Source of the DNA: Marinicauda salina
Lineage (GTDB): Bacteria > Pseudomonadota > Alphaproteobacteria > Caulobacterales > Maricaulaceae
Direction: 5' to 3'
DNA: 64,000 nucleotides
Assembly (NCBI RefSeq): GCF_003122085.1
Contig: NZ_QEXV01000004.1
Coordinates: forward strand, 62,001 to 126,000
Shown: in pieces, positions 1 through 64,000 of the stretch
How the letters are laid out: each line of letters starts with the position of its first letter
Position numbering within the stretch: the stretch's first letter is position 1
Notes under the pieces: generated by a model
Databases searched by the model: none
What the model saw: only the letters and a program-made list of their open reading frames with translations
Told to the model about the DNA's origin: nothing
Program-made: the position numbers and the translations under genes

Positions 1-81
1 GTGCAAGGAGGGCGTACGCCGTTGAAACCCCGGCCGACCGGAGGGAGAGCCGGGGCCTCCGCGCGCCTCTTTGCAGAGAGG

Positions 82-111
82 TCCCGGATCGCGCCGGAGG
101 CGCGTCCGGGA
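82..111. repeat. Short intergenic palindrome (REP-like hairpin)
   Basis: An imperfect inverted repeat: TCCCGGA and CGCGCC are matched across a three-base loop by GGCGCG and TCCGGGA, with one unpaired base. It lies downstream of prmA, in the 200 bases at the window start where I see no gene. It may end the prmA transcript or be one of the dispersed palindromes seen elsewhere in the window. Confidence 0.5.
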
Positions 112-201
112 ATTCAGTTCACTCCGCGCCGTACGCTACGCTCGCGTTCACCGCCTCCAGGGGAGGAGAGAGGGTCGGGGTGAGGGGAAAGGGCCCGCCG
201 C

Positions 202-1080
202 TCACCCCTCTGCCAGCACCAGCGTCGTCCAGCCGTCGAAGCTCTCGCGGCCGGCGACCTTCAGGCCCGCCTTCGCGTAGGCGGTCGCGACGCGCTCGGC
301 CTGTTCGTCGAGCAGGCCCGACAGGATCGCGCGCCCGCCGGGCTTGAGGCGCTCGGCGAGCTGCCTGGCCAGCCGCTCCAGCGGTCCGGCGAGGATGTTG
401 GCCAGGATGAGGTCGAAGCGGGCGTGTTCCAGCTTCGGGCTCTCGAAGCCGTCGGCCTCGAACACGTCGAGATGACCCGCCACGCCGTTCTTCTCGGCGT
501 TGGAGCGCGTCTCCAGCACCGCTTCGCTGTCGATGTCGGAGGCCGCGATCACCGCTTCGGGCCACAGCTTCGCCGCGGCGATGGCGAGCGCGCCGGTGCC
601 GCAGCCGAGATCGAGCACGCTGTGCGGGGCGAAGTCCTTGGCCGCGAGCCGGTCCACGGCGATCAGGCAGCCCTTGGTGGTGCCGTGATGGCCGGTGCCG
701 AAGGCCGGGCCGGCCTCGATCAGGATGCCGGTCTTCTCGGCGGGAACCTTGTCTGCGTCATGCGCGCCGTGGACGACGAAGCGGCCGGCCTCGACCGGCG
801 CCAGGCCCTGAAGCGAGAGCCGCACCCAGTCCTCCTCGGGCAGCGGGCCGAAGCTGACATCGACCGCGTCGCGGTCGAGCCCGATGTCGGCGAGGAAGGC
901 GTCGATCTTCGGCTGGGCGGCGAACAGCACGTCGAGCCGGCCGCGCGCGGGCTCGCCCTGCTCGAACAGCGACCAGGCCAGCGCCGGCGGTTCGTCCATC
1001 GCGTCGAGCCGGTCGTTCGCGGCCTTGAGCGCGTCCATCGGGCCGAGCGCCTCGAGGCGCCAGAGCGCGGTCATCGCCAT
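202..1080 (-). CDS. prmA: Ribosomal protein L11 methyltransferase PrmA
   Basis: A cytoplasmic SAM-dependent methyltransferase that trimethylates lysines of ribosomal protein L11. The 292-residue length fits the family. An N-terminal substrate-recognition part is followed by a Rossmann methyltransferase fold with a SAM-binding motif (DLGCGTGALAIAA). The product-release/active-site segment ANILAGPL stands where other amino-methyltransferases have NPPY. The motif FGTGHHGTT just before the SAM site is diagnostic of PrmA. The ATG is preceded by AGGAG at good spacing. It is transcribed in the same direction as the upstream helicase gene, but 200 bases of palindromic repeat DNA lie between them, so it probably has its own promoter. 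Confidence 0.95.
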   Translation of the reverse strand: MAMTALWRLEALGPMDALKAANDRLDAMDEPPALAWSLFEQGEPARGRLDVLFAAQPKIDAFLADIGLDRDAVDVSFGPLPEEDWVRLSLQGLAPVEAGRFVVHGAHDADKVPAEKTGILIEAGPAFGTGHHGTTKGCLIAVDRLAAKDFAPHSVLDLGCGTGALAIAAAKLWPEAVIAASDIDSEAVLETRSNAEKNGVAGHLDVFEADGFESPKLEHARFDLILANILAGPLERLARQLAERLKPGGRAILSGLLDEQAERVATAYAKAGLKVAGRESFDGWTTLVLAEG

Positions 1081-1190
1081 GGGGAACTCCTGTGTGCGGG
1101 CGCGCCGTCATAGCCCGCCCGCGCGCCGAACGCATCCCGCTTCGCGTCGGTGGGCGGAGGTGCGGATTGTGGGCGGGTTTCCATCGTTTC

Positions 1191-1261
1191 GGCCCTTGGA
1201 CTTGATCCAAGGGCCCAGATCACGGCTGCAAGCTGGGTCCTTGGGTCAGGGCCCAAGGACC
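1191..1261. repeat. Dispersed intergenic palindrome, family A (two hairpins)
   Basis: The first hairpin is GGCCCTTGGA (1191-1200) with TCCAAGGGCC (1206-1215) around CTTGA. The second is GGTCCTTGGG (1236-1245) with CCCAAGGACC (1252-1261). The 21-base core of the first hairpin recurs at 24551-24571, so this is a dispersed element and not a one-off terminator. It lies between the uvrD stop and the prmA start. Confidence 0.65.
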
Positions 1262-1277
1262 GAGAGGCGGGGGCTCC

Positions 1278-3575
1278 CTACGGACATTCCCCCACGAAAC
1301 TCTCGACCACCTTCTTGGTCCCGGCCTTGTCGAAGGCGACGGTGAGCTTGGCGCCGTCGGCGGCCCTGACCGTGCCGTAGCCGAATTTCTGGTGGAAGAC
1401 GCGGTCGCCGGGCTTCCATTTGCCGGTCTCGGACTCGGCGGCGACGATGGTGGCCTGGCCCTCGATGACGCCGGGATCGCGCCGGCGCCCGGCGGCCTTC
1501 GACGCCTGGAAGCGCTTCCAGCCCGGGCTGTCATATGTCGAGCGGAAGGGGTCGGCGGCTTCGCTCACGCCCTCGAAGCCCGGCCCGGCGTCGTAATAGC
1601 CGGTCTCGGACTGCGCCTCGACATGTTCCGCGGGCAGCTCGTCGATGAAGCGCGAGGGGATGACCGACTGCCAGCGCCCGAAGATCATGCGGTTGGCGGT
1701 GAAGGAGATCACCGCGCGCTCGCGCGCCCGGGTGATGCCGACATAGGCCAGCCGGCGCTCCTCCTCGAGGCTCGCCGTCCCGCCCTCGTCGAGCGAACGC
1801 TGCGAGGGAAACACCGTCTCCTCCCAGCCGGGCAGGAAGACGAGGGGGAACTCCAGCCCCTTGGCGGCGTGGAGCGTCATCAGCGAGACCTCGTCGCCGT
1901 CGCCGGCGCGGTCGAGATCGGTGACCAGCGCGACATGCTCGAGATAGCTCTCCAGCGTGTCGAACTCGCCCATCGAGCGGACGAGCTCCTTCAGGTTGTC
2001 GAGCTTGCCGGCGGCCTGCGGGCTCTTGTCCTCGCGCCACATCGCGGTGTAGCCGCTCTCGTCGAGGATGATCTCGGCGAGCTCGTCATGGCGCATGGTC
2101 GCGGCCTGCTCGCGCCAGCGGTCGAGATCGCGCAGGAAGGCCTGGAGCCCGGTGCGCGCCTTGCCGCGGATCTCGTCGGTCTGAACCATCAGCTGCGCGG
2201 CTTCGCTCATGGTGACGCCCGCAGCGCGCGCCGCCGCGGCGATTTTCTGCACGCTCGTATCCCCGATCCCGCGCTTGGGCGTGTTGACGATGCGCTCGAA
2301 GGCGAGGTCGTCGTCGGGGCTGCGCACGAGTCTGAGATAGGCGTGGGCGTCGCGGATCTCGGCGCGCTCGAAGAAGCGCGGGCCCCCGATCACCTTGTAG
2401 GGCAGGCCCAGCATGATGAAGCGGTCCTCGAAGGCGCGCATCTGCCAGGAGGCGCGCACCAGCACCGCGATGTCGGAATGCGCGCCGCCCTTGCGGACAT
2501 GGGCCTCGATCTCGTCGGCGACGAAGCGGGCCTCGGCCTCGCCGTCCCACAGCCCGGAGACGCGGACCTTGTCGCCGCCGTCCTCGTCCTCGGTCCACAG
2601 CGTCTTGCCGAGCCGGGCGCGATTGGCCGCGATCAGCCCCGAGGCCGCGCCGAGAATGTTGCTCGTCGAGCGGTAATTGCGCTCGAGCCGGATCACCGTC
2701 GCGCCGGGAAAATCGGTCTCGAAGCGCAGGATGTTGTCGACTTCCGCGCCGCGCCAGCCATAGATCGACTGGTCGTCGTCGCCCACGCAGCACAGATTGC
2801 CCGAGCCCTGGGCCAGGAGCCGCAGCCAGAGATACTGGGCGACATTGGTGTCCTGGTACTCGTCGACGAGGAGATAGCGGAACTTGCGGTGATACTCCGC
2901 GAGGATGTCCGGGTTGTTCTGGAAGATCGTCAGGTTGTGCAGCAGCAGGTCGCCGAAATCGCAGGCGTTCAGCACCTGCAGGCGCTGCTGGTAGAGCTTG
3001 TAGAGATCGCCGGCCTTGCCGTCGGCGAACTTCCACTTGTCCTCCTCGGGAATGCGGTCGGGCGTCAGCCCCCGGTTCTTCCAGCCGTCGAGCAGGGAGG
3101 CGAAATAGCGCGGCGTCCAGCGCTTGTCGTCGATGTTTTCCGCCTGGAGGATCTGCTTGATCAGGCGCTGCTGGTCGTCGGTGTCGAGGATGGTGAAGCT
3201 CGACTTGAGATCCGCGAGTTCGGCGTGGCGGCGCAGGATCTGGGCGGCGATCGAGTGGAAGGTGCCCAGCCAGGGCAGGCCCTCGACGGCCTCGCCGATG
3301 ATCGAGCCCACGCGTTCCTTCATCTCGCGGGCGGCCTTGTTGGTGAAGGTGACCGCCAGGATCTCCCACGGCCGCGCCTTGCCGGTCGCCAGGATGTGGG
3401 CCAGCCGCGTCGTCAGCACGCGCGTCTTGCCCGTGCCCGCCCCGGCGAGCACCAGCACCGGGCCCTCCGTGGCCTCGACGGCCTTGCGCTGCTCGGGATT
3501 GAGGCCGTCGAGATAGGACGGCGCCGCCTGCGGCGGCCGCGCGCGCGCCTGTTCAGAGATGGAAGGCGTGGTCAT
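1278..3575 (-). CDS. uvrD: UvrD/PcrA-type ATP-dependent DNA helicase
   Basis: A superfamily 1A 3'-5' DNA helicase acting in nucleotide-excision and mismatch repair and in clearing protein-DNA roadblocks. The Walker A loop GAGTGKT is at about residues 45-51, followed by the DEYQDTN Walker B, QSIYGWRGAE, the arginine-containing RLERNYRST and the VGITRARE helicase motif VI. The last 50 residues (GDRVFHQKFGYGTV region) form the Tudor-like tail typical of PcrA/UvrD that contacts RNA polymerase. I place the start at the ATG giving 765 residues. Longer in-frame extension reads through the divergent promoter region and has no family match. The MFS transporter gene upstream diverges from it. Confidence 0.95.
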   Translation of the reverse strand: MTTPSISEQARARPPQAAPSYLDGLNPEQRKAVEATEGPVLVLAGAGTGKTRVLTTRLAHILATGKARPWEILAVTFTNKAAREMKERVGSIIGEAVEGLPWLGTFHSIAAQILRRHAELADLKSSFTILDTDDQQRLIKQILQAENIDDKRWTPRYFASLLDGWKNRGLTPDRIPEEDKWKFADGKAGDLYKLYQQRLQVLNACDFGDLLLHNLTIFQNNPDILAEYHRKFRYLLVDEYQDTNVAQYLWLRLLAQGSGNLCCVGDDDQSIYGWRGAEVDNILRFETDFPGATVIRLERNYRSTSNILGAASGLIAANRARLGKTLWTEDEDGGDKVRVSGLWDGEAEARFVADEIEAHVRKGGAHSDIAVLVRASWQMRAFEDRFIMLGLPYKVIGGPRFFERAEIRDAHAYLRLVRSPDDDLAFERIVNTPKRGIGDTSVQKIAAAARAAGVTMSEAAQLMVQTDEIRGKARTGLQAFLRDLDRWREQAATMRHDELAEIILDESGYTAMWREDKSPQAAGKLDNLKELVRSMGEFDTLESYLEHVALVTDLDRAGDGDEVSLMTLHAAKGLEFPLVFLPGWEETVFPSQRSLDEGGTASLEEERRLAYVGITRARERAVISFTANRMIFGRWQSVIPSRFIDELPAEHVEAQSETGYYDAGPGFEGVSEAADPFRSTYDSPGWKRFQASKAAGRRRDPGVIEGQATIVAAESETGKWKPGDRVFHQKFGYGTVRAADGAKLTVAFDKAGTKKVVESFVGECP

Positions 3576-3738
3576 GGGTCGAGGGGGCTCGCGGCGGCTC
3601 GATTCGAAGAGGAACGAAACTAGCACGCGCTCCCGCGAAGGGCAGGGGCGAAGGGCGCCTCGGCGCCATGTGACCCGCGCCGCCCCCGGTGCTAGGTCTG
3701 CGTGATCGCCAGACCGAGCGAGGGGACGCCAGCCCGAC

Positions 3739-4905
3739 GTGAGTTCAGCAGGACCCGAACAGCCGGAGACGGCCCGGCGCGCGGTCGCGCGCGGCGGGCT
3801 GATCCTGATCGCCAGCGCGATCGTGATCGGCGTGCTCGGCCGCTCGGTCGAGCTGCTGCTGCCGGTCATTCTCGACTCGGCGGGCCGCGCGCTCGACCTC
3901 TCCAACGCCGCGCTCGGCGGCTTCGCCGCCGCCGAGCTGGCCGGCATCACGCTGGCGTCAGTCGCCGGATACCGCCTGGCGCCGCGGCTGGCCCCGGCGC
4001 CGACGGCGATCGCCGGCGCGCTTCTCCTCGCGCTCGCCAACGCGCTGACGCCGTTCGTCGCCACGACCGGCCAGCTCATCGCGTTGCGCTTCGCCGCCGG
4101 CGCGCTGGGGGAGGGGCCGCTGCTGATCGCGGCGATCTCGGTGCTCGGCGCGACGGCGCGGGCGAGCCGGGTCTATGCGATCTTCATGGCCGCCCAGATG
4201 GCGTTCGGCGCCGCGGCGCTCGCCGGGTTCGGCTTCGTCGAGGCGCGCGCGGGCTTCGTCGGCGTGATGGGCGGGCTGGCGGCCCTGAGCGCGTTCGGCG
4301 TGCTGGCCGCATTCGGCCAGCCCTTCAGGGGCCCGCTCGCCGCACCGCCCGCCGCGCCGCGAAACGGCGGGGCGGGGCTGCGCGGCTGGGCCGCGCTCAC
4401 GGGCATGGGGCTTTTCCATATCGGCGTGTCGGCGCTGTGGGCCTTTCTCCAGCAAAAGGCCGGCGCGCTCGGCTTGTCGCCGGCGACGGGCGGGCTCTTG
4501 CTGTCGATCATGATGGGAAGCGGGCTCGCCGGCACGGCCTGGGTGATGGGGCCCGGCGCGGCGCGGCGCTCGCTCGGCCTGACCTGCCTGGCGCTGGGGC
4601 TGGCCGGACCGGCGGCCGTGCTGGCGGGGGGACCGGCGCTCTATCTCGCCGCGGGCGTCGTGCTGATGATCGCTTGGAACATCTCCGTGCCCCACCAGAT
4701 CGCCCAGCTCGGCCAGGATCTCGACGCGCGCGGCCTGCTCCCGCTCGTGCCGGGCTTCCAGGGCGTGGGGCTGGCGGCGGGTCCCGCGATCGCCGGGCTC
4801 GTGAGCGCGCCGGGCGAGTATCGCGCGGTCGCCGGCATCGTGGCGCTGGCCGCCGCGGCGAGCGCGGCGTGTTTCCTGTACGCCGGGGGGCGGCTAAGGT
4901 CCTGA
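3739..4905 (+). CDS. MFS-type transporter
   Basis: A 388-residue inner-membrane protein with about twelve hydrophobic helices and the alanine/glycine-rich composition of major facilitator permeases. The first half contains the helix 2-3 loop GYRLAPRLAPAP, in the place of the MFS GxxxDRxGRR loop, and the second half repeats the helix pattern after a short cytoplasmic stretch near residue 200. The start is GTG, chosen because hydrophobic sequence begins soon after it and uvrD diverges upstream. The substrate cannot be told from sequence. The next gene follows after 23 bases on the same strand, so the two are probably cotranscribed. Confidence 0.7.
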   Translation: MSSAGPEQPETARRAVARGGLILIASAIVIGVLGRSVELLLPVILDSAGRALDLSNAALGGFAAAELAGITLASVAGYRLAPRLAPAPTAIAGALLLALANALTPFVATTGQLIALRFAAGALGEGPLLIAAISVLGATARASRVYAIFMAAQMAFGAAALAGFGFVEARAGFVGVMGGLAALSAFGVLAAFGQPFRGPLAAPPAAPRNGGAGLRGWAALTGMGLFHIGVSALWAFLQQKAGALGLSPATGGLLLSIMMGSGLAGTAWVMGPGAARRSLGLTCLALGLAGPAAVLAGGPALYLAAGVVLMIAWNISVPHQIAQLGQDLDARGLLPLVPGFQGVGLAAGPAIAGLVSAPGEYRAVAGIVALAAAASAACFLYAGGRLRS

Positions 4906-4928
4906 TCGCGCCGAGGGGAGGGCGGGCG

Positions 4929-5591
4929 ATGTTCTACCAGAAATACTGCGCGAAGATCATTTCCGACATGACCCAGGTCGTGGTCGCGATCGGGCTGATC
5001 ACGGTGCTGTCGAACTATGTCCGCAGCGGGCTGATGGACGCCGGGCTGTGGGCGGAGCCGGACTTTTGGCAGCGCTGGGCGCTGCTGGTCGTGACCATCC
5101 TGTTCGCGTCCTATCACCTGATCGCCTACACCGCCGATCTCGCCTGCGAGCCCGCCGACACGGCCTGGGCGGCCGGCGATCGCAGCCCGAGCAAGATCAT
5201 CGTCCTGTTTCTCGTCGATCTCGCCGGCCTCGGCGCGCTGGGTGCGATGTTCGCCGTGCTCGCCGTCGGCGGGGCGGCGGGAATCGAACGCTTCGCGGTG
5301 GAGTGGCCGGCGCTGTCATGGCTGGCCGGCTTCGCCGCGACCTGGCACGGGCTCAACGTCGTCTGGCACGTGCTGGCGGGATCGCGCTGGAGCGCCTGGG
5401 GATCGCATTTCGGGTTCGGCGCGCTGTTCGCGGGCCTGGCGGCCTGGGCGCACCTGTCGGCGCATGACCGGCTCGCCCTGCCGGCCGCGCAGGTCGAGGA
5501 CCTCTGGATCCTCGCCTTCGCCGGCGTCGTGCTCATGCTCTATTTCACGCGCGGGCGACGGCTGATCCGCACCGCGCTGAGCCAGCACTGA
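4929..5591 (+). CDS. Polytopic membrane protein of unknown function
   Basis: A 220-residue inner-membrane protein with five or six predicted helices (for example VVVAIGLITVLS near residue 20, then segments near 55, 95, 140, 165 and 195) and few charged residues between them. An aromatic-rich first helix region and a C-terminal FTRGRRLIR patch follow the positive-inside rule. GGGAGGGCGGGCG precedes the ATG. It follows the MFS gene closely and probably shares its transcript. I do not recognise the family and assign no function. Confidence 0.6.
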   Translation: MFYQKYCAKIISDMTQVVVAIGLITVLSNYVRSGLMDAGLWAEPDFWQRWALLVVTILFASYHLIAYTADLACEPADTAWAAGDRSPSKIIVLFLVDLAGLGALGAMFAVLAVGGAAGIERFAVEWPALSWLAGFAATWHGLNVVWHVLAGSRWSAWGSHFGFGALFAGLAAWAHLSAHDRLALPAAQVEDLWILAFAGVVLMLYFTRGRRLIRTALSQH

Positions 5592-5599
5592 GCCAGGCG

Positions 5600-5917
5600 T
5601 CAGGCTGCGACGACCTTCACCTCCGCCTCGATTTCGGCCCAGCGCCCCCGGCGCAGCGCCGCGATGTCATGGGTCTGCTGCAGGTTCAGCCAGAACTGCG
5701 CCGAGGTTCCGAACGCCTTGCCGAGCCGGACTGCGAGTTCGGTGGAGACGGACTGCTTGCCCGCGATGAAGCGCGACAGGTTGGACGGGCTGATTCCGAG
5801 CGCGTCGGCGACCGCCCGGTTGGACAGGCCGAGCGGTGCGATGAACTCGTCGCGAAGATAGGCGCCGGGATGGACGACGATGCCGACGACGCCGTCCTCG
5901 GCGGGGATGCGGGTCAT
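5600..5917 (-). CDS. higA: HigA-type antitoxin (XRE family)
   Basis: A 105-residue DNA-binding antitoxin of the HigA/VapI branch. The N-terminus HPGAYLRDEFIAPLGLS leads into a helix-turn-helix (NRAVADALGISPSNLSRFIAGK, residues 33-54), followed by LGKAFGTSAQFWLNLQ, the signature of this antitoxin class. GGGAGG precedes the ATG. In HigBA modules the toxin gene comes first and the antitoxin second, as here. The toxin frame just upstream is broken, so the antitoxin may now be an orphan repressor of its own promoter. It converges with the membrane protein gene at 4929-5591. Confidence 0.88.
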   Translation of the reverse strand: MTRIPAEDGVVGIVVHPGAYLRDEFIAPLGLSNRAVADALGISPSNLSRFIAGKQSVSTELAVRLGKAFGTSAQFWLNLQQTHDIAALRRGRWAEIEAEVKVVAA

Positions 5918-5928
5918 GGCGGGCCTCC

Positions 5929-6220
5929 CTAGTGATAGTCCGTTATCTCGACGCGCTCCGGGCCGGCGTCCGTCCATTCGAAGCAGACCCGCCACTGCGC
6001 GTTGATCCGGATCGCGTGCTGGCCCGCGCGATCGCCCTTCAGCGCCTCGAGCCGGTTTCCCGGCGGCGAGCGAAGATCGTCGAGCCGGGTCGCTGAAGGC
6101 GCGCGACGAGGCCGGCTTGCGCGCCGCGACGTCTTGCGTCCCGGCCCATCCGCATCCCTTGGGCGTCCGGCCGGTCTCGTAGAACGCCTTCGTGAGCTTG
6201 CACGCCCAGCTCCGGATCAT
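5929..6220 (-). pseudogene. higB: Frameshifted HigB/RelE-type toxin
   Basis: The first half, starting [18 protein letters not shown] and running to about AARK, is a normal HigB start in the frame ending at 6218. The second half, [19 protein letters not shown] through WRVCFEW to DYH and a TAG, is in a different frame ending at 5929. The span is 292 bases, one more than a multiple of three, so a single-base insertion (or two-base deletion) between the two blocks disrupts a roughly 95-residue ribosome-dependent mRNA interferase. Antitoxin and promoter remain intact. A sequencing error or programmed frameshift is possible but less likely. Confidence 0.78.
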
Positions 6221-6226
6221 GCACCA

Positions 6227-6255
6227 AGATTATTGCGCGTTGCGCAACGCGTCAA
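6227..6255 (-). promoter_or_regulatory. higBA promoter with operator in the spacer
   Basis: Reading the minus strand, TTGACG (6255-6250) and TAATCT (6232-6227) are separated by exactly 17 bases. The spacer and the edge of the -35 box hold a perfect 16-base palindrome, CGCGTTGCGCAACGCG (6251-6236), a good candidate HigA operator. Only six bases separate the -10 box from the higB ATG, so the transcript would be leaderless or nearly so. Confidence 0.65.
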
Positions 6256-6256
6256 G

Positions 6257-7930
6257 TCATCGATGCTCCTCGGCGTGGGCGCGCGCCAGCGCGTCGGCGT
6301 AGGCCGCATGCGCGTCGGCCTTGGAGATATAGCCCGTGATCGGCTGGTCGCCGGAGCGCGCGCGGACCGGCGCGCCGTCGAGCTTCTCCGCGGAGAGGAA
6401 GCCCATCACCCGGCCGAGATAGTCGTCCTCGTAGAGCGCGGGCTCGTCCATCTCGCCGGTGATGTCGGAGGCGTCGAGCGGGCTCATGATGTCGCGGGCG
6501 CGGATCGTCTGCAGGATGACGCGCGCATTGCCTTCGGTGAGATCGTAGCCGTGGCGCTCGACCTGCTTGTGGAAGAAGGAGCCCTTGGTGACGCTGGTGG
6601 TGATGACCGTCGCGAGCGAGACGGCGACCAGCAGCGCGATCGAGGCCTCGTAGCTCGCCGTCAGCTCGAACACGATCAGCGTCGTCGACAGCGGCGCGCC
6701 GAGCACCGCGCCGGAGACCGCGCCCATGCCGACGACGGCGAAGAAGGCGCTCGAGGAGGCCTGCTCGCCTAGCGTCTGGGCGACGATCGCGCCGAACAGC
6801 CCGCCGACCATGGCGCCGAGATAGAGCGAGGGCGAGAACACCCCGCCGCCGAAGCGGAAGCCGAGCGTGATCACCGTGGCGACCAGCTTCACCGCGATCA
6901 GCGCGACCAGCAGGCCGATCCCGTAGGCGCCGGCGAGCGCATTGGCGGTGGCCTCGTAGCCGACGCCGAGGACCTCCGGCACGAAGGCGCCGATCAGCCC
7001 GACGATGACCCCGCCCACCGGGGGCAGCGCCCAGAGAGGCCAGTGGATCTTCTTCGCCTGCTCGGCGACCAGGCGCGGCGCGGCGTTGGCCGCCAGGATG
7101 AAGGGAATGGCCACGCCGGCCGCGGCCAGGCCCAGCGGCACCACGGCGAGGAAGTCGGCGATCGAGGCCGGCTCGATCGTCGGCACGGGGAAGGCGGGCG
7201 TGGCGCCGAAATGGATGCGCGCAAGCACTGCGCCGGTGACGCTCGCCGCGGCGACCGGGGCGATGGACCTGAGCGCGTAATGGCCCAGTATGACCTCGAA
7301 GGCGAACAGGGCGCCGGCGACGGGGGCGTTGAAGCTCGCCGAGACCGCCGCCGCCGCGCCGCAGGCGAGCATGATGCGCGCCGCCCGCGCCGGCAGGCCC
7401 AGCAGCTTCGTGAACACCGCCGCCAGGGTCGCGCCCAGATGCACCGCCGGACCCTCGCGTCCCGCCGACAGCCCGCCGCCGAGCGAGACCGCTGCGATCG
7501 CAGCCGAGAGCAGGCCGGGGGCGGTGTTCATCTTGCCGGCCCGGACCGCCCGGGCCTCGATGACGTCGGCGACGACGAGGGGGTGGGTCTCGGGCAGCCA
7601 TTTCATCCGCTCGCCGAGAAAGAGCAGGGCCGACACGGCGACTCCGGCCAGAAAGGTCGCCGCGATGATGTGAAGCGCGTCCAGCTCGGCGGCGCGGCTG
7701 GCGAGGTTCTCCGAGAACGCGCCGAAGGCGCCGAGCTGGACGGTCTGGATGGCGAGCCTCAGTCCGAGCGCGCCGTAGCCGGCGATCACGCCGACGACCA
7801 GCGCCATCAGCCACAGCGCCGGCGAGCGGCCTTCGCTGAAGCCGCGGCGAACCCACGCCTGCAGACGGATCAATTGCGCGCCGAGGCCCTTCGGCGCCTG
7901 CTCCCCCGACTCGCCCGTCGTTTCGCTCAT
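6257..7930 (-). CDS. ClC-family chloride channel/transporter
   Basis: A 557-residue inner-membrane protein of the ClC superfamily with the gating segment GREGPAVHLG (gating glutamate near residue 159), FNAPVAGALFAFE, GGGVFSPSLYLGA and the Tyr-bearing GAPLSTTLIVFELTASYE. The proton-pathway glutamate of exchangers is Val here (FEV, near residue 213), as in ClC channels. The usual GSGIP chloride-binding motif is degenerate (region THPLVVADVIEA). A soluble C-terminal part of about 100 residues includes RARDIMSPLDASD, which looks like a partial CBS region. I chose the ATG; a TTG four codons upstream lies too close to GGAGG. The physiological ion and direction are inferred from the family only. Confidence 0.88.
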   Translation of the reverse strand: MSETTGESGEQAPKGLGAQLIRLQAWVRRGFSEGRSPALWLMALVVGVIAGYGALGLRLAIQTVQLGAFGAFSENLASRAAELDALHIIAATFLAGVAVSALLFLGERMKWLPETHPLVVADVIEARAVRAGKMNTAPGLLSAAIAAVSLGGGLSAGREGPAVHLGATLAAVFTKLLGLPARAARIMLACGAAAAVSASFNAPVAGALFAFEVILGHYALRSIAPVAAASVTGAVLARIHFGATPAFPVPTIEPASIADFLAVVPLGLAAAGVAIPFILAANAAPRLVAEQAKKIHWPLWALPPVGGVIVGLIGAFVPEVLGVGYEATANALAGAYGIGLLVALIAVKLVATVITLGFRFGGGVFSPSLYLGAMVGGLFGAIVAQTLGEQASSSAFFAVVGMGAVSGAVLGAPLSTTLIVFELTASYEASIALLVAVSLATVITTSVTKGSFFHKQVERHGYDLTEGNARVILQTIRARDIMSPLDASDITGEMDEPALYEDDYLGRVMGFLSAEKLDGAPVRARSGDQPITGYISKADAHAAYADALARAHAEEHR

Positions 7931-7961
7931 GGACCCGTTCAACGGCCTCCGCCGCCGAGGG

Positions 7962-8186
7962 TCAAGGCCGCGCGGCCTGAACGCGCCTCAGCGCCCAGAC
8001 CCGCGCCGCGCTCGACAGCGGCTGATCGGGGTCGGTCTCGACGCGCGCCTCGTCGATCATGCGCACGAGGCTCGCCAGCGACCGGCCGTCCTCGCGGGCG
8101 GCCGCGTCGAGCACCGCCCAGAACTCCGGCTCCAGCGCCAGCGAGGTGGCGTGGCCGGAGATCGTCAGCGAGCGCTTTTCGAGCAT
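7962..8186 (-). CDS. Ribbon-helix-helix domain protein (RHH_4 type)
   Basis: A 74-residue protein starting KRSLTISGHATSLALEPEFW, which matches the strand and first helix of the alphaproteobacterial RHH_4 family. DGRSLASLVRMIDEARV gives the second helix. Such proteins are small dimeric DNA-binding regulators. It lies downstream of fumC on the same strand, a neighbourhood I associate with this family, but 185 bases of palindromic repeat DNA separate the two. The target is unknown. It ends 31 bases before the clc start, so cotranscription with clc is possible. Confidence 0.75.
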   Translation of the reverse strand: MLEKRSLTISGHATSLALEPEFWAVLDAAAREDGRSLASLVRMIDEARVETDPDQPLSSAARVWALRRVQAARP

Positions 8187-8221
8187 GGGCGGGTCCGAAT
8201 CTGCATCGGCGGCGGCTGGCT

Positions 8222-8357
8222 CCCCTCCCTCCCCTTGATGGGGAGGGACGACCGCGAAGCGGTCGGGGTGGGGTGAGAGTCGAGAGACGCCTTACGTTCG
8301 CCCCCCACCCGGCCCGGCCTGACGGCCGGTCCACCCTCGCCACGAGGGGGAGGGAGG
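8222..8357. repeat. Dispersed palindromic repeat, family B (two inverted copies)
   Basis: One copy reads CCCTCCCC (8227-8234), TTGAT, GGGGAGGG (8240-8247), then GACCGC-GAA-GCGGTC (8250-8264) and GGGTGGGG. A second, diverged copy follows in the opposite orientation from about 8301 to 8357, with GGCCGG arms. A third copy is at 24477-24533. The pair fills the gap between fumC and the RHH gene. No gene is visible here. Confidence 0.65.
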
Positions 8358-8371
8358 AAGCGCGGCGGGCG

Positions 8372-9766
8372 TCACGCCGACGGCCCGATCATCTTCTCCG
8401 GACGCACCACCTCGTCGAACTCGGCCTCGGTGACGAAGCCGAGCTTCACCGCCTCCTCGCGCAGCGTCGTGCCGTTGGCGTGGGCGGTCTTGGCCACGGT
8501 GGTGGCGTTGTCGTAGCCGATCTTCGGCGCCAGCGCGGTCACCAGCATGAGCGAGCGCTCGAGGAGCTCCGAGATCCGGGCCTCGTCGGCCTCGATCCCC
8601 TCGACGCAGTTCTGCGCGAAGCTCACCGAGGCGTCGGCGATCAGCCTGATCGACATCAGCACGTTGTGGATGATCACCGGCTTGAAGACGTTGAGCTCGA
8701 ACTGGCCCTGGGACCCGGCGAAGCTCACCGCCGTGTTGTTGCCCATCACCTGCGTGCAGGCCATCGTCAGCGCCTCGTTCTGGGTCGGATTGACCTTGCC
8801 CGGCATGATCGAGCTGCCGGGCTCGTTGGCGGGCAGGGCAAGTTCGCCGATGCCGCAGCGCGGGCCCGAACCCATCAGCCGGATGTCGTTGGCGATCTTG
8901 TACAGCGACACCGCCGCCGAATTGAGCGCGGCGTGGGCCTCCACGAGGGCGTCCTTGGTCGCCAGCGCCTCGAACTTGTTGTGCGCGGTCTCGAAAGGCA
9001 GGTGCGTGAACTCGGCGACCTCCTCGGCGAAACGCTTGTCGAAGCCGACCTTCGTGTTGAGCCCGGTGCCCACCGCCGTGCCGCCCTGGGCGAGCTGATG
9101 CAGCGCGGGCCGGCTCGCCTCGACGCGCCGGATGGCGTTGTCGAGCATCGCCACATAGCCGGAGAACTCCTGGCCCAGCGTGAGCGGCGTGGCATCCATG
9201 AGATGGGTGCGGCCGATCTTGATGATGTCGCGGAACGCCCTGGCCTTCTCGTCGAGGGCGTGGCGCAGCGTCTGCAGGCCGGGGATCAGCCGGTTGGCGA
9301 TCTCCTCGGCCGCGGCGATGTGCATCGCGGTCGGGAAGGTGTCGTTCGACGACTGCGCGCGATTGACGTGGTCGTTCGGGTGGACGGGGTCCTTCGAACC
9401 GACCTCGCCGCCGAGCGTCTGGATGGCCCGGTTCGCGATCACCTCGTTGGCGTTCATGTTCGACTGCGTGCCCGAGCCGGTCTGCCAGACCACCAGCGGG
9501 AAGTGATCGTCGAGCTTGTTCTCGGCGACCTCGAGGGCGGCCGCGGCGATCGCCTCGCCCAGCCTCGGCTCGATATTGTCCAGCGCCATGTTCGCCTTGG
9601 CCGCGCAGTGCTTGACGATCCCGAGCGCGCGGATCATCGGCGGGGGCATGCTCTCGCCGCTGATCCGGAAATTCTTGAGCGAACGCGCGGTCTGCGCGCC
9701 CCAGAGCTTGTCCATCGGGACCTCCAGCGGGCCGAAGGAATCGGTCTCGGTGCGCATCTCGGTCAT
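8372..9766 (-). CDS. fumC: Class II fumarate hydratase FumC
   Basis: A cytoplasmic, iron-independent fumarase that interconverts fumarate and malate in the TCA cycle as a homotetramer. The 464-residue length is standard. Visible family motifs are [15 protein letters not shown] near residue 100, [18 protein letters not shown] near 135, the catalytic-histidine segment [15 protein letters not shown] near 185, and the fumarase/aspartase signature [15 protein letters not shown] near 315. GGAG precedes the ATG at eight bases. The RusA-like gene diverges from it, with about 100 bases between them for both promoters. Confidence 0.97.
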
Positions 9767-9865
9767 CGCGAGTTCTCCACGGCCGTTTGGGCCCGCGCGC
9801 TTGCCGGAACGGGGACGCGGGCGGAGAATGAATGGATCGAATCGGCTGTGTAGCACCGGGCCGCG

Positions 9866-10258
9866 ATGGATCAAGCCGATGATCGCAACGAGGGCCTGGA
9901 CTGGGTCGGGAGAGGGCGCGTGCAGGCAGCCAACGTCAATGGATCGCTCCATCTGCGCGTCGATGCGCTGACCTCGCAGACGCGCCGCTTCAAGGTGCTC
10001 ATCGGCGAGTTCTTCCGCACCGAGTTCAAGCGCGTCCGGCCGAAATGGGGCCCCTACGAGGTGACGATCCACATCGAGCGGACCGAGCACTCGCCCGTCC
10101 ACGATGTCGACAATGTCGCCAAGGCCGTGCTCGACGCGCTCACCGGCGTCGTCTTCCACGACGACAGCCAGGTCGAACGGCTTCATGTCGAGAAGATCCG
10201 CGGCGAACGCCCCCGCGTGCGCGTGCGCGCCCGGCCGCTGGTGGATGAGGAGGCGTAG
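9866..10258 (+). CDS. RusA-family Holliday-junction endonuclease-like protein
   Basis: A protein of up to 130 residues with the RusA core [16 protein letters not shown] followed by [11 protein letters not shown]. The two aspartates of DVD and that of DDSQ match the acidic catalytic residues of RusA, a homodimeric resolvase usually borne by phages. No phage genes surround it. A GTG at 9920 with GGGAGAGGG just before it is a plausible alternative start giving 112 residues; the ATG at 9866 has no clear ribosome site. A stand-alone chromosomal role in recombination repair is an inference. It ends 26 bases before the ZntB-like gene and may share its transcript. Confidence 0.7.
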
Positions 10259-10284
10259 GCTTCCGCTCAAAAGAGAAGGACGCC

Positions 10285-11295
10285 ATGGCCGCACCGCTCC
10301 TCGATCCCGTCTCGGTCTTCCGGCTCGACGGGCGCGGCGCGGCCGAGACGCTCGAGGCCGACCATCTCTTCCTGCCCGAGCACCGCGAGCCCAAGCCGGC
10401 CGCCGAGGGGCCGGGCGATGCCTTCATGTGGGCGCATCTGAACCGCGACGAACGCACGGCGCTGAACTGGCTCAAGGAGCACAGCGGGCTCGACGGCTAT
10501 GTCCAGCAGGCGTTGCTCGCTGATGACACGCGGCCGCGCTGCACCGTGCACGGCGACGGGGCCGTGGTGATCCTGCGCGGCGTCAATCTCCACGAGGGCG
10601 CCGAGCCCGAGGACATGATCTCGGTGCGCTTCTGGATCGAGGCCGACCGGGTGATCGGCGTCTGGCTGCGGCCGCTTTACGCGATCGCGGACATCATCGA
10701 CGCCATCGAGCGCGGCGTCGCGCCCGTCACCCCCGGCGACCTCATCGCCAAGCTGGCCCTGCGCCTCATCGACAGGATGGAGCCCACCGTCGCCGAACTC
10801 CACGAGGAGATCGATCACCTCGAGGAGCAATTGCTCGACGAACGCGACGGGGCGGCCTTTCACGGCGAACTCGCCGACATCCGGCGACGCGCGATCCTGC
10901 TCCGCCGCTTCATCGGCCCGCAGCGCGACGCGCTCACCACGCTGGCCATCGAGGACCTGTCCTGGCTGTCGGAGCGCGATCGCAGCCGCCTCCGCGAGGC
11001 GGGCGACCGGACGACGCGCCTGCTCGAGGAGCTGGAGGCCGCCCGCGAGCGCGCCGCCGTCGTCCATGACCAGCTTCTGGAGAAGCGCGCCGAGCAGATG
11101 AACCGCTACACGCTGGTGCTGTCGGTCGTCGCGGCGATCTTCCTGCCGCTCAGCCTTCTCACCGGGCTGCTCGGCATCAATGTCGCGGGCATTCCCGGCG
11201 CGGAGACGCCCTGGGCGTTCGCCGCGGTGACCGCGCTGATCGTGTTCCTCGGCGCGGTGGAGGTCTGGCTGTTCCGGCGTCTGAAGCTGATCTGA
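10285..11295 (+). CDS. zntB: CorA-superfamily metal transporter, ZntB-like
   Basis: A 336-residue inner-membrane transporter of the CorA superfamily. A large cytoplasmic domain with a long charged helix (about residues 160-265) is followed by two C-terminal helices. The pore motif between them reads GIN ([11 protein letters not shown]), typical of ZntB zinc transporters, rather than the GMN of magnesium-specific CorA. The tail FRRLKLI is basic, as expected for a cytosolic end. The ATG follows AGAAGGA. The ion is inferred from the GIN motif. The preceding RusA-like gene ends 26 bases upstream. Confidence 0.85.
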
Positions 11296-11337
11296 CGGGG
11301 CTGTCCCGACCGCGCCTTGAGCGCTATGAGACGTCTC

Positions 11338-12261
11338 ATGAAGACGCTCGTGCTTACCTCCGAAACCGGGTTCGCCCACGATCCGCCGCCCGACAATCCC
11401 GAACGGGTCGACCGGCTGCGCGCGGTGATGGCGGCGATCGAGCCGATCGATGGAATCGACCGCGCCGAGGCGCGCCCGGTCGAGCGCGAGGCGCTGCTGC
11501 GCGTCCACACCCCCGCCCACATCGAGCACATGGAGCGCTCAAGTCCCGCCGCGGGCCATGCGCAGCTCGCCTGGGACACGCATATGAGTCCGGGCTCGCT
11601 GGAGGCCGCGCGGGCGGCCGCCGGCGCGGCGGTCCAGGCCGTGGACGCCGTGATCGACGGGACCGCCGAGGCCGCGTTCTGCGCCTGCCGTCCGCCCGGC
11701 CACCACGCCGAGCCGGACCAGGCGATGGGCTTCTGCCTGTTCAACAGCGTCGCCGTGGCGGCCAAGCACGCCGTCGACGCGCGCGGGCTGAAGCGCGTCG
11801 CGATCGTCGATTTCGACGTCCATCACGGCAACGGCACGCAGACCGTCGCCGCGTCCGATCCGCGCCTCTTCTTCGCCTCGATCCACCAGGGCTGGATCTA
11901 TCCCGGCACCGGCGCGGCGCACGAGACCGGCGCGCACGACAATATCGTCAACGTCCCCGTGCCCGGCGGGACGGCGGGGCCGGCCTGGCGCGAAGCGATC
12001 GAGACGGCGATCCTGCCGCGGGTCGCCGCCTTCGCGCCGGACATCCTGCTTGTCTCGGCGGGCTTCGACGCCCACGCCGCCGATCCGCTCGCCGGGCTCG
12101 CGCTGACCGAGGAAGACTTCGCGTGGGTCGGCCGGCGCCTGGCCGAAACCGCGCGCGCGCGCGCCGGCTCGCGCCTTGTCTGCGTGCTTGAGGGCGGATA
12201 CGACTGCCCGGCGCTGGAAGCCTCGGTCCGGGGATTCGTGCGCGCGCTGCAGGCGGCCTGA
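11338..12261 (+). CDS. Histone deacetylase-like (class II, AcuC-type) amidohydrolase
   Basis: A zinc-dependent deacetylase of the arginase/deacetylase fold. All catalytic elements are present: the tandem histidines in RPPGHHAEP (about residue 120), the metal ligands of DFDVHHGNGTQ (about 160), SAGFDAHAADPLAG (about 240) and the glycine-tyrosine loop LEGGYDC near the end. Bacterial relatives deacetylate polyamines, acetoin-pathway enzymes or other small substrates; the substrate here is not deducible. I start at the ATG before KTLVLTS, giving 307 residues; an ATG four codons upstream is also possible. Confidence 0.9.
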   Translation: MKTLVLTSETGFAHDPPPDNPERVDRLRAVMAAIEPIDGIDRAEARPVEREALLRVHTPAHIEHMERSSPAAGHAQLAWDTHMSPGSLEAARAAAGAAVQAVDAVIDGTAEAAFCACRPPGHHAEPDQAMGFCLFNSVAVAAKHAVDARGLKRVAIVDFDVHHGNGTQTVAASDPRLFFASIHQGWIYPGTGAAHETGAHDNIVNVPVPGGTAGPAWREAIETAILPRVAAFAPDILLVSAGFDAHAADPLAGLALTEEDFAWVGRRLAETARARAGSRLVCVLEGGYDCPALEASVRGFVRALQAA

Positions 12262-12310
12262 CCGGGCCGGCCGCCGACGGCGCTCCCCTCATCTCCGCCC
12301 GCGAGCCGCC

Positions 12311-12913
12311 ATGACGGATATGCGCCGCCAAGACACGCCGGGCTTCATCACCATCGTCCGCCATGGCGAGCCCGATGCCGACCGGCGCCAGCGCGTCGAC
12401 TGGCGCGGCTACGAGCGCTGGTGGGCCGATTACGAGGAGCGCGGCCTGCGCGACGGCCAGGCGCCGCCGCCCGCGCTACTGGCCCAGGCCGAGCAGGCGG
12501 TCCATCTCTTCTCCTCGCCCGCGCCGCGCGCGCTCGAGACCGCCCAGGCCTGCGCCGGCGGCAAGCCGATCGAGGTCGATTCCGTCTTCGTCGAGGCCGC
12601 GCTGCCCCCGCCGCCCTTCCCCGGCAGGATGTCGGCGCGCACCTGGGGCGTGCCGGCGCGCTGCGCCTGGTGGCTCGGCTTCGCCCGCGGCAAGGAGAGT
12701 CGCGGCCAGGCCGAGCGCCGCGCCGCGCAGGCCGCCGACCGGCTCGTCGAGGCCGCCCGCACCGGCCCGGTCATGCTGTTCGCCCACGGCTGGTTCAACC
12801 GGATGCTGCGCCCCGCGTTGAAGCGCCGCGGCTACGCCTGCGTGCGCGACGGCGGCGACGTCTACTGGTCGTGGCGGCGCTACGAGCCGAAGGCCGCCGC
12901 GCGCGGCGGTTGA
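12311..12913 (+). CDS. Histidine phosphatase superfamily protein
   Basis: A 200-residue protein of the phosphoglycerate-mutase-like (histidine phosphatase) superfamily. The phosphohistidine motif is VRHGEPD near residue 17, a core arginine lies in SSPAPRALETA, and the second catalytic histidine is in FAHGWFNR near residue 158. The insert between the two differs from the mutases themselves, so a small-molecule or protein phosphatase role is more likely than a glycolytic one. It sits between the deacetylase gene and xseB on the same strand. Its substrate is unknown. Confidence 0.78.
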   Translation: MTDMRRQDTPGFITIVRHGEPDADRRQRVDWRGYERWWADYEERGLRDGQAPPPALLAQAEQAVHLFSSPAPRALETAQACAGGKPIEVDSVFVEAALPPPPFPGRMSARTWGVPARCAWWLGFARGKESRGQAERRAAQAADRLVEAARTGPVMLFAHGWFNRMLRPALKRRGYACVRDGGDVYWSWRRYEPKAAARGG

Positions 12914-12970
12914 TCGCGCCGGGTTTCGGCGCTTGTCTGTTCGCCCTGCAACCACCGACCGGAGCGCCCC

Positions 12971-13222
12971 ATGGCCGAGGACGCCAACGCCGATATCGCC
13001 AAGATGAGCTTCGAGGCCGCGCTCGAGGAGCTCGAGCGCATCGTCGAGCAGCTGGAGCGCGGCGAGGTCGAGCTCGAGAAGTCGATCGCCATCTACGAGC
13101 GCGGCGCGGCGCTGAAGGCCCATTGCGAGAAGCGGCTCAAGGACGCCCAGCTCAAGGTCGACAAGATCGTGCTCGGTCCCGACGGCGAGGCGAAGACCGA
13201 GCCCGCCGACCTGGAGCGGTGA
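12971..13222 (+). CDS. xseB: Exodeoxyribonuclease VII small subunit XseB
   Basis: The small subunit of exonuclease VII, a complex of one XseA with several XseB that degrades single-stranded DNA from both ends. The 83-residue protein is almost wholly helical with the family core [33 protein letters not shown]. The large subunit xseA is not in the window. As in many proteobacteria it heads an isoprenoid block with ispA and dxs. It is followed after four bases by the csaA-like gene. Confidence 0.95.
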
Positions 13223-13226
13223 GGCG

Positions 13227-13586
13227 ATGACGCCGGACGACCCGCCCGCCGAGGAGATCGATCCAGAGATCTTCTTTCGCGCTGATATCCGTTTGGGAAC
13301 CATTATCGACGCGCAGCCCTTCCCGGAGGCGCGCAAGCCGGCCTACAAGCTCCAGGTGGATTTCGGGCCCGGCGTCGGCGTGAAGAAGAGCTCCGCGCAG
13401 ATCACCGACCGCTACGGCCTCGAGGACCTGCCGGGCCGGCGCGTGCTCGCAGTGGTCAATTTCCCGCCGCGCCAGATCGGGCCGGCCCGTTCCGAGGTGC
13501 TGGTGCTCGGCGTCCACGACGCCGACGGCGCGGTCCTGCTGCTGGGCGCGGACGGCGATGCGCCCGACGGCGCGCGCGTGTCCTGA
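13227..13586 (+). CDS. csaA: CsaA-like tRNA-binding-domain protein
   Basis: A 119-residue stand-alone EMAP-II-like tRNA-binding domain (OB fold), with FFRADIRLGTIIDAQPFPEARKPAYKL as the first strands and DLPGRRVLAVVNFPPRQIG in the middle, as in CsaA and the C-terminal domain of methionyl-tRNA synthetase. CsaA has been described as a secretion-related chaperone and as a tRNA-binding dimer. The gene lies four bases after xseB and 27 before ispA, so it is cotranscribed with them, but a link to isoprenoid synthesis is not evident. Confidence 0.85.
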   Translation: MTPDDPPAEEIDPEIFFRADIRLGTIIDAQPFPEARKPAYKLQVDFGPGVGVKKSSAQITDRYGLEDLPGRRVLAVVNFPPRQIGPARSEVLVLGVHDADGAVLLLGADGDAPDGARVS

Positions 13587-13613
13587 ACCGCGGAAGGAGC
13601 CGGAAACCGGCCG

Positions 13614-14501
13614 ATGCCCGACCTGATGACCACGATCGAGGAGACCGCCGACCGCGTGACGGTCGCGCTGGACGCGCTGCTGCCGTCGCGCGAGGGGCCG
13701 GAAGAGCGGCTGATCTCGGCGATGCGCTACGCCGCGCTCGGTCCGGGCAAGCGCATCCGGCCGTTTCTCGTCACCCAGTGCGGCTCGCTGCTCGGCGCGT
13801 CCCAGCGCGGACTGTTGCGGACCGCCTGCGCGGTCGAGTGCATCCACGCCTACTCGCTCATCCACGACGACCTGCCGTGCATGGACGACGACAACATGCG
13901 CCGCGGCCGACCCACCGTGCACCGGGCCTATGACGAGGCCACCGCCGTGCTCGCCGGCGACGCGCTGCAGGCGAGCGCCTACGAGATCCTGGCCGGCGTG
14001 GACACGCACCCCTCCGGCGTGGTGCGGTCGCTGCTCATCCAGCGGCTGGCCGAGGCCGCCGGCGCGCGCGGCATGGTCGGCGGGCAGATGATCGACATGG
14101 CCGCGGCGGGTCACGACGAGGACATCGGGCTGATCACCCGGCTGCAGCGCATGAAGACCGGCGCGCTGATCTCGTTCTCCGCCGAGGCGCCGGTCATTCT
14201 CGCCGAGGCCGGCGAGGAGGCGCGGATCGCGCTGGACGGCTACGCCCACGATCTCGGCCTGATCTACCAGATCGTCGACGATCTGCTGGACGCCGAGGGC
14301 GCCGAGGACGAGACCGGCAAGGCCGTCGGCAAGGACGCCGGTCAAGGAAAGGCCACCTTCGTGTCCATTCTCGGCGCGGACGGCGCGCGGGATCGCGCGC
14401 AGCGCCTGGCCGAACAGGCCAAGGCGCACCTCGCCGGGTTCGGCGAGGAGGCCGATCTGCTGCGCGGCGTCGTCGACTATGTATTGGATCGCCGGTCGTG
14501 A
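13614..14501 (+). CDS. ispA: Polyprenyl (farnesyl/geranyl) diphosphate synthase IspA
   Basis: A cytoplasmic E-isoprenyl diphosphate synthase condensing IPP with allylic diphosphates. The 295 residues contain the lysine/arginine patch GPGKRIRPF (near 46), the first aspartate-rich motif DDLPCMDDD with two residues inserted as in bacterial farnesyl synthases, RRGRPTVH, and the second Asp-rich segment IVDDLLDAEG with GKDAGQGKATF. Chain length (C15 versus C20) is inferred from the inserted residues of the first motif. It precedes dxs by 40 bases, so precursor supply and elongation are coregulated. Confidence 0.93.
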   Translation: MPDLMTTIEETADRVTVALDALLPSREGPEERLISAMRYAALGPGKRIRPFLVTQCGSLLGASQRGLLRTACAVECIHAYSLIHDDLPCMDDDNMRRGRPTVHRAYDEATAVLAGDALQASAYEILAGVDTHPSGVVRSLLIQRLAEAAGARGMVGGQMIDMAAAGHDEDIGLITRLQRMKTGALISFSAEAPVILAEAGEEARIALDGYAHDLGLIYQIVDDLLDAEGAEDETGKAVGKDAGQGKATFVSILGADGARDRAQRLAEQAKAHLAGFGEEADLLRGVVDYVLDRRS

Positions 14502-14541
14502 TGGCTAAATTCAGTTAGGACGACCCATTTCCGGAGCCCGA

Positions 14542-16449
14542 ATGCCCGAGACGCCCCACCTCGACCAGATCCACATCCCCGCGGATCTGAAGAATCGCGA
14601 TCTCGACTTCCTCAAGTCGGTCGCCGACGAGCTGCGCGCCGAGACGATCGACGCCGTCTCGGTCACCGGCGGCCATCTCGGCGCCGGGCTCGGCGTCGTC
14701 GAGCTCACCGTGGCGCTGCACCACGTCTTCGACACGCCCGACGACGTGCTGGTCTGGGATGTCGGCCACCAGTGCTATCCCCACAAGATCCTCACCGGCC
14801 GGCGCGACCGCATCCGCACGCTGCGCCAGGGCGGCGGGCTGTCGGGCTTCACCAAGCGCTCGGAAAGCGAATACGACCCGTTCGGCGCGGCCCACGCCTC
14901 GACCTCGATCTCGGCTGCGCTCGGCTTCGCCGTGGCGCGCGACCTCAAGGGCGAGGACGAGCGCAAGGTCATCGCCGTCATCGGCGACGGCGCGATGAGC
15001 GCTGGCATGGCCTACGAGGCGATGAACAACGCCGGGGCGATGAAGAAGAATCTCATCGTCATCCTCAACGACAACGACATGTCGATCGCCCCGCCGGTCG
15101 GCGCGATGAGCCACTATTTCGCCCGCCAGGTCTCGTCGAAGAGCTACCAGGACATCCGCAAGCTGGGCAAAGGCGTCGCCCGCGCGCTGGGCGTCGAGGA
15201 CGCCGCGCGCAAGGCCGAGGAGTATCTGCGCGGCATGGCGATGGGCGGCACGCTCTTCGAGGAGATGGGCTTCCGCTATATCGGCCCGATCGACGGCCAC
15301 AAGCTCGACCAGCTGGTGCCGGTTCTCAGGAATGTGCGCGATTACGACGAGGGCCCGGTCCTCATCCATTGCGTCACGCAGAAGGGCAAGGGCTACGAGC
15401 CCGCCGAGGCCGCCGCCGACAAGTATCACGGCGTCGCCAAGTTCGACGTCGTCACCGGCGAGCAGCAGAAGAAGAAGCCCGGCGCGCCGAGCTACACGTC
15501 GGTCTTCGCCAAATCGCTCATCGCCGAGGCGGAGACCGACGAGTCCATCGTCGCCATCACCGCGGCGATGCCCGGCGGCACCGGCGTCGACAAGTTCGCC
15601 GAGCGCTTTCCCGACCGCGCCTTCGACGTCGGCATCGCCGAGCAGCACGCGGTGACCTTCGCCGCCGGGCTGGCCGCCGAGGGCATGAAGCCGTACGCGG
15701 CGATCTACTCGACCTTCCTGCAGCGCGGCTATGACCAGGTCGTCCACGACGTGGCGATCCAGAAGCTGCCCGTGCGCTTCGCCATCGACCGCGCCGGGCT
15801 GGTCGGCGCCGACGGCCAGACCCACGCCGGCAGTTTCGACGTCGGCTATCTCGGCATGCTGCCGGGCATGGTGGTGATGGCGGCGTCCGACGAGGCCGAG
15901 CTCGCCCGCATGGTGAAGACCTTGACGCTGATCGACGACGGTCCCTCGGCCTTCCGCTATCCGCGCGGCGAGGGGACGGGCGTGGAGATCCCCGACAACC
16001 CCGAACCGCTCGAGATCGGCAAGGGCCGCATCGTGCGCGAGGGAACCGCCGTGGCGATCCTGTCGCTGGGCGGACGGCTGCAGGAGAGCCTCAAGGCCGC
16101 TGACGATCTCGGCGCGCGGGGGCTGTCGACGACGGTCGCCGACGCCCGCTTCGCCAAGCCGCTCGACGAGGACATGATCCTGCGTCTGGCCCGCGAGCAC
16201 GAGGTGCTGATCACGATCGAGGAGGGCGCGCGCGGCGGCTTCGGCGCCTTCGTCCTGCACATGCTCGCCGAGAAGGGCGCGCTCGATGCGGGGCTGAAGA
16301 TCCGCACCATGACGCTGCCCGACGTCTTCCAGGACCAGGACAGCCCCTACGCCATGTACGAGGCCGCCGGCCTCAACGCCAAGCATGTCGTCGCCACGGC
16401 GCTCGAGGCGCTCGGCCGCGACGCGGAGGCGGCCAAGGCGCTGGCGTGA
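14542..16449 (+). CDS. dxs: 1-deoxy-D-xylulose-5-phosphate synthase Dxs
   Basis: A thiamine-diphosphate enzyme that condenses pyruvate with glyceraldehyde-3-phosphate, the first step of the MEP isoprenoid pathway and also a source for thiamine and pyridoxal synthesis. The 635-residue length is standard. Seen are [16 protein letters not shown] with the conserved histidine near residue 75, the ThDP/Mg motif [16 protein letters not shown] near 150, the transketolase-type [14 protein letters not shown] with its catalytic glutamate near 370, and [19 protein letters not shown] precedes the ATG. It ends the xseB-csaA-ispA-dxs run. Confidence 0.98.
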
Positions 16450-16563
16450 GCGGCGTTCCGGGGCGGGTCCGCCGCCCGAATCCGCCGGCGCGCTGAATCA
16501 ACAGGCGCGCGCCGGGCGACAGGGTGCTAGTAAAGCCCCCTCGCCAGTTGTGACCTTTCCGCC

Positions 16564-18261
16564 GTGACCCAACCGACCCGATCCGCGGACGGCGCCCGGG
16601 GCGATTCCGGGCGCACCCCACGCTTTACGCCGAAGCTCTTCACCGTTCTGGGGGAGGGCTACGGTCTCGATGCGTTGCGCGCCGACGCCTTCGCCGGGCT
16701 GACCGTCGCCATCGTCGCCCTGCCGCTGTCCATGGCGATCGCCGTGGCCTCCGGGGCGACGCCCGCCCAGGGGCTGTGGACGGCGATCGTCGGCGGTCTG
16801 GTCGTCTCCGCGCTCGGCGGCAGCCGGTTTCAGATCGGCGGGCCGGCGGGCGCCTTCATCGTGCTGGTCGCCGCCTCGATGCTCGAGCACGGCCCGGCCG
16901 GCACGGCCCTGGCAGTGGGCCTGTCGGGCGTCATCCTCGCCGCGGCCGGGCTGCTGAGGCTGGGCGACTACGTCAAATACATCCCGTACCCGGTGACGGT
17001 GGGCTTCACCACCGGCATCGCGCTCATCATCGCGGCGAGCCAGGCGAGCGCCTTTCTCGGCCTGCAGCTCGAGTCCGAACCCGCGGCGCTGCCGCAGAAG
17101 CTGGCCGCGCTCGCCGGCGCGCTGGACGGCGTGTCGCCGGCCGCGGCGGCGTTGGGCCTTGCGACCGCGGCGACCATCCTCGCCTTCAAGCGCTGGCGGC
17201 CGCTCTGGCCGGGCATGCTGATCGGCGTCGCCGGGGCCTCGCTCGCCGCGGCGCTGGCGGGCCTGCCGGTCGAGACTCTCGGCACGCGCTTCGGCGGCGT
17301 GCCCGCCGGCCTGCCCCACCCGCCGCGCCTGGACCTCTCGCCGCAGGCGGTCCTCGCCGTCCTGCCGACGGCCGCCGCCTTCGCCATGCTCGGCGCGATC
17401 GAGTCGCTGCTCTCGGCCGTCGTCGCCGACGGCATGACCGGGCGGCGCCATCGCTCGAACGCAGAGCTGACCGCGCAGGGCGCGGCCAACATCGCCTCCG
17501 GCCTGATCGGCGGGATTCCGGTGACGGGCACGATCGCGCGCACCGCGACGAATGTCCGCGCCGGCGCGCATGGTCCCGTCGCCGGAATGTTGCACGCTGT
17601 CTTTCTCCTGGCCTTCGTGCTGCTGGCCGCGCCGCTGGCGGCCTATATCCCGCTCGCCGCGCTCGCCGGCGTGCTGCTCGTCGTGGCCTGGAACATGATC
17701 GAGCGTCACGCCATCGCCGCGATCGCGCAGGGCTCCGCCGAGGACACCGCCGTCTTCCTGACGACGCTGCTGCTGACGCTGTTCCGGGATCTCGGCGAGG
17801 CGATCGTCGTCGGCACGGCGCTCGGCGCGGTGCTGTTCGTCCGCCGCATGTCGCGGGCGTCGGGCGTGCGCGCGGTGACGCCGGGCGGCCGCGGCGAAGA
17901 CGCGTCTCATCCGGAGATGGACGCGTCATCCGACATCGCGGTGTTCCGGCTGAGCGGGGCCTTCTTCTTCGGCTCTGCGGCCACCATCGCCTCGATCCTC
18001 GAACGCGTCGGGGCGGACCGGACCCACCTCGTGCTGGACCTTTCCGGGGCGATGTTCGTCGACGCGACGGGCGCGCGCGCCGTGCTGGCGCTGGTCGAGA
18101 AGGCGCGGCGGCGCGGCGCGGCGGTCACGATCGCGGGCGCCGGGCCCGAGGCTCGCCGGGTGCTGCGCGCTCACGGCGTCGCCGAGGCCTGCGTCGCCTA
18201 CGCCGACGACGTCGACGCCGCGCTGGACGCGCTTCGAACGTCGGAACCGCCCGCCGCGTGA
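16564..18261 (+). CDS. SulP-family anion transporter with STAS domain
   Basis: A 565-residue inner-membrane transporter. The SulP transport domain has about 12-14 helices, with the signature FAGLTVAIVALPLSMAIA at the first helices and GGSRFQIGGPAGAFIVLVA in the ion-binding half. A cytoplasmic STAS domain spans about residues 455-560 (FRLSGAFFFGSAATI, LDLSGAMFVDATGARAV). Members carry sulfate, bicarbonate or dicarboxylates, often with Na+ or H+; the ion here is not determined. The start is GTG with only weak ribosome-site signal. It stands alone, with a convergent small membrane gene after it. Confidence 0.9.
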   Translation: MTQPTRSADGARGDSGRTPRFTPKLFTVLGEGYGLDALRADAFAGLTVAIVALPLSMAIAVASGATPAQGLWTAIVGGLVVSALGGSRFQIGGPAGAFIVLVAASMLEHGPAGTALAVGLSGVILAAAGLLRLGDYVKYIPYPVTVGFTTGIALIIAASQASAFLGLQLESEPAALPQKLAALAGALDGVSPAAAALGLATAATILAFKRWRPLWPGMLIGVAGASLAAALAGLPVETLGTRFGGVPAGLPHPPRLDLSPQAVLAVLPTAAAFAMLGAIESLLSAVVADGMTGRRHRSNAELTAQGAANIASGLIGGIPVTGTIARTATNVRAGAHGPVAGMLHAVFLLAFVLLAAPLAAYIPLAALAGVLLVVAWNMIERHAIAAIAQGSAEDTAVFLTTLLLTLFRDLGEAIVVGTALGAVLFVRRMSRASGVRAVTPGGRGEDASHPEMDASSDIAVFRLSGAFFFGSAATIASILERVGADRTHLVLDLSGAMFVDATGARAVLALVEKARRRGAAVTIAGAGPEARRVLRAHGVAEACVAYADDVDAALDALRTSEPPAA

Positions 18262-18274
18262 GGGCGGCGGGCGC

Positions 18275-18514
18275 CTAGTACGGCGGCAGGCCGGCGATGG
18301 CGAGGAAGGCGAGGCCGCGTACCACGACGGTCACGCCGATCGTCACGGCGATCCCCTTCTCGGGGACCCAGCCGGCCAGCGACCCCACGAGCGCGCACGC
18401 CGTCGAGATGACGAAAAAGCCGGTCAGGTCGAAAACGCCGAAGAGATACCAGAACGAGGCCGACATCCCGAACGAGACCAGGGCGGCGATGACGAAGTGC
18501 TGATAGAAGTTCAT
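18275..18514 (-). CDS. Small membrane protein of unknown function
   Basis: A 79-residue, almost wholly hydrophobic protein with two or three helices (HFVIAALVSFGMSASFWYL, then FFVISTACALVGSLAGWV and VTIGVTVVVRGLAFLAI). I begin it at the ATG before NFYQHF; a longer frame adds only hydrophilic residues without a match. It has no recognised domain. It converges with the SulP gene and lies about 90 bases past the cspA terminator, so it needs its own promoter in that gap. Confidence 0.5.
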   Translation of the reverse strand: MNFYQHFVIAALVSFGMSASFWYLFGVFDLTGFFVISTACALVGSLAGWVPEKGIAVTIGVTVVVRGLAFLAIAGLPPY

Positions 18515-18603
18515 CGGCGTCCCCCGGACGGTTGGTCCGCTCTGATCGCCCCGCATAAACCCATCGAACAGTTGACGCCGAGTCTGGTTAACAACAAGAA
18601 AAA

Positions 18604-18627
18604 CCCCCGGACCGTGAGGTCCGGGGG
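18604..18627 (-). terminator. Intrinsic terminator of cspA
   Basis: A perfect ten-base-pair stem, CCCCCGGACC/GGTCCGGGGG around a four-base loop. On the minus strand it is followed directly by TTTTTCTTG, the U-tract. It lies 38 bases after the cspA stop. Confidence 0.92.
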
Positions 18628-18665
18628 CTTCCGCGCCGCTTGGAGCGGCGGCGAACTCAGAACGC

Positions 18666-18875
18666 TTACGCGGACTGGAGGTTCGAGGCGGCGAACTTGC
18701 CGCTCTTGGAGTCGCGCTCTTCTTCGAACGAGATGCGCTGACCCTCGGTCAGAGGCGGCATGCCGGCGGCCTCGACGGCGGTCGCGTGGACGAACACGTC
18801 CTTCGAGCCGTCGTCAGGCTGGATGAAGCCGTAGCCTTTGGTGGCGTTGAACCACTTAACAGTTCCCGTAGCCAT
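18666..18875 (-). CDS. cspA: Cold-shock protein (CspA family)
   Basis: A 69-residue single cold-shock domain that binds single-stranded RNA and DNA and acts as an RNA chaperone. The RNP1 motif KGYGFIQ and RNP2 motif DVFVHATAV are intact, after the typical start [16 protein letters not shown]. The gene ends in a strong terminator and starts behind a leader of up to 165 bases with a GC hairpin, in keeping with leader-mediated control of csp genes. It diverges from tlyA. Whether it is cold-induced or constitutive cannot be told. Confidence 0.96.
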
Positions 18876-18906
18876 GGGAGATAGTCCTTGTAGACAGAGT
18901 GATGTA

Positions 18907-18923
18907 CGCCCCCGACGGGGGCG
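18907..18923 (-). promoter_or_regulatory. Hairpin in the cspA leader
   Basis: CGCCCCC and GGGGGCG form a seven-base-pair stem with a three-base loop, starting 32 bases upstream of the cspA ATG. If transcription begins in the AT-rich stretch near 18980-19010, this hairpin is in the 5' leader and could influence translation or stability. I could not fix the promoter itself. Confidence 0.35.
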
Positions 18924-19081
18924 GATGAACATCGAAATGAGGGGATCGTTTCGGCGGTGCGCGTTGCGCGCAAGACGAGCAAATCGTCCAAAATTCGACA
19001 AACGGTAGATAGGGGGTTCTGGGTGAAAGCGCAAGGAGAATGCGCACGCGGCCGGTTCGGCGGGCCGGAGCCGACGTTCTG

Positions 19082-19810
19082 ATGCGCGCCGACCGCTATC
19101 TCGTCGCCCACGGCTTCTTCGACACGCGCGCCCGCGCCCAGGCCGCGATCAAGGCGGGCCGGGTGACGGCGAACGGCGCGCCGGTGACCAAGCCTTCGCA
19201 GACGATTCCCGACGGTGCGGCGATCGACGCCGCGCCCGCGCACCCTTGGGTCTCCCGCGCCGCGCTCAAGCTCGTCGCCGCGCTCGACGCGTTCGGCGTC
19301 GATCCCGCCGGCCGGACCTGTCTGGACATCGGCGCGAGCACGGGCGGCTTCGTCGAGGTCCTGCTCGAACGCGGCGCGGCGCGCGTCGTCGCCGTCGATG
19401 TCGGGCGCGATCAGCTCCACGCCTCGCTGCGCGGCGATCCGCGCGTGGTGTCGCTCGAGCAGACCGACGCGCGGGAGCTCACTGCGGACATGATCGGCGA
19501 GCCGCCGTCGCTGGTCACCTGCGACGCGAGCTTCATCGCGCTGGAGAAGGTGCTCGCGCGCCCGCTCTCGCTTGCCGCGCCGGGGGCCGAGCTCGTCGCG
19601 CTGTTCAAGCCGCAATTCCAGGTCGGCCGGGCCCATGTCGGCAAGGGCGGGATCGTGTCCGATCCGGCCGCGGTGGAAGCCGCGAAGGCGGGGCTGCGCG
19701 ACTGGCTCGCTGCCGAGGGGTGGACGATCGAAGGCTGGACGGAGAGCCCGATCCGCGGCGGTGACGGCAATCTCGAGCACCTGGTGCTGGCGCGCCGGGT
19801 GGAACCGTGA
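19082..19810 (+). CDS. tlyA: TlyA-family rRNA methyltransferase / S4-domain protein
   Basis: An RNA-binding methyltransferase of the TlyA (hemolysin A) family, which in actinobacteria 2'-O-methylates cytidines of 16S and 23S rRNA. An N-terminal S4 domain ([31 protein letters not shown]-like, residues 2-60) precedes a Rossmann methyltransferase domain with [18 protein letters not shown] and the FKPQFQVGR motif containing the catalytic lysine. I start at the ATG directly before the S4 domain, giving 242 residues; an upstream ATG at 19040 adds 14 residues without a match. It diverges from cspA. Confidence 0.88.
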
Positions 19811-19841
19811 TCGCATCGGCCGCGGAATTCAGGAGACGACC

Positions 19842-20798
19842 ATGAAACAGCTCATCGCCGGCCTGACCGCCGTCGCCGCGCTCGCCGCCCCCGCCGCGTC
19901 GCAAGAGTCTGCATGCGAGGTGGAGGTCCATGTCCTCGGGATCGGCCAGGACGGCGGCGCGCCGCAGCTGGGCGCCTTCGACGATCCCGCCTGGGACGAT
20001 CCCGAGGCGCGGCTCTACGCGACCTCGCTCGGCCTGGTCGACCATCGCACGGGCGAGCGCTGGCTGTTCGAGGCGACCCCGGACATGCGTCCGCAGGTCC
20101 ATGCGCTCACCGTGGCGGCCGGAGCGCGGGACGACGCGCCGCTCCTCGACGGGATCTTCCTCACCCACGCCCATATCGGCCATTACGCCGGGCTGGTCTT
20201 CCTCGGCCACGAGTCGCTCGGCGCATCCGGGATCGTCGTCCACGCCATGCCGCGCATGGCCGGATTTCTCCGGGACAACGGGCCGTGGAGCCAGCTCGTC
20301 GCCTACGGCAATATCGCGCTGTCGGAGCTCGCCCCGGGGGCGGCGGTCGATCTCGGCGATGAGGTATCGGTCACGCCCTTCCTCGTTCCCCACCGCCAGG
20401 AATTCTCCGAAGTGGTCGGCTATCGCATCGAGGGTCCGGAGGCCTCGGCGCTCTTCCTGCCCGATATCGACAGCTGGGAGGACTGGGACGCCATGGGCGT
20501 GCGCATCGAGGACGCGATCGCCGAGGTCGACATCGCCTTCCTCGACGCGACCTTCTTCGCCGACGGCGAGATCCCGGGCCGCGACATGAGCGGGTTTCCC
20601 CATCCCTTCATCCGCCATTCGATGGACCGCTTCGCCGACCTGGCCGCGGCCGAGCGCGCGAAGGTGCGCTTCATCCATCTCAACCACACCAATCCCGCGC
20701 GCGATCCCGACGGCGACGCGGCGCAGGAGATTCGCGCGCGCGGCTTCGGCCTGGCCCGCCGCGGCGAAACGATCTGCCTTTTGGAAGCAGTCGACTGA
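19842..20798 (+). CDS. Exported PqqB-like metallo-beta-lactamase-fold hydrolase
   Basis: A 318-residue protein with a signal peptide (LIAGLTAVAALAAPAASQ, cleavage near residue 20) and a metallo-beta-lactamase fold resembling PqqB: an early DGGAPQ motif, the metal site THAHIGHYAGL (about residue 112) and HLNHTNP near the end. True PqqB is cytoplasmic and clustered with other pqq genes, none of which are here, so this is probably a periplasmic hydrolase of unknown substrate and not a PQQ biosynthesis enzyme. AGGAG precedes the ATG. It follows tlyA by 31 bases. Confidence 0.75.
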   Translation: MKQLIAGLTAVAALAAPAASQESACEVEVHVLGIGQDGGAPQLGAFDDPAWDDPEARLYATSLGLVDHRTGERWLFEATPDMRPQVHALTVAAGARDDAPLLDGIFLTHAHIGHYAGLVFLGHESLGASGIVVHAMPRMAGFLRDNGPWSQLVAYGNIALSELAPGAAVDLGDEVSVTPFLVPHRQEFSEVVGYRIEGPEASALFLPDIDSWEDWDAMGVRIEDAIAEVDIAFLDATFFADGEIPGRDMSGFPHPFIRHSMDRFADLAAAERAKVRFIHLNHTNPARDPDGDAAQEIRARGFGLARRGETICLLEAVD

Positions 20799-20803
20799 CG
20801 CGA

Positions 20804-20833
20804 AACGGCCCGCGCCGGGAAGCGCGGGCCGTT
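20804..20833. terminator. Hairpin between convergent genes
   Basis: AACGGCCCGCGC and GCGCGGGCCGTT form a 12-base-pair stem with a six-base loop, six bases after the PqqB-like stop codon. There is no long T-run on either side, so it is a probable but not textbook terminator serving the convergent genes. Confidence 0.6.
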
Positions 20834-20906
20834 CGGGGGAGGCGACGCCGGGCCGGATCGCGTCCGGCGGGGAGGGCGGAAACAGGCTCCGGCCCGGCGT
20901 CGGTCG

Positions 20907-21701
20907 TCAGCGGTAGGTGTCGGCGGGGCGCCAGACGCCGTCCGCGCCCTCGCACATATAGGTCTGGCGTCCGGCGCCGGCGCTCATGTAGCGGCAATAG
21001 CCCGAGGTCGAGACCTGGGCCGATCCGGACGAGGAGGCGCGATAGGCGCGGCCGTCGTCATAGGCCCGGCCGGCCCGGTTGCGGTCGTCGTAGCCCGGCC
21101 CGCCGACCAGCTCCTCGCCGCTGGAATAGCGCCGGGAGTCATATCCGTCGTCATAGCCGTAATCATCGTAGCCGCCCCGGGCGTAGCGATCGTCGTAGCG
21201 GCCGGATTCGCGATAGTAGGGGTCGGCGTAGGGATCGTTGTAGCCATAGCCGCTGTCGCGATAGCGGTAATCGTCGCGGTAGCGCGATCCGCCGCCGCAG
21301 TCGTCGCCTCCGCCGGCGAGAGCCGCCCCGGCGACCGCGCCGAGCCCGGCGCCGGCGACCACCGCGCCCTCGTTTCCGGACTCGCGGCGGCCGCGATGAT
21401 GATCGCGCCGGCCGCGATAATGGCGGTCGTAGCGATGATGACGGCGCCCGTCGCGATAGCGCCGGTCGCGGCGATCGTCCTGGGCCTCGTCGTGCAGCTC
21501 CGCGCCGATGACCGCGCCGAGCACGCCGCCGATCAGCGCGCCGGCGACCTGGCGGCCCTGCCGGTCCTGTCGGCATTCCTCGTAACCCGAACGGCCGTCA
21601 TAGGAGCGCGCGGCGTAGCCCTGGGCCTCCGCGCCGCTGGTCAGCGCGGGGCTGATGGCGGCGGCGCCGGCGAACAGGGCGGATAGCGCAAGCGTCTTCA
21701 T
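20907..21701 (-). CDS. Exported glycine-zipper, Tyr/Asp/Arg-rich protein
   Basis: A 264-residue protein with a signal peptide (ALSALFAGAAAISPALTSGAEAQG). Two glycine-zipper segments (VAGALIGGVLGAVIGAEL near 55 and AVVAGAGLGAVAGAALAGG near 120) flank a basic RRDRRYRDGRRHHRYDRHY stretch. Then comes a long low-complexity region of repeated Y, D, R and G, and a small C-terminal part with two cysteines (YCRYM, YMCEGADGVWRP). Glycine zippers often sit in or cross membranes as oligomers; the rest is likely disordered. No function is assignable. It follows a similarly built gene on the same strand. Confidence 0.65.
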   Translation of the reverse strand: MKTLALSALFAGAAAISPALTSGAEAQGYAARSYDGRSGYEECRQDRQGRQVAGALIGGVLGAVIGAELHDEAQDDRRDRRYRDGRRHHRYDRHYRGRRDHHRGRRESGNEGAVVAGAGLGAVAGAALAGGGDDCGGGSRYRDDYRYRDSGYGYNDPYADPYYRESGRYDDRYARGGYDDYGYDDGYDSRRYSSGEELVGGPGYDDRNRAGRAYDDGRAYRASSSGSAQVSTSGYCRYMSAGAGRQTYMCEGADGVWRPADTYR

Positions 21702-21880
21702 GACTCGATCTCCCGTGGCGTCCGCCGGCGCGGGGCCGGCGGTCTTTCCGATTTAAGCAAAGCTTAAGCCGCGCGCGATGAGCGCAGGATGAACGGGCGG
21801 CCGCGCCGACGGTCGCGCAAGAAGAAGGGGCCCGCGCCTGTCCCCGTCGCGGACCCCTTCATGCGGCGTCGGGATGAGGG

Positions 21881-23053
21881 TTATTGACGCCGCGCCACCT
21901 CCCAGTAGCCGTAGCGGTTGCGGCACATCCGCACGCGGTCGTAGGTGACCTCGCCATTGGGCAGGAAGATCTCCGCATCGCCCCAGCGGCAGTGGCGGTT
22001 GCGCCAGCGATGGAAATCGCGGGCGTAGACCACGCCGCGCACGCCGGAGTGCGGGTTGCGCCAGTAATACGGCCGGCCGTTGCTGATCGAGTAGTGCAGG
22101 GCGTAGCGGTACTGGCCGCGGTCGCATTCGTTGAGTGCCGCGCCGATGCCCGCCCCGATCAGGCCGCCGGCGAGCGCCGCGCCGGCGTCTTCGCCGGCCG
22201 CGCCGCCGAAGATCGCGCCGATCAGCGCGCCGGCGATCACCGCATCGCCGCTGCTCCGGCAGAAGCGGTCGTTATAGTGGAAGTCGGCCCGCGAATACCG
22301 GTCGTAATAACGCCGGTGATAGCGATAGCGCGTGTGATGGCGCGGCCGGTAGGTGCGCGTGGAGTAACGGTTCCGGCGATCATAGTAGCGATGGCGGTCA
22401 TAGCGGGCGTGACGCGCATAGCGGCGCTGGTCGCGATGGCGGGCGTAGCGCCGGTCGCGGCGATGGTCGCGCGCATCGCGGCGGTCGCGATGCCGGTCGA
22501 AACGCTGTCCGCCGCGATGACGGCGATCGGCGTCCCTGTCGCGGCGCGCGTGGCGCGCGCGCTGGTCACGATCCCGGTCGCGATGACGCACGCCGCGCTG
22601 GTCCCGGTCGCGATGACGCACGGCGCGCTGATCCCGATCCCGGTTGCGATGGCGCGCGCGCTGGTCGCGGTCGCGGCCGCGATGAACCGCGCGCTGGTCG
22701 CGATTGCGGCCGCGGTGGCCGGCGCGCTGACCCCGATTGTGCTGGTTCGTTGCGCGCTGGCGGGTTTGCTGGGCCCGCGCCGCTCGCTGGCGGCGCTGCT
22801 GGGCCCGCGCGGCGCGACCGGAATCCTGGTCGGAACGCGCCGAGCGCGCCCGTCGTCCGTCGAGGCGGCCCCCCGTTCCGCGCCGGGTCATGTCGCGGTC
22901 CTCGGCCTGGACGCGCGCGCGTGCGCCGCGGCGCCCGTCCCTGTCGCGATCCTGCGCGGCGACGGCGGCCTCGGCGCTCGGCGCAGAGATCATCGTCGGC
23001 GCGCCGAGCAGCGCGACGGCGAATGCTAGGAACAGGGTATGCTTCAGGATCAT
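21881..23053 (-). CDS. Exported arginine-rich repeat protein with glycine zipper
   Basis: A 390-residue protein with a signal peptide (LFLAFAVALLGAPTMISAPSAEAA). Residues about 35-260 are an extreme low-complexity tract of R, D, H, Q and A built on repeats such as RDRDQRAR and HRDRDQR, then tyrosine-rich RYHRRYYDR runs. A glycine-zipper pair (VIAGALIGAIFGGAAG, AGGLIGAGIGAALN) and a folded-looking C-terminal domain with CRWGDAEIFLPNGEV and RMCRNRYGYWE end it. Such a basic exported protein might bind DNA, LPS or cell-wall polyanions. This is inference; the family is not one I recognise. Its repeats make antisense open frames that should be ignored. Confidence 0.62.
   Translation of the reverse strand: MILKHTLFLAFAVALLGAPTMISAPSAEAAVAAQDRDRDGRRGARARVQAEDRDMTRRGTGGRLDGRRARSARSDQDSGRAARAQQRRQRAARAQQTRQRATNQHNRGQRAGHRGRNRDQRAVHRGRDRDQRARHRNRDRDQRAVRHRDRDQRGVRHRDRDRDQRARHARRDRDADRRHRGGQRFDRHRDRRDARDHRRDRRYARHRDQRRYARHARYDRHRYYDRRNRYSTRTYRPRHHTRYRYHRRYYDRYSRADFHYNDRFCRSSGDAVIAGALIGAIFGGAAGEDAGAALAGGLIGAGIGAALNECDRGQYRYALHYSISNGRPYYWRNPHSGVRGVVYARDFHRWRNRHCRWGDAEIFLPNGEVTYDRVRMCRNRYGYWEVARRQ
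22440..22740. repeat. Imperfect tandem repeats encoding the Arg-rich tract
   Basis: Units of roughly 24-30 bases such as GCGCTGGTCCCGGTCGCG followed by ATGACGCAC recur in series and encode RDRDQRA-like repeats on the minus strand. The units vary at many positions and have no spacers, so this is a coding low-complexity repeat likely to expand and contract by slippage, not a CRISPR array. Confidence 0.6.
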
Positions 23054-23197
23054 GACGCAATGTCTCCCGGTTCGCGCCGGACAGGCTCCGACGGGTTAAC
23101 AAAGCCTAACGGGTCCGACCTGAGCCGAAGATGAACAGACCGGTCATGTCCGTTCAGGCGCTTGACTACTCGGTCCTGCGCGCCCCATCAGCGCCGT

Positions 23198-24460
23198 ATG
23201 ACCCGACGCCGCCGCAAGAAGACGCCGCCCGCCGAGACCCGCGAACTGACCGCCGAGGCGGTCGGCGCGCGCGGCGACGCCATCGCCCCGGGGCCGGTCT
23301 ATGTCCCCGGCCTGCTGCCCGGCGAGACGGCGCGCGTCGAGGTGCGTGGCGATCGCGGCCGCGTCGTCGAGCGGTTGTCGGACAGCCCCGACCGGGTCGA
23401 GCCCTTCTGCCCCATCCACGGCCGGTGCGGCGGCTGCGCGCTGCAATACTGGCGCGCGGAGGTCTATCGCGACTGGAAGCGCGACCGCGTCGTCGCCGCG
23501 CTGGCGCGCGCCGGACTCGCCGCCGAGGTCGGTCCGCTGCTCGACGCCCGCGGCGCGGGGCGCCGGCGGCTCACGCTGCACGCCGAGCGCCGCGGCGGGG
23601 CGTTCGTCTTCGGCTACGCCGAGCGCGCCTCCGACCGGCTCGTCGACGCCGCCGACTGTCCCGTGGCGGCCGAGCCGATCCGCAATGCGTTCCCCGATCT
23701 GCGCCGCCTCGCCGACGCGCTGGCGCCGGCGAAGAAGGGCCGCATCGACATCGCGGTCGCCGCGACCGAGGGCGGGCTCGACGTGGCGGTGAAGGGGGTG
23801 CGCGAGATCACGCTAGATCATCGCCTCGTCGCCGCCGAGCTCGCCCAGTCCGGCGGCTGGGCGCGCATCACCATTTCCGGCGAGCCCGTGGCCGAGCGCG
23901 CGAAACCCTTCGTGCGATGCGGGCCGGCCGAGATCGTTCCCCCGCCCGGCGGCTTCCTGCAGGCCACGGCGGCGGGCGAGGCGGCGCTGGCCGATGTCGC
24001 GCTCGCCGCAGTCGACGGCGCGAAACGCGTGATCGATCTCTATGCGGGCTCCGGCGCGTTCGCGCTCAGGCTCGCCGAACACGCCCCGGTGCTGGCCGTC
24101 GAGGGCGACGCCGAAGCGCTCGCCGCGCTGCGCGCCGCCGCCGACCACACCCAGGGCATCAAGCCCGTCGAGACAATGAAGCGCGATCTCGCCCTCGAGC
24201 CGCTGGCCTCGACCGAACTCGAGGGCGCCGATCTCGTCGTCCTCGATCCGCCGCGCTCGGGCGCCAGGGAGCAGGCCGAGCGGCTGGCGGATTCGGCGGT
24301 TCCGCGGATCGTTTCGGTGTCGTGCAATCCCGCGACCTTCGCCCGCGATGCGGCGATCCTCGTCGAGGGCGGCTATTCCATGGGCGAGGTCACCCCCGTC
24401 GACCAGTTCGCCTGGACCGGCCATGTCGAGTGCGCGGCGGTGTTCGAGAGGGCGGGGTAG
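23198..24460 (+). CDS. RlmD/TrmA-family RNA (uracil-5-)-methyltransferase
   Basis: A SAM-dependent enzyme that makes 5-methyluridine in rRNA or tRNA. An N-terminal TRAM-like segment (residues 12-60) is followed by an iron-sulfur cysteine cluster (CPIHGRCGGCALQYW), the central domain, and the catalytic Rossmann domain with DLYAGSGAFALRLAE, the DPPRSG motif and SCNPATFARD, which holds the nucleophilic cysteine. At 420 residues it is near the family norm. I use the ATG before TRRRRKK; an upstream TTG adds 12 unrelated residues. Whether the substrate is 23S rRNA or tRNA cannot be resolved here. Confidence 0.88.
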   Translation: MTRRRRKKTPPAETRELTAEAVGARGDAIAPGPVYVPGLLPGETARVEVRGDRGRVVERLSDSPDRVEPFCPIHGRCGGCALQYWRAEVYRDWKRDRVVAALARAGLAAEVGPLLDARGAGRRRLTLHAERRGGAFVFGYAERASDRLVDAADCPVAAEPIRNAFPDLRRLADALAPAKKGRIDIAVAATEGGLDVAVKGVREITLDHRLVAAELAQSGGWARITISGEPVAERAKPFVRCGPAEIVPPPGGFLQATAAGEAALADVALAAVDGAKRVIDLYAGSGAFALRLAEHAPVLAVEGDAEALAALRAAADHTQGIKPVETMKRDLALEPLASTELEGADLVVLDPPRSGAREQAERLADSAVPRIVSVSCNPATFARDAAILVEGGYSMGEVTPVDQFAWTGHVECAAVFERAG

Positions 24461-24476
24461 GCGCGGGCTGCGTAGC

Positions 24477-24533
24477 CCTCCCTCCCCCTCCGCGGGGAGG
24501 GTGGACGGACCGAAGGTCCGGCCGGGTGGGGGG
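24477..24533. repeat. Dispersed palindromic repeat, family B
   Basis: Same plan as the pair at 8222-8357: CCCTCCCTCCCC, GGGGAGGG, a central GGACC-GAA-GGTCC hairpin, then GGGTGGGG. It lies directly after the RNA methyltransferase gene. Confidence 0.6.
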
Positions 24534-24550
24534 CTTTGCAGCCGTCTCGG

Positions 24551-24690
24551 CCCTTGGACTTGATCCAAGGGGTCGAGCTTGGCGCGCGCTATCCAGAGGC
24601 CCTCATCCTGAGGGCCCCGATCCCCGTCCTTCGAGACGGCCGCTTCGCGGCCTCCTCAGGATGAGGGGATCGGGGCGTCTCGAAGGACGA
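24551..24690. repeat. Dispersed palindromes, families A and C
   Basis: The family A core CCCTTGGACTTGATCCAAGG is repeated here from 1193. Next to it is a larger palindrome around GGCCGCTTCGCGGCC, flanked by inverted CCTCATCCTGAGG/CCTCAGGATGAGG and CCCCGATCCCC/GGGGATCGGGG arms and by CCTTCGAGAC/GTCTCGAAGG. This last form resembles a palindromic repeat common in alphaproteobacterial intergenic DNA. It ends just before the aroC stop, and no gene is visible in the 242-base gap. Confidence 0.62.
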
Positions 24691-24702
24691 GGGCCGCCTC
24701 CG

Positions 24703-25794
24703 CTACCCGACCTGCCCCCTGTGCAGAAGCATGTGGTCGGCGAGCACCAGCGCGGCCATGGCCTCGCCGACGGGGACCGCGCGGATGCCCACGCAGGGAT
24801 CGTGGCGGCCCTGCGTGCTGACCGTCGTCTCCTCGAGATCTCTGGTCAGCGTACGCCGCTCGGTGCGGATCGAGGAGGTCGGCTTGACCGAGAAGCGCGC
24901 CACCAGGTCCTGGCCGGTCGAGATCCCGCCGAGCACGCCGCCATTGTTGTTGGACAGGAAGGCCGGCGCGCCGTCCGCGCCCAGCCGCATCTCGTCGGCG
25001 GCCTCCTCGCCGGTCATCGCCGCCGCGCCGAGGCCCGCGCCGATCTCGACGCCCTTGGCGGCGTTGATCGACATCATCGCCGCGGCGAGATCGGCGTCGA
25101 GCTTGGCGTAGACCGGCGCGCCCCAGCCGGCGGGAACCCCGGAGACGACGACCTCCACGAGCGCGCCGAGCGAGGAGCCGGCCTTGCGGGCCGCATCGAT
25201 GTCGGCCTCCCAGAGCTTCGCCGTTTCGGGGTCCGGGCAGAAGAAATCGTTGCGGTCGATCTCGGCGTCGTCCCAGCGACCGTAATCGATCGCCCGCGGC
25301 CCGACCTGGACGAGCGCGCCGCGGATCGCGACGCCGTCGCCGAGCACCTTCCTCGCGATCGCCCCGGCGGCGACCCGGGCGGCGGTCTCGCGCGCGCTGG
25401 AGCGTCCGCCGCCGCGATAGTCGCGCACGCCGTACTTCATGTCGTAGGCGAAGTCGGCGTGGCCCGGCCGCCATGTGTCCCGGATATCCGAATAGTCCTT
25501 CGAGCGCGCGTCTTCGTTGTCGATCACCAGGCTGATCGGCGCGCCGGTCGTGACCGGCCCGCCGGTCCGATCGTCCTCGAACACGCCCGACAGGATGCGC
25601 ACGCGATCGGGCTCGCGGCGCTGGGTGACGTGGCGCGACTGTCCCGGGCGGCGCCGATCGAGCCAGGGCTGGATGTCGGCCTCGCTCAGCGGGATGCGCG
25701 GCGGGCAGCCGTCGAGTACGACGCCGATGGCGGGCCCGTGGCTCTCGCCCCAGGTCGTTATGCGGAAGAGATGACCGAAACTGTTATGGGACAT
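24703..25794 (-). CDS. aroC: Chorismate synthase AroC
   Basis: The last enzyme of the shikimate pathway. It converts 5-enolpyruvylshikimate-3-phosphate to chorismate using reduced FMN without net redox change. The 363-residue protein has all the classical signatures: [17 protein letters not shown] at the start, the basic segment [34 protein letters not shown] and [18 protein letters not shown]. The ATG has no close Shine-Dalgarno sequence; GGAGG lies 17 bases away beyond a T-run, so translation initiation may be weak or leaderless. Confidence 0.97.
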
Positions 25795-25940
25795 GAAAAA
25801 AAGACGCCGCCTCCGAGACGACCGCTGATCCTAGGGGGACAGGACGGGGACGTCATCAGGAATGAGGCGGCGTCAGGGGCCCGCGCGGCGTCCGGTCGGT
25901 CGAAGGGCGCCGCCGGCGCGGGGAACGAAACGGGCGGACG

Positions 25941-26465
25941 TCAGCCGGGATAGGGCAGGGAGGAGTGGTGGAGATTGATCCGCAGATCGCCCTCGGCGTC
26001 GCGGACATAGCCGAAGGTGTACTCGACCTTCACCTCTCCGCCCGACGGGTCGGTGAAGTAGTAATTGCCCATCGCCACGGCGCTGTCGGCGTCGGTGATC
26101 ACGCCCTCGTTCTCGAAGCGGACCGCCGTCCAGGGATTGATGGCGAACCCGCCGTCCTCGGCGACGATCCCGCCGACGAAGTAGGAGTGGGCCTCGTCGA
26201 AGGATCCGCGGAATTGGTCGTCGGCGGCCTTGGTCGGTTTGAACAGCACGTCGCCGAGATCGTAGGCGTAGAGGGTCTCCAGATGCTCGGCGGCGGCGGT
26301 TTCGTAATCGCCGTCGGCGGCGTGAACCTCGCCGATGCGCACGATGCCCGCGCCCCAGGCGGCCTGGGCGGATTCGACCTCAGCGACGGTGATCGGCTGG
26401 GCGAGCGCCGGGGCGCTGACCGCCAGGGCCGCGACGGCGGGGAGAAGAGCGGGGAGGAGCTTCAT
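25941..26465 (-). CDS. Exported NTF2/CaMKII-association-domain-like protein
   Basis: A 174-residue protein with a signal peptide (LLPALLPAVAALAVSAPALAQP) and a single alpha+beta domain. The pattern of an N-terminal helix (VESAQAAWGAGIVRIG), MGNYYFTDPSGGEVKVEYTFGYVRD and LHHSSLPYPG at the end matches the SnoaL/NTF2-like fold, close to CaMKII-association and SgcJ-like domains. Such periplasmic domains may bind a small ligand; no catalytic role is visible. It diverges from the LysR-type regulator over a 127-base AT-richer gap, which suggests that regulator could control it. Confidence 0.65.
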   Translation of the reverse strand: MKLLPALLPAVAALAVSAPALAQPITVAEVESAQAAWGAGIVRIGEVHAADGDYETAAAEHLETLYAYDLGDVLFKPTKAADDQFRGSFDEAHSYFVGGIVAEDGGFAINPWTAVRFENEGVITDADSAVAMGNYYFTDPSGGEVKVEYTFGYVRDAEGDLRINLHHSSLPYPG

Positions 26466-26592
26466 CTCGGTATCTTCCTTGTCAGGCTTTCGAGCCGGCG
26501 GGTCCGGCCCTCGTCGCGGAGACAAGTAAGCGGCCTGACAATCGCTACAACCTGGTTGAATCGATATTGATGATCGGTTTATCCTATCGCCG

Positions 26593-27525
26593 ATGCGGGC
26601 AAACGGGCCGACCCTTCGACAACTGCGCTATCTCCTCGCGCTCGAGGCGGAGGGGACGTTCCGGCGCGCCGCCGAGGCCTGCGGCGTCAGCCAGCCCTCT
26701 CTCAGTGAACAGATCGGCGCCCTCGAAGCCGAGCTCGGGCTGCGACTGGCGGAGCGATCCCGACCGAAGCTGACGCTCACGCCGGCGGGCCGCGAGATCG
26801 CCGACCGCGCCCGGCGGGTCCTGCAGCAGGTCGACGAGCTCACGGCGTTCGCCGCGCAGGCCGCCGGCGGTTTTTCGGGCACGCTGAAGCTGGGCGCGAC
26901 CTTCACCGCCGGGCCCTACCTGCTGCCGCGCGTCGTCGCCCGGCTTCACAGCGACTATCCCGATCTGCGGCTCTACGTGCGGGAGTCGACCCCGGCGCGG
27001 CTCGTCGACGAGCTGCTGCGCGGCGAGCATGATCTCATCCTGACGCAACTGCCGGTCCAGGCGGCCGGCGTCGAGGTGCGGCGGGTGCTGCGCGAGCCGT
27101 TGCGCCTGGCCGTCGCGGCCGATCACCGCTTCGCTGGCCGCGAGGCGGTCGACGTGTCGGAGCTGACCGGCGAGCCGGTGATCACGCTCAGCCCCGAATA
27201 CCTGCTGCATCACCAGATCCGCCGGCTGTGCGAGGATGTCGGCGCGCGGCTTCTGGCCGACTACCAGGGCACGAGCCTGGACGCCGTGCGCCAGATGGTC
27301 GGGATGGGCATGGGGGCGAGCCTGCTGCCGGCGCTCTATGTCGCGTCCGAGGGGCGTCGCCGCGAGGAGGTCGCGATCCTGAAGCTGACCGGGCGCGAGG
27401 TCAGCCGGGCGATCGGGCTGGTCTGGCGCCAGGGCGCGGCGGCCGGGGAGCACTACGAGCGGCTGGCCGAGCTGATGCGCGACGTGGTGCGCGCCGAGTT
27501 CGACGAAATCCAGGTGCAGCGCTGA
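26593..27525 (+). CDS. LysR-type regulator, OxyR-like but lacking the peroxidatic cysteine
   Basis: A 310-residue LysR-type transcription factor. The winged helix-turn-helix is residues 6-65 (FRRAAEACGVSQPSLSEQIGALE) and the effector-binding domain runs from about 90. Its closest plan is OxyR: LSPEYLLHHQIRRLCEDVGA aligns without gaps to the redox loop of E. coli OxyR. The resolving cysteine is present, but the peroxidatic Cys199 position is leucine. It therefore cannot form the usual activating disulfide and probably senses something else. It diverges from an exported NTF2-like gene, its likeliest target. Confidence 0.8.
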   Translation: MRANGPTLRQLRYLLALEAEGTFRRAAEACGVSQPSLSEQIGALEAELGLRLAERSRPKLTLTPAGREIADRARRVLQQVDELTAFAAQAAGGFSGTLKLGATFTAGPYLLPRVVARLHSDYPDLRLYVRESTPARLVDELLRGEHDLILTQLPVQAAGVEVRRVLREPLRLAVAADHRFAGREAVDVSELTGEPVITLSPEYLLHHQIRRLCEDVGARLLADYQGTSLDAVRQMVGMGMGASLLPALYVASEGRRREEVAILKLTGREVSRAIGLVWRQGAAAGEHYERLAELMRDVVRAEFDEIQVQR

Positions 27526-27528
27526 GGA

Positions 27529-28104
27529 TCACGCCACCGACTTGCGCACCCAGTTGGCGAAGCGCGCCGCCGGCGAGGCCTTGACGAACTTCTCGTAGAA
27601 GGCGCCGAGCGTCCCGCCCTCGACATCGGCCTGGGCGCGGGCGGCGGCCTCCTCGAGCTCGCGCTGCTTGCGCTCGCGGGCTTCGCGCTCCTTCGGGCCC
27701 TCCTCCTCGCCGCCGTCGACCATCTCGTCGCGGACATTGAGGATGATGCGCCACTTGGGATCGCCCATCGGCACGATGATCGCGCCCGTCTTGGAGAACG
27801 GCAGCATGCGGATCATCACCGTGCGCTCGCCGACATCGACCGTGCGCAGCCCGCCCTTGCGGGCCTCTTCGGGCGTCACGCCGAGCTCGAAATAGCGCGG
27901 CGCGTGGTGGCGCAGGAGCTCGTAGGCCTTGAGCATGCGCTGGAGCGCCTTGAGCGTCTCGGCGGTCGCCGGCTCCTCGGACGTGTCCGGGTGCACGCTC
28001 TTGACGCGCTTGCGGAACGCGGACTTCACGGTTTCGAAGTCCTCGTCGCCCCGCAATCCGAGAGCCTTGTAGGCTTCGCGTATGACGCTCTCGTGCACTT
28101 TCAT
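27529..28104 (-). CDS. J-domain (DnaJ-like) protein
   Basis: A 191-residue protein with an N-terminal J domain (residues 7-70: [23 protein letters not shown], then the HPD motif in VHPDTSEE). The HPD loop stimulates DnaK ATPase activity. The middle has a beta-rich segment ([24 protein letters not shown]), then a charged helix with glutamate and arginine runs and a short basic tail. It lacks the Gly/Phe and zinc-finger regions of full DnaJ, so it is a specialised co-chaperone with unknown client. It diverges from pdxH with 99 bases between starts. Confidence 0.8.
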
Positions 28105-28203
28105 GACCCGTCACTCATAAGCGATGTCCGTTGGCGAAAGGTTGACGCGGCGGGCGGGACGGTTAGCTCTCTGCAAGCCTTCATCCAGCCCGGAGCTCCC
28201 GCC

Positions 28204-28881
28204 ATGGCCGGCAAGGACGCCATCCCGCCCAGCCCGAGCGAGGCCGATTACGCGCGCGACGCAAACGAGGCCGGCGAGGACATCTTCGCCCGCGAGGATC
28301 CCTTCGCCCTGTTCGGCGACTGGCTGGCGGCCGCCCGCGAGAAGGAGCCCAACGATCCCAACGCGATGGCGCTGGCGACCGCCGACGCCGAGGGGCTGCC
28401 GGACGTGCGCATGGTGCTCCTGAAGGGTTTCGATGCGCGCGGCTTCGTCTTCTACACCAACACCGAGAGCGCGAAGGGAAGCCAGCTTGGCGAGAATGCG
28501 CGCGCGGCGCTGTGCTTCCACTGGAAGAGCCTGCGCCGGCAGGTGCGCGTGCGCGGGATCGTCTCGCAGGTCTCCGACGCCGAGGCCGACGCCTATTTCG
28601 AGAGCCGCGCCCGCGACAGCCGCATCGGCGCCTGGGCGTCGAAGCAGTCGCGCCCGCTGGAGAGCCGCTTCGCGCTCGAGAAGCAGGTGGCGAAATACGC
28701 GGCGAAGTTCGCGCTCGGACGCATTCCGCGGCCGGAGTTCTGGACCGGCTATCGCGTCGCGCCCCTGAGCATCGAGTTCTGGCGCGACCGCGCCTTCCGC
28801 CTGCACGACCGCATGGCGTTCCGCCGCGAGGCCGCGGGCGAGGAATTCGGTCCGTGGCGGGTGGTGCGGCTGTATCCGTAA
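28204..28881 (+). CDS. pdxH: Pyridoxamine 5'-phosphate oxidase PdxH
   Basis: An FMN-dependent oxidase that makes pyridoxal 5'-phosphate from pyridoxine or pyridoxamine phosphate. The 225-residue protein has the split-barrel core [23 protein letters not shown] with FMN contacts, [26 protein letters not shown] and the C-terminal family motif [11 protein letters not shown] with WRVVRLYP. The ATG follows a weak purine stretch. Dxs in this window makes the deoxyxylulose phosphate used by some pathways for the same cofactor, but the genes are far apart. Confidence 0.96.
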
Positions 28882-28936
28882 CGCCGGTTCGGCTATATTA
28901 ACCCTGTCGCAATCGCGTCGGCTGTCGGGGCTCGGG

Positions 28937-29746
28937 ATGAACAATCTTCTAGGATACGCGCGCCGCGCGGCGCTGGCGCTCGCATGGCTCGCGGCGATCG
29001 GGACGCCGATCTGGTTTCTCGTCGCGGCGTTCGGCACGAAGATGGCGCTTCTGGACTGGCGCGTCGGCTTCGGGCTGATGACCTATCGCTGGGGGTCCAA
29101 CATCCTCATCGCCGCGCTGGCGATCGGCCTCGTCGCGCTCGGGCTGGTGATCTACGAGCGCGTGCGCGGCGGCCGGTCTTCGGGCGGCATCCTCGCGCCG
29201 GTCCTGGCGATCCTCGTCGGCGCGGCGGGCATCGGCTACGGCATGTATGTCCGGGCGGCGGCCTCCGACATCCCGCCGATCCACGACATCACCACCGACA
29301 CCCAGGACCCGCCGGGCTTCACCGAGGCGCTGATCCGCCGCCGCGGACCGGACGCCAACCCGGTCGATTACGACGCCAAGACCGATCCGCGCACCGGCGA
29401 GCCCCTGCCGGCGGTGCAGGCGGAAGCCTATCCCGACATCGCCCCGATCCGGCTGTCGGTCTCGCCGGAGACCGCCTACGAGACCGCGATCGAGGTCGGC
29501 CGCAACATGGGCTGGCGGCTGACGACGGCCTCCGACGACGAACTCATGTTCGAGGCGACCGCGGAGACCTTCTGGTACGGCTTCGAGGACGACATCTCGG
29601 TGCGCGTGCGTCCGGACGGATCGGGCGGATCGGTCGTCGACGCCCGCTCGGTCTCCCGCGTCGGCCAGTCCGATCTCGGCGCCAACGCCGACCGCCTGCG
29701 TCGCTTCTCGGAACGGCTGCGCGACCGCGTCGGCGCGGCGGACTAG
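28937..29746 (+). CDS. DUF1499 membrane-anchored protein
   Basis: A 269-residue protein with three N-terminal membrane helices (about residues 10-35, 52-72, 83-105) and a C-terminal soluble DUF1499 domain from about 115 (SDIPPIHDITTDTQDPPGF, then GWRLTTASDDELMFEATAETFWYGFEDDISVRV). The domain is common in alphaproteobacteria and plants, and its biochemical role is unknown to me. It begins 55 bases after pdxH and converges on the MBL hydrolase gene. Confidence 0.82.
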   Translation: MNNLLGYARRAALALAWLAAIGTPIWFLVAAFGTKMALLDWRVGFGLMTYRWGSNILIAALAIGLVALGLVIYERVRGGRSSGGILAPVLAILVGAAGIGYGMYVRAAASDIPPIHDITTDTQDPPGFTEALIRRRGPDANPVDYDAKTDPRTGEPLPAVQAEAYPDIAPIRLSVSPETAYETAIEVGRNMGWRLTTASDDELMFEATAETFWYGFEDDISVRVRPDGSGGSVVDARSVSRVGQSDLGANADRLRRFSERLRDRVGAAD

Positions 29747-29753
29747 AGCTGGC

Positions 29754-30656
29754 TCACGCCGAATTCCGGTAGACGCTGTCGAGCCCGGGCGCCCCGTCGC
29801 AGGCGACGCGGCCCCGTTCGACCAGGTGGATCAGGTGGGCGAGCACCGAATGCGCCGCCGCCGGGTGCAGCCGCTTGTCGACGTCGGCGTACATCGCCTC
29901 GACCATGTCGCGGATGCGCGTCCGCCCTGCGGCGATCTCGGCGAGGATCTGCGCCTCGCGGCCCCGCCGGTGATCGATATACGCGTCGAGGAACGGCGCG
30001 GGATCGTCGACGGGCGGCCCGTGCGTCGGCCAGAGCCGGTCGAAGCCGGCCGCGCGAATGCGCTCGAGCTGGGCGATGTAGTCGCCCATGTGGCCGTCGG
30101 GCGGGCTGACCACGGAGGTCGACCAGCCCATGACGTGGTCGCCGCAGAACAGCGCGTTCTCTTCGGCCAGCGCGAAGCAGACATGGTTGGAGGTGTGGCC
30201 GGGCGTGTGCATCGCCTCGAGCGTCCAGCCCGGGCCCTCGAAGCGGGCCCCGTCGGCGATCAGCACGTCGGGGCTGAAGCCGTGATCGTCGCCGGCCTCG
30301 ATGCGCACCTCGCCGCCCGAGGGTTCGGTCGGCGCCGGCGTCATGCCGTGAACGCGGCAGCCATGCTTGTCCGCCAGCGGCGCGGCGAGCGGCGAGTGGT
30401 CCAGGTGGTGGTGGGTGACCAGCACGCAGGCGACGCGCTCGCCTTCCAGCGCGGCGTCCAGCGCGGCGATATGGTCCTCGATGACCGGCCCGGGGTCGAT
30501 GACGGCGACCTCGCCGCGGCCGACGATGTACACGCCCGTGCCGGTATAGGTGAACGGGCCGGGATTGGGCGCGACGACGCGGCGGACGCGCGGCGTGAGC
30601 TGATCGCAGCGGCCGTATTCGAAATCGAAGTCTCGCTTGAACGGGATGCTGGCCAT
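29754..30656 (-). CDS. Metallo-beta-lactamase-fold hydrolase (LACTB2-like)
   Basis: A 300-residue cytoplasmic hydrolase. The zinc motif THHHLDHSPL (near residue 80), further histidines in MHTPGHTSNH and CGDHVMG, and THGPP near 205 form a dinuclear metal site. The C-terminal 80 residues (REAQILAEIAAGR to AHLIHLVERGRV) form a winged-helix extension as in human LACTB2 and related ribonuclease- or glyoxalase-like proteins. The start codon overlaps the stop of the upstream ATP-grasp-like gene by one base (TGATG), so the two are translationally coupled. Confidence 0.85.
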   Translation of the reverse strand: MASIPFKRDFDFEYGRCDQLTPRVRRVVAPNPGPFTYTGTGVYIVGRGEVAVIDPGPVIEDHIAALDAALEGERVACVLVTHHHLDHSPLAAPLADKHGCRVHGMTPAPTEPSGGEVRIEAGDDHGFSPDVLIADGARFEGPGWTLEAMHTPGHTSNHVCFALAEENALFCGDHVMGWSTSVVSPPDGHMGDYIAQLERIRAAGFDRLWPTHGPPVDDPAPFLDAYIDHRRGREAQILAEIAAGRTRIRDMVEAMYADVDKRLHPAAAHSVLAHLIHLVERGRVACDGAPGLDSVYRNSA

Positions 30657-31585
30657 CAGGCGGAGTCTCCGGCGGCGAGGCGGTCGGCGTAGCCGCGCAG
30701 GGCGCGGGCGAGGCGTCGCGTGGCGGTCATCTTGTCCCTCAGCGGCAAGGCGATGGGCGGTCCCATGTCGGTCTTGTTGACGTCGACGATCCAGAGCGCG
30801 CCGTCGCGGCGGTCGCGCAGCACGTCGACGCCGCCCCAGTCGAGGCGCATCGCGGCGAGAAATCGCTTCAGGAAGGCGATCTCGTCGGGGCTGAACACCG
30901 CTTGCGTCTCGAGCAGGCGGACCTCCGTGTTGGCGTTCTCGAAACGGCGCTCGGCCGGCCGGCGCTTCATGAAGACCAGCGGAATCTCGCCGCCGATCGT
31001 GGGGCAGCGCAAATCCTCGACGCAGCCGTCGTCGGCGACGGCGTCGACCAGGCGCTGATAGACGCGCTCCGGCCGCGGCGCGAGGGGAGCCGTCACGATG
31101 CGGCCGTCATGGGCGCCGTTGATCTCCGACTTCTCCACCACCGGCCCGCGGGCGCGGCCGGGATCGAGCGCGAGGCGCCGCCCCGAGACCGATTCGAACA
31201 CCGCGGCGACGTGCGATTTCGAAACATCGCCGCAGCCGCCGTTGAGGACGCGCAGGCCGGCCGGCTCGGGCGGCGCGCCGGTCGTGGCGTCCTCGAAGAA
31301 AAAGGCGAGATCGGCGTCGGCGGGGCTGTCCGCCAGGCGCAGGCCGGCGAGCTGGACGACCGGCCAGACGAGATACCAGGGCCGCGGCCGGTCGGGGGCG
31401 AACCAGACGCGCGGGCCGTCGGCGCGGACGTCCCGGCGGGCGGCCTCGATGCGCAGGTGATAGATCAGCCAGTTGAGGAATTCGGCCGCCAGGCCGGGGC
31501 CGAGCGGCAGCGTCACGCCGGTCTTGCGGACCCGCATCGCGCCGTCGCGCACCTCGAAATCGCGCCACCAGGCGGTCGCCGTCAT
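30656..31585 (-). CDS. Putative ATP-grasp-like protein
   Basis: A 309-residue soluble protein. Its last third, FLAAMRLDWGGVDVLRDRRDGALWIVDVNKTDMGPP, resembles the metal- and ATP-binding end of ATP-grasp ligases (acidic strand followed by a DVN motif). An upstream segment GPVVEKSEINGAHDGR could be the phosphate-binding part. The N-terminal half has no match I recognise. It may ligate a carboxylate to an amine; this is inferred only from the fold hint. Its stop overlaps the start of the MBL hydrolase gene, so the two may act on one pathway. It could alternatively be a degenerate kinase-like protein. Confidence 0.55.
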   Translation of the reverse strand: MTATAWWRDFEVRDGAMRVRKTGVTLPLGPGLAAEFLNWLIYHLRIEAARRDVRADGPRVWFAPDRPRPWYLVWPVVQLAGLRLADSPADADLAFFFEDATTGAPPEPAGLRVLNGGCGDVSKSHVAAVFESVSGRRLALDPGRARGPVVEKSEINGAHDGRIVTAPLAPRPERVYQRLVDAVADDGCVEDLRCPTIGGEIPLVFMKRRPAERRFENANTEVRLLETQAVFSPDEIAFLKRFLAAMRLDWGGVDVLRDRRDGALWIVDVNKTDMGPPIALPLRDKMTATRRLARALRGYADRLAAGDSA

Positions 31586-31756
31586 GAGTCGCGTGTCTCC
31601 CTCCGCACGCCGAATCTAGAGCGGCCGCGCGCAGGCGCAATTCACGCCGCATCACGAGCGGCGCGAAGCTTGCGTGATCGATCGCGCCCGACCGAGTCGC
31701 GAAGGGAGGCCGAGCTGGACCGGGAAACGCCGATCCGCCGCATCGCGGGATTCCTG

Positions 31757-31903
31757 ATGGCGCGCGTGCGCCTGATCCTCGCGGCGAGCCTGGCCGCGGC
31801 GCTGATCAAGCTCGCCGCGGCCGCGCCGGGCGTCGCCCCGGAGCCGGCGGCCTCGCCCGGCGGCGCCAGCGCGGTGATCGCCCATTGCCGGTTCGATTGC
31901 TGA
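31757..31903 (+). CDS. Possible small exported peptide
   Basis: A 48-residue frame starting ARVRLILAASLAAALIKLAAAAPG, which looks like a signal sequence, followed by a proline/alanine-rich tail and AHCRFDC with two cysteines. Its only nearby ribosome site is weak, though GGGAGG lies 50 bases upstream before a CTG in the same frame. The frame may be chance in GC-rich DNA. It sits in the 472-base gap between the ATP-grasp-like gene and the peptide-permease operon. The rest of the gap shows no other gene, only AT-richer DNA near 31960-31980 that could hold the permease promoter. Confidence 0.3.
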   Translation: MARVRLILAASLAAALIKLAAAAPGVAPEPAASPGGASAVIAHCRFDC

Positions 31904-32057
31904 AACGTGGCGTTGCGATGACGCCGACCTGCCCGCGCGGTTATCCGGAAAGTCTTGTCTTTTATATGAAAATCATCCCCACTGCGAAGCTCTGTTGATC
32001 GCGGCGGGCCGAGCGCCGACAAAACGGACTTCCTCAGAGGGGCGTCTCCACAAGCAC

Positions 32058-32990
32058 ATGTACGGCTACGTCGCACGTCGCATACTGGTCGCGATCCCGA
32101 CCGTTCTCGTCATCATCACGGTGGCGTTCTTCATGATGCGCGTCGCCCCGGGCGGCCCGTTCGACCTCGAACGCCCGATGCCCGAGGAGATCCGCCAGAA
32201 CATCCTGGCCGCCTACGGCATGGATCAGCCGGTCTGGAAACAGTATCTCGACTATCTCGGCGGGCTGGCGCAGTTCGATCTCGGCCCGTCGCTGAAATTC
32301 CGCGACAAGACGGTCTCCGACATCATCTCGGAAGGCTTCCCGGTCTCGGCGACCATCGGGCTTCTCTCGATCACGCTGGCGCTGGCCGTGGGCTCGATCC
32401 TGGGCTCGCTCGCCGCGCTGAGGCAGAACCGCCCGACCGATTACGGCGTGATCGGCTTCGCCACCGTGGGCATCGTCATCCCGCCCTTCGTTTCGGGCCC
32501 GATCCTGGCGCTGGTGTTCGGCCTCTATCTCGGCTGGCTGCCGTCGGGCGGACTCGACCCGCGCTTCGGCATGACGCCCGAACGCCTGGTCCTGCCCGTC
32601 GTCACGCTGGCGCTGCCCCAGATCGCGATCATCACGCGGCTGATGCGCGCCTCGATGATCGAGGTGATCCGCTCGAACTATATCCGCACCGCGCGCGCCA
32701 AGGGGCTGTCGGGGCCGGCGGTGATCTTCAAGCACGCGCTCAGGAGCGCCATCCTGCCGCTGATCAGCTATCTCGGCCCGGCGTCGGCGGCGCTCCTGAC
32801 GGGGTCGATCGTGATCGAGCAGGTCTTCCAGCTGCCCGGCATCGGCCGGCAGTTCGTCCAGGCCGCGCTGCAGCGCGACTACACCGTCGTGATGGGCGTG
32901 GTGATCCTCTACGCCACGCTGATCATCGTGCTCAACCTGATCGCGGACCTGCTCTACGCGGTCCTGAACCCGAAAGTGAAGTACGACTGA
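32058..32990 (+). CDS. oppB: Peptide ABC transporter permease, OppB type
   Basis: A 310-residue inner-membrane permease of the dipeptide/oligopeptide/nickel family with six helices. Seen are an N-terminal helix with RRILVAIPTVLVIITVAFF, the periplasmic loop AAYGMDQPVWKQYLDYL, and the EAA-like loop SNYIRTARAKGLSGPAVIFKHALR that docks on the ATPase. The oppC start overlaps its stop (TGATG). No oppD or oppF ATPase gene is near, so ATP hydrolysis must come from genes elsewhere. I chose the ATG before YGYVARR; a longer frame adds only non-matching residues. Confidence 0.92.
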   Translation: MYGYVARRILVAIPTVLVIITVAFFMMRVAPGGPFDLERPMPEEIRQNILAAYGMDQPVWKQYLDYLGGLAQFDLGPSLKFRDKTVSDIISEGFPVSATIGLLSITLALAVGSILGSLAALRQNRPTDYGVIGFATVGIVIPPFVSGPILALVFGLYLGWLPSGGLDPRFGMTPERLVLPVVTLALPQIAIITRLMRASMIEVIRSNYIRTARAKGLSGPAVIFKHALRSAILPLISYLGPASAALLTGSIVIEQVFQLPGIGRQFVQAALQRDYTVVMGVVILYATLIIVLNLIADLLYAVLNPKVKYD

Positions 32991-33895
32991 TGGTGCTCAC
33001 CTCAACCCCGACGGAGAAGGCCGCGCTGATGGAGCAGAGCGCGGTGAAGGGCCGCTCGCTCTGGGACGACGCGCGCGCGCGCCTGCTGCGCAACAAGGCC
33101 GCCGTCGCCGGCATCGTCGTGCTGGCCGTGCTGATCGTTCTGGCTTTTCTGGGCCCGCTGCTGTGGATCCACGACTCGGCCTTCATCTATCGCGACCGCG
33201 TCCAGCTGGGTCCGACCTTCGAGCACGGCCACATCTTCGGAACCGACGCGCAGGGCCGCGACCTGTTCGCGCGCACGCTGGTGGGGCTGCGCATGTCGCT
33301 GATGGTGGGCGTCGTCGCGACGATGGTGTCGCTGGCGATCGGCGTGCTCTGGGGCGCGACGGCCGGCTTCATCGGCGGGCGCGTCGACCAGCTCATGATG
33401 CGCATCGTCGACGTGCTCTACTCGCTGCCCTTCATCTTCTTCGTGATCATCCTGATGGTGGTGTTCGGCCGGAACATCATCCTGATCTTCGTCGCCATCG
33501 GCGCGGTCGAGTGGCTGACCATGGCGCGGATCGTGCGCGGCCAGACCATCTCCCTGAAGAGCATGGAGTTCGTCGAGGCCGCCCAGGCCGCCGGGGTGAG
33601 CCAGATCGCGATCATCCGCCGCCACATCGTGCCCAACGTGCTCGGGCCGGTCGTCGTCTACGTGACGCTGACCATCCCCGTGGTGATCCTGGCGGAGAGC
33701 TTCCTGAGCTTCCTGGGCCTCGGCGTGCAGGAGCCGCTCACCTCGCTGGGCAACCTGATTTCGAACGGCGCGCGCGACATGGAGGTCGCGCCCTGGACGC
33801 TGATCGTGCCGGCGCTGACGATGATGCTGACGCTGTTCTGCTTCAACTTCATCGGCGACGGCTTGCGCGACGCGATCGATCCGAAGGACCGTTAG
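32990..33895 (+). CDS. oppC: Peptide ABC transporter permease, OppC type
   Basis: A 301-residue partner permease with the family N-terminus SLWDDARARLLRNKAAVAGIVVL, the periplasmic HIFGTDAQGRDLFART motif, the EAA-like loop EFVEAAQAAGVSQIAIIRRHIVPN and LAESFLSFLGLGVQEP. It forms the heterodimeric channel with OppB and shares one base with its stop codon. The convergent exported-protein gene begins six bases after its stop, so transcription from the two sides meets here. Confidence 0.92.
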   Translation: MVLTSTPTEKAALMEQSAVKGRSLWDDARARLLRNKAAVAGIVVLAVLIVLAFLGPLLWIHDSAFIYRDRVQLGPTFEHGHIFGTDAQGRDLFARTLVGLRMSLMVGVVATMVSLAIGVLWGATAGFIGGRVDQLMMRIVDVLYSLPFIFFVIILMVVFGRNIILIFVAIGAVEWLTMARIVRGQTISLKSMEFVEAAQAAGVSQIAIIRRHIVPNVLGPVVVYVTLTIPVVILAESFLSFLGLGVQEPLTSLGNLISNGARDMEVAPWTLIVPALTMMLTLFCFNFIGDGLRDAIDPKDR

Positions 33896-33901
33896 ATCGC
33901 C

Positions 33902-34507
33902 TCAGTCGTCGCGGCGCGCCCGGAAGGCGCGCGGGTTGTGGCTCAGCGTCATCATGAAGCTGCCCAGCGAGGCGCGGCGGATCTCGGCGGTGAGGCCGTC
34001 GAGCCGGCTGCCGCGCGGCACCGGGATGCGCGTCGAGTCGAGCTGGCGCCAGACCTGGCCGTTCTCCAGGGTCACGACGAGATCGCCGCGCCGGGTCCGG
34101 CGCACCGAGTCCACAGGCAGGTGGCGCAGCTCGTCGATCTCGCCGCTGCGGTCGCGCACCAGCTCGACGCCGTCGTCCTGCACCTCGACCGTTTCCGATT
34201 CGCCGTCGCCGCGCGCGAAGATGCCGCTCAACCCGGGCAGGCTCGGCAGCGAGATGCCGAACGAATCGCGCTCGACGGCGGTGACGCGCTCGCGTTCGAC
34301 GATGACGAGCCGGCCGCTGTCCACGGCGTCGGCGAAGGCGGCCACCTGCGTATCGAGGCAGGCGGCCCGCTCGGCGTCGTCGGCGATGTCGCGGCACGCC
34401 AGGAGCGCCTCGACGGTGGGCGATTCCTCCAGGTCCTGGGCCGCCGCGGCGGCGCTTGCGGCAAGTCCGGCGAGGACGGCGGCGGCGGGCGTGGCGAGGC
34501 GGGTCAT
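33902..34507 (-). CDS. Exported protein of unknown function
   Basis: A 201-residue protein with a signal peptide (LATPAAAVLAGLAASAAAAAQD). A short N-terminal motif LLACRDIADDAERAACLD pairs two cysteines around a charged helix, as in several periplasmic protein families. The rest is beta-rich (VVTLENGQVWRQLDSTRIPVPRG). I cannot name a family. It lies between the oppBC pair and oppA on the opposite strand. It converges on oppC and diverges from oppA, so it interrupts what would otherwise be an opp operon. Confidence 0.6.
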   Translation of the reverse strand: MTRLATPAAAVLAGLAASAAAAAQDLEESPTVEALLACRDIADDAERAACLDTQVAAFADAVDSGRLVIVERERVTAVERDSFGISLPSLPGLSGIFARGDGESETVEVQDDGVELVRDRSGEIDELRHLPVDSVRRTRRGDLVVTLENGQVWRQLDSTRIPVPRGSRLDGLTAEIRRASLGSFMMTLSHNPRAFRARRDD

Positions 34508-34700
34508 CGGCTGCTCCGATCCGGGTCGTTGAACGCTTTGTGATACTATCAACCAGCCGGCGTCGGCGTGTCGATGAATCGTGTTCACTCTTGCGTCACC
34601 TTATTGAAGCAATACTCTCGCTCGCAAAGCTGACAAGGTTCGGCGCGCCGGCTGGGGAGCTGTGGCGCGATCGAGCGCGTGCGAAATGGGGAGAGCATTC

Positions 34701-36362
34701 ATGAATCAGGTTCCGAGACTGACGCGCTGGCTGGCGCTCGGCGCGTCGACGCTGGCCCTCGCCGCATGCGGCGGCGGAGACGAGCGTCCGGATCCCGACG
34801 CCCTGGTTCTCCACCGCGGCAACGCCGCCGAGCCGCTGTCGCTGGACCCCCACAAGGCGAACGGCACGTGGGAGAACAACATCATCGGCGACATGTTCAT
34901 CGGCTTGTTCACCGAGGACCCGGCGGGCGAGCCGATTCCCGGCATGGCCGACAGCTGGGAAGTCTCCGACGACGGCCTGGTCTGGACGTTCGAGCTGCGC
35001 GACGCGCAGTGGAGCGACGGCGAACCGGTGACGGCCTACGATTTCGAGTACGCCTTCCAGCGCATTCTCGACCCGGCGACGCTGGCCCAGTACGCCTCGC
35101 TGCTCTACCCCATCAAGAACGCGCGCGCGGTCAACACCGGCGCGATGACGCCCGACATGGTGGGCGTCGCCGCGATCGACGCCGACACGCTCCAGATCGA
35201 GCTCGAATTCCCCGCGCCCTACCTGCCCGGACTGCTCACCCACTACACGACCTATCCCGTGCCGCGGCACGTCGTCGAGGAGCACGGCGACGCGTGGGTG
35301 CAGCCGGCGAACATCGAGACCAACGGCCCCTACAAGCTCGTCGAGTGGCGCGCCAACAACTACGTCCATGTCGAGCGCAACGAGTATTTCTGGGGCGACC
35401 AGAACGTCTGCATCGACGAGGTGTACTACTATCCCACCGTCGACATGCAGGCCGCCGAACGGCGCGTGCGCAACGGCGAGCTGGATCTCAACACGGACTT
35501 CGCCGGGCAGAATCTCGACTTCCTGCGCGAGCAGGCGCCGGACTATGTCCGCGTCCACCCCTATCTCGGCACGGTGTATTTCTCGGCCAACACGCTGGTC
35601 GAGCCGCTCGACGATCCCGACGTGCGCAACGCGCTGGCCATGGCGATCGACCGCCAGTTCATCGCCGACGAGATTCTGCGCGCGGGCCAGATCCCGGCCT
35701 ATTCCTTCGTGCCGCCGGGCGTGAACGACTATCCGGACACCGCTCAGGTCGCCTGGGCCGACACGCCCGTCGAGGAGCGCCGCGAGACCGCGCGCGAGAT
35801 CCTCGAGGCGGAGGGGTTCGGCCCGGACAACCCGCTGCGCTTCGAGTTCACCTTCCGCGCCACCGGCGACAATCCGCGCATCGCGCCGGTCGTGCAGCAG
35901 GACTGGGAGTTGATCGCCGACTGGGTGGATGTCGAGATCGCCCAGATCGAGACCCAGATCCACTACTCGAACCTGCGCTCGGGCGACTACGAACTCGGCG
36001 ACGGCGGCTGGATCGGCGACTACAACGACGCCTACAACTTCCTCTTCCTCGCCGAGAGCGGGTCCATCCCGATGAACTATTCGCGGTGGAGCAACGAGGA
36101 ATTCGATACGCTCGTCGACCGGGCCAACCGGACCCTGGACGCCGAGGAGCGCGGCCGCCTGCTCGCCCAGGCCGAGCAGCTCATGCTCGATTCGATGCCC
36201 TACCTGCCGATCGTGTTCTACGTGAACAAGGCGCTGGTGAACCCGCGGGTCACCGGGTGGGAGGACAATGTCGTCCACATCCACCGCACGCGGTATCTCT
36301 GCTTCGAGGGCGTCGAAACCGCCGGGGAGGGCGCGCCGGGCGGCCAGGACGCCGCCGGCTAG
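34701..36362 (+). CDS. oppA: Oligopeptide ABC transporter substrate-binding lipoprotein
   Basis: A 553-residue family 5 solute-binding protein. The signal peptide ends in a lipobox LAAC (about residue 22), so it is lipid-anchored at the periplasmic face. Family motifs are LSLDPHKANGTWENNI near residue 50, TFELRDAQWSDGEPVTAYDFEYAFQRILDP, the NGPYKLVEWRANNYVHVERN region and NYSRWSNEEFDTLVDRA near the C-terminus. GGGGAG precedes the ATG at about eight bases. It is probably the binding protein for the OppBC pair 0.8 kb upstream, although an opposite-strand gene separates them. Confidence 0.92.
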   Translation: MNQVPRLTRWLALGASTLALAACGGGDERPDPDALVLHRGNAAEPLSLDPHKANGTWENNIIGDMFIGLFTEDPAGEPIPGMADSWEVSDDGLVWTFELRDAQWSDGEPVTAYDFEYAFQRILDPATLAQYASLLYPIKNARAVNTGAMTPDMVGVAAIDADTLQIELEFPAPYLPGLLTHYTTYPVPRHVVEEHGDAWVQPANIETNGPYKLVEWRANNYVHVERNEYFWGDQNVCIDEVYYYPTVDMQAAERRVRNGELDLNTDFAGQNLDFLREQAPDYVRVHPYLGTVYFSANTLVEPLDDPDVRNALAMAIDRQFIADEILRAGQIPAYSFVPPGVNDYPDTAQVAWADTPVEERRETAREILEAEGFGPDNPLRFEFTFRATGDNPRIAPVVQQDWELIADWVDVEIAQIETQIHYSNLRSGDYELGDGGWIGDYNDAYNFLFLAESGSIPMNYSRWSNEEFDTLVDRANRTLDAEERGRLLAQAEQLMLDSMPYLPIVFYVNKALVNPRVTGWEDNVVHIHRTRYLCFEGVETAGEGAPGGQDAAG

Positions 36363-36371
36363 CGATCACGG

Positions 36372-37553
36372 ATGGAAGAAGACGTCGATGACGCCGCCGG
36401 GACCGCCGCAGAGCACGCCGCGGCGGCGGCCATCGCGTCGGGCGGCGGCGTGCGGGCGCGCCAGTCCCGCCCCTCGGCGTTCGAGTCGGGGCGGCCGCCG
36501 GGCTATTGCTCGAACTGCGGCGCGCGGCTGCGCGGGTCGGTCTGCCATGTCTGCGGCCAGGTGGCCGACGCCTATCACCGCCCCTTCTTCTCCCTGGTCG
36601 GCGACGTGTTCGACGGGCTGTTCTCGCTGGACGGCCGGGTCGCGCGCACGCTGCCCGCGCTGATCGCGCGGCCCGGACGCGTCAGCCGGCTCTATCTCGA
36701 GGGCGCGCGGGCGCGCTTCGTGCCGCCCTTCCGCCTCTACATCATCGCCTCGCTGGTCTTCTTCCTGCTCCTGCCGTTCGCGATGGGCGGGCTGTCGTTC
36801 GACGCCGACGGCGTCCGGCTGGGCGGCGATCCCGTCGCCGAGCTGGAGGCCGCGCGCGAGGCGGGAGAGATAAGCGAGGCCGAGCACCAGGAGGCGCTCG
36901 AAGCCCTCGAGCGCGCCGAGGCCGTGCTCGCCCGGCCGGGCGCGGCCCCGGACGAGACCGCCGGACGGGACGAACCGGCGTCGCCCTCGCCCGATGGCGA
37001 ACCGGCGACGGCCGGCGAAGCCGATTTCTCCTTCGACGATCCCGAGTCGATCCGCCGGTCTTTCGCGCCGGAGGATTACGGCCTGCCGCCGCCCGAGACG
37101 ACGACGCTGTCGCTGCCCGTGCGGCGCTTCATCGGCGAGCGCGCCGCCCGGCTCGCCGCCGATCCCGCCCGCTGGGGCGAGGAGATCATGGCCTGGGCGC
37201 CCCGGCTGATGTTCCTGCTGGTGCCCGTCTATGCGGGGCTGCTGGCGCTGAGCTACGCGTGGCGGCGGGGCTTCTTCTTCTACGACCACCTGATCGTGTC
37301 GCTGCACTTCCACGCCGCGCTGTTCCTGGTGATGACCGCGCTGATCCTGGCGGGACCGCTGATCGGCGGCGGGCTCGGCTTCGCCGTGCTGGCGATCTAC
37401 TCCAACGTCTATCTCTACCGGATCCACCGGGTCGTCTATCGACGCGGGCGCATCACCTCGGTCCTGCGGACGATCGCGCTCGACATCGTCTACTTCTTCG
37501 TCCTGCTGATCGGACTGCTGGTTCTCATGGCGCTCGGCTTCGCCTCGCTGTGA
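36372..37553 (+). CDS. DUF3667 zinc-ribbon membrane protein
   Basis: A 393-residue membrane protein. A short N-terminal zinc ribbon (YCSNCGARLRGSVCHVCGQ, residues 45-63) is followed by the DUF3667 core FFSLVGDVFDGLFSLDGRVARTLPALIARPGRVSR. One hydrophobic helix comes near 130, then an acidic, glutamate-rich linker, then four or more helices at the end. The family's role is unknown. It starts 9 bases after oppA and may ride on the same transcript. A bidirectional hairpin follows its stop. Confidence 0.78.
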   Translation: MEEDVDDAAGTAAEHAAAAAIASGGGVRARQSRPSAFESGRPPGYCSNCGARLRGSVCHVCGQVADAYHRPFFSLVGDVFDGLFSLDGRVARTLPALIARPGRVSRLYLEGARARFVPPFRLYIIASLVFFLLLPFAMGGLSFDADGVRLGGDPVAELEAAREAGEISEAEHQEALEALERAEAVLARPGAAPDETAGRDEPASPSPDGEPATAGEADFSFDDPESIRRSFAPEDYGLPPPETTTLSLPVRRFIGERAARLAADPARWGEEIMAWAPRLMFLLVPVYAGLLALSYAWRRGFFFYDHLIVSLHFHAALFLVMTALILAGPLIGGGLGFAVLAIYSNVYLYRIHRVVYRRGRITSVLRTIALDIVYFFVLLIGLLVLMALGFASL

Positions 37554-37563
37554 GCGCAGACGA

Positions 37564-37593
37564 AAACGCCCGCCGGCGGACCGGCGGGCGTTT
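37564..37593. terminator. Bidirectional intrinsic terminator
   Basis: A perfect 13-base-pair stem, AAACGCCCGCCGG/CCGGCGGGCGTTT around a four-base loop, between the convergent DUF3667 gene and sppA. The A/T-rich stem ends give a short T-tract on both strands. Confidence 0.82.
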
Positions 37594-37614
37594 CCGCGCC
37601 GGGTCGGCGAGGAT

Positions 37615-39408
37615 CTAGCGGGGCTGTTCCTCGCCGGCGTAGAGCGAGACGCCGGGCCGGGCGGCCTGCTCGCGCATGCGGATGGCCTCGCGCACGCCCG
37701 GGGTCTGCATCAGCGCGTTAAGCCGCGCCGCCGCCTCGGCGCTCTCGGCGGTCACGCCGAACAGCTCGCGGAAGGCCTCGAGCGGCGTGGGCCGGCTGGG
37801 GAAGGCGCGCACGCGGATCGCCTCGTCGGGATCGATGCCGGCGATTTCGCGCGCGGCCTCGACGGCCTCGTAGAGCCCGCCGATGCGGTCGACGAGGCCC
37901 AGCTCGTGCGCCTGCGCGCCGGTCCAGACCCGGCCGCGGGCGATCTCCTGAACCCGCTCCAGCGGCAGGTCGCGGCCGTCGGCGACGCGCTCGGTGAAGT
38001 CCTCGTAGACGTCCTCGGCGAGGGTGTAGAAGGCCTCGCGCTGGGCTTCCGTCCATTCCTGCTGCGCCGACCAGGCCAGCGTGTAGTCGCCGCCGACATG
38101 CAGCGGCTCGATGTTCATGCCGACATTGTCGAGCGTGCCGTCGATGACGATCTTGCCCGCCAGCATGCCGATCGAGCCGGTGATCGTCGTCGCGTTGGCG
38201 ACGATGAGATCGGCCGGCGCCGAGATGTAGTAGCCGCCCGACGCGGCCACCGAGGCCATCGAGACGATCACCGGCTTGCCGGCCTCGCGGGCGCGGATGA
38301 CGGCGTCCCAGACCTGGTCGGAGGCGATGGCCGAGCCGCCGGGGCTGTCGACGCGCAGGATGATGGCGCGCACCGAATCGTCGTCGACGGCGTTCTGGAT
38401 CGCCTGCGCCATGCGGTCGCCGCCGATCATCTCGCCGCCGCCGAATCCGCCGTCGCCGTCGCCGGTCACGATCGGGCCCTGGCCGCCGACCAGCGCGACC
38501 ACGGGGCCCGAGCCGCGGCCGCCGCGCGGCGCGGCGCGGGCGTAGCGCTCGATCTCGACGAAGGACGCCGACTCGTCGCCGGCGCGTTCGCGCGCCGCCT
38601 CGCGGGCCGCGACGACATGGCCGAGCCGGTCGATGAGGCCGGCCTCGAGCGCCTGTTCGGCCGAACGCGGACCGGTCTCGATCAGCGTCGTCAGGGTCTC
38701 GGCGTCCATGCCGCGGTCGTCGGCGAGTCCGGCGACGGCCGAATCGAGGATCGAGCCGAGATAGGACAGCGTCGCTTCGCGGTGCGCCTCGGTGTAGTCG
38801 CTCTCGGTGTAGGTGTTCGCCGCGTTCTTGTATTCGTGGAACTGGAGGAATTGCGGCACCGCGTCGAACTGCTCGAACAGGCCGCCCAGGAAGGGCGTCT
38901 CCACGGCCAGCCCGGTGGCGGCGAAATTGGCGGTGTCCTGCAGCCACAGCTCGTCGACGCCGCCGACGGCGAAATAGTTGGTCACCGTTGTAGCCTCGAA
39001 TCCCTGGGCGTGGGCGAGCACGAACTTTCCGGACTCGGAGAAGCGGGCGAAGGCCGCGCGCAGCTCCTCGGCCTGGCCGGGGCTCATGCCGAACTCGTTG
39101 GCGCGCACGAAGACGCCCGCCACCCGGTCGTCGTCGGCGGCGCGTTGGAGCGTCATGACGATCTCGGTGATCGCCAGCGGCTCGGCGTAGGCGAAGGGCG
39201 AGCGCGACGGCTGGTCGATCCGGGGTTCGCGCAGGTCCAGCTCCAGAATCATCGGCTCGTCGGGCAGGCCGGGCGCCTCGGCCTCGACATTCTGCATCGC
39301 GGATCCGATGAGCGCGCCGATCATGAAGATCAGCAAAATGACGGCGAGGACCGATCCGACGATGACGCCGACGACCGATCCGAAGAATGTAATCCAGAAC
39401 TGTTTCAT
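37615..39408 (-). CDS. sppA: Signal peptide peptidase SppA (67-kDa type)
   Basis: A 597-residue membrane-anchored serine protease that digests cleaved signal peptides. One N-terminal helix (VVGVIVGSVLAVILLIFMIG) is followed by two tandem peptidase S49 domains, as in E. coli protease IV. The catalytic dyad is split between the halves: the lysine lies in FHEYKNAANTYTES (about residue 196) and the serine in MASVAASGGYYIS (about 393). It converges with the DUF3667 gene across a terminator. GAGGGG lies just before the ATG. Confidence 0.95.
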   Translation of the reverse strand: MKQFWITFFGSVVGVIVGSVLAVILLIFMIGALIGSAMQNVEAEAPGLPDEPMILELDLREPRIDQPSRSPFAYAEPLAITEIVMTLQRAADDDRVAGVFVRANEFGMSPGQAEELRAAFARFSESGKFVLAHAQGFEATTVTNYFAVGGVDELWLQDTANFAATGLAVETPFLGGLFEQFDAVPQFLQFHEYKNAANTYTESDYTEAHREATLSYLGSILDSAVAGLADDRGMDAETLTTLIETGPRSAEQALEAGLIDRLGHVVAAREAARERAGDESASFVEIERYARAAPRGGRGSGPVVALVGGQGPIVTGDGDGGFGGGEMIGGDRMAQAIQNAVDDDSVRAIILRVDSPGGSAIASDQVWDAVIRAREAGKPVIVSMASVAASGGYYISAPADLIVANATTITGSIGMLAGKIVIDGTLDNVGMNIEPLHVGGDYTLAWSAQQEWTEAQREAFYTLAEDVYEDFTERVADGRDLPLERVQEIARGRVWTGAQAHELGLVDRIGGLYEAVEAAREIAGIDPDEAIRVRAFPSRPTPLEAFRELFGVTAESAEAAARLNALMQTPGVREAIRMREQAARPGVSLYAGEEQPR

Positions 39409-39535
39409 GATCCCCTCGCGCCGTCCCGTGCGGCGTCTCTTGTCCTAGCAGACAAGTTAGGGCTTCGCCCGACCCGGGTCGAGTGCGCGAGCGCGATCGA
39501 TCGTGTAGGAGCCGCGTCGGGATCGCGGCGCTGGA

Positions 39536-39612
39536 TGGTCGGAGCAGCAGGATTTGAACCTGCGACCCCCGCCTCCCGAAGACGGTGCTCTACCAGGCTG
39601 AGCTATGCTCCG
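39536..39612 (-). tRNA. tRNA-Pro, anticodon CGG
   Basis: A 77-base cloverleaf with the CCA end encoded. The acceptor stem CGGAGCA/TGCTCCG, D-arm GCTC/GAGC, anticodon loop TTCGGGA giving anticodon CGG, and T-arm GCAGG/CCTGC with TTCAAAT are all paired correctly. It would read the CCG codon. It lies between sppA and the tRNA-Gln gene on the other strand. Confidence 0.96.
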
Positions 39613-39765
39613 ATCAGGGCGCGGCTTATATCGGAGGCTTCCCGCCGACGCAATCTGCGTCGCGCCGATTTGTGCAGGCGAATCCGGACGCGGCGCGATC
39701 GGTGCAGGCGCGGCGTTGCATCGGGGCGCCGACCGGGCTATCTAGCCCGCCCGGACGAACACCGG

Positions 39766-39840
39766 TGGGGCGTAGCCAAGTGGTAAGGCAGCTGGTTTTG
39801 GTCCAGCCATTCCCAGGTTCGAATCCTGGCGCCCCAGCCA
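39766..39840 (+). tRNA. tRNA-Gln, anticodon TTG
   Basis: A 75-base cloverleaf with encoded CCA. The acceptor stem TGGGGCG/CGCCCCA, D-arm GCC/GGC, anticodon stem GCTGG/CCAGC with loop TTTTGGT (anticodon TTG), and T-arm CCAGG/CCTGG with TTCGAAT are intact. It reads CAA and probably CAG by wobble. Confidence 0.97.
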
Positions 39841-40390
39841 TTTCCTCCCGGCCCCGGCCCCTCACGAGTCAGTGATTGCATTTCAGAGTCCCGCGCGCGC
39901 ACGCGGGCCGGAGAAGGGCAGGGAAAAGCCGAAGCGTATCAAGTCGGCACAGCGTCGAGATGCGCGGCGCGCCCGATTTTCATTTATCGTTAACCGACTC
40001 GTCGCGGACGGCGCGTTTCAGCGGAAAGCTGTCGCAAAATCGCCACCCTTTACGCGGAGAATGAAAATTGCAGCTGTGCATCGGCCGGCGAGGCGCAGCA
40101 TCCGCGGTTGATTGCTGAGCGAAGCCGGTGCTAGCGTCCGATCTGACGTCGACAGACGATCTGATCTGGACAACAAGACGGCGGATCAACGCCGCAATGA
40201 CAGGGGATGAAACGAAAATTTCATTCCCGGTGTGTTTGACGGCGGCTTTCGGGCCGCGCCGGCGCGTGATCGCGCCGGTTCGTGTGTAGGGGGCCGAAGC
40301 CGTCGCGGAGACGTCGGCGCAGGTGAGATAATTCGAGGGTAACCGAAAGCGCGCGGGCGACGGCTCGCGCCGGCTACTGTGAGGCGAGAC
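39841..40390. promoter_or_regulatory. Gene-free 550-base region upstream of the TonB operon
   Basis: No convincing coding frame is seen; the frames present lack a ribosome site and family resemblance. An imperfect inverted repeat, GGGATGAAA (40204-40212) and TTTCATTCCC (40219-40228), lies in an A/T-rich patch and may be an operator. A TTGACG about 15 bases later could be a -35 box, but no good -10 follows. The region probably carries the promoter and control sites for the DUF3450-TonB operon. Confidence 0.4.
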
Positions 40391-41164
40391 ATGTCAAAAA
40401 CTCTGTACTGGATTCGCAGTTCGCTGGCGGCTGGAGCCGCTGCGGCCGCGATCGCGGGCGCGTCCGGCGCGCAGCAGCTCGACCAGGCGCTGCAGGTCGC
40501 GCAGCAATCGACTGAAGAGGGGGCTCAGGCGCAGGAGCAGATCGATGCGGTCGCCGACCGCGCCGACAACCTCGAGCGCGAGTATCTGGCGCTGCGCGAG
40601 CAGATCGAGTCCCAGCGGGTCTATCTCGAGCAGCAGCGCGTGTTCCTGCAGTCGCAGGAGAACGAGCTCACCGAGCTCGAGCGCCAGCTCGAGCGCGTCC
40701 AGACGATCGAGCGCGACCTGACGCCGATGCTGCTCGAGATGTATGTCCGTCTCGAGGAGTTCGTCGATCAGGACCTGCCTTTCCAGATGGAGCAGCGGCG
40801 CAACCGCCTGGCCGACATCGAAGAGGTGCTCGGCGAGGCGAACGTCTCGCCGGCCGAGAAGTACCGCCTCATCCTCAACGCCTTCGAGATCGAATCCTCC
40901 TACGGCCGCTCGCTGCGGGCCTACGGCGAGGAAGTCGAGATCGACGGCGTGCCGCGCGAGGCCGACATTCTTCAGATCGGCCGCGTCGCCCTGATCCGCC
41001 GGATCGGCGGCGACTACCAGATCCTCACCAAAGACAATCCGGAGTGGCGGGACGTGCCGGGCGGCGCGACCGCCGGCCTTCAGCGGGCGTATCGCATCGC
41101 TGAAGAGGTCACCACGCCGGAAGTGTTCGTGGCGCCGCTCCCCGGGCCCCAGCAGGCTCAATAA
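40391..41164 (+). CDS. DUF3450 periplasmic coiled-coil protein
   Basis: A 257-residue protein with a signal peptide (RSSLAAGAAAAAIAGASGAQQ) and a long coiled coil (about residues 30-115, LEREYLALREQIESQRVYLEQQR). A globular C-terminal part typical of DUF3450 follows (EMYVRLEEFVDQDLPF, KYRLILNAFEIESSYGRSLRAYG). In TtpC-type TonB systems this gene stands first in the operon and its product is thought to work with the long ExbB protein in the periplasm. It is 24 bases before that gene, so they are cotranscribed. I start at the ATG rather than a GTG four codons earlier. Confidence 0.88.
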   Translation: MSKTLYWIRSSLAAGAAAAAIAGASGAQQLDQALQVAQQSTEEGAQAQEQIDAVADRADNLEREYLALREQIESQRVYLEQQRVFLQSQENELTELERQLERVQTIERDLTPMLLEMYVRLEEFVDQDLPFQMEQRRNRLADIEEVLGEANVSPAEKYRLILNAFEIESSYGRSLRAYGEEVEIDGVPREADILQIGRVALIRRIGGDYQILTKDNPEWRDVPGGATAGLQRAYRIAEEVTTPEVFVAPLPGPQQAQ

Positions 41165-41188
41165 GCGGCCGAGACGGAGATTCTAGCG

Positions 41189-42586
41189 ATGAAAAAACTC
41201 AGCACCCTTGTCGCGGCCGTCTCGATCGGCGTGTCGCTGACCGCCGGAGCGGCTTTCGGCCAGGTCGACCGCGAACCGGTCACCTCGATTTCCGAGCTTC
41301 TGGACCGCGTCCGCGCCGACCGGCGTGACCGCGCGGCGGAGAACCAGGAGCGCCTCGAGGAGTTCCGCGCCGAAGCGGGCCGCCAGCAGGCGCTGCTCAA
41401 CCAGGCCCGGGCGACGCTCAGCTCGCTCGAGCAGCAGGCCGCCGACGCCGAGGCCCAGTTCGAGGAGAACTCGGCGCGGATCGCCGAGCTCGACCAGCAG
41501 CTCCGCGAAGAGCAGGGCGCCTTTGGCGAACTGTTCGGCGCGGCGCGCCAGTCGGCGGGCGAATTCGCCTCGATCATCGAATCCTCGATCGTGTCCGCCC
41601 AGTATCCGGGCCGTCACCGCGTCCTGCGCGACGTGGCCGAGAGCCGCACGCTCCCCGAGCGCCGCGAGCTCGACCTGATCTACGAGCGCATGATCGACGA
41701 GATGAACGCGCAGGCGGAGGTCGTGACCTTCCCCGCGCAGGTCCTCGGCATGAATGAAGGCCAGGACGTTCCGGTGACGCGCGTCGGCCCGTTCGTCGCG
41801 TTCGCCATGGACGGCGGCCCGGCCTACGTGCAGTGGACCACCGACGAGGAGAACCGCGCGGCCGGCTACCGGCTCGCCGAGCTCAAGCGCCAGCCTCCGG
41901 GCCGCCTGCTCGACGCGGCGCGCACGCTCGCCAACGCCGATCCCGGCGAACTCGTCGCCGGTCCGGTCGACCCGTCGCGCGGCGCGCTGCTGGGCATCTA
42001 CAAGGACGTGCCCAACCTGCAGGAGCGTTTTAATCAGGGCGGCATCGTGGCGAAGATCATCGCCGGCCTGTTCATCTTCTCGGTCGTGTTCGGTGCGTGG
42101 CGCCTGCTGGTGCTGCTCGGCGCCAACAGCGCGATCAACGCGCAGAAGCGCAAGTCCAACGCCTCCAAGGGCAATGCGCTCGGCCGCATCATGCTCGCCT
42201 ATGAAGAGGTCAAGGACCGTCCGGTGGAGACCATCGAGCTCAAGCTCGACGAGGCCATCCTGCGCGAGACGCCGAAGTTCGAGTTCGGGCTCAACTTCCT
42301 GAAGCTCGCCGCGGCCGTCGCGCCGCTGCTCGGCCTGCTCGGCACCGTGACCGGCATGATCCGGACCTTCACCCAGATCACGCTGTTCGGCACCGGCGAC
42401 CCCCGCATCATGGCGGGCGGCATCTCCGAGGCCCTGGTTACGACCGTGTCCGGCCTGATCGCGGCGATCCCGCTCCTGTTCATCCACTCGTTCGCCGCCA
42501 GCTTCGCGCGCGGCGCTCAGCAGACGCTGGAAGAGCAGGCCGCGGGCATCGTGGCGCGTCACGCCGAAGAGCGGTCCGGCGGCTAG
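41189..42586 (+). CDS. ttpC: TtpC-like long ExbB (MotA/TolQ/ExbB proton channel)
   Basis: A 465-residue energiser protein. A signal peptide (VAAVSIGVSLTAGAAFGQ), a periplasmic coiled coil (about 40-115) and a helix near 290 precede the ExbB/TolQ core, with LNFLKLAAAVAPLLGLLGTVTGMI and GISEALVTTVSGLIAAIPLLFIHSF. This is longer than plain ExbB and matches TtpC of Vibrio TonB2-type systems, needed with ExbB-ExbD-TonB for energised outer-membrane transport. The next gene is a short ExbB 12 bases later, so two channel-type proteins are made together. Confidence 0.88.
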   Translation: MKKLSTLVAAVSIGVSLTAGAAFGQVDREPVTSISELLDRVRADRRDRAAENQERLEEFRAEAGRQQALLNQARATLSSLEQQAADAEAQFEENSARIAELDQQLREEQGAFGELFGAARQSAGEFASIIESSIVSAQYPGRHRVLRDVAESRTLPERRELDLIYERMIDEMNAQAEVVTFPAQVLGMNEGQDVPVTRVGPFVAFAMDGGPAYVQWTTDEENRAAGYRLAELKRQPPGRLLDAARTLANADPGELVAGPVDPSRGALLGIYKDVPNLQERFNQGGIVAKIIAGLFIFSVVFGAWRLLVLLGANSAINAQKRKSNASKGNALGRIMLAYEEVKDRPVETIELKLDEAILRETPKFEFGLNFLKLAAAVAPLLGLLGTVTGMIRTFTQITLFGTGDPRIMAGGISEALVTTVSGLIAAIPLLFIHSFAASFARGAQQTLEEQAAGIVARHAEERSGG

Positions 42587-42598
42587 AGGAGCCATACG

Positions 42599-43120
42599 AT
42601 GGATTTCCAAGGCGCTTTCTCAAGCCTGCAGGAATTCCTCGAGCGCGGCGGACCGGTCCTTCTGTGGATCATGGCGCTGACCTTCGTGATGTGGGCGTTC
42701 ATTCTCGAGCGGCTGGCCTATTTCGGCTTCGCTCACAAGCAGGTGGCGGACAACGCGCTCCGGGAGTGGGGGTCGCGCAGCGATCATCACTCCTGGTACG
42801 CCCACGCCATCCGCGATCAGCTCATCTCGGAGGTGCGGCTCAAGGCCGACCAGAACGTGGAGCTGATCAAGACGCTCGTCGCGGCGGCTCCGCTGTTCGG
42901 TCTGCTGGGTACGGTCACGGGCATGGTCGCGGTGTTCGACGTGATGTCGATCTCCGGATCCTCGGACGCGCGGGCGATGTCCGCCGGCGTGGCCCGGGCG
43001 ACCATTCCTACCATGGCCGGCATGGTCTCCGCGCTCTCGGGACTCCTGTTCTCCAACCAGATCGAACGGATGGCGAAACAGCGCGTCCACGAGCTGGCTG
43101 ACGATCTCGAAGTGGAGTAA
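42599..43120 (+). CDS. exbB: Biopolymer transport protein ExbB
   Basis: A 173-residue inner-membrane protein with the three-helix ExbB/TolQ plan: FLERGGPVLLWIMALTFVMWAFIL first, then VAAAPLFGLLGTVTGMVAVFDVM with the conserved glycine/threonine run, and ATIPTMAGMVSALSGLLFSNQIE last. With ExbD it forms the proton channel that powers TonB. It is shorter than classical E. coli ExbB, as is usual for TtpC-type systems. The first exbD begins three bases after its stop. Confidence 0.93.
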   Translation: MDFQGAFSSLQEFLERGGPVLLWIMALTFVMWAFILERLAYFGFAHKQVADNALREWGSRSDHHSWYAHAIRDQLISEVRLKADQNVELIKTLVAAAPLFGLLGTVTGMVAVFDVMSISGSSDARAMSAGVARATIPTMAGMVSALSGLLFSNQIERMAKQRVHELADDLEVE

Positions 43121-43123
43121 GCC

Positions 43124-43534
43124 ATGCGCAGGAGCAGGCGGAAGGGGGATGATCAGGCCGACGTCAACATGACCCCCATGTTGGACATCGTCTTCATCCT
43201 TCTCATCTTTTTCATCGTGACCGCGACCTTCCTGCAGGAGCAGGGGATCGACATGCAGCCGCCGCCTCCGAGCGAAGATCAGCCGGAGGAGTCGAACCCG
43301 GTGATCCTGGTTCAGATCAACGACCGCAATCAGGTCTACGTGAACCAGGACCCGACGAGTTCGCTGCGCGTGCTCGCGGCCGTGTCGCGCGTCCGTGCGG
43401 AACAGCCGAACTCGGCGGTGCTGATCCAGCCCACCGACGAGGCCCATCACGGCATCGTGGTCCAGATCTGGGACGATATGCGCGCGAACAACATTCCGGT
43501 GTCGATTCAGCGCGCGAACGAGGCCGAGAGCTAG
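43124..43534 (+). CDS. exbD: Biopolymer transport protein ExbD (first copy)
   Basis: A 136-residue protein with one N-terminal helix and a periplasmic domain. The essential aspartate is in VNMTPMLDIVFILLIFFIV (near residue 23). Proline- and glutamate-rich PPPPSEDQPEESNP follows. It forms the rotor-like partner of ExbB. A second, distinct exbD follows 21 bases later, which sets this operon apart from single-ExbD versions. Confidence 0.93.
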   Translation: MRRSRRKGDDQADVNMTPMLDIVFILLIFFIVTATFLQEQGIDMQPPPPSEDQPEESNPVILVQINDRNQVYVNQDPTSSLRVLAAVSRVRAEQPNSAVLIQPTDEAHHGIVVQIWDDMRANNIPVSIQRANEAES

Positions 43535-43555
43535 GCCTCGAAGGGAGACGAAAGC

Positions 43556-43960
43556 ATGGCGCGACGCCAGAGCCGCGTATTGCAGGATGACGAGGACGTC
43601 GAACTGAACATGACGCCGATGCTGGACGTCGTGTTCATCCTCCTCATCTTCTTCATCGTGACCTCGGTCTTCGTGAAGGAGCCCGGAGTCGAAGTCGAAC
43701 GGCCCGCCGCGGTCACCCAGGAGCGGGAGCGCCCGACGATTCTCGTCGCGGTGACCGGCGCCGACGAGATCTGGATCAATCGTGACGTCTACGAGATGAA
43801 CCAGATCCGGACGGTGCTCGAGCAGCTCCTTTCGGAGAATCCCCGCGCCGAGGCGATGATCCAGGGCGACCAGGAAGCCCCCGTGGGCACGGTGCTCGAC
43901 GTTCAGGAAATGCTGCTCGAGATGGAGGTGCCCGTCACCATCTCCACGCAGGAACCGTAG
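43556..43960 (+). CDS. exbD: Biopolymer transport protein ExbD (second copy)
   Basis: A 134-residue paralogue of the preceding ExbD. The membrane segment (LNMTPMLDVVFILLIFFIVTSVFV) with its aspartate is nearly identical, but the periplasmic domain differs (PGVEVERPAAVTQERERPTIL). The two copies probably form a heterodimer inside the ExbB pentamer. The tonB gene starts 13 bases after it. Confidence 0.93.
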   Translation: MARRQSRVLQDDEDVELNMTPMLDVVFILLIFFIVTSVFVKEPGVEVERPAAVTQERERPTILVAVTGADEIWINRDVYEMNQIRTVLEQLLSENPRAEAMIQGDQEAPVGTVLDVQEMLLEMEVPVTISTQEP

Positions 43961-43973
43961 GGAGGACGACGTC

Positions 43974-44594
43974 ATGGCCAGTCTGATCCGTCTGATCATC
44001 GGCGTGCCGATCGCTGCGGTCGTCACCTTCCTGCTGTTCATGCTGATGCAGCGCCTGATCTTCACCGAAGAGGTGAGGCCTGAGGAGGCCGGCGAAGAGC
44101 TGCGCATCTCGATCCGCGAGGACGTCGAGGAGGTCGATGTGCGCCAGCGCGAGCTGACGCCGGACGACGTCGAGGACGTCGAGCCGCCGCCTCCGCCGCC
44201 GCAGATCGAGCGCCAGGCCGCCGAGCAGCCGAGCGAGGACCTCTCGACGATCGTCGGCGAGATCCCGGAATTCGAGAACCCGCAGCTGACCGGCGCGGAC
44301 GTGAGCTTCAACGTCTCCGACCGCGACGCCCAGCCGCTGGTGCGGATCCCGCCGCAATACCCGCCGCGGGCCGCCGAGCGGAACATCGAGGGCACCTGCC
44401 AGTTCACGTTCGACGTGACGCCCGACGGCACGCCGACGAACATCCAGATCATGCAGTGTGACAGCTCGCTGTTCGAGCGGGCCTCGATCCGCGCGGTCGA
44501 ACGCTGGCGCTACGAGCCCAAGATCGTCGACGGCAACGCGGTATGGCGCCGCGGCGTGGTGAGTTCGTTCGACTTCCAACTTGAAGATGGATAA
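43974..44594 (+). CDS. tonB: Energy transducer TonB (first)
   Basis: A 206-residue TonB with an N-terminal anchor helix (IGVPIAAVVTFLLFMLMQRLIF), a short acidic/proline-rich periplasmic linker (DVEPPPPPPQIE near residue 65), and the C-terminal domain that contacts TonB boxes (QYPPRAAERNIEGTCQFTFDVTPDGTP, with RWRYEPKIVDG). The linker is short, as in TonB2-type proteins that rely on TtpC. It is the sixth gene of the operon. Confidence 0.92.
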   Translation: MASLIRLIIGVPIAAVVTFLLFMLMQRLIFTEEVRPEEAGEELRISIREDVEEVDVRQRELTPDDVEDVEPPPPPPQIERQAAEQPSEDLSTIVGEIPEFENPQLTGADVSFNVSDRDAQPLVRIPPQYPPRAAERNIEGTCQFTFDVTPDGTPTNIQIMQCDSSLFERASIRAVERWRYEPKIVDGNAVWRRGVVSSFDFQLEDG

Positions 44595-44602
44595 GGCGGC
44601 GC

Positions 44603-44621
44603 GGCCGGCGAGGGGCCGGCC
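44603..44621. other. Hairpin between tonB and the TPR gene
   Basis: A seven-base-pair stem GGCCGGC/GCCGGCC with a five-base loop in the 48-base gap, without a T-run. It might reduce read-through or stabilise the upstream message. Confidence 0.25.
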
Positions 44622-44642
44622 CGCGACGCTCCGAGGAGCTTC

Positions 44643-46184
44643 ATGATGACACGATCGAAAGCCGTCGATCCGACGTGGGTCTTCCGCGTTCTGAGCGCCC
44701 TGCTTCTCGGAAGCGCGCTCGTGCTGGCCGGCGCCGCCGCCGTTCACGCGCAGAGCGACGACGACGAGGAGGAGCAGGAGCAGGATCGCACCTTCTCCAG
44801 CCGCCTTGGCGAGCTCATGCTCGAGGTCCAGGAATACCTGGAGAACGAGGAGCAGCAGCAGGCGCTCGAAACGCTCAACCGCATGCTGACGATGGAGCCG
44901 TCGCCCTACGAGCGCGCGGTCATCCTGCAGCAGCGCGGCGCGATCTACTTCCAGCGCGATGACCTGCCCCGCACCATCCAGGACTTCCAGGGCGCCATCG
45001 CGACCGGCGCGCTGAGCCTCGACGAGGTGACCAACCTGCGGGTCAATCTCGGCCAGCTGCTGATCGCCGAGGAGGACATCCAGGGCGGCATCCGCCAGCT
45101 CGAGCTGGCGCTGGAGAACGGCGCCGAGCTCAACGCGCGGCTGGCGCGCCTGCTCGCCCAGGCCTACGCCCAGGCGGAGGACTATCGCGAGGGTCTCCAG
45201 TACGCCGAGTTCTGGTACGAGAACGATCCCGACAAGTCGGTCAGCGAATACTCGCTGATGCAGTTCTACTACCAGCAGCTCAACCGGCCGGCCGACGAGC
45301 TGCGCGTCGTGCGCGAGCAGGTCAACGCCTATCCCGGCAACCGCCAGGCCTGGCAGAACCTCGTCGCGCTCTATGCGCGCACCGAGCAGAACCAGCTCGC
45401 CTTCGAGGCCAACAAGCTGATGTATCTCAACGGCCTGTTCGAGGAGTGCAACGAGCTCTACCGGCTGGCCCAGTACTACAGCTTCTACGAGAACCCGTTC
45501 CGCGGGGCGACGATCCTCGAGCGCGAGATCAACGCCGGCCGCTGCGAGGGCACGACCGAGCAGCTCGAGACGCTGGCAAACATGTGGCGCCAGGCCGCCG
45601 AGTTCGATCGCGCCATCCCGGTGCTCGAGCAGATCTCGCAGCAGACGGGCGAGGGCGACACCGCGCTCAAGCTCGCCGAGGCGCACTACCAGCTGAACAA
45701 TTTTGAGGCCGCCGAAAGCGCCTTCGAGACCGCGCTCAATCGCGGCGGGCTGGATCAGCCCGGCGAGGCCTGGGTGCTGCTGGGCACGGTGCGCTACGAG
45801 CTCGGCGACAGCCAGGGCGCGCTGGCCGCGTTCCGTGAGGGCGCCCGTTTCCGCGCCGCCCGAAGCCAGGCCAATGGCTGGATCAGCTTCGTCACCTCGC
45901 AGATCGAGGGCGAGCAGCGCCGCGCCCTGCAGCGCGAGCAGGTGCTCATCGACGAGTGCCGGCTTACGCTGGAGGCCGAGCGTCGCCAGCTGGTGCTGGT
46001 CGGCGAGGTCGACGCCGAGGGCCGCGTGAGCTTCCCGGAGGATTCGATCCCCGAGCGCTGCCGGGCCTATTTCAACCAGTTCGGCGAGCAGTACCGCGAG
46101 GCGGGCATGACCGACGAGCAGGCCGAAGCCGCCCGCCGTCAGCTCGAGCGCGCCGCGCAGCAGTCTTCCGAGGAAGCCGGCTGA
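44643..46184 (+). CDS. Periplasmic TPR protein of the TonB operon
   Basis: A 513-residue protein with a signal peptide (FRVLSALLLGSALVLAGAAAVHAQS), an acidic start and many tetratricopeptide-like helix pairs (ERAVILQQRGAIYFQRDDLPRTIQDFQGAIATG, LAQAYAQAEDYREGLQYAEFWYEND, ALKLAEAHYQLNNFEAAESAFETAL). A comparable TPR gene ends the TonB2 operons of vibrios. It probably scaffolds the energising complex or a receptor in the periplasm (inference from position). A strong terminator follows it. Confidence 0.85.
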   Translation: MMTRSKAVDPTWVFRVLSALLLGSALVLAGAAAVHAQSDDDEEEQEQDRTFSSRLGELMLEVQEYLENEEQQQALETLNRMLTMEPSPYERAVILQQRGAIYFQRDDLPRTIQDFQGAIATGALSLDEVTNLRVNLGQLLIAEEDIQGGIRQLELALENGAELNARLARLLAQAYAQAEDYREGLQYAEFWYENDPDKSVSEYSLMQFYYQQLNRPADELRVVREQVNAYPGNRQAWQNLVALYARTEQNQLAFEANKLMYLNGLFEECNELYRLAQYYSFYENPFRGATILEREINAGRCEGTTEQLETLANMWRQAAEFDRAIPVLEQISQQTGEGDTALKLAEAHYQLNNFEAAESAFETALNRGGLDQPGEAWVLLGTVRYELGDSQGALAAFREGARFRAARSQANGWISFVTSQIEGEQRRALQREQVLIDECRLTLEAERRQLVLVGEVDAEGRVSFPEDSIPERCRAYFNQFGEQYREAGMTDEQAEAARRQLERAAQQSSEEAG

Positions 46185-46213
46185 TCGGCCGATCTTCGAA
46201 ACGGACCGGAAAG

Positions 46214-46241
46214 GCCCCGGCGGATCCCGCCGGGGCTTTTT
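46214..46241 (+). terminator. Intrinsic terminator ending the TonB operon
   Basis: A ten-base-pair stem GCCCCGGCGG/CCGCCGGGGC with a three-base loop followed by TTTTT, 29 bases after the TPR stop codon. Confidence 0.93.
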
Positions 46242-46343
46242 CATGCGCGGCGGGGAATTCGCCTCCGGCGCGATCTCGCCGCAATTCGGCCCCATCCTGA
46301 TCACGCTCCGGGCGCCAGACCCGGACTGAAAGGGAGGCCGACC

Positions 46344-46952
46344 ATGACCGCCAGTCTGAGACGCATCGCCGTGTGGGGCCCCGCCGCCGCGGCGGTGACC
46401 CTGCTTCTGTTCATGCTCATGCAGGTGCTGATCGCCACCGAGGTGATCCCGCCGCCGGCCGCGCCGGAGCGGCTGCGCGTCGCGATCAGCGACGTGGTGA
46501 AGCCCTACCAGCCGGAACCGATCGGGATCGACGATATCGAGCGAAGCGATCCGCCGCCGCCGCGGCCCGATATCCGCGAGGTCGACCGCGGCGACGCGCC
46601 GGGCGATTTCGGGTCGGGCTACATCGCCCCGGCGGGGCCGGGTCCCGAAACCGGCCAGGTCGAGCCGGTCGCGATGGTCGGGGGCTCGACGCCGCTGGTG
46701 CGCGTTCCGCCGGCCTATCCCGCCGCGGAGGCCTCGCGCGGGATCGAGGGCCGCTGCGCGGTGCGTTTCGACGTGCTCGCCTCGGGCCGGGTGACGAACA
46801 TCCAGGTGACGGCGTGCGACAGCCGCGGCTTCGCCCGGGCGACGGAGAGCGCGGTGGCGCAATGGCGCTATCGCGCCGATCCGACGCGCAACCCGGACAC
46901 CGTCGCGCTCCGCGGCGTCAGGACCGAGCTGGTGTTCGAGCTGCGCGACTAG
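46344..46952 (+). CDS. tonB: Energy transducer TonB (second)
   Basis: A 202-residue TonB paralogue of the one at 43974. The anchor helix (WGPAAAAVTLLLFMLMQVLI) shares the LLFMLMQ core. A linker with PPPPRPDIREV and a C-terminal domain (VRVPPAYPAAEASRGIEGRCAVRFDVLASGRV, QWRYRADP) follow. The terminator before it implies a separate promoter in the 100-base gap, so its supply can differ from the first TonB. AGGGAGG precedes the ATG. It may serve different receptors or share the same ExbB/ExbD. Confidence 0.88.
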   Translation: MTASLRRIAVWGPAAAAVTLLLFMLMQVLIATEVIPPPAAPERLRVAISDVVKPYQPEPIGIDDIERSDPPPPRPDIREVDRGDAPGDFGSGYIAPAGPGPETGQVEPVAMVGGSTPLVRVPPAYPAAEASRGIEGRCAVRFDVLASGRVTNIQVTACDSRGFARATESAVAQWRYRADPTRNPDTVALRGVRTELVFELRD

Positions 46953-46963
46953 CGCAAGAAAAT

Positions 46964-46989
46964 GCGGCGGCGTCGCGCGACGCCGCCGC
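46964..46989. terminator. Palindrome between convergent genes
   Basis: A perfect 26-base palindrome, GCGGCGGCGTCGC and its complement. On the minus strand it is followed by ATTTTC, so it can act as terminator for the peptidase gene and perhaps for tonB from the other side. Confidence 0.65.
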
Positions 46990-47015
46990 TTGCTCTCACC
47001 GCGCCGGGACGGCCG

Positions 47016-49313
47016 CTACTCGGCGGCTTCCTCGGACTCGCCCTCGGGCCGTTCGGCGGCCGCATCGGCCAGCCCCACGGTCATGAGCGCGAAGGTGTAG
47101 TCCTCGGCCCGCTCGCGCAGGGCGTCGAAGCGCCCCGACGCGCCGCCGTGGCCCGCGCCCATGTTCGTGCGCAGCAGGGTCAGCCCGTCGTCGGTGCGCC
47201 GCTCGCGCAGGCGCGCGATCCACTTGGCCGGCTCCCAGTAGGTCACGCGCGGGTCGGTCAGCCCCGCCGTGGCCAGCACGTGGGGATAGTCCTGGGCGCT
47301 CACCTGGTCGTAGGGCGAGTAGGACTCGATGTAGTCGTAGGCCGCCTCGTCGTTGAGCGGATTGCCCCATTCGGGCCATTCCGGCGGCGTCAGCGGCAGC
47401 TCGGCGTCGCTCATCGTGTTGAGCACGTCGACGAAGGGCACCGCGCCGATGGCGCCGGCGAACAGCTCCGGCGCCTGGTTGATCGCCGCGCCGACGAGCA
47501 GGCCGCCCGCCGATCCGCCGTAGGCGACCATGCGGCCCTCGCTGGTATAGCCCTCCTCGACCAGGGCGCGGCCCGCGTCGACATAGTCGTTGAAGGTGTT
47601 GCGCTTCTGGTCGAGCTTGCCGTCGAGATACCACTGGTATCCGCGCGCCATGCCGCCGCGGATATGGGCGATGGCGAAGATCATGCCGCGATCGACCAGC
47701 GACAGCCGCGTCGTCGAAAAGCCGGCCGGGATGGTGATGCCGTAGGAGCCGTAGCCGTAGAGCAGCAGCGGCGCCGAGCCGTCGATCGGCGCGCCCTCGC
47801 GATAGAGGATGGTGACCGGGATGCTCGCCCCGTCGCGGGCGGTCGCCTCGATGCGGCGGACGACATAGTCCTCCGGATCGTGGCCGGACGGGATCTCCTG
47901 CGTCTTCAGGAGCGTGCGCTCGCGGCTCGCCATGTCGTAGTCGAAGATCGATTCCTGCGTCGACGGGCTCTCGTAGGAGAAGCGCAGCGTGTCGACGGCG
48001 TACTCGTAGCCGGCGTCGATCCCCAGCGAATAGGCGTCCTCGTCGAACGCGATCTCGTGCTCCTCGTCGGTTTCGAGATTGCGGATCACGATGCGCGGCA
48101 GCGCGTCGGCGCGCTCCGAACGGACCAGCCAGTTCTCGTAGCCGACCATGCCGTTGACCAGCACGCCGGGCCGGTGGGCGATGGTCTCGGTCCAGTTCTC
48201 CGGACGCGGATCGTCGAGCGGAGCGGTCATCACCTTGAAGTCGACCGCGCCGTCGCGATTGGTGCGCACCCAGAACCGGCCGCCGGCCTCGGTGAGATCG
48301 TACTCCACGCCGGATTCGCGCTCGGCGACCAGCATCGCCTCGGCGGTCGGGTCGTCGGCGTCGATCAGGCGGACCTCCGACGTCGTGTGGTCGCTCGCCG
48401 AGATCTCGATATAGCTGTCGCCGTCGGTCTTGCCGACACCGAGGAAATAGCCGTCGTCGGCCTCCTCGTAGACGAGCTCGGGTTCGGCGGCGTCGAAGGC
48501 CTGGCGATAGACCCGCTTGGGCCGGTTGTTGTCGTCGCGCCAGACCCAGAAGATCGTCCGGGAATCATTGGCCCATTCGAGCGAGCCGTAGCCCTCGTCG
48601 GTGAGCGTGGCGACGTCCTCGCCGCTCTCCAGGTCGCGGATCTTGATTTCGTAGAACTCGGAGCCGGCCGTATCCACCGCGTAGGCGAGCCAGCGATGGT
48701 TCGGCGAGTGCTCGACCGCGCCGAGATCGAAATACTCGAAGCCCTCCGCGGCGGCGTCGCCGTCGAGGATGATCTGCTCCTCGCCGGAGATCTCGCCGTT
48801 CTCGTCGGCGGGGCGGCGCGCGAAGACCGGATACTGCCCGCCCTCGCGGAAGCGGGTGTAGTAGAACCACGGCCCGTCGCGCTCGGGCACGGAGGAATCG
48901 TCCTCCTTTATCCGTCCGCGCATCTCCTGGAAGATCGTCTCCTGGAGCGCTTCGGTCGGCGCCATGACCTCGTTGTAGTAGGCGTTCTCGGCCTCGAGAT
49001 GGGCGCGGATGTCCTCGCGCAGCACGCTCGGATCGCGCATCACCTCCTGCCAGTCATCATCGCGCAGCCAGGCGTACTCGTCGGTGCGGGTGCGGCCGAG
49101 TTGCTCGATCTCGACCGGGCGCCGCTCCGCCGTCGGCGCCTCGAGCGTGCGGGCGCGCGCGATCAGGTCGACGCTGTCTGGGGCGGCTTGATCGGACATG
49201 GCGGTCTGGTCTGCTCCATCGTCTCGGGTGTCGGCGGGCTGGCCGCAGGCGGCGGCGAACGCCGCGGCGGCGAGGGTCGCGGCGCGCGCGAACCCGGTCC
49301 GAAGTCGGTTCAT
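47016..49313 (-). CDS. ptrB: Oligopeptidase B-like S9 peptidase, predicted lipoprotein
   Basis: A 765-residue serine peptidase of the prolyl-oligopeptidase family. The signal sequence ends in AFAAAC (about residue 23), a likely lipobox, so it would be exported and lipid-anchored, unlike cytoplasmic E. coli PtrB. A seven-bladed propeller occupies about 75-470. The catalytic domain shows YGYGSYG, the nucleophile in YGGSAGGLL, the aspartate of LTDPRV and the histidine of GAGHGGASGR. OpB cleaves after basic residues; specificity here is inferred. It converges on the second tonB. Confidence 0.9.
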   Translation of the reverse strand: MNRLRTGFARAATLAAAAFAAACGQPADTRDDGADQTAMSDQAAPDSVDLIARARTLEAPTAERRPVEIEQLGRTRTDEYAWLRDDDWQEVMRDPSVLREDIRAHLEAENAYYNEVMAPTEALQETIFQEMRGRIKEDDSSVPERDGPWFYYTRFREGGQYPVFARRPADENGEISGEEQIILDGDAAAEGFEYFDLGAVEHSPNHRWLAYAVDTAGSEFYEIKIRDLESGEDVATLTDEGYGSLEWANDSRTIFWVWRDDNNRPKRVYRQAFDAAEPELVYEEADDGYFLGVGKTDGDSYIEISASDHTTSEVRLIDADDPTAEAMLVAERESGVEYDLTEAGGRFWVRTNRDGAVDFKVMTAPLDDPRPENWTETIAHRPGVLVNGMVGYENWLVRSERADALPRIVIRNLETDEEHEIAFDEDAYSLGIDAGYEYAVDTLRFSYESPSTQESIFDYDMASRERTLLKTQEIPSGHDPEDYVVRRIEATARDGASIPVTILYREGAPIDGSAPLLLYGYGSYGITIPAGFSTTRLSLVDRGMIFAIAHIRGGMARGYQWYLDGKLDQKRNTFNDYVDAGRALVEEGYTSEGRMVAYGGSAGGLLVGAAINQAPELFAGAIGAVPFVDVLNTMSDAELPLTPPEWPEWGNPLNDEAAYDYIESYSPYDQVSAQDYPHVLATAGLTDPRVTYWEPAKWIARLRERRTDDGLTLLRTNMGAGHGGASGRFDALRERAEDYTFALMTVGLADAAAERPEGESEEAAE

Positions 49314-49369
49314 CTATCTGTCCCGCGCCGGCGAGCCCGCGCGGCCCCTCCTGGTGATCGCAATGGGCG

Positions 49370-49777
49370 CTAGTCTTCGCCGCTCTCGGGGCGGAAGTCC
49401 AGAACCGCGCCGTTGGCGCACCAGCGCTCGCCCGTTGGCGGCGGCCCGTCCTTGAAGACGTGACCCAGATGGGCGCCGCAATTGGCGCAGTGGAACTCGG
49501 TGCGCGGCAACAGCAGGCGGAAGTCGCGCTTGGTCTCGGTGGCGGAGTCGTCCAGCGGCGCGAAGAAGCTCGGCCAGCCCGAGCCGGACTCGTACTTGGC
49601 TTCCGAGGAGAACAGCGCTTCGCCGCACACCGCGCAGTGGAAGCGCCCCGGTCGTTTCTCGTCGTTGAGCGGGCTGGAGCCGGGCGGCTCGGTCGCCTCC
49701 TCGAAGGCGATGGCGCGCTGCCCGGCATCGAGCCCGGCCTTGAGCTCTTCGATGCGGGTCCTGTCGAGGCGGGGCAT
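49370..49777 (-). CDS. msrB: Peptide-methionine (R)-S-oxide reductase MsrB
   Basis: A 135-residue repair enzyme reducing methionine-R-sulfoxide. Two zinc CxxC pairs (CAVCG, CANCG) and the catalytic cysteine of RWCANGAVLDF are present, with SGSGWPSFF in between. I start at the ATG before PRLDRTR; a longer frame adds 28 residues of no family resemblance. It lies upstream of the peptidase gene on the same strand. A 139-base gap separates it from the divergent DUF2336 gene. Confidence 0.95.
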   Translation of the reverse strand: MPRLDRTRIEELKAGLDAGQRAIAFEEATEPPGSSPLNDEKRPGRFHCAVCGEALFSSEAKYESGSGWPSFFAPLDDSATETKRDFRLLLPRTEFHCANCGAHLGHVFKDGPPPTGERWCANGAVLDFRPESGED

Positions 49778-49916
49778 TGTCGGCCTCCCTGCTCGGCGTC
49801 GTCCCCATTCTATATGGGCGCGCCCCGCGAGTCCGCCCAGCGCCGCGGTTCGGAAAGCCACGCTTCGTTAACGCCGCGTTGGGAGACTGTCGGTCTCGTA
49901 TCCGGGACGAGACGAT

Positions 49917-51026
49917 ATGGCTGACTATCTCACACAGGCTGCTCCAAGGCCGATGCGCGCCGACGACGTCGCGCACGGCGGCGCGCGCCAGCTGCTCACG
50001 CGCCGGCTCGCCGACATCGTGTGCCTGCCGTCGAGCCGCGTGACTCCCCAGGAGCGCTGGATGGTCGCCGACGTGCTCGAGGAGCTCCTGCGCAACGCCG
50101 AGCCCGATCTCCGCGCCAAGGTGGCGCGCCGCCTCGCCGAGCAGGCCGAGGCGCCGCTGGGCCTGCTGCGCCGGCTCGCGCTCGACGCCTACGAGATCGC
50201 CGCGCCGATCCTGCAGCGTTCCCAGGCGCTCAGCGATTTCGACATGGTCGACATCGCCGAACGCGGCGATCACGAGCATCGCATCGCCCTGGCGCGCCGC
50301 GAGACCGTGACCGAGACGGTGTGCGGCGCGCTCGCCTCGACGGGCGACGAGGTCGTCATCGCCGCGCTGCTCAGGAACGAGGGCGCCGCGCTCGCGCCCC
50401 AGACGATCGACCAGCTCGCGACCATCGCGTCGCACAACACCGATATCTGCCGGCTCCTGATCCGGCGCCGCGAGACGCGGCCGCACCAGGCCTTCTCGCT
50501 GTTCTGGGAGTGCGACCACGATCTGCGCCGCATGATCCTGGAGCGCTTCTCGGCGGGGCGCTCGATCCTGCAGGAAGCCGCCGCCGACGTGTTCCCGCTC
50601 GCGGCGAAGGAGGCCGTCCCCGACGCCGCCGTGGCCGCGGCGCTGACCTATATCGACCGGCGCCAGCGCGATCGCGGCGCCAACGACGAATCGCCTCTGG
50701 GCGGGCTGGAGGGGGTCGTCGAGATCGCCGGCCGCAAGGGCTTCGACGACGCGCTGCGCAGGGAAGCCGCCCGCGTCACCAATATCGAGCCCGACCTGCT
50801 CGACCGCATCATCGACGATTTCAGCGGCGAGCCGGCCGCCGTGCTGGCCAAGGCGACAGGGTTGTCGCGCAAGCATTTCGAACTGCTGCTGGACGGCTGC
50901 CCGCACATCGAGACCGATGCCGCCCGCGAGAACGTCACCCTGGTCTTCGACACGCTGTCGGTCGACAAGGCCCAGACCGTGCTGCGCTACTGGAACTGGG
51001 GGCATGCGCGCGTCGACAACGCGTAG
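49917..51026 (+). CDS. DUF2336 HEAT-like helical protein
   Basis: A 369-residue soluble, almost wholly alpha-helical protein (repeat-like segments such as RAKVARRLAEQAEAPLGLLRRLA, DIAERGDHEHRIALARRE, VIAALLRNEGAALAPQTIDQLATIA). The pattern matches DUF2336, an alphaproteobacterial family with HEAT-like repeats and no known activity. It probably acts as a protein-binding scaffold. It diverges from msrB and is followed, after about 100 bases, by the sbtA-sbtB-mrp region. Confidence 0.8.
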   Translation: MADYLTQAAPRPMRADDVAHGGARQLLTRRLADIVCLPSSRVTPQERWMVADVLEELLRNAEPDLRAKVARRLAEQAEAPLGLLRRLALDAYEIAAPILQRSQALSDFDMVDIAERGDHEHRIALARRETVTETVCGALASTGDEVVIAALLRNEGAALAPQTIDQLATIASHNTDICRLLIRRRETRPHQAFSLFWECDHDLRRMILERFSAGRSILQEAAADVFPLAAKEAVPDAAVAAALTYIDRRQRDRGANDESPLGGLEGVVEIAGRKGFDDALRREAARVTNIEPDLLDRIIDDFSGEPAAVLAKATGLSRKHFELLLDGCPHIETDAARENVTLVFDTLSVDKAQTVLRYWNWGHARVDNA

Positions 51027-51123
51027 GCCCGCCCGGTTTTCCTTGCGCTGACAAGGCGGGCGCCCTACCCATCACCGAAAATCCTGTGCGGCCAATAAGT
51101 CCGTAATCGATAAGGGGTTTTTG

Positions 51124-52104
51124 GTGACAGATATTTTCGCGCTCGCCGCCGCCAACCTGACATCGCCCGCCGTGCTGTTCTTCGCGCTCGGCGTGTTCGC
51201 CGGCGTGGCGCGGTCGGATCTCAACGTGCCCGAGGCCGTGGCGCGAGGGCTCGCCCTCTATCTGATGCTCGCGATCGGCTTCAAGGGCGGGGTGGCCGTC
51301 TCCCAGCAGGGGCTGACCGTCGAGCTGCTGCTCGCCGCGCTGGCGGGCGTCGTGCTGAGCTTCGCCATGCCGGTGATCGCGTTCGCGCTGCTGCGCGCCT
51401 TCACCCGGCTCGACCGGGCGACCGCAGCGGCCTCGGCGGCGCATTACGGCTCGATCTCGGTGGTGACCTTCGTGGCCGGATCGGAATTCCTGCAGATGTC
51501 GGGCATGGTCGCGTCGGGCCACATGGTCGCCGTGCTGGCGCTGATGGAGACGCCCGCGATCCTCACCGGGCTCATGCTCGCCGGCCGCGCCGCGGACGGC
51601 CCGGATGCGCGCACGCGCTCGGAGCTGCTCCGCGAGGTGCTGCTCAACGGTTCGGTGGTGCTGCTGATGGGCAGTTTCGCCATCGGCTGGATCTCCGGCG
51701 AGCCGGGCATGGCGCGCCTCGATCCGTTCGTGAACGGGCTGTTCCAGGGCGTGCTCGCGCTGTTCCTGCTCGACATGGGCCTGGTCGCCGCGCGCCGGCT
51801 CTCGGGCGCGCGCAAGCTCGGCTTCGCCGGCGGCGTGTTCGGGATCGTGATGCCGCTCATCGGGGCGGGCCTCGCCCTGGCGACGGCCGCGCTGATCGCG
51901 ATGAGCCCGGCCGACGCCGCCGCGCTGATGATCCTGGCCGCCTCGGCGAGTTATATCGCCGTGCCCGCGGCGATGCGCATCGCGCTGCCGCAGGCCGATC
52001 CCAGCGTGTATCTGACGCTTTCGCTGGCGATCACCTTCCCGTTCAATCTCGCCGTGGGCATCCCGCTGTATGCGGCGGCGGCCCGGCTGGCGCTCGGAGG
52101 CTGA
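51124..52104 (+). CDS. sbtA: Sodium-dependent bicarbonate transporter SbtA-like
   Basis: A 326-residue inner-membrane protein with about ten helices and the SbtA plan of two inverted halves. Seen are SPAVLFFALGVFAGVARSDLNVPE at the start, ALYLMLAIGFKGGVA, HYGSISVVTFVAG with a Na+/bicarbonate-type serine/threonine cluster, ALFLLDMGLVAARRL and AASASYIAVPAAMRIALP. Cyanobacterial SbtA imports bicarbonate with Na+. A GTG is used; a TTG one codon earlier is possible. The PII-like gene follows after four bases. No carboxysome genes are visible, so a role in pH or anaplerotic CO2 supply is more likely. Confidence 0.85.
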   Translation: MTDIFALAAANLTSPAVLFFALGVFAGVARSDLNVPEAVARGLALYLMLAIGFKGGVAVSQQGLTVELLLAALAGVVLSFAMPVIAFALLRAFTRLDRATAAASAAHYGSISVVTFVAGSEFLQMSGMVASGHMVAVLALMETPAILTGLMLAGRAADGPDARTRSELLREVLLNGSVVLLMGSFAIGWISGEPGMARLDPFVNGLFQGVLALFLLDMGLVAARRLSGARKLGFAGGVFGIVMPLIGAGLALATAALIAMSPADAAALMILAASASYIAVPAAMRIALPQADPSVYLTLSLAITFPFNLAVGIPLYAAAARLALGG

Positions 52105-52108
52105 GGCG

Positions 52109-52417
52109 ATGGCGCGACCGACCCGGAAAAAGCTGGTGGCGATCGTCGAGTCGCCGCATCTCGCCCGGTTGCTGGCCCTGCTCGAGGAGGCCGGCGCGAC
52201 CGGCTTCACGGTCCTCGACGGCCGCGAGGGCCGGGGTCTCGAGGGCGAGTGGCGCCGCAACGACGTGGTCGGCGCGGTCGAGAAGAAGGTCGTCATCGCG
52301 ATCACCAACGCCGAGACCGCCGAGGCCGTGCTGACCGCCGCCGAGGGCTTCTTCGCCCGCTATCCCGGCATCATCTACGCCCACGATGTCGAGGTGGTCC
52401 GCGGCGAGCGGTTCTGA
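52109..52417 (+). CDS. sbtB: SbtB-like PII-family regulator
   Basis: A 102-residue PII-like protein. KKLVAIVESPHLARLLALLEEAGATGFTVLD gives the first strand-helix-strand, a short T-loop (GREGRGLEGEWRRND) follows, and FFARYPGIIYAHDVEVVRGERF matches the SbtB C-terminal strand. Cyanobacterial SbtB binds adenyl nucleotides and closes SbtA; its C-terminal CGPxGC redox loop is absent here. Immediate linkage to sbtA supports the same partnership. The start codon lies four bases after the sbtA stop. Confidence 0.82.
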   Translation: MARPTRKKLVAIVESPHLARLLALLEEAGATGFTVLDGREGRGLEGEWRRNDVVGAVEKKVVIAITNAETAEAVLTAAEGFFARYPGIIYAHDVEVVRGERF

Positions 52418-52534
52418 GGCGGCCGGGTGCACATTCTCTGCACGGCGCGCCCGGTTTCACTGGAAATCCCGCGCCGGGTCTCCTAGAAACCCGCGCAATC
52501 AGAAGACCGATCGAGTCTCCCGGGGAGGAAGGCC

Positions 52535-53035
52535 GTGGGCCGCAACGTGCTATACGGGCTGCTGCTGACGCTGGCGCTTGTGCTGACGTGGCTGCTGCTC
52601 TCGGGCTACTGGCAGAAGCCCCTGCTGCTCGGCTTCGGCGCCTTCGCCGTCATCGCCGCGCTCGGGCTGACCATCCGCCTGGGCCTGCTGTCGCGCGATT
52701 CCGTGCCGTTCATGCATCCGGTGCGCTTCGTGCGCTACTGGGCGTGGCTCGGCGGCGAGATCGTCAAGGCGAACGTCTATGTCGTGAAGCAGAGCATGAA
52801 GCCCGATCTCGACATCCAGCCGACGATGACGCGCGTTCGGGTGACGTCGCCGAACGATCTGGCGCGAGCGACCTTCGCCAACTCGATCACGCTGACCCCG
52901 GGCACGGTGACCGTCGAAGTCGAGGAGACGGGCTTTCTCGTCCACGCGCTCACCGGCGAGCTGGCCGACCCGGAAGCCTTCCGCGACATGGAGCGCCACG
53001 TGCTCAAGGCCGCGATCGGAGGCCGGGCGGCATGA
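52535..53035 (+). CDS. mrpE: Mrp antiporter subunit E (MnhE/MrpE)
   Basis: A 166-residue membrane protein with two N-terminal helices and a soluble domain carrying the family pattern VRYWAWLGGEIVKANVYVVKQ and FANSITLTPGTVTVEVEETGFLVHAL. It is needed for Mrp complex assembly. It starts with GTG after a strong GGGGAGGAAGG site. Its stop overlaps the mrpF start by four bases (ATGA), the first of a chain of overlaps in this operon. Confidence 0.92.
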   Translation: MGRNVLYGLLLTLALVLTWLLLSGYWQKPLLLGFGAFAVIAALGLTIRLGLLSRDSVPFMHPVRFVRYWAWLGGEIVKANVYVVKQSMKPDLDIQPTMTRVRVTSPNDLARATFANSITLTPGTVTVEVEETGFLVHALTGELADPEAFRDMERHVLKAAIGGRAA

Positions 53036-53355
53036 TCGATCACGTGTTCGATTTCATCATCGCGATGGCGCTGGCCGGCTCGATGGCGCTGATGCTCGCG
53101 CGTCTCTTCCTCGGGCCCACGCTCTATGACCGCGTGCTGGCGCTGAACTCCTTCGGCACCAAGACGGTGCTTTTCCTGGCCGTGTTCTCGCTGATGGTCG
53201 GGCGCGGCGACGGCGTCGATATCGCCTTGCTCTACGCGCTCATCAACTTCATCGCGACGATCGCGATCCTGAAATTCTTCCGCTACCGCTCGCTGGAGAT
53301 CGCGCTGTCGCAGATGGCGCTGAGGCGCGCGCTCGACCAGGACGACGAGTCATGA
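53032..53355 (+). CDS. mrpF: Mrp antiporter subunit F (MnhF/MrpF)
   Basis: A 107-residue protein with three helices (FIIAMALAGSMALMLARLFLGP, TKTVLFLAVFSLMVG, ALLYALINFIATIAILKFFRYR), matching MrpF, a small structural subunit of the multi-subunit cation/proton antiporter. It overlaps both neighbours by four bases, implying coupled translation and fixed stoichiometry. Confidence 0.92.
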   Translation: MIDHVFDFIIAMALAGSMALMLARLFLGPTLYDRVLALNSFGTKTVLFLAVFSLMVGRGDGVDIALLYALINFIATIAILKFFRYRSLEIALSQMALRRALDQDDES

Positions 53356-53708
53356 CCGGCGCGGAGATGATCGAGATCGCCCAGACGCTGGTTTCGGCGG
53401 CGCTGCTGATCACCGGCACGGTGTTCGTTCTGGCCGGCGCGATCGGCGTCAATCGCCTGCCCGAGTTCTACTCGCGCATGCACGCCGCCGGCGTCACCGA
53501 CACGCTCGGCGCGGAGCTCATCGTGCTCGGCCTGGTGGTGCAGGCGGGCTTCACGCTGCTCTCGGCCAAGCTCCTGCTGCTCGGCCTGTTCGTCTTCCTG
53601 ACCAGCCCGACGGCGACGCATGCGGTGGCCAACGCCGCGTTCAAAGCCGGGCTGAAGCCGATGACGACGCGCTTCCGGCCCGGCGGCGACAAGGAGGGCG
53701 AGGGATGA
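53352..53708 (+). CDS. mrpG: Mrp antiporter subunit G (MnhG/MrpG)
   Basis: A 118-residue protein with three helices; VFVLAGAIGVNRLPEFYSRMHAAGVTDTLGAELIVLG is the family core. A polar segment with TRFRPGGDKEG ends it. It overlaps mrpF and the DUF4040 gene by four bases each. Confidence 0.92.
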   Translation: MTGAEMIEIAQTLVSAALLITGTVFVLAGAIGVNRLPEFYSRMHAAGVTDTLGAELIVLGLVVQAGFTLLSAKLLLLGLFVFLTSPTATHAVANAAFKAGLKPMTTRFRPGGDKEGEG

Positions 53709-54268
53709 GCGAGATCGATCTCACCCAGTTCTTCGACTACGTCTTCATGGCGATGCTGCTCGCCGTCGGCGTTGCGGTGGTGAGGCTGCGCAGCCTGTTC
53801 GCCGTGGCGATGCTGACCGGCGTCTACTCGCTGATCTCGGCGGCCTGGTTCCTGTCGCTCGACGCCGTCGACGTCGCCTTCACAGAGGCCGCCGTCGGGG
53901 CGGGCATCTCCACCGTGCTGCTGCTCGGCGCGATGCTGCTGACCGCGCGGGAATGCGACCCCGTTCCGATCACGCGCCACTGGGCGGCGTTCGCCGTCGT
54001 CGCCGCGACCGGGGCGGCGCTGTTCTACGCGCTCGGCGACATGCCGGTCTATGGCGACCCGAACTCGCCGGCCAACACCTATGTCGGCGCGGAGTACATG
54101 GCGCGCACGCCCGAGGACATCGCCATACCGAACGTGGTCACCGCCGTGCTGGCCAGCTATCGCGGCTTCGACACGATGGGCGAGGTGTTCGTGGTGTTCG
54201 CCGCCGGCGTCGGCGTGGCCCTGCTGCTCGGCTTTGACAGCAAGAAGCGCAAGGGGGACCGGTCGTGA
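53705..54268 (+). CDS. Mrp subunit with MbhD (DUF4040) and MbhE-like domains
   Basis: A 187-residue protein whose first half (FAVAMLTGVYSLISAAWFLSLDAVDVAFTEAAVGAGIST) is an MbhD/DUF4040 domain. The second half (VVTAVLASYRGFDTMGEVFVVFAAGVGVALLL) is MbhE-like. In classical Mrp operons these domains are fused to the C-terminus of MrpA; here they form their own protein, as in archaeal Mbh complexes. The conserved glutamate TEAAVG probably belongs to the lateral ion path. Overlaps of four bases flank it. Confidence 0.85.
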   Translation: MSEIDLTQFFDYVFMAMLLAVGVAVVRLRSLFAVAMLTGVYSLISAAWFLSLDAVDVAFTEAAVGAGISTVLLLGAMLLTARECDPVPITRHWAAFAVVAATGAALFYALGDMPVYGDPNSPANTYVGAEYMARTPEDIAIPNVVTAVLASYRGFDTMGEVFVVFAAGVGVALLLGFDSKKRKGDRS

Positions 54269-54708
54269 ATCCGCATCTCGTCCTGCGCGTCGTCGCGCAG
54301 CTGCTGATCCCGTTCATCGTCGTCTACGGCTTCTACGTCCATTTCCACGGCGAGTACTCGCCGGGCGGCGGATTCCAGGCCGGCGTCATCCTCGCCGCGG
54401 CGGTGATCCTGTACGCGCTCATCTACGGCATGGACGCGGCCAAGCGCGCCATTCCGCCCGCCGTGGCGCGGGTGGGCATGGCGCTGGGCGCGATGATCTA
54501 CGCCGGGGTCGGATTCGCCACGCTGCTGATGGGCGGGGAGTTTCTCGACTACGACGTGCTCCACCCCGACCACGCCCATCACACCGGCCAGCACATGGGC
54601 ATCATCCTGGTCGAGGTCGGCGTGCTGGTGACCGTGACGAGCGTGATGCTGGCGATCTTCTACGCCTTCGCCGGGCGCACGCCCGACATCCCCGAGGAGG
54701 AGTGGTGA
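54265..54708 (+). CDS. mrpB: Mrp antiporter subunit B (MnhB/MrpB)
   Basis: A 147-residue four-helix protein with the MrpB signature FYVHFHGEYSPGGGFQAGVILAAAVILYALIYG. The start is GTG, sharing GTGA with the preceding stop. The histidine-rich loop DYDVLHPDHAHHTGQHMG is a visible peculiarity and might bind metal, which is speculation. The mrpC gene starts two bases after its stop. Confidence 0.92.
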   Translation: MNPHLVLRVVAQLLIPFIVVYGFYVHFHGEYSPGGGFQAGVILAAAVILYALIYGMDAAKRAIPPAVARVGMALGAMIYAGVGFATLLMGGEFLDYDVLHPDHAHHTGQHMGIILVEVGVLVTVTSVMLAIFYAFAGRTPDIPEEEW

Positions 54709-54710
54709 CG

Positions 54711-55115
54711 ATGCTCGAGATCCTCGCGGAACGCTTCAACTACGCCGTCATCATCGTGCTGATGATGGTCGGACTGTACGCCGTCATGGCCTCGGCCAAC
54801 CTGGTCAAGCGCATGGTGGGCCTGAGCGTGTTCCAGACCTCCGTCTTCCTGCTCTACGTCTCGATCGGCAAGGTGTTCGGCGGCGAGCCGCCGATCTTTC
54901 CCGGCGACGCCTATTACGGCGACAAGGTCGATGCCTCGGTGGTCTACGCGAACCCGCTGCCGCACGTGCTGATCCTCACCGCCATCGTGGTGGGCGTGGC
55001 GACGCTCGCCGTCGGGCTCGCCCTGGTCGTCAGGATCCGCGAAGCCTACGGCACGATCGAGGACGCCGCGCTGTCGGAAGCCGACTATTCGCTCGAAGTC
55101 GAGAAGGGCTTCTAG
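54711..55115 (+). CDS. mrpC: Mrp antiporter subunit C (MnhC/MrpC, NuoK-like)
   Basis: A 134-residue three-helix protein homologous to complex I NuoK, with VIIVLMMVGLYAVMASANLVKRMVGLSVFQTSVFLLYV and PLPHVLILTAIVVGVATLAVGLALV. A GTG two codons upstream is an alternative start. It should link the antiporter modules to the MbhD/E-type subunits. Confidence 0.92.
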   Translation: MLEILAERFNYAVIIVLMMVGLYAVMASANLVKRMVGLSVFQTSVFLLYVSIGKVFGGEPPIFPGDAYYGDKVDASVVYANPLPHVLILTAIVVGVATLAVGLALVVRIREAYGTIEDAALSEADYSLEVEKGF

Positions 55116-55118
55116 GCG

Positions 55119-56639
55119 ATGATGTCAGGCACTCTTCCCGAGGCGCTCGCCGCGCACGCGCCGGTCCTTCCCGCGGCCGTGCCGCTGCTCGCCGCCACGA
55201 TCGTCGCGGCGATCCCCAACGGCCGTTTCGCCTGGGGCGTCGCGCTCGCCGCGGTCGCCTTCGCGTTCGCGTGCGCGCTGGAGCTCATCCTCGCCACCCA
55301 GGGCGCGGGTGTGATCAGCTACGAGCTCGGCGGCTGGGCGCCGCCGCTGGGCATCGAGTTCCGCGTCGACTCGCTCAACGCCGCCATCGCGCTGCTGATC
55401 GGGGTGATGGGCGTGCTCGCGCTCGTCTACGCGCTGCCCAGCGTCGCCGACGAGATCAGCGCCGACAAGCGCGGCCTGTTCTACGCCGCCTTCCTGATCT
55501 GCTTTTCGGGGCTGTCGGGCGTGGCGCTCACCGGCGACGCCTTCAACCTGTTCGTCTTCCTCGAGATCTCCTCGATCGCGACCTATTCGCTGGTCGCCAT
55601 GGGCCACCAGAACGACCGGCGCGCGCTGACGGCGTCGTTCAACTATCTCGTCATGGGCACGATCGGGGCGACCTTCTACGTCATCGGGGTGGGCTTCCTG
55701 TACATGGCGACCGGCACGCTCAACATGGCCGACATCGCCGTGCGCGTGGCCGAGCTGAGCGATCATCGCGTCGTCGAGATCGCCTTCGCCTTCATCCTGG
55801 TCGGCATCGGGCTCAAGGCCGCGCTGTTCCCGCTGCATCTCTGGCTGCCGAACGCCTACGCCTTCGCGCCCAACGTGGTGACGATCTTCCTGGCCTCGAC
55901 GGCCACCAAGGTCGCCTTCTACGTCATCATCCGCTTCGCCTTCGACGTCTTCGACCCGACCTCGAGCTTCGTGCTGGCGAGCCTGGCCTGGGTGGTCACG
56001 CCGCTGGCGATCGTGGGCATGATCGCGGCCTCGACGCAGGCGATCTTCCAGGTCGATGCGCGGCGATTGCTCGCCTACTCCTCGGTCGCCCAGGTCGGCT
56101 ACATGATGCTCGGCCTCGGCGTCGGCACGACGGCCGGGGTCTCGGCGGGCGTGCTGCACCTGATGAACCACGCATTGATGAAGGGCGCGCTGTTCATGGC
56201 GCTGGGTGGCTTCGCGCTGACCTACGGCGCGCGCCGGATCAATGATTTCCGCGGGCTCGGCCACACCATGCCGCTGACGGCCTCGGCCTTCACCATCGGC
56301 GGGCTGTCGCTGATCGGCGTGCCGTTCACCGTCGGCTTCATCTCGAAATTCTATCTCGTCCAGGCCGCCCTCGACCGCGGCTGGTGGTGGGCGGTCGCCG
56401 CCGTGCTGGTCTCCTCGGTGCTGGCGGTGTTCTACGTCTACCGCCTGCTCTCGGTGATGTGGGTGCGTCCCGCGCCCGACACGCACGGCGCGACGATCCG
56501 GCGTCTGCCGGTGATCATGGCCGCGCCCTTGTGGATCCTCGCGCTGGCCAATCTCTACTTCGGCGTCAACGCCGACCTGCTGGTCGGCTTCGCCGAGCGC
56601 GCGGCGACCGCGGCGATCACGGGAGGAGCGGGCTCGTGA
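55119..56639 (+). CDS. mrpD: Antiporter-like subunit, MrpD/NuoN type (first module)
   Basis: A 506-residue, about 14-helix proton-translocating module. FNLFVFLEISSIATYSLVAMG carries the essential TM5 glutamate, GIGLKAALFPLHLWLPNAYAFAP the TM7 lysine, and YSSVAQVGYMMLGLGV the broken-helix region. The next gene's GTG overlaps its stop. Together with the two later modules it provides three lateral proton paths, more than the two of the classical seven-gene Mrp. Confidence 0.88.
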   Translation: MMSGTLPEALAAHAPVLPAAVPLLAATIVAAIPNGRFAWGVALAAVAFAFACALELILATQGAGVISYELGGWAPPLGIEFRVDSLNAAIALLIGVMGVLALVYALPSVADEISADKRGLFYAAFLICFSGLSGVALTGDAFNLFVFLEISSIATYSLVAMGHQNDRRALTASFNYLVMGTIGATFYVIGVGFLYMATGTLNMADIAVRVAELSDHRVVEIAFAFILVGIGLKAALFPLHLWLPNAYAFAPNVVTIFLASTATKVAFYVIIRFAFDVFDPTSSFVLASLAWVVTPLAIVGMIAASTQAIFQVDARRLLAYSSVAQVGYMMLGLGVGTTAGVSAGVLHLMNHALMKGALFMALGGFALTYGARRINDFRGLGHTMPLTASAFTIGGLSLIGVPFTVGFISKFYLVQAALDRGWWWAVAAVLVSSVLAVFYVYRLLSVMWVRPAPDTHGATIRRLPVIMAAPLWILALANLYFGVNADLLVGFAERAATAAITGGAGS

Positions 56640-58108
56640 CCTGGACTCCGGAACTCGCCCTCGGCCTGGCTCTCGCCCTGCCGCTGCTCGGCGGCGTGGG
56701 CGTGCTGGCGTTCGGCGGCCAGCCCAACCTGCGCGAGGCCGCCACGCTCGTCTCGGCGATCGCGCTGGCCGTCGTCGTGGCCTATCTCGTCGAGATCGCG
56801 CCGACCCACCCGACGATCACGCTGGCCGAGTTCGCGCCCGGCCTGACGCTGACCTTCACGCTGGAGCCGCTCGGCGCGGTGTTCGCGATGGTGGCGAGCG
56901 GGTTGTGGATCGTGAACTCGCTGTTCTCGATCGGCTACATGCGCGGCAATAACGAGAAGGACCAGACGCGCTTCTACCTGTGCTTCACCATCGCCATCGC
57001 CTCGGCGATGGGCATCGCGCTGGCGGGCAATCTGCTCACCCTGTTCTTCTTCTACGAGGCGCTCACCCTGTCGACCTATCCCCTGGTCGCGCACAAGGGC
57101 GACGAGAAAGCGCGCAAGGGCGCGAGCATCTATCTGGGCATCCTGCTGGCGACCTCGATCGGCCTGCTTCTGCCGGCGGTCTTCGCGGTCTGGCACTTCG
57201 CGGGCACGACCGACTTCACCGCCGGCGGCGTGCTCGGCGACGCGGTCTCGATCACGACCGGCGGCGTGCTGCTCTTCCTGTTCGCCTTCGGCATCGGCAA
57301 GGCCGCGCTCATGCCGATCCATCCCTGGCTGCCCAACGCCATGGTCGCGCCCACCCCGGTCTCGGCGCTGCTGCATGCGGTCGCCGTCGTGAAGGCGGGC
57401 GTGTTCACCATGCTCAAGGTGACGACCTACATCTTCGGCGCGGAGTTCATGCGCGCCCTGCCGGCGGCCGACTGGATCGCCTGGATCGCCGGCGCCTCGA
57501 TCCTGCTGGCCTCGCTGATCGCGATGACCAAGGACAATCTCAAGGCCCGGCTCGCCTATTCGACGGTGAGCCAGCTGTCCTACATCACGTTGGGCGCGAT
57601 GCTCGCCAGCCCCGCGGCGATGCTCGGCGGCGCGCTGCAGATCGTCATGCACGCCTTCGGCAAGATCACGCTCTTCATGGGCGCCGGCGCCATCTACACC
57701 GGCGCCAAGAAATCCGAGATCAGCCAGCTCGACGGGCTCGGCCGCTACATGCCGGTGACCTTCGTCGCCTTCGGCATCGGGGCGCTGTCGATCATCGGCG
57801 TGCCGCCCTTCGGCGGGGTGTGGCCCAAGATCTTCCTGATGGAGGGTGCGGCGGCGTCCGGCCAGCCCTGGCTGATCGCGGTGCTGATCGGCTCGACCCT
57901 GCTCAATATCGGCTATCTCCTGCCGATCGTGCTGCGCGGCCTGCTGCGGCCCGCGCCCGAGCCGTGCCCGGTCAAGCCCGGCGGCCCGCCCGCGCTGGTC
58001 TATATCGCCCCGGCGATCACGGCGGCGGGGACGATCGTCCTGTTCTTCCTCGTCGGGCCGATCATCGACTATCTCAGCCCGGTCTTCACAACGGAGATGC
58101 AGCCATGA
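56636..58108 (+). CDS. Antiporter-like subunit, NuoM/NuoL type (second module)
   Basis: A 490-residue module with the same plan: LTLFFFYEALTLSTYPLVAH (TM5 glutamate), GIGKAALMPIHPWLPNAMVAPTPVSALLHAVAVVKAGVF (TM7 and TM8 lysines) and LAYSTVSQLSYITLGAML. It starts with GTG overlapping the preceding TGA and ends in ATGA shared with the next small gene. It may correspond to the NuoL-like part of MrpA after loss of the fused MbhD/E region. Confidence 0.85.
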   Translation: MTWTPELALGLALALPLLGGVGVLAFGGQPNLREAATLVSAIALAVVVAYLVEIAPTHPTITLAEFAPGLTLTFTLEPLGAVFAMVASGLWIVNSLFSIGYMRGNNEKDQTRFYLCFTIAIASAMGIALAGNLLTLFFFYEALTLSTYPLVAHKGDEKARKGASIYLGILLATSIGLLLPAVFAVWHFAGTTDFTAGGVLGDAVSITTGGVLLFLFAFGIGKAALMPIHPWLPNAMVAPTPVSALLHAVAVVKAGVFTMLKVTTYIFGAEFMRALPAADWIAWIAGASILLASLIAMTKDNLKARLAYSTVSQLSYITLGAMLASPAAMLGGALQIVMHAFGKITLFMGAGAIYTGAKKSEISQLDGLGRYMPVTFVAFGIGALSIIGVPPFGGVWPKIFLMEGAAASGQPWLIAVLIGSTLLNIGYLLPIVLRGLLRPAPEPCPVKPGGPPALVYIAPAITAAGTIVLFFLVGPIIDYLSPVFTTEMQP

Positions 58109-58410
58109 GCGGCGCGCCCGACCCGAAGCGCGACGACGTGCACCCGTTCGCGCGGCCCTTCCTCTGGCTCGACAAGCCCTGGGCCCGGCGCGCGCCGCTA
58201 TACATCTTCGGCGCGCTCGCCGCGATCGGCCTGGTGATGGAGTACCTCGTCCCGCGCCACGCCGTCGGCAAGTGGGAGCAGGTCTTCGGCTTCTACGAGA
58301 TCGAGGGCTTCTTCGGCTTCTGCCTGGCCGTTCTGGCCGGCTGGCCGCTGCGCTGGCTGCTGGCGCGTCCCGCGGACTACTGGGAGCGGGGAGGCGACGA
58401 CGATGCTTGA
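58105..58410 (+). CDS. Small two-helix membrane subunit of unknown family
   Basis: A 101-residue protein with a hydrophilic start (DPKRDDVHPFARPFLWLDKPWARR), two hydrophobic helices (APLYIFGALAAIGLVMEYLVP, FFGFCLAVLAGWPLRWLL) and an acidic tail ending GGDDDA. It overlaps the antiporter genes on both sides (four bases upstream, eight downstream), so it is probably a structural subunit of the same complex. It does not match the canonical Mrp subunits A-G. Confidence 0.72.
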   Translation: MSGAPDPKRDDVHPFARPFLWLDKPWARRAPLYIFGALAAIGLVMEYLVPRHAVGKWEQVFGFYEIEGFFGFCLAVLAGWPLRWLLARPADYWERGGDDDA

Positions 58411-60127
58411 CGCCTTCTCCGCCCTGCCGCTGATCTCGCCGGCCTGGCCGATCCTCATCGCCGGGCTGATCGCGCTGCTCTCGCCTTCGCACCACGTGCG
58501 CAAGGGGCTGATGCTCGCCGGCCCGCTGGCGGCGATGGCGTTCTGGTTCGCGCCGGTCGAGCCGGGCGTCTACGGCGTCATCGAGGTCGCCGGCCAGCGG
58601 CTCGAGACCTTCCGCTACGACGCGCTCTCGCGGGTCTGGGCGCTGATCTTCATCGTGGTCGCGTTCCTCAACGGGATCTACGCGCTCCACGAGCGCAATC
58701 GCGTCTCCGACGCCAGCGCGCTGCTCTACGCCGGCGCCGGCGTGGGCGCGGTGTTCGCCGGGGATTTCCTGACGCTGTTCTTCTTCTGGGAGCTCACCGC
58801 GATCGCGTCGGCCCCGCTCATCTTCGCCTCGGGCACGCCCGCGGCGTATCGCGCGGGCCTGCGCTATCTCGCCATCCAGGTGCTGTCGGGCGTGCTGCTG
58901 CTCGGCGGCGCGGCGATGTTCGCCCAGGCGAGCGGGAGCTGGGGCTTCAACGATATCGGGCTCGATAGCCCGGCCGGCGTCGTCATCTTCTTCGCCTTCG
59001 GCATCAAGGCGGCCTTCCCGCTGCTGCACAACTGGCTGCAGGACGCCTATCCCAAGGCGACGGCGACGGGCGCGGTCGTGCTGTCAGCGTTCACGACGAA
59101 GCTCGCCATCTACGCGCTGGCGCGGGGCTACGCCGGGACCGAGATCCTGGTCTGGATCGGCGCGATCATGACGGCCTTCCCGGTCTTCTACGCCGTCATC
59201 GAGAACGATCTCCGGCGCGTGCTGGCCTACTCGCTCAACAACCAGCTGGGCTTCATGGTGGCGGGCATCGGCGTGGGCACCGAGCTCGCGCTCAACGGCG
59301 CGGCCGCCCACGCCTTCGTGCACATCATCTACAAGGCGCTCTTGTTCATGAGCATGGGCGCGGTGCTGCACCGCGTCGGCACCGTGAAGGCCAACGAGCT
59401 CGGCGGGCTCTACAAGTCGATGCCGATCACCGCGGTGTTCTGCCTGATCGGGGCGGCCTCGATCTCGGCCTTCCCGCTGTTCTCGGGCTTCGTCGCCAAG
59501 GCGCTCACCATCTCGGCGGTGCTGAAGGAAGGCTACGGCATCCCCTTCATCATCCTGGTCTTCGCCTCGGCGGGCGTGCTCGAGCACTCGGGCATCAAGA
59601 TCCCGTACTTCACCTTCTTCGCCCATGACAGCGGCAAGCGGGTGAAGGAGGCGCCGACGAACATGCTCGTCGCCATGGGGATCGCGGCCTTCCTGTGCAT
59701 CTATCTCGGGGTCAATTACGGCGCGCTCTATGCGCTTCTGCCGTTCCCGGTCGACTACGCGCCCTACACCTACGACCACGTCGTCGGGCAGATGCAGCTC
59801 CTGCTGGCGGCGCTGTTCGCCTTCGCGCTGCTGGTGCGGCTGCGGCTCTACCCGGTGGAGAAGGACCTGACGATCCTCGACACCGACTGGGTCTATCGCC
59901 GCTTCGGCGACGGCGTCGTGCGCTGGGGCGCGGCGATGCTCGAGCGCCTGGTCGCGGCGACCCAGCGCCTGATCGGCGGGATCGGCAAGCATTTCGGCGG
60001 ACGCCTGTTCAACCTGTTCAGCCCCGCCGGCGCGCTGTCGAAGGATTTCCCGTCGGGCCTGATGGCGCTGTGGACGGCGATCATGCTCGCCGCGGTGCTG
60101 CTGGTCGCCTACTTCTCCTCGGCCTGA
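58403..60127 (+). CDS. Antiporter-like subunit, NuoL/MrpD type (third module)
   Basis: A 574-residue protein. The antiporter core has LTLFFFWELTAIASAPLIFASG (TM5 glutamate), GIKAAFPLLHNWLQDAYPKATATGAVVLSAFTTKLAIYALARG (TM7/8 lysines) and LAYSLNNQLGFMVAGIGVG. The last 80 residues are an amphipathic extension (WGAAMLERLVAATQRLIGGIGKHFGG) before a final helix, reminiscent of the lateral arm of NuoL. It closes the operon. The IS element begins 57 bases after its stop. Confidence 0.87.
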   Translation: MLDAFSALPLISPAWPILIAGLIALLSPSHHVRKGLMLAGPLAAMAFWFAPVEPGVYGVIEVAGQRLETFRYDALSRVWALIFIVVAFLNGIYALHERNRVSDASALLYAGAGVGAVFAGDFLTLFFFWELTAIASAPLIFASGTPAAYRAGLRYLAIQVLSGVLLLGGAAMFAQASGSWGFNDIGLDSPAGVVIFFAFGIKAAFPLLHNWLQDAYPKATATGAVVLSAFTTKLAIYALARGYAGTEILVWIGAIMTAFPVFYAVIENDLRRVLAYSLNNQLGFMVAGIGVGTELALNGAAAHAFVHIIYKALLFMSMGAVLHRVGTVKANELGGLYKSMPITAVFCLIGAASISAFPLFSGFVAKALTISAVLKEGYGIPFIILVFASAGVLEHSGIKIPYFTFFAHDSGKRVKEAPTNMLVAMGIAAFLCIYLGVNYGALYALLPFPVDYAPYTYDHVVGQMQLLLAALFAFALLVRLRLYPVEKDLTILDTDWVYRRFGDGVVRWGAAMLERLVAATQRLIGGIGKHFGGRLFNLFSPAGALSKDFPSGLMALWTAIMLAAVLLVAYFSSA

Positions 60128-60183
60128 TCCCCGCCTGCATCGCGGTCCGGCCCCGCGCAGCTTGACCATTCGAGCCCACAACA

Positions 60184-60217
60184 GGAATATAATCCCAATT
60201 ATATACTTGACTGAACG
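60184..60217 (+). repeat. Left terminal inverted repeat of the IS1595-type element
   Basis: 34 bases starting GGAATATAATCCCAATTATA and ending CTTGACTGAACG. The complement of 62543-62576 matches except at positions 4 and 9. The GG end fits the IS1595 family. Confidence 0.9.
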
Positions 60218-60256
60218 CTCGGCGTTTGGGAGGATGGGCGCGTAGGGAGATTCGCT

Positions 60257-61243
60257 ATGGCCTTCAACCTCACTGATCCGATCTTTCACGACGAAGACGC
60301 CGCGCGCGCTCACCTTGAAGCGCTGCGCTGGCCGAACGGTCCCGTCTGCCCTTATTGCGGCGAGACGGAAAAGGTGAAAGCCCTCGGCGGCAAGTCCATG
60401 GGGCCGGGCTGGCATCACTGCGGCGCGTGCCGCAAGAAGTTCACCGTGCGCGTCGGCACCGTCTACGAGCGTTCCAAGGTTCCGCTTCACAAGTGGCTGC
60501 TGGCGACGCAGATGATGGCGTCGTCCAAGAAAGGCGTCTCCGCTCACCAGCTTCACCGCACACTCGGCGTCACCTATAAGACCGCCTGGTTCATGGCGCA
60601 TCGCATCCGCGAAGCCATGCGCGAAGACTTGCCCGAAGGCGGCATGGGCGGGTCCGGTCCGGTCGAGGCGGACGAAACCTATTTCGGCTCGGTCGAGAAC
60701 AAGCGCACGACCCGCACGTCAGGCCAGAAGTTCATCCACTCCAAGCAAGGCCGCGGCCCGGCGAACAAGCGCTGCGTCATCGCACTGGTCGAGCGCGGCG
60801 GCACGGCCCGCACTTTCCACGTTCCGCAGGCGACCAAGGAAATCGTCGGCGCGATCCTGTTTCAGAACGTCCGCCGCGAGGCGAAACTCTATACCGACGA
60901 GTCCAAGCTCTATCACCTACCCGGCAAGCAGTACGCCGAGCATTCCATGGTGAAGCACTCAGTCGGCGAGTACGCGCGCGGCCCGGTGCATACGAACACG
61001 GTCGAAGGCTACTTCTCGATCTTCAAGCGAGGCATGAAGGGCATCTATCAGCATTGCGCGGAGAAGCACCTGCACCGCTACCTCGCCGAATACGACTTCC
61101 GCTATAACCACCGCACCGCGCTCGGCGTGAACGATGAAGAACGCCGCGACGCCATCGTGCGCGGAGGTGAGGGCAAGCGCCTCACCTATCGGCGGACTGC
61201 TACTTTCCACCGTCCCGCCGGTGAGGGGCTTGGAATTTGTTAA
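60257..61243 (+). CDS. IS1595-family (ISXO2-like) transposase
   Basis: A 328-residue transposase. An N-terminal zinc ribbon (CPYCGETEKVK, then CGACRKKFTVR) leads into a helix-turn-helix (GVSAHQLHRTLGVTYKTAWFMAHRIREAM). The DDE-type catalytic domain follows with acidic residues in EADETYFG, LYTDESKLY and NTVEGYFSIFKRGMKG; the last is the asparagine/glutamate-bearing motif of ISXO2-like enzymes. TAGGGAGA precedes the ATG. All catalytic motifs look intact, so the element could still be active. Confidence 0.93.
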   Translation: MAFNLTDPIFHDEDAARAHLEALRWPNGPVCPYCGETEKVKALGGKSMGPGWHHCGACRKKFTVRVGTVYERSKVPLHKWLLATQMMASSKKGVSAHQLHRTLGVTYKTAWFMAHRIREAMREDLPEGGMGGSGPVEADETYFGSVENKRTTRTSGQKFIHSKQGRGPANKRCVIALVERGGTARTFHVPQATKEIVGAILFQNVRREAKLYTDESKLYHLPGKQYAEHSMVKHSVGEYARGPVHTNTVEGYFSIFKRGMKGIYQHCAEKHLHRYLAEYDFRYNHRTALGVNDEERRDAIVRGGEGKRLTYRRTATFHRPAGEGLGIC

Positions 61244-61316
61244 GTTCCGTAAGCGCTAGACTCGCCCATGCGTTGCGATAAACTCCCGCTCGCCTAAAGC
61301 GAGATGGGAGGGCCAA

Positions 61317-61478
61317 ATGGCCTACCGAAAGCGCAACGACAGCGACACGTGGCACTGGTGCCGGAATTGCTCCAACTGGCCGACTTCCGGGTATACGGAG
61401 AAGCCGTCCAAACCCAGCTCCGGCGAGCTGTGCAATGAGTGTCAGGGCAAGGACAAGAACGGCGACTGCCGCCGCTAG
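61317..61478 (+). CDS. Small zinc-knuckle cargo protein
   Basis: A 53-residue protein with two CxxC pairs (WHWCRNCSNWPTSG and LCNECQGKDKNGDC), a likely single zinc ribbon, and a polar, basic remainder. A strong GGGAGGG precedes the ATG. Its TAG stop interlocks with the stop of the opposite-strand gene in the palindrome CTAG (61475-61478). It follows the transposase by 73 bases, which include a small CTCGC/GCGAG hairpin. The role is unknown; it may bind nucleic acid. Confidence 0.68.
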   Translation: MAYRKRNDSDTWHWCRNCSNWPTSGYTEKPSKPSSGELCNECQGKDKNGDCRR

Positions 61479-61723
61479 TCCGCAGCCCACTCAGGGCGGA
61501 AGCAAAACGCCGCCCGATCCCCTGCGAAATACAGCGCGGTGAGAGAGGCGGCGTACAGCACGCCCCTCTCTCGCGCAAACTCATCGAAGCAGTGAAGGCA
61601 CACGACACGGCTTTGCAGTGTGAGCGGGACAATGCGCGCCCATAGCTCATCGGGTATCGTGTAGTCGAACTTATCGGGCCTGCCGCACGCCTTGCATGTC
61701 TGACGCTGCGAGACGGGGACCAT
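61475..61723 (-). CDS. Zinc-ribbon-like cargo protein
   Basis: An 82-residue protein with CKACGRPDKFDYTIPDELWARIVP and VVCLHCFDEFARERGVLY, giving two CxxC pairs as in small phage/IS zinc proteins. Its ATG overlaps the stop of the upstream small gene by one base (TAATG), so it is translationally coupled to it. Its own stop interlocks with the plus-strand gene. No function can be assigned. Confidence 0.65.
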   Translation of the reverse strand: MVPVSQRQTCKACGRPDKFDYTIPDELWARIVPLTLQSRVVCLHCFDEFARERGVLYAASLTALYFAGDRAAFCFRPEWAAD

Positions 61724-61857
61724 TAGTCGCCGTCCTCTTTCTTGGGCGGCTTTTTCTTGCCATCGTGCGGCTTCGGCGGCGTTTCCAGCATCCGCTTTAG
61801 AGCGCGGTCGCGGATGCGCTGGGCTTCCTTCTCTGATCGCTTGTCATCGGGTTTCAT
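61723..61857 (-). CDS. Small basic cargo protein
   Basis: A 44-residue, lysine/arginine-rich protein (SEKEAQRIRDRALKRMLETPPKPHDGKKK). It resembles small hypothetical proteins from phages and mobile elements with an RIRDRAL...TPPKPH pattern, as far as I recall the family. Its start codon interlocks with that of the divergent HEPN-like gene in CATG (61855-61858). It is coupled to the next gene by a TAATG overlap. Confidence 0.55.
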   Translation of the reverse strand: MKPDDKRSEKEAQRIRDRALKRMLETPPKPHDGKKKPPKKEDGD

Positions 61858-62374
61858 GATGGATGACCACACAGACCAACTAGCCGACGCCTTACACATT
61901 GAGCTGGGCCGGTGCATAACTCAATGGGCCAAGGTTGAGCATCACCTCTGCATTCTATTCGTCGTTTTAATGCGTAGTGAAGATGATAACCGATCATTTT
62001 GGACCTTTTGGGCCGTCTCCTCCTTCAAGGGAAAACTCGATATGACCGCCGCCGCAGCCCACAGGGCATTCGCCAATAATCCCGAACTCATGAGTGAATG
62101 GAACGCCTGTAAGAATAAGCTCGGCAAGATAAGTTTGAAACGGAATGAGCTTGCACACGCCTCTATTAGTTGTGGAAAGAGAGGGATTGGCGAAGAGCGG
62201 GAAACGTTCGCCGAGCTAATTCCATATGGAGGCAAGAACACGCTGCCTGTTATGGCCGGCGACGTTCATGCGCTCACCATCAAAGACCTAAAACAGCGCC
62301 TAATCGGCTTCAAAATCGCTGCGGATCGAGTCTTCTGTATGCTGGCGCGCGCCAACCAGTACCTTAACCAGTAG
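61856..62374 (+). CDS. HEPN-like cargo protein
   Basis: A 172-residue mostly helical protein. QWAKVEHHLCILFVVLM begins a four-helix bundle, FKGKLDMTAAAAHRAF continues it, and the motif RNELAH (about residue 100) is an RX4H pattern typical of HEPN domains. HEPN proteins are often RNases in defence or toxin-antitoxin systems, but many are inactive. Codon use is much more AT-rich than the chromosome, a sign of separate origin. The start is uncertain: two adjacent ATGs at 61856 and 61859, with no ribosome site visible. Confidence 0.6.
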   Translation: MMDDHTDQLADALHIELGRCITQWAKVEHHLCILFVVLMRSEDDNRSFWTFWAVSSFKGKLDMTAAAAHRAFANNPELMSEWNACKNKLGKISLKRNELAHASISCGKRGIGEERETFAELIPYGGKNTLPVMAGDVHALTIKDLKQRLIGFKIAADRVFCMLARANQYLNQ

Positions 62375-62542
62375 CTCCCTCACGCAAAACCGAAGCTGAT
62401 CGAATCCGATTGAGCGGTCATACTCGTCTATGTACCCCGAATCAGAAAGTCTGCGCGCGAAACGATCCACCAGCTCATCGGTGAGCGGCGTCTCCGGGAT
62501 AACAAGCGCTGGCCTGTCTTGCGTATGGTGCGAATTGGTCAT
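62300..62542 (-). CDS. Short cargo protein of unknown function
   Basis: An 80-residue frame (LTDELVDRFARRLSDSGYIDEYDRSIGFDQLRFCVRELLVKVLV) with helical, protein-like composition. It begins one base inside the right terminal repeat and overlaps the 3' end of the HEPN-like gene by 75 bases on the opposite strand. This could be a real gene or an antisense frame. Its beginning does not overlap another coding region, which favours reality. Confidence 0.42.
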   Translation of the reverse strand: MTNSHHTQDRPALVIPETPLTDELVDRFARRLSDSGYIDEYDRSIGFDQLRFCVRELLVKVLVGARQHTEDSIRSDFEAD

Positions 62543-62576
62543 CGTTCAGTCAAGTATATAATTGGGAATATAATCC
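62543..62576 (-). repeat. Right terminal inverted repeat of the IS1595-type element
   Basis: 34 bases starting CGTTCAGTCAAGTATATAAT and ending GGGAATATAATCC, the inverted partner of 60184-60217 with two mismatches. Confidence 0.9.
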
Positions 62577-62636
62577 TCGCAATCTGCGATCCTTCCTATC
62601 ATCGCCTTCGACACGAACGGCGAACGGGGAAAAACG

Positions 62637-62981
62637 ATGACGCGCGAGGATGCCAGAGACGCCATGGACCGGGCGCGGGCGAGGCTGGCCCGGGAGGCCG
62701 CGGCCTACGCCTTCGGGGTGGACGCCGCCGAGATCGCCGCGCCGACGCGGCGCTCGGCGCGGACCGCGCTCGCCCGCCAGGTGGCGATGTATCTCACCCA
62801 CGTGGCCTTCGAGCTGAGCCTGTCGCGGACCGCGCTCGCCTTCGGGCGCGACCGGACGACGGCGGCCTATGCCTGCCACCGCATCGAGGACCGCCGCGAC
62901 GACGCCGCGTTCGACGCGCTGCTGGACGATCTCGAGGCGTGCCTGAGAAGCGCGCCGACGCCGGATCGGGCCGCGGCGTGA
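62637..62981 (+). CDS. hdaB: HdaB-like stand-alone DnaA domain IV protein
   Basis: A 114-residue protein. RQVAMYLTHVAFELSLSRTALAFGRDRTTAAYACHRIEDRRDD is the DnaA domain IV plan (helix-turn-helix with the signature loop), without the ATPase part. Caulobacter HdaB is such a protein and relieves regulatory inactivation of DnaA by interfering with HdaA. The same role here is an inference from resemblance. GGGGA precedes the ATG. Its stop shares GTGA with the start of the DUF6456 gene, so the two are translated together. Confidence 0.75.
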   Translation: MTREDARDAMDRARARLAREAAAYAFGVDAAEIAAPTRRSARTALARQVAMYLTHVAFELSLSRTALAFGRDRTTAAYACHRIEDRRDDAAFDALLDDLEACLRSAPTPDRAAA

Positions 62982-63745
62982 GCGCGGGCTGGCTGAAGCG
63001 CCTCGCCAGGCCCGGCCGGGTGCTGGCGCCGTTGCCGGGCGGGCGGACAGGGTTCGGCGTCTACGCTGGCGCCGATCGCCGCCGCCGGCCCTTCGCGACG
63101 GTCTCGCGGACCCGCGTCGAACAGGCGGTCTCCGACGGGCTGATCGAGCCGGCGGGGCAGGGCGCCTACGTCCTCGCCGAGGCCGGCCTGGCCCGGCTCA
63201 GGCGCGCCGAGGCCCCGGCCGGCGAAGGCTTCGCCGCGCAACACCGCCGCATGGGCCGGCGCGAGGTGATCGACGAGGCCGGAAGGCTGAACGCCGTGCG
63301 CGCCGATCTCGACAGCGTCTCGCCGGTCGCCCGCTATGCGCGGGCCCAGGGCGATGTCCCTCCGTTGCTGGATCCCGTCCACGTCACGGCCGCCGAGACG
63401 CTGGCGCGCGATTACGAGCGCTCGGCGCTGAGGAGCCGGGTGACCAGCGACTGGACCGCGCCGCCGCAGGCGAAGACCCGCGGCGCGCCGCGCGATCCCG
63501 CCGATCTGCCGGCCTCGCGGCTCGACGCGCGGGCGCGGGTGATGGACGCGCTGGCCGCCGCCGGGCCCGGGCTCGACCGGCTGCTCGTCGACGTCGTTCT
63601 GAGGGAGACGGGGATGAGCGCCGCCGAGCGCGATCTCGGCTGGCCCGCCCGCGCCGGGGCGCCGGCGCTGCGCCTGGCGCTGGAGCGCGTGGCCGTCCAC
63701 TACCGGCTCAAGGCGCCGGCGAAGACGGCCGATCCGTTTTCTTGA
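62978..63745 (+). CDS. DUF6456-type protein
   Basis: A 255-residue basic protein. The N-terminal third looks like a winged helix (VSRTRVEQAVSDGLIEPAGQGAYVLAEAGLARL, residues 42-75). The C-terminal half with VMDALAAAGPGLDRLLVDVVLRETGMSAAERDLGWPARAGAPALRLALERVAVHYR resembles DUF6456, common next to hdaB-like genes in alphaproteobacteria. The start is GTG, overlapping hdaB. It could be a regulator acting with HdaB; the biochemical role is unknown. It converges on sufE. Confidence 0.65.
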   Translation: MSAGWLKRLARPGRVLAPLPGGRTGFGVYAGADRRRRPFATVSRTRVEQAVSDGLIEPAGQGAYVLAEAGLARLRRAEAPAGEGFAAQHRRMGRREVIDEAGRLNAVRADLDSVSPVARYARAQGDVPPLLDPVHVTAAETLARDYERSALRSRVTSDWTAPPQAKTRGAPRDPADLPASRLDARARVMDALAAAGPGLDRLLVDVVLRETGMSAAERDLGWPARAGAPALRLALERVAVHYRLKAPAKTADPFS

Positions 63746-64000
63746 TCAGGCCGCCGCGCGGGCCTCGGCCTCGGCGCGGATGCGCGCGACCATCGAGGCC
63801 AGGCCGTTGGAGCGCTGCGGCGAGAGATGCTCGGCCAGGCCGATGCGCGAAAGCACGTCCTTCGGATCGATCGACAGCGCTTCTTCGGGCGAGCGGTCGG
63901 TGTAGAGCCGGGCTAGCAGGGCGACCAGGCCCTTCACGATATGGGCGTCGGAATCGCCGCGCACGCGGAGCCGGCCGCCGTCGGCGTCGTCGAGCACGAG
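63746..64000 (-). CDS. sufE: SufE-family sulfur acceptor (truncated by window end)
   Basis: The C-terminal 84 residues of a SufE protein: GDSDAHIVKGLVALLARLYTDRSPEE and LAEHLSPQRSNGLASMVARIRAEA match the helical second half of the family. SufE takes persulfide sulfur from SufS for iron-sulfur cluster assembly. The active-site cysteine and the start lie beyond the window, so they cannot be checked. Confidence 0.88.
   Translation of the reverse strand, partial: LVLDDADGGRLRVRGDSDAHIVKGLVALLARLYTDRSPEEALSIDPKDVLSRIGLAEHLSPQRSNGLASMVARIRAEAEARAAA

What the first reader, a model, noticed from the sequence alone, without database searches (positions are those of the whole stretch)
60184..62576. 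IS1595-type element carrying a compact cargo module
Two 34-base inverted repeats (32 of 34 matching) enclose a transposase with intact motifs plus four or five small genes unrelated to transposition, on both strands. IS1595 elements with passenger genes are known, but this combination (two zinc-knuckle proteins, a small basic protein, a HEPN-like protein, an unknown 80-residue protein) is one I do not recognise. The later cargo is strikingly AT-rich, so it was acquired from a different source than the transposase. This is the best candidate in the window for an undescribed mobile system.
Basis: partly seen in the sequence, partly recalled or inferred. Interest (0 to 1): 0.72.

Follow-up and report, generated by a model that had tools for sequence, protein, structure and literature searches.

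The report
Cargo transposon in phage-like-particle switch
This is a real 2.4-kb jumping gene of a large, apparently undescribed group in alphaproteobacteria; each copy carries exchangeable toxin- or defence-like genes, and about four in ten, this one included, sit in the control regions of the genes that make virus-like DNA-transfer particles.

Summary
The element is real: 60194-62566 (2373 bp), 24-bp ends, 8-bp target duplication AATATAAT; the reported 34-bp repeats are these ends plus the duplication. It encodes an intact IS1595-type transposase, a small basic protein (C0), a HEPN-like protein and short ORFs. 74 elements with matching ends, this one included (45 more from viral contigs), share the plan and all carry 1-2 kb of cargo. 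Transposases at least 80% identical share a median 2.6% of cargo; mainly C0 and the ends match again, so cargo is swapped around a fixed core. In 35/74 the cargo is a HEPN-like protein with a constant R-x4-H. GC-poor cargo is universal (74/74), so it does not date an acquisition here. New is the target: a palindrome AGG-N8-CCT that the ends regenerate. 11/74 elements, this one included, lie just upstream of a gafY-like gene, activator of gene transfer agents (GTAs); 19 more lie upstream of a GTA-type terminase. Relatives hold the intact empty site; a sister genome holds a related element with different cargo at the same site. Most likely a self-healing, site-preferring transposon shuttling HEPN/defence cargo. 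Effects on GTAs and cargo function are inferred, not shown.

The parts
60186..60193 (.). left copy of the 8-bp target duplication AATATAAT (preceded by GG at 60184-60185)
   Evidence: exact 8-bp duplications in relatives L013, L031, L034, L074, L091
60194..60217 (+). left terminal inverted repeat CCCAATTATATACTTGACTGAACG; holds a TTGAC
   Evidence: similar end sequences in the other elements
60257..61243 (+). IS1595-type transposase, 328 aa, zinc ribbon plus DDE domain
61317..61478 (+). orf53, CxxC...CxxC, variable cassette A
   Evidence: no convincing relative in the other loci; gene status uncertain
61475..61723 (-). orf82, CxxC...CxxC, variable cassette A
   Evidence: no relative in the other loci; gene status uncertain
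61723..61857 (-). C0: small basic protein, 44 aa from the ATG at 61857, core RDRALKRMLETPPKPH; conserved hub between the two cassettes
   Evidence: third-position excess of differences
61859..62374 (+). HEPN-like protein, 171 aa, R95-N-E-L-A-H100; start back to back with C0; variable cassette B
62300..62542 (-). orf80, starts beside the right end; holds the position of the right-end antisense family (DRQAGxEIEITPEMIEAG) but no sequence support for membership
   Evidence: 1.8 bits
62543..62566 (-). right terminal inverted repeat
62567..62574 (.). right copy of the target duplication AATATAAT, followed by CCTCGC; GG-N8-CC palindrome regenerated
62637..62981 (+). host gene with the insertion in its control region: gafY candidate (DnaA domain IV-like)
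   Evidence: PF08299 1.2e-13; PMC9632790
62981..63745 (+). gafZ candidate (DUF6456), second gene of the same operon
   Evidence: PF20057 1e-33

Best explanation
A complete IS1595-type transposon with exchangeable cargo. Shown by sequence: the core (ends, transposase, C0) is kept while the two cassettes beside C0 are replaced; the element prefers a palindrome GGA-N6-TCC / AGG-N8-CCT and duplicates its 8 central bases, and because most ends begin CCT or CCC each junction rebuilds the palindrome. Here it entered a conserved palindrome about 70 bp upstream of a gafYZ-like operon. Inferred: the transposase recognises the palindrome; the site is a harbour that is hurt little because the half next to the promoter is rebuilt; cassettes are swapped by recombination at the short conserved blocks; the HEPN-like protein is a metal-independent RNase of toxin or abortive-infection type, which pays for the element by addiction or phage defence; C0 is an element-specific small protein, perhaps a regulator or antitoxin.
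For: Ends, duplication, transposase. All 74 elements span 1.9-3.25 kb with a transposase of about 1 kb; 45 more from viral contigs, 1.66-4.66 kb, a few with doubtful ends. C0 cluster in 65/74, always antisense (core motif confirmed in 64 ORFs), under protein-level selection (differences 171/84/414 by codon position). HEPN-like protein in 35/74 with the R-x4-H motif in all. Mosaic: 63 pairs with transposase genes at least 80% identical share a median 2.6% of cargo; aligned density 16% around C0, 2.3% elsewhere. Model of the HEPN-like protein pLDDT 87; second look in PDB lists Gifsy-1 HepS Z 8.5 and a HEPN toxin Z 6.9; two relatives match HEPN_RiboL-PSP, best 9e-6. Other cargo: SocA/Panacea, IrrE-like, HNH, Cas2-like, PADLOC candidates. 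Target: GGA-N6-TCC in 38/68 reconstructed sites against 0.24% background; 11/74 just upstream of a gafY-like gene, 19/74 upstream of a GTA-type terminase. Empty sites with the palindrome upstream of gafY in most relatives examined; G040 holds a related element with other cargo at the same site.
Against: No transposition, expression or activity was observed. Pfam finds nothing for the window HEPN-like protein itself; Foldseek gave no PDB match below E 0.3, and unrelated helical bundles score as high as HepS. C0 also occurs with non-HEPN cargo, which speaks against a dedicated antitoxin. 41 of 74 elements lie outside recognised GTA loci, so the preference is not exclusive. Some shared sites may be inherited rather than hit again.
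Confidence: 0.72

Rival explanations
1. Ordinary IS1595 insertion that picked up passenger genes; its place upstream of a gafYZ-like operon is a coincidence of a preference for AT-rich intergenic DNA.
For: IS1595 elements with passenger genes are known (own knowledge); duplications are mostly AT-rich; 41/74 lie elsewhere.
Against: Every relative carries cargo, most with the same plan. 30/74 lie at two loci that make up well under 0.1% of a genome (estimate), in both orientations (7 against 12 and 7 against 4). Insertions fall at the same point of a pre-existing palindrome: empty GTA promoters carry it intact while others are occupied at that very point.
Confidence: 0.1
2. The positions reflect selection, not targeting: insertions upstream of gafYZ or the GTA cluster are enriched because they silence a lethal particle programme.
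For: In Caulobacter, insertions in gafY and gafZ are enriched when the GTA is on (PMC13236601); IHF and GafY sites lie upstream of the -35 of the GTA promoter (PMC11150451) and would be moved away; the window genome has no Terminase_6 gene while 34 of 41 genomes of a search have a GTA-type terminase.
Against: Selection alone would scatter insertions through the genes; here they share one palindrome, which is also used at 22 of 36 sites outside GTA loci (GG-N8-CC).
Confidence: 0.25
3. C0 and the HEPN-like protein form a toxin-antitoxin pair and the element is a mobile addiction module.
For: Starts of the two genes are back to back (window; L112); the four transposase-less C0 loci in relatives all keep a HEPN-like ORF beside C0.
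Against: C0 is kept with unrelated cargo types; the HEPN-like sequences are very diverse (median 19% identity) for one small conserved partner.
Confidence: 0.25

Closest known systems
IS1595 family insertion sequences (ISXO2-like), some with passenger genes
   Same: Zinc ribbon plus DDE transposase, terminal inverted repeats, 8-bp duplications, occasional passenger genes
   Different: Here all sampled copies carry cargo, most with one plan and a conserved extra gene (C0); cargo is swapped at a high rate, and the target is a palindrome found in GTA control regions. No paper found in the library describes this.
Tn7-like transposons
   Same: Conserved harbour site and diverse defence cargo (PMC8649781, abstract; harbour site from own knowledge)
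   Different: Unrelated single transposase, 2-3 kb in size, site is a control palindrome and not a gene end
HepS of prophage Gifsy-1 and other stand-alone HEPN proteins
   Same: Helical bundle; single-protein cargo on a mobile element; HEPN-like motif in the window protein
   Different: No detectable sequence similarity; structural match is modest (Z 8.5, rmsd 4.0, 115 aligned); trigger and target unknown
RogA-bound region of the gafYZ promoter in Caulobacter (GGAA-N4-TTCC repeats, PMC9632790)
   Same: Same place (gafYZ promoter) and same 12-bp span as GGA-N6-TCC
   Different: Binding of RogA or a related XRE protein to the palindrome in these genomes is untested

Membership tests
IS1595 family | IS1595 DDE transposase domain with zinc ribbon | tested here: met
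   PF12762 1.5e-34 full length, PF12760 5e-11, NF033547 209 bits against cut-off 75
IS1595 family | terminal inverted repeats enclosing the gene | tested here: met
IS1595 family | 8-bp target duplication | tested here: met
   a 12-bp direct repeat here, resolved to 8 by relatives with exact 8-bp repeats; family value from own knowledge
IS1595 family | transposition activity | not testable with these tools
   single copy in the genome
HEPN superfamily | R-x4-6-H motif conserved in the family | tested here: met
   R95 and H100 are the only invariant residues besides the start in 32 proteins; 35/35 elements
HEPN superfamily | helical bundle with the motif at the end of a long helix | tested here: met
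   helix 75-99 ends at the motif; mean pLDDT 87
HEPN superfamily | match to a known HEPN family or fold | tested here: inconclusive
   window protein none; two relatives HEPN_RiboL-PSP, best 9e-6; HepS Z 8.5 among unrelated bundles
HEPN superfamily | RNase activity | not testable with these tools
   needs a bench assay
GafYZ operon (target) | DnaA domain IV-like gene directly followed by the second gene | tested here: met
   PF08299 1.2e-13, then a DUF6456 gene overlapping by 1 bp; DUF6456 rings in Caulobacter alone of 14 control genomes
GafYZ operon (target) | sequence homology to the Caulobacter GafY and GafZ proteins | not tested
   those sequences were not at hand; identification rests on domains and order (PMC9632790)
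GafYZ operon (target) | activates a GTA cluster | not testable with these tools
   window genome lacks Terminase_6
Toxin-antitoxin system (C0 + HEPN) | toxin neutralised by adjacent antitoxin | not testable with these tools
   adjacency and back-to-back starts only

The most novel reading that the evidence does not exclude
A transposon lineage has made the control sites of gene transfer agents its attachment sites: its ends complete the operator it breaks, its expression is tied to the GTA programme, and its swappable HEPN/defence cargo acts in the conflict between cells, phages and GTAs, possibly spreading inside GTA particles.
Probability: 0.25. Interest if true: 0.92.

Novelty: new variant of a known kind. 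Interest (0 to 1): 0.77.

Why it matters
GTAs kill the producing cell and spread DNA, and how they are kept or lost is open. A transposon group that lands repeatedly on the two GTA control points, rebuilds the palindrome and carries fast-changing toxin- or defence-like genes would be a new player in that conflict and a ready source of small HEPN proteins. It also makes a clear test possible: does a transposon recognise a host operator as its attachment site?

Tried and rejected
Cargo as a recent foreign acquisition because of AT content: rejected, the GC step is universal. C0 as a shadow ORF or a DNA-only block: rejected by codon-position bias and by varied gene contexts. orf80 as a member of the right-end antisense family: not supported. 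orf53 and orf82 relatives elsewhere: none convincing. HEPN relatives in phage records: none; one plasmid relative lies outside any such element by annotation. PDB by sequence: nothing useful. Rfam families in 12 loci around the shared target: none. The exact box-plus-TTGAC form of the GTA promoter: not found upstream of terminases in the 59 loci read from own relatives and the class, nor in 385 class genomes; it was found in viral contigs, empty and occupied, so it is confined to some groups. The first identity table of HEPN pairs had artefacts from free end gaps and was replaced. Papers: no description of such elements found.

Full report
What was checked. The inverted repeat is at 60183-60217 / 62543-62577. 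Comparison with relatives shows that the element itself is 60194-62566 and that the outer part of the repeat is a target duplication AATATAAT set in a palindrome, which makes the repeat look longer. The transposase is a complete IS1595 enzyme; D139, D214, E250 and four zinc-ribbon cysteines are invariant or nearly so among relatives. The genome has one copy, one diverged element of about 2.95 kb at G000:C1:641540-644495, and one transposase-less remnant at about G000:C3:142 kb.

The group. One scan brought 80 loci with about 55-64% identical transposases from other alphaproteobacteria. With those from relatives and the window, 74 elements have matching ends. All span 1.9-3.25 kb although the transposase takes about 1 kb; no copy is cargo-free. 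A second sample from viral contigs gave 45 more, some with doubtful ends. ORF clustering and gene order show a recurrent plan: transposase, variable cassette A, the small basic gene C0 (always antisense), variable cassette B, often a short antisense gene beside the right end. The C0 cluster covers 65 of 74 elements (the core motif was confirmed in 64 ORFs; a few members of the cluster are chance extensions); its differences lie mainly at third codon positions (414 against 171 and 84), so it is a real protein.

Cargo. In 35 of 74 elements the cargo includes a HEPN-like protein found by an iterated profile. In a 32-sequence alignment, identity to the window protein is 11-21% and only R95 and H100 are invariant besides the start. 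The rows were chosen to hold the motif, so its invariance is partly by construction; but 35 of 38 profile hits have it, and the other three are fragments of at most 120 aa, two of them from elements that hold a full-length member. The model is a confident helical bundle with the motif at the end of a helix. Structure comparison lists HepS of prophage Gifsy-1 (Z 8.5) and a HEPN toxin (Z 6.9), but unrelated bundles score alike, and Foldseek alone gave nothing in PDB; one viral predicted protein matches well (E 2.4e-5). Two members hit Pfam HEPN_RiboL-PSP, the best at 9e-6. Other elements carry SocA/Panacea, IrrE-like, HNH, Cas2-like, DUF3800 and PADLOC candidate proteins. The mix is typical of toxin and defence genes; function is inferred.

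Cargo swapping. Elements with about 89-97% identical transposase halves lose similarity 30-60 bp after the stop codon; mostly only 40-120 bp around C0 and the last 20-60 bp match again. One pair, L071 and L092, shares a longer right part of 498 bp. Over 63 pairs the median share of aligned cargo is 2.6%, with a density of 16% near C0 and 2.3% elsewhere. HEPN identity is unrelated to transposase identity (r 0.06, 595 pairs). In relatives, C0 occurs 15 times: 11 hits lie near an IS1595-type transposase or its remnant and four in transposase-less loci, all with a HEPN-like ORF.

Target. Reconstructed sites hold GGA-N6-TCC in 38 of 68 cases (background 0.24%) and AGG-N8-CCT in 42. Most ends begin CCT or CCC, so both junctions rebuild the palindrome. 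Nineteen elements lie 0.4-2.2 kb upstream of a large terminase, mostly at the palindrome beside the TTGAC of a promoter with a TAGGGT-like -10. Eleven, including the window element (71 bp), lie 71-374 bp upstream of a gene like DnaA domain IV, in the window followed by DUF6456. In Caulobacter such a pair, GafY with DnaA domain IV homology and GafZ, activates the gene transfer agent and is repressed by RogA at a region with GGAA-N4-TTCC repeats (PMC9632790); the GTA promoter needs IHF and GafY sites upstream of its -35 (PMC11150451). That the window operon is gafYZ, and that the terminases belong to GTAs rather than prophages, rests on domain content, order and promoter context, not on a direct alignment to the Caulobacter genes.

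Empty and occupied sites. Upstream of gafY in most relatives examined the intact palindrome stands at the same place, for example ATAGGAAAGTTATCCTCGC. G040, of another genus, has an element (transposase 66% identical) at the same site and orientation with a different HEPN-like gene; the best match of the window HEPN-like protein (26%) lies just outside that element with its own C0. In viral contigs with the rhizobial-type GTA promoter, 12 of 47 are scored as occupied at the palindrome and 33 as empty by a simple rule; two or three of those scored empty look like diverged ends; 43 have the terminase downstream. Insertions occur in both orientations.

Reading. Most likely a self-contained transposon group with a preferred, self-repairing target in GTA control regions and rapidly exchanged toxin- or defence-like cargo. 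Whether the preference is enzyme specificity, selection for silencing GTAs, or both is open; the window genome has no Terminase_6 gene although 34 of 41 genomes of a search have a GTA-type terminase. The effect of the insertion on gafYZ, the binder of the palindrome, and the function of C0 and the HEPN-like protein were not tested.

Limits. The 80 genome loci are the top of 540 and are not independent; one search was capped. Some classes rest on motifs. Three further GTA-like promoters are by sequence only and are not included in the 30.

Noticed in passing
L032, L033, L054, L060, L070, L077, L100 (insertion flanks): 7 of 41 elements outside GTA loci lie within 150 bp of a LexA-like GTTC-N7-GTTC box (background 0.7% per 300 bp); L054 and L060 look to be beside an imuA-like gene (by eye). 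Possibly a second target class at SOS promoters.
   Followed up: partly
window genome G000: No Terminase_6 gene, although 34 of 41 genomes of a search have a GTA-type terminase; the gafYZ-like operon is kept. The GTA cluster seems lost or decayed.
   Followed up: partly
G000:C1:641540-644495 (L215 1541-4496): A second, diverged IS1595-type element of about 2.95 kb with other ends (GGGCGATATTATACTT) and its own cargo.
   Followed up: partly
G000:C3 about 142 kb (L216, L120): Transposase-less remnant with right-end-type protein, HEPN-like ORF and C0 in the same order; an HTH-like gene (FEFSIVASGLDP) lies near it, as near the second module of G040.
   Followed up: partly
L075, L082, L099, L103: Sister subgroup without C0, ends with ATATTATACTT, antisense cargo of 311-325 aa.
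   Followed up: no
L217 (R. leguminosarum plasmid pRLN2): A relative of the window HEPN-like protein is annotated outside any such element, near a DUF4011 gene.
   Followed up: no
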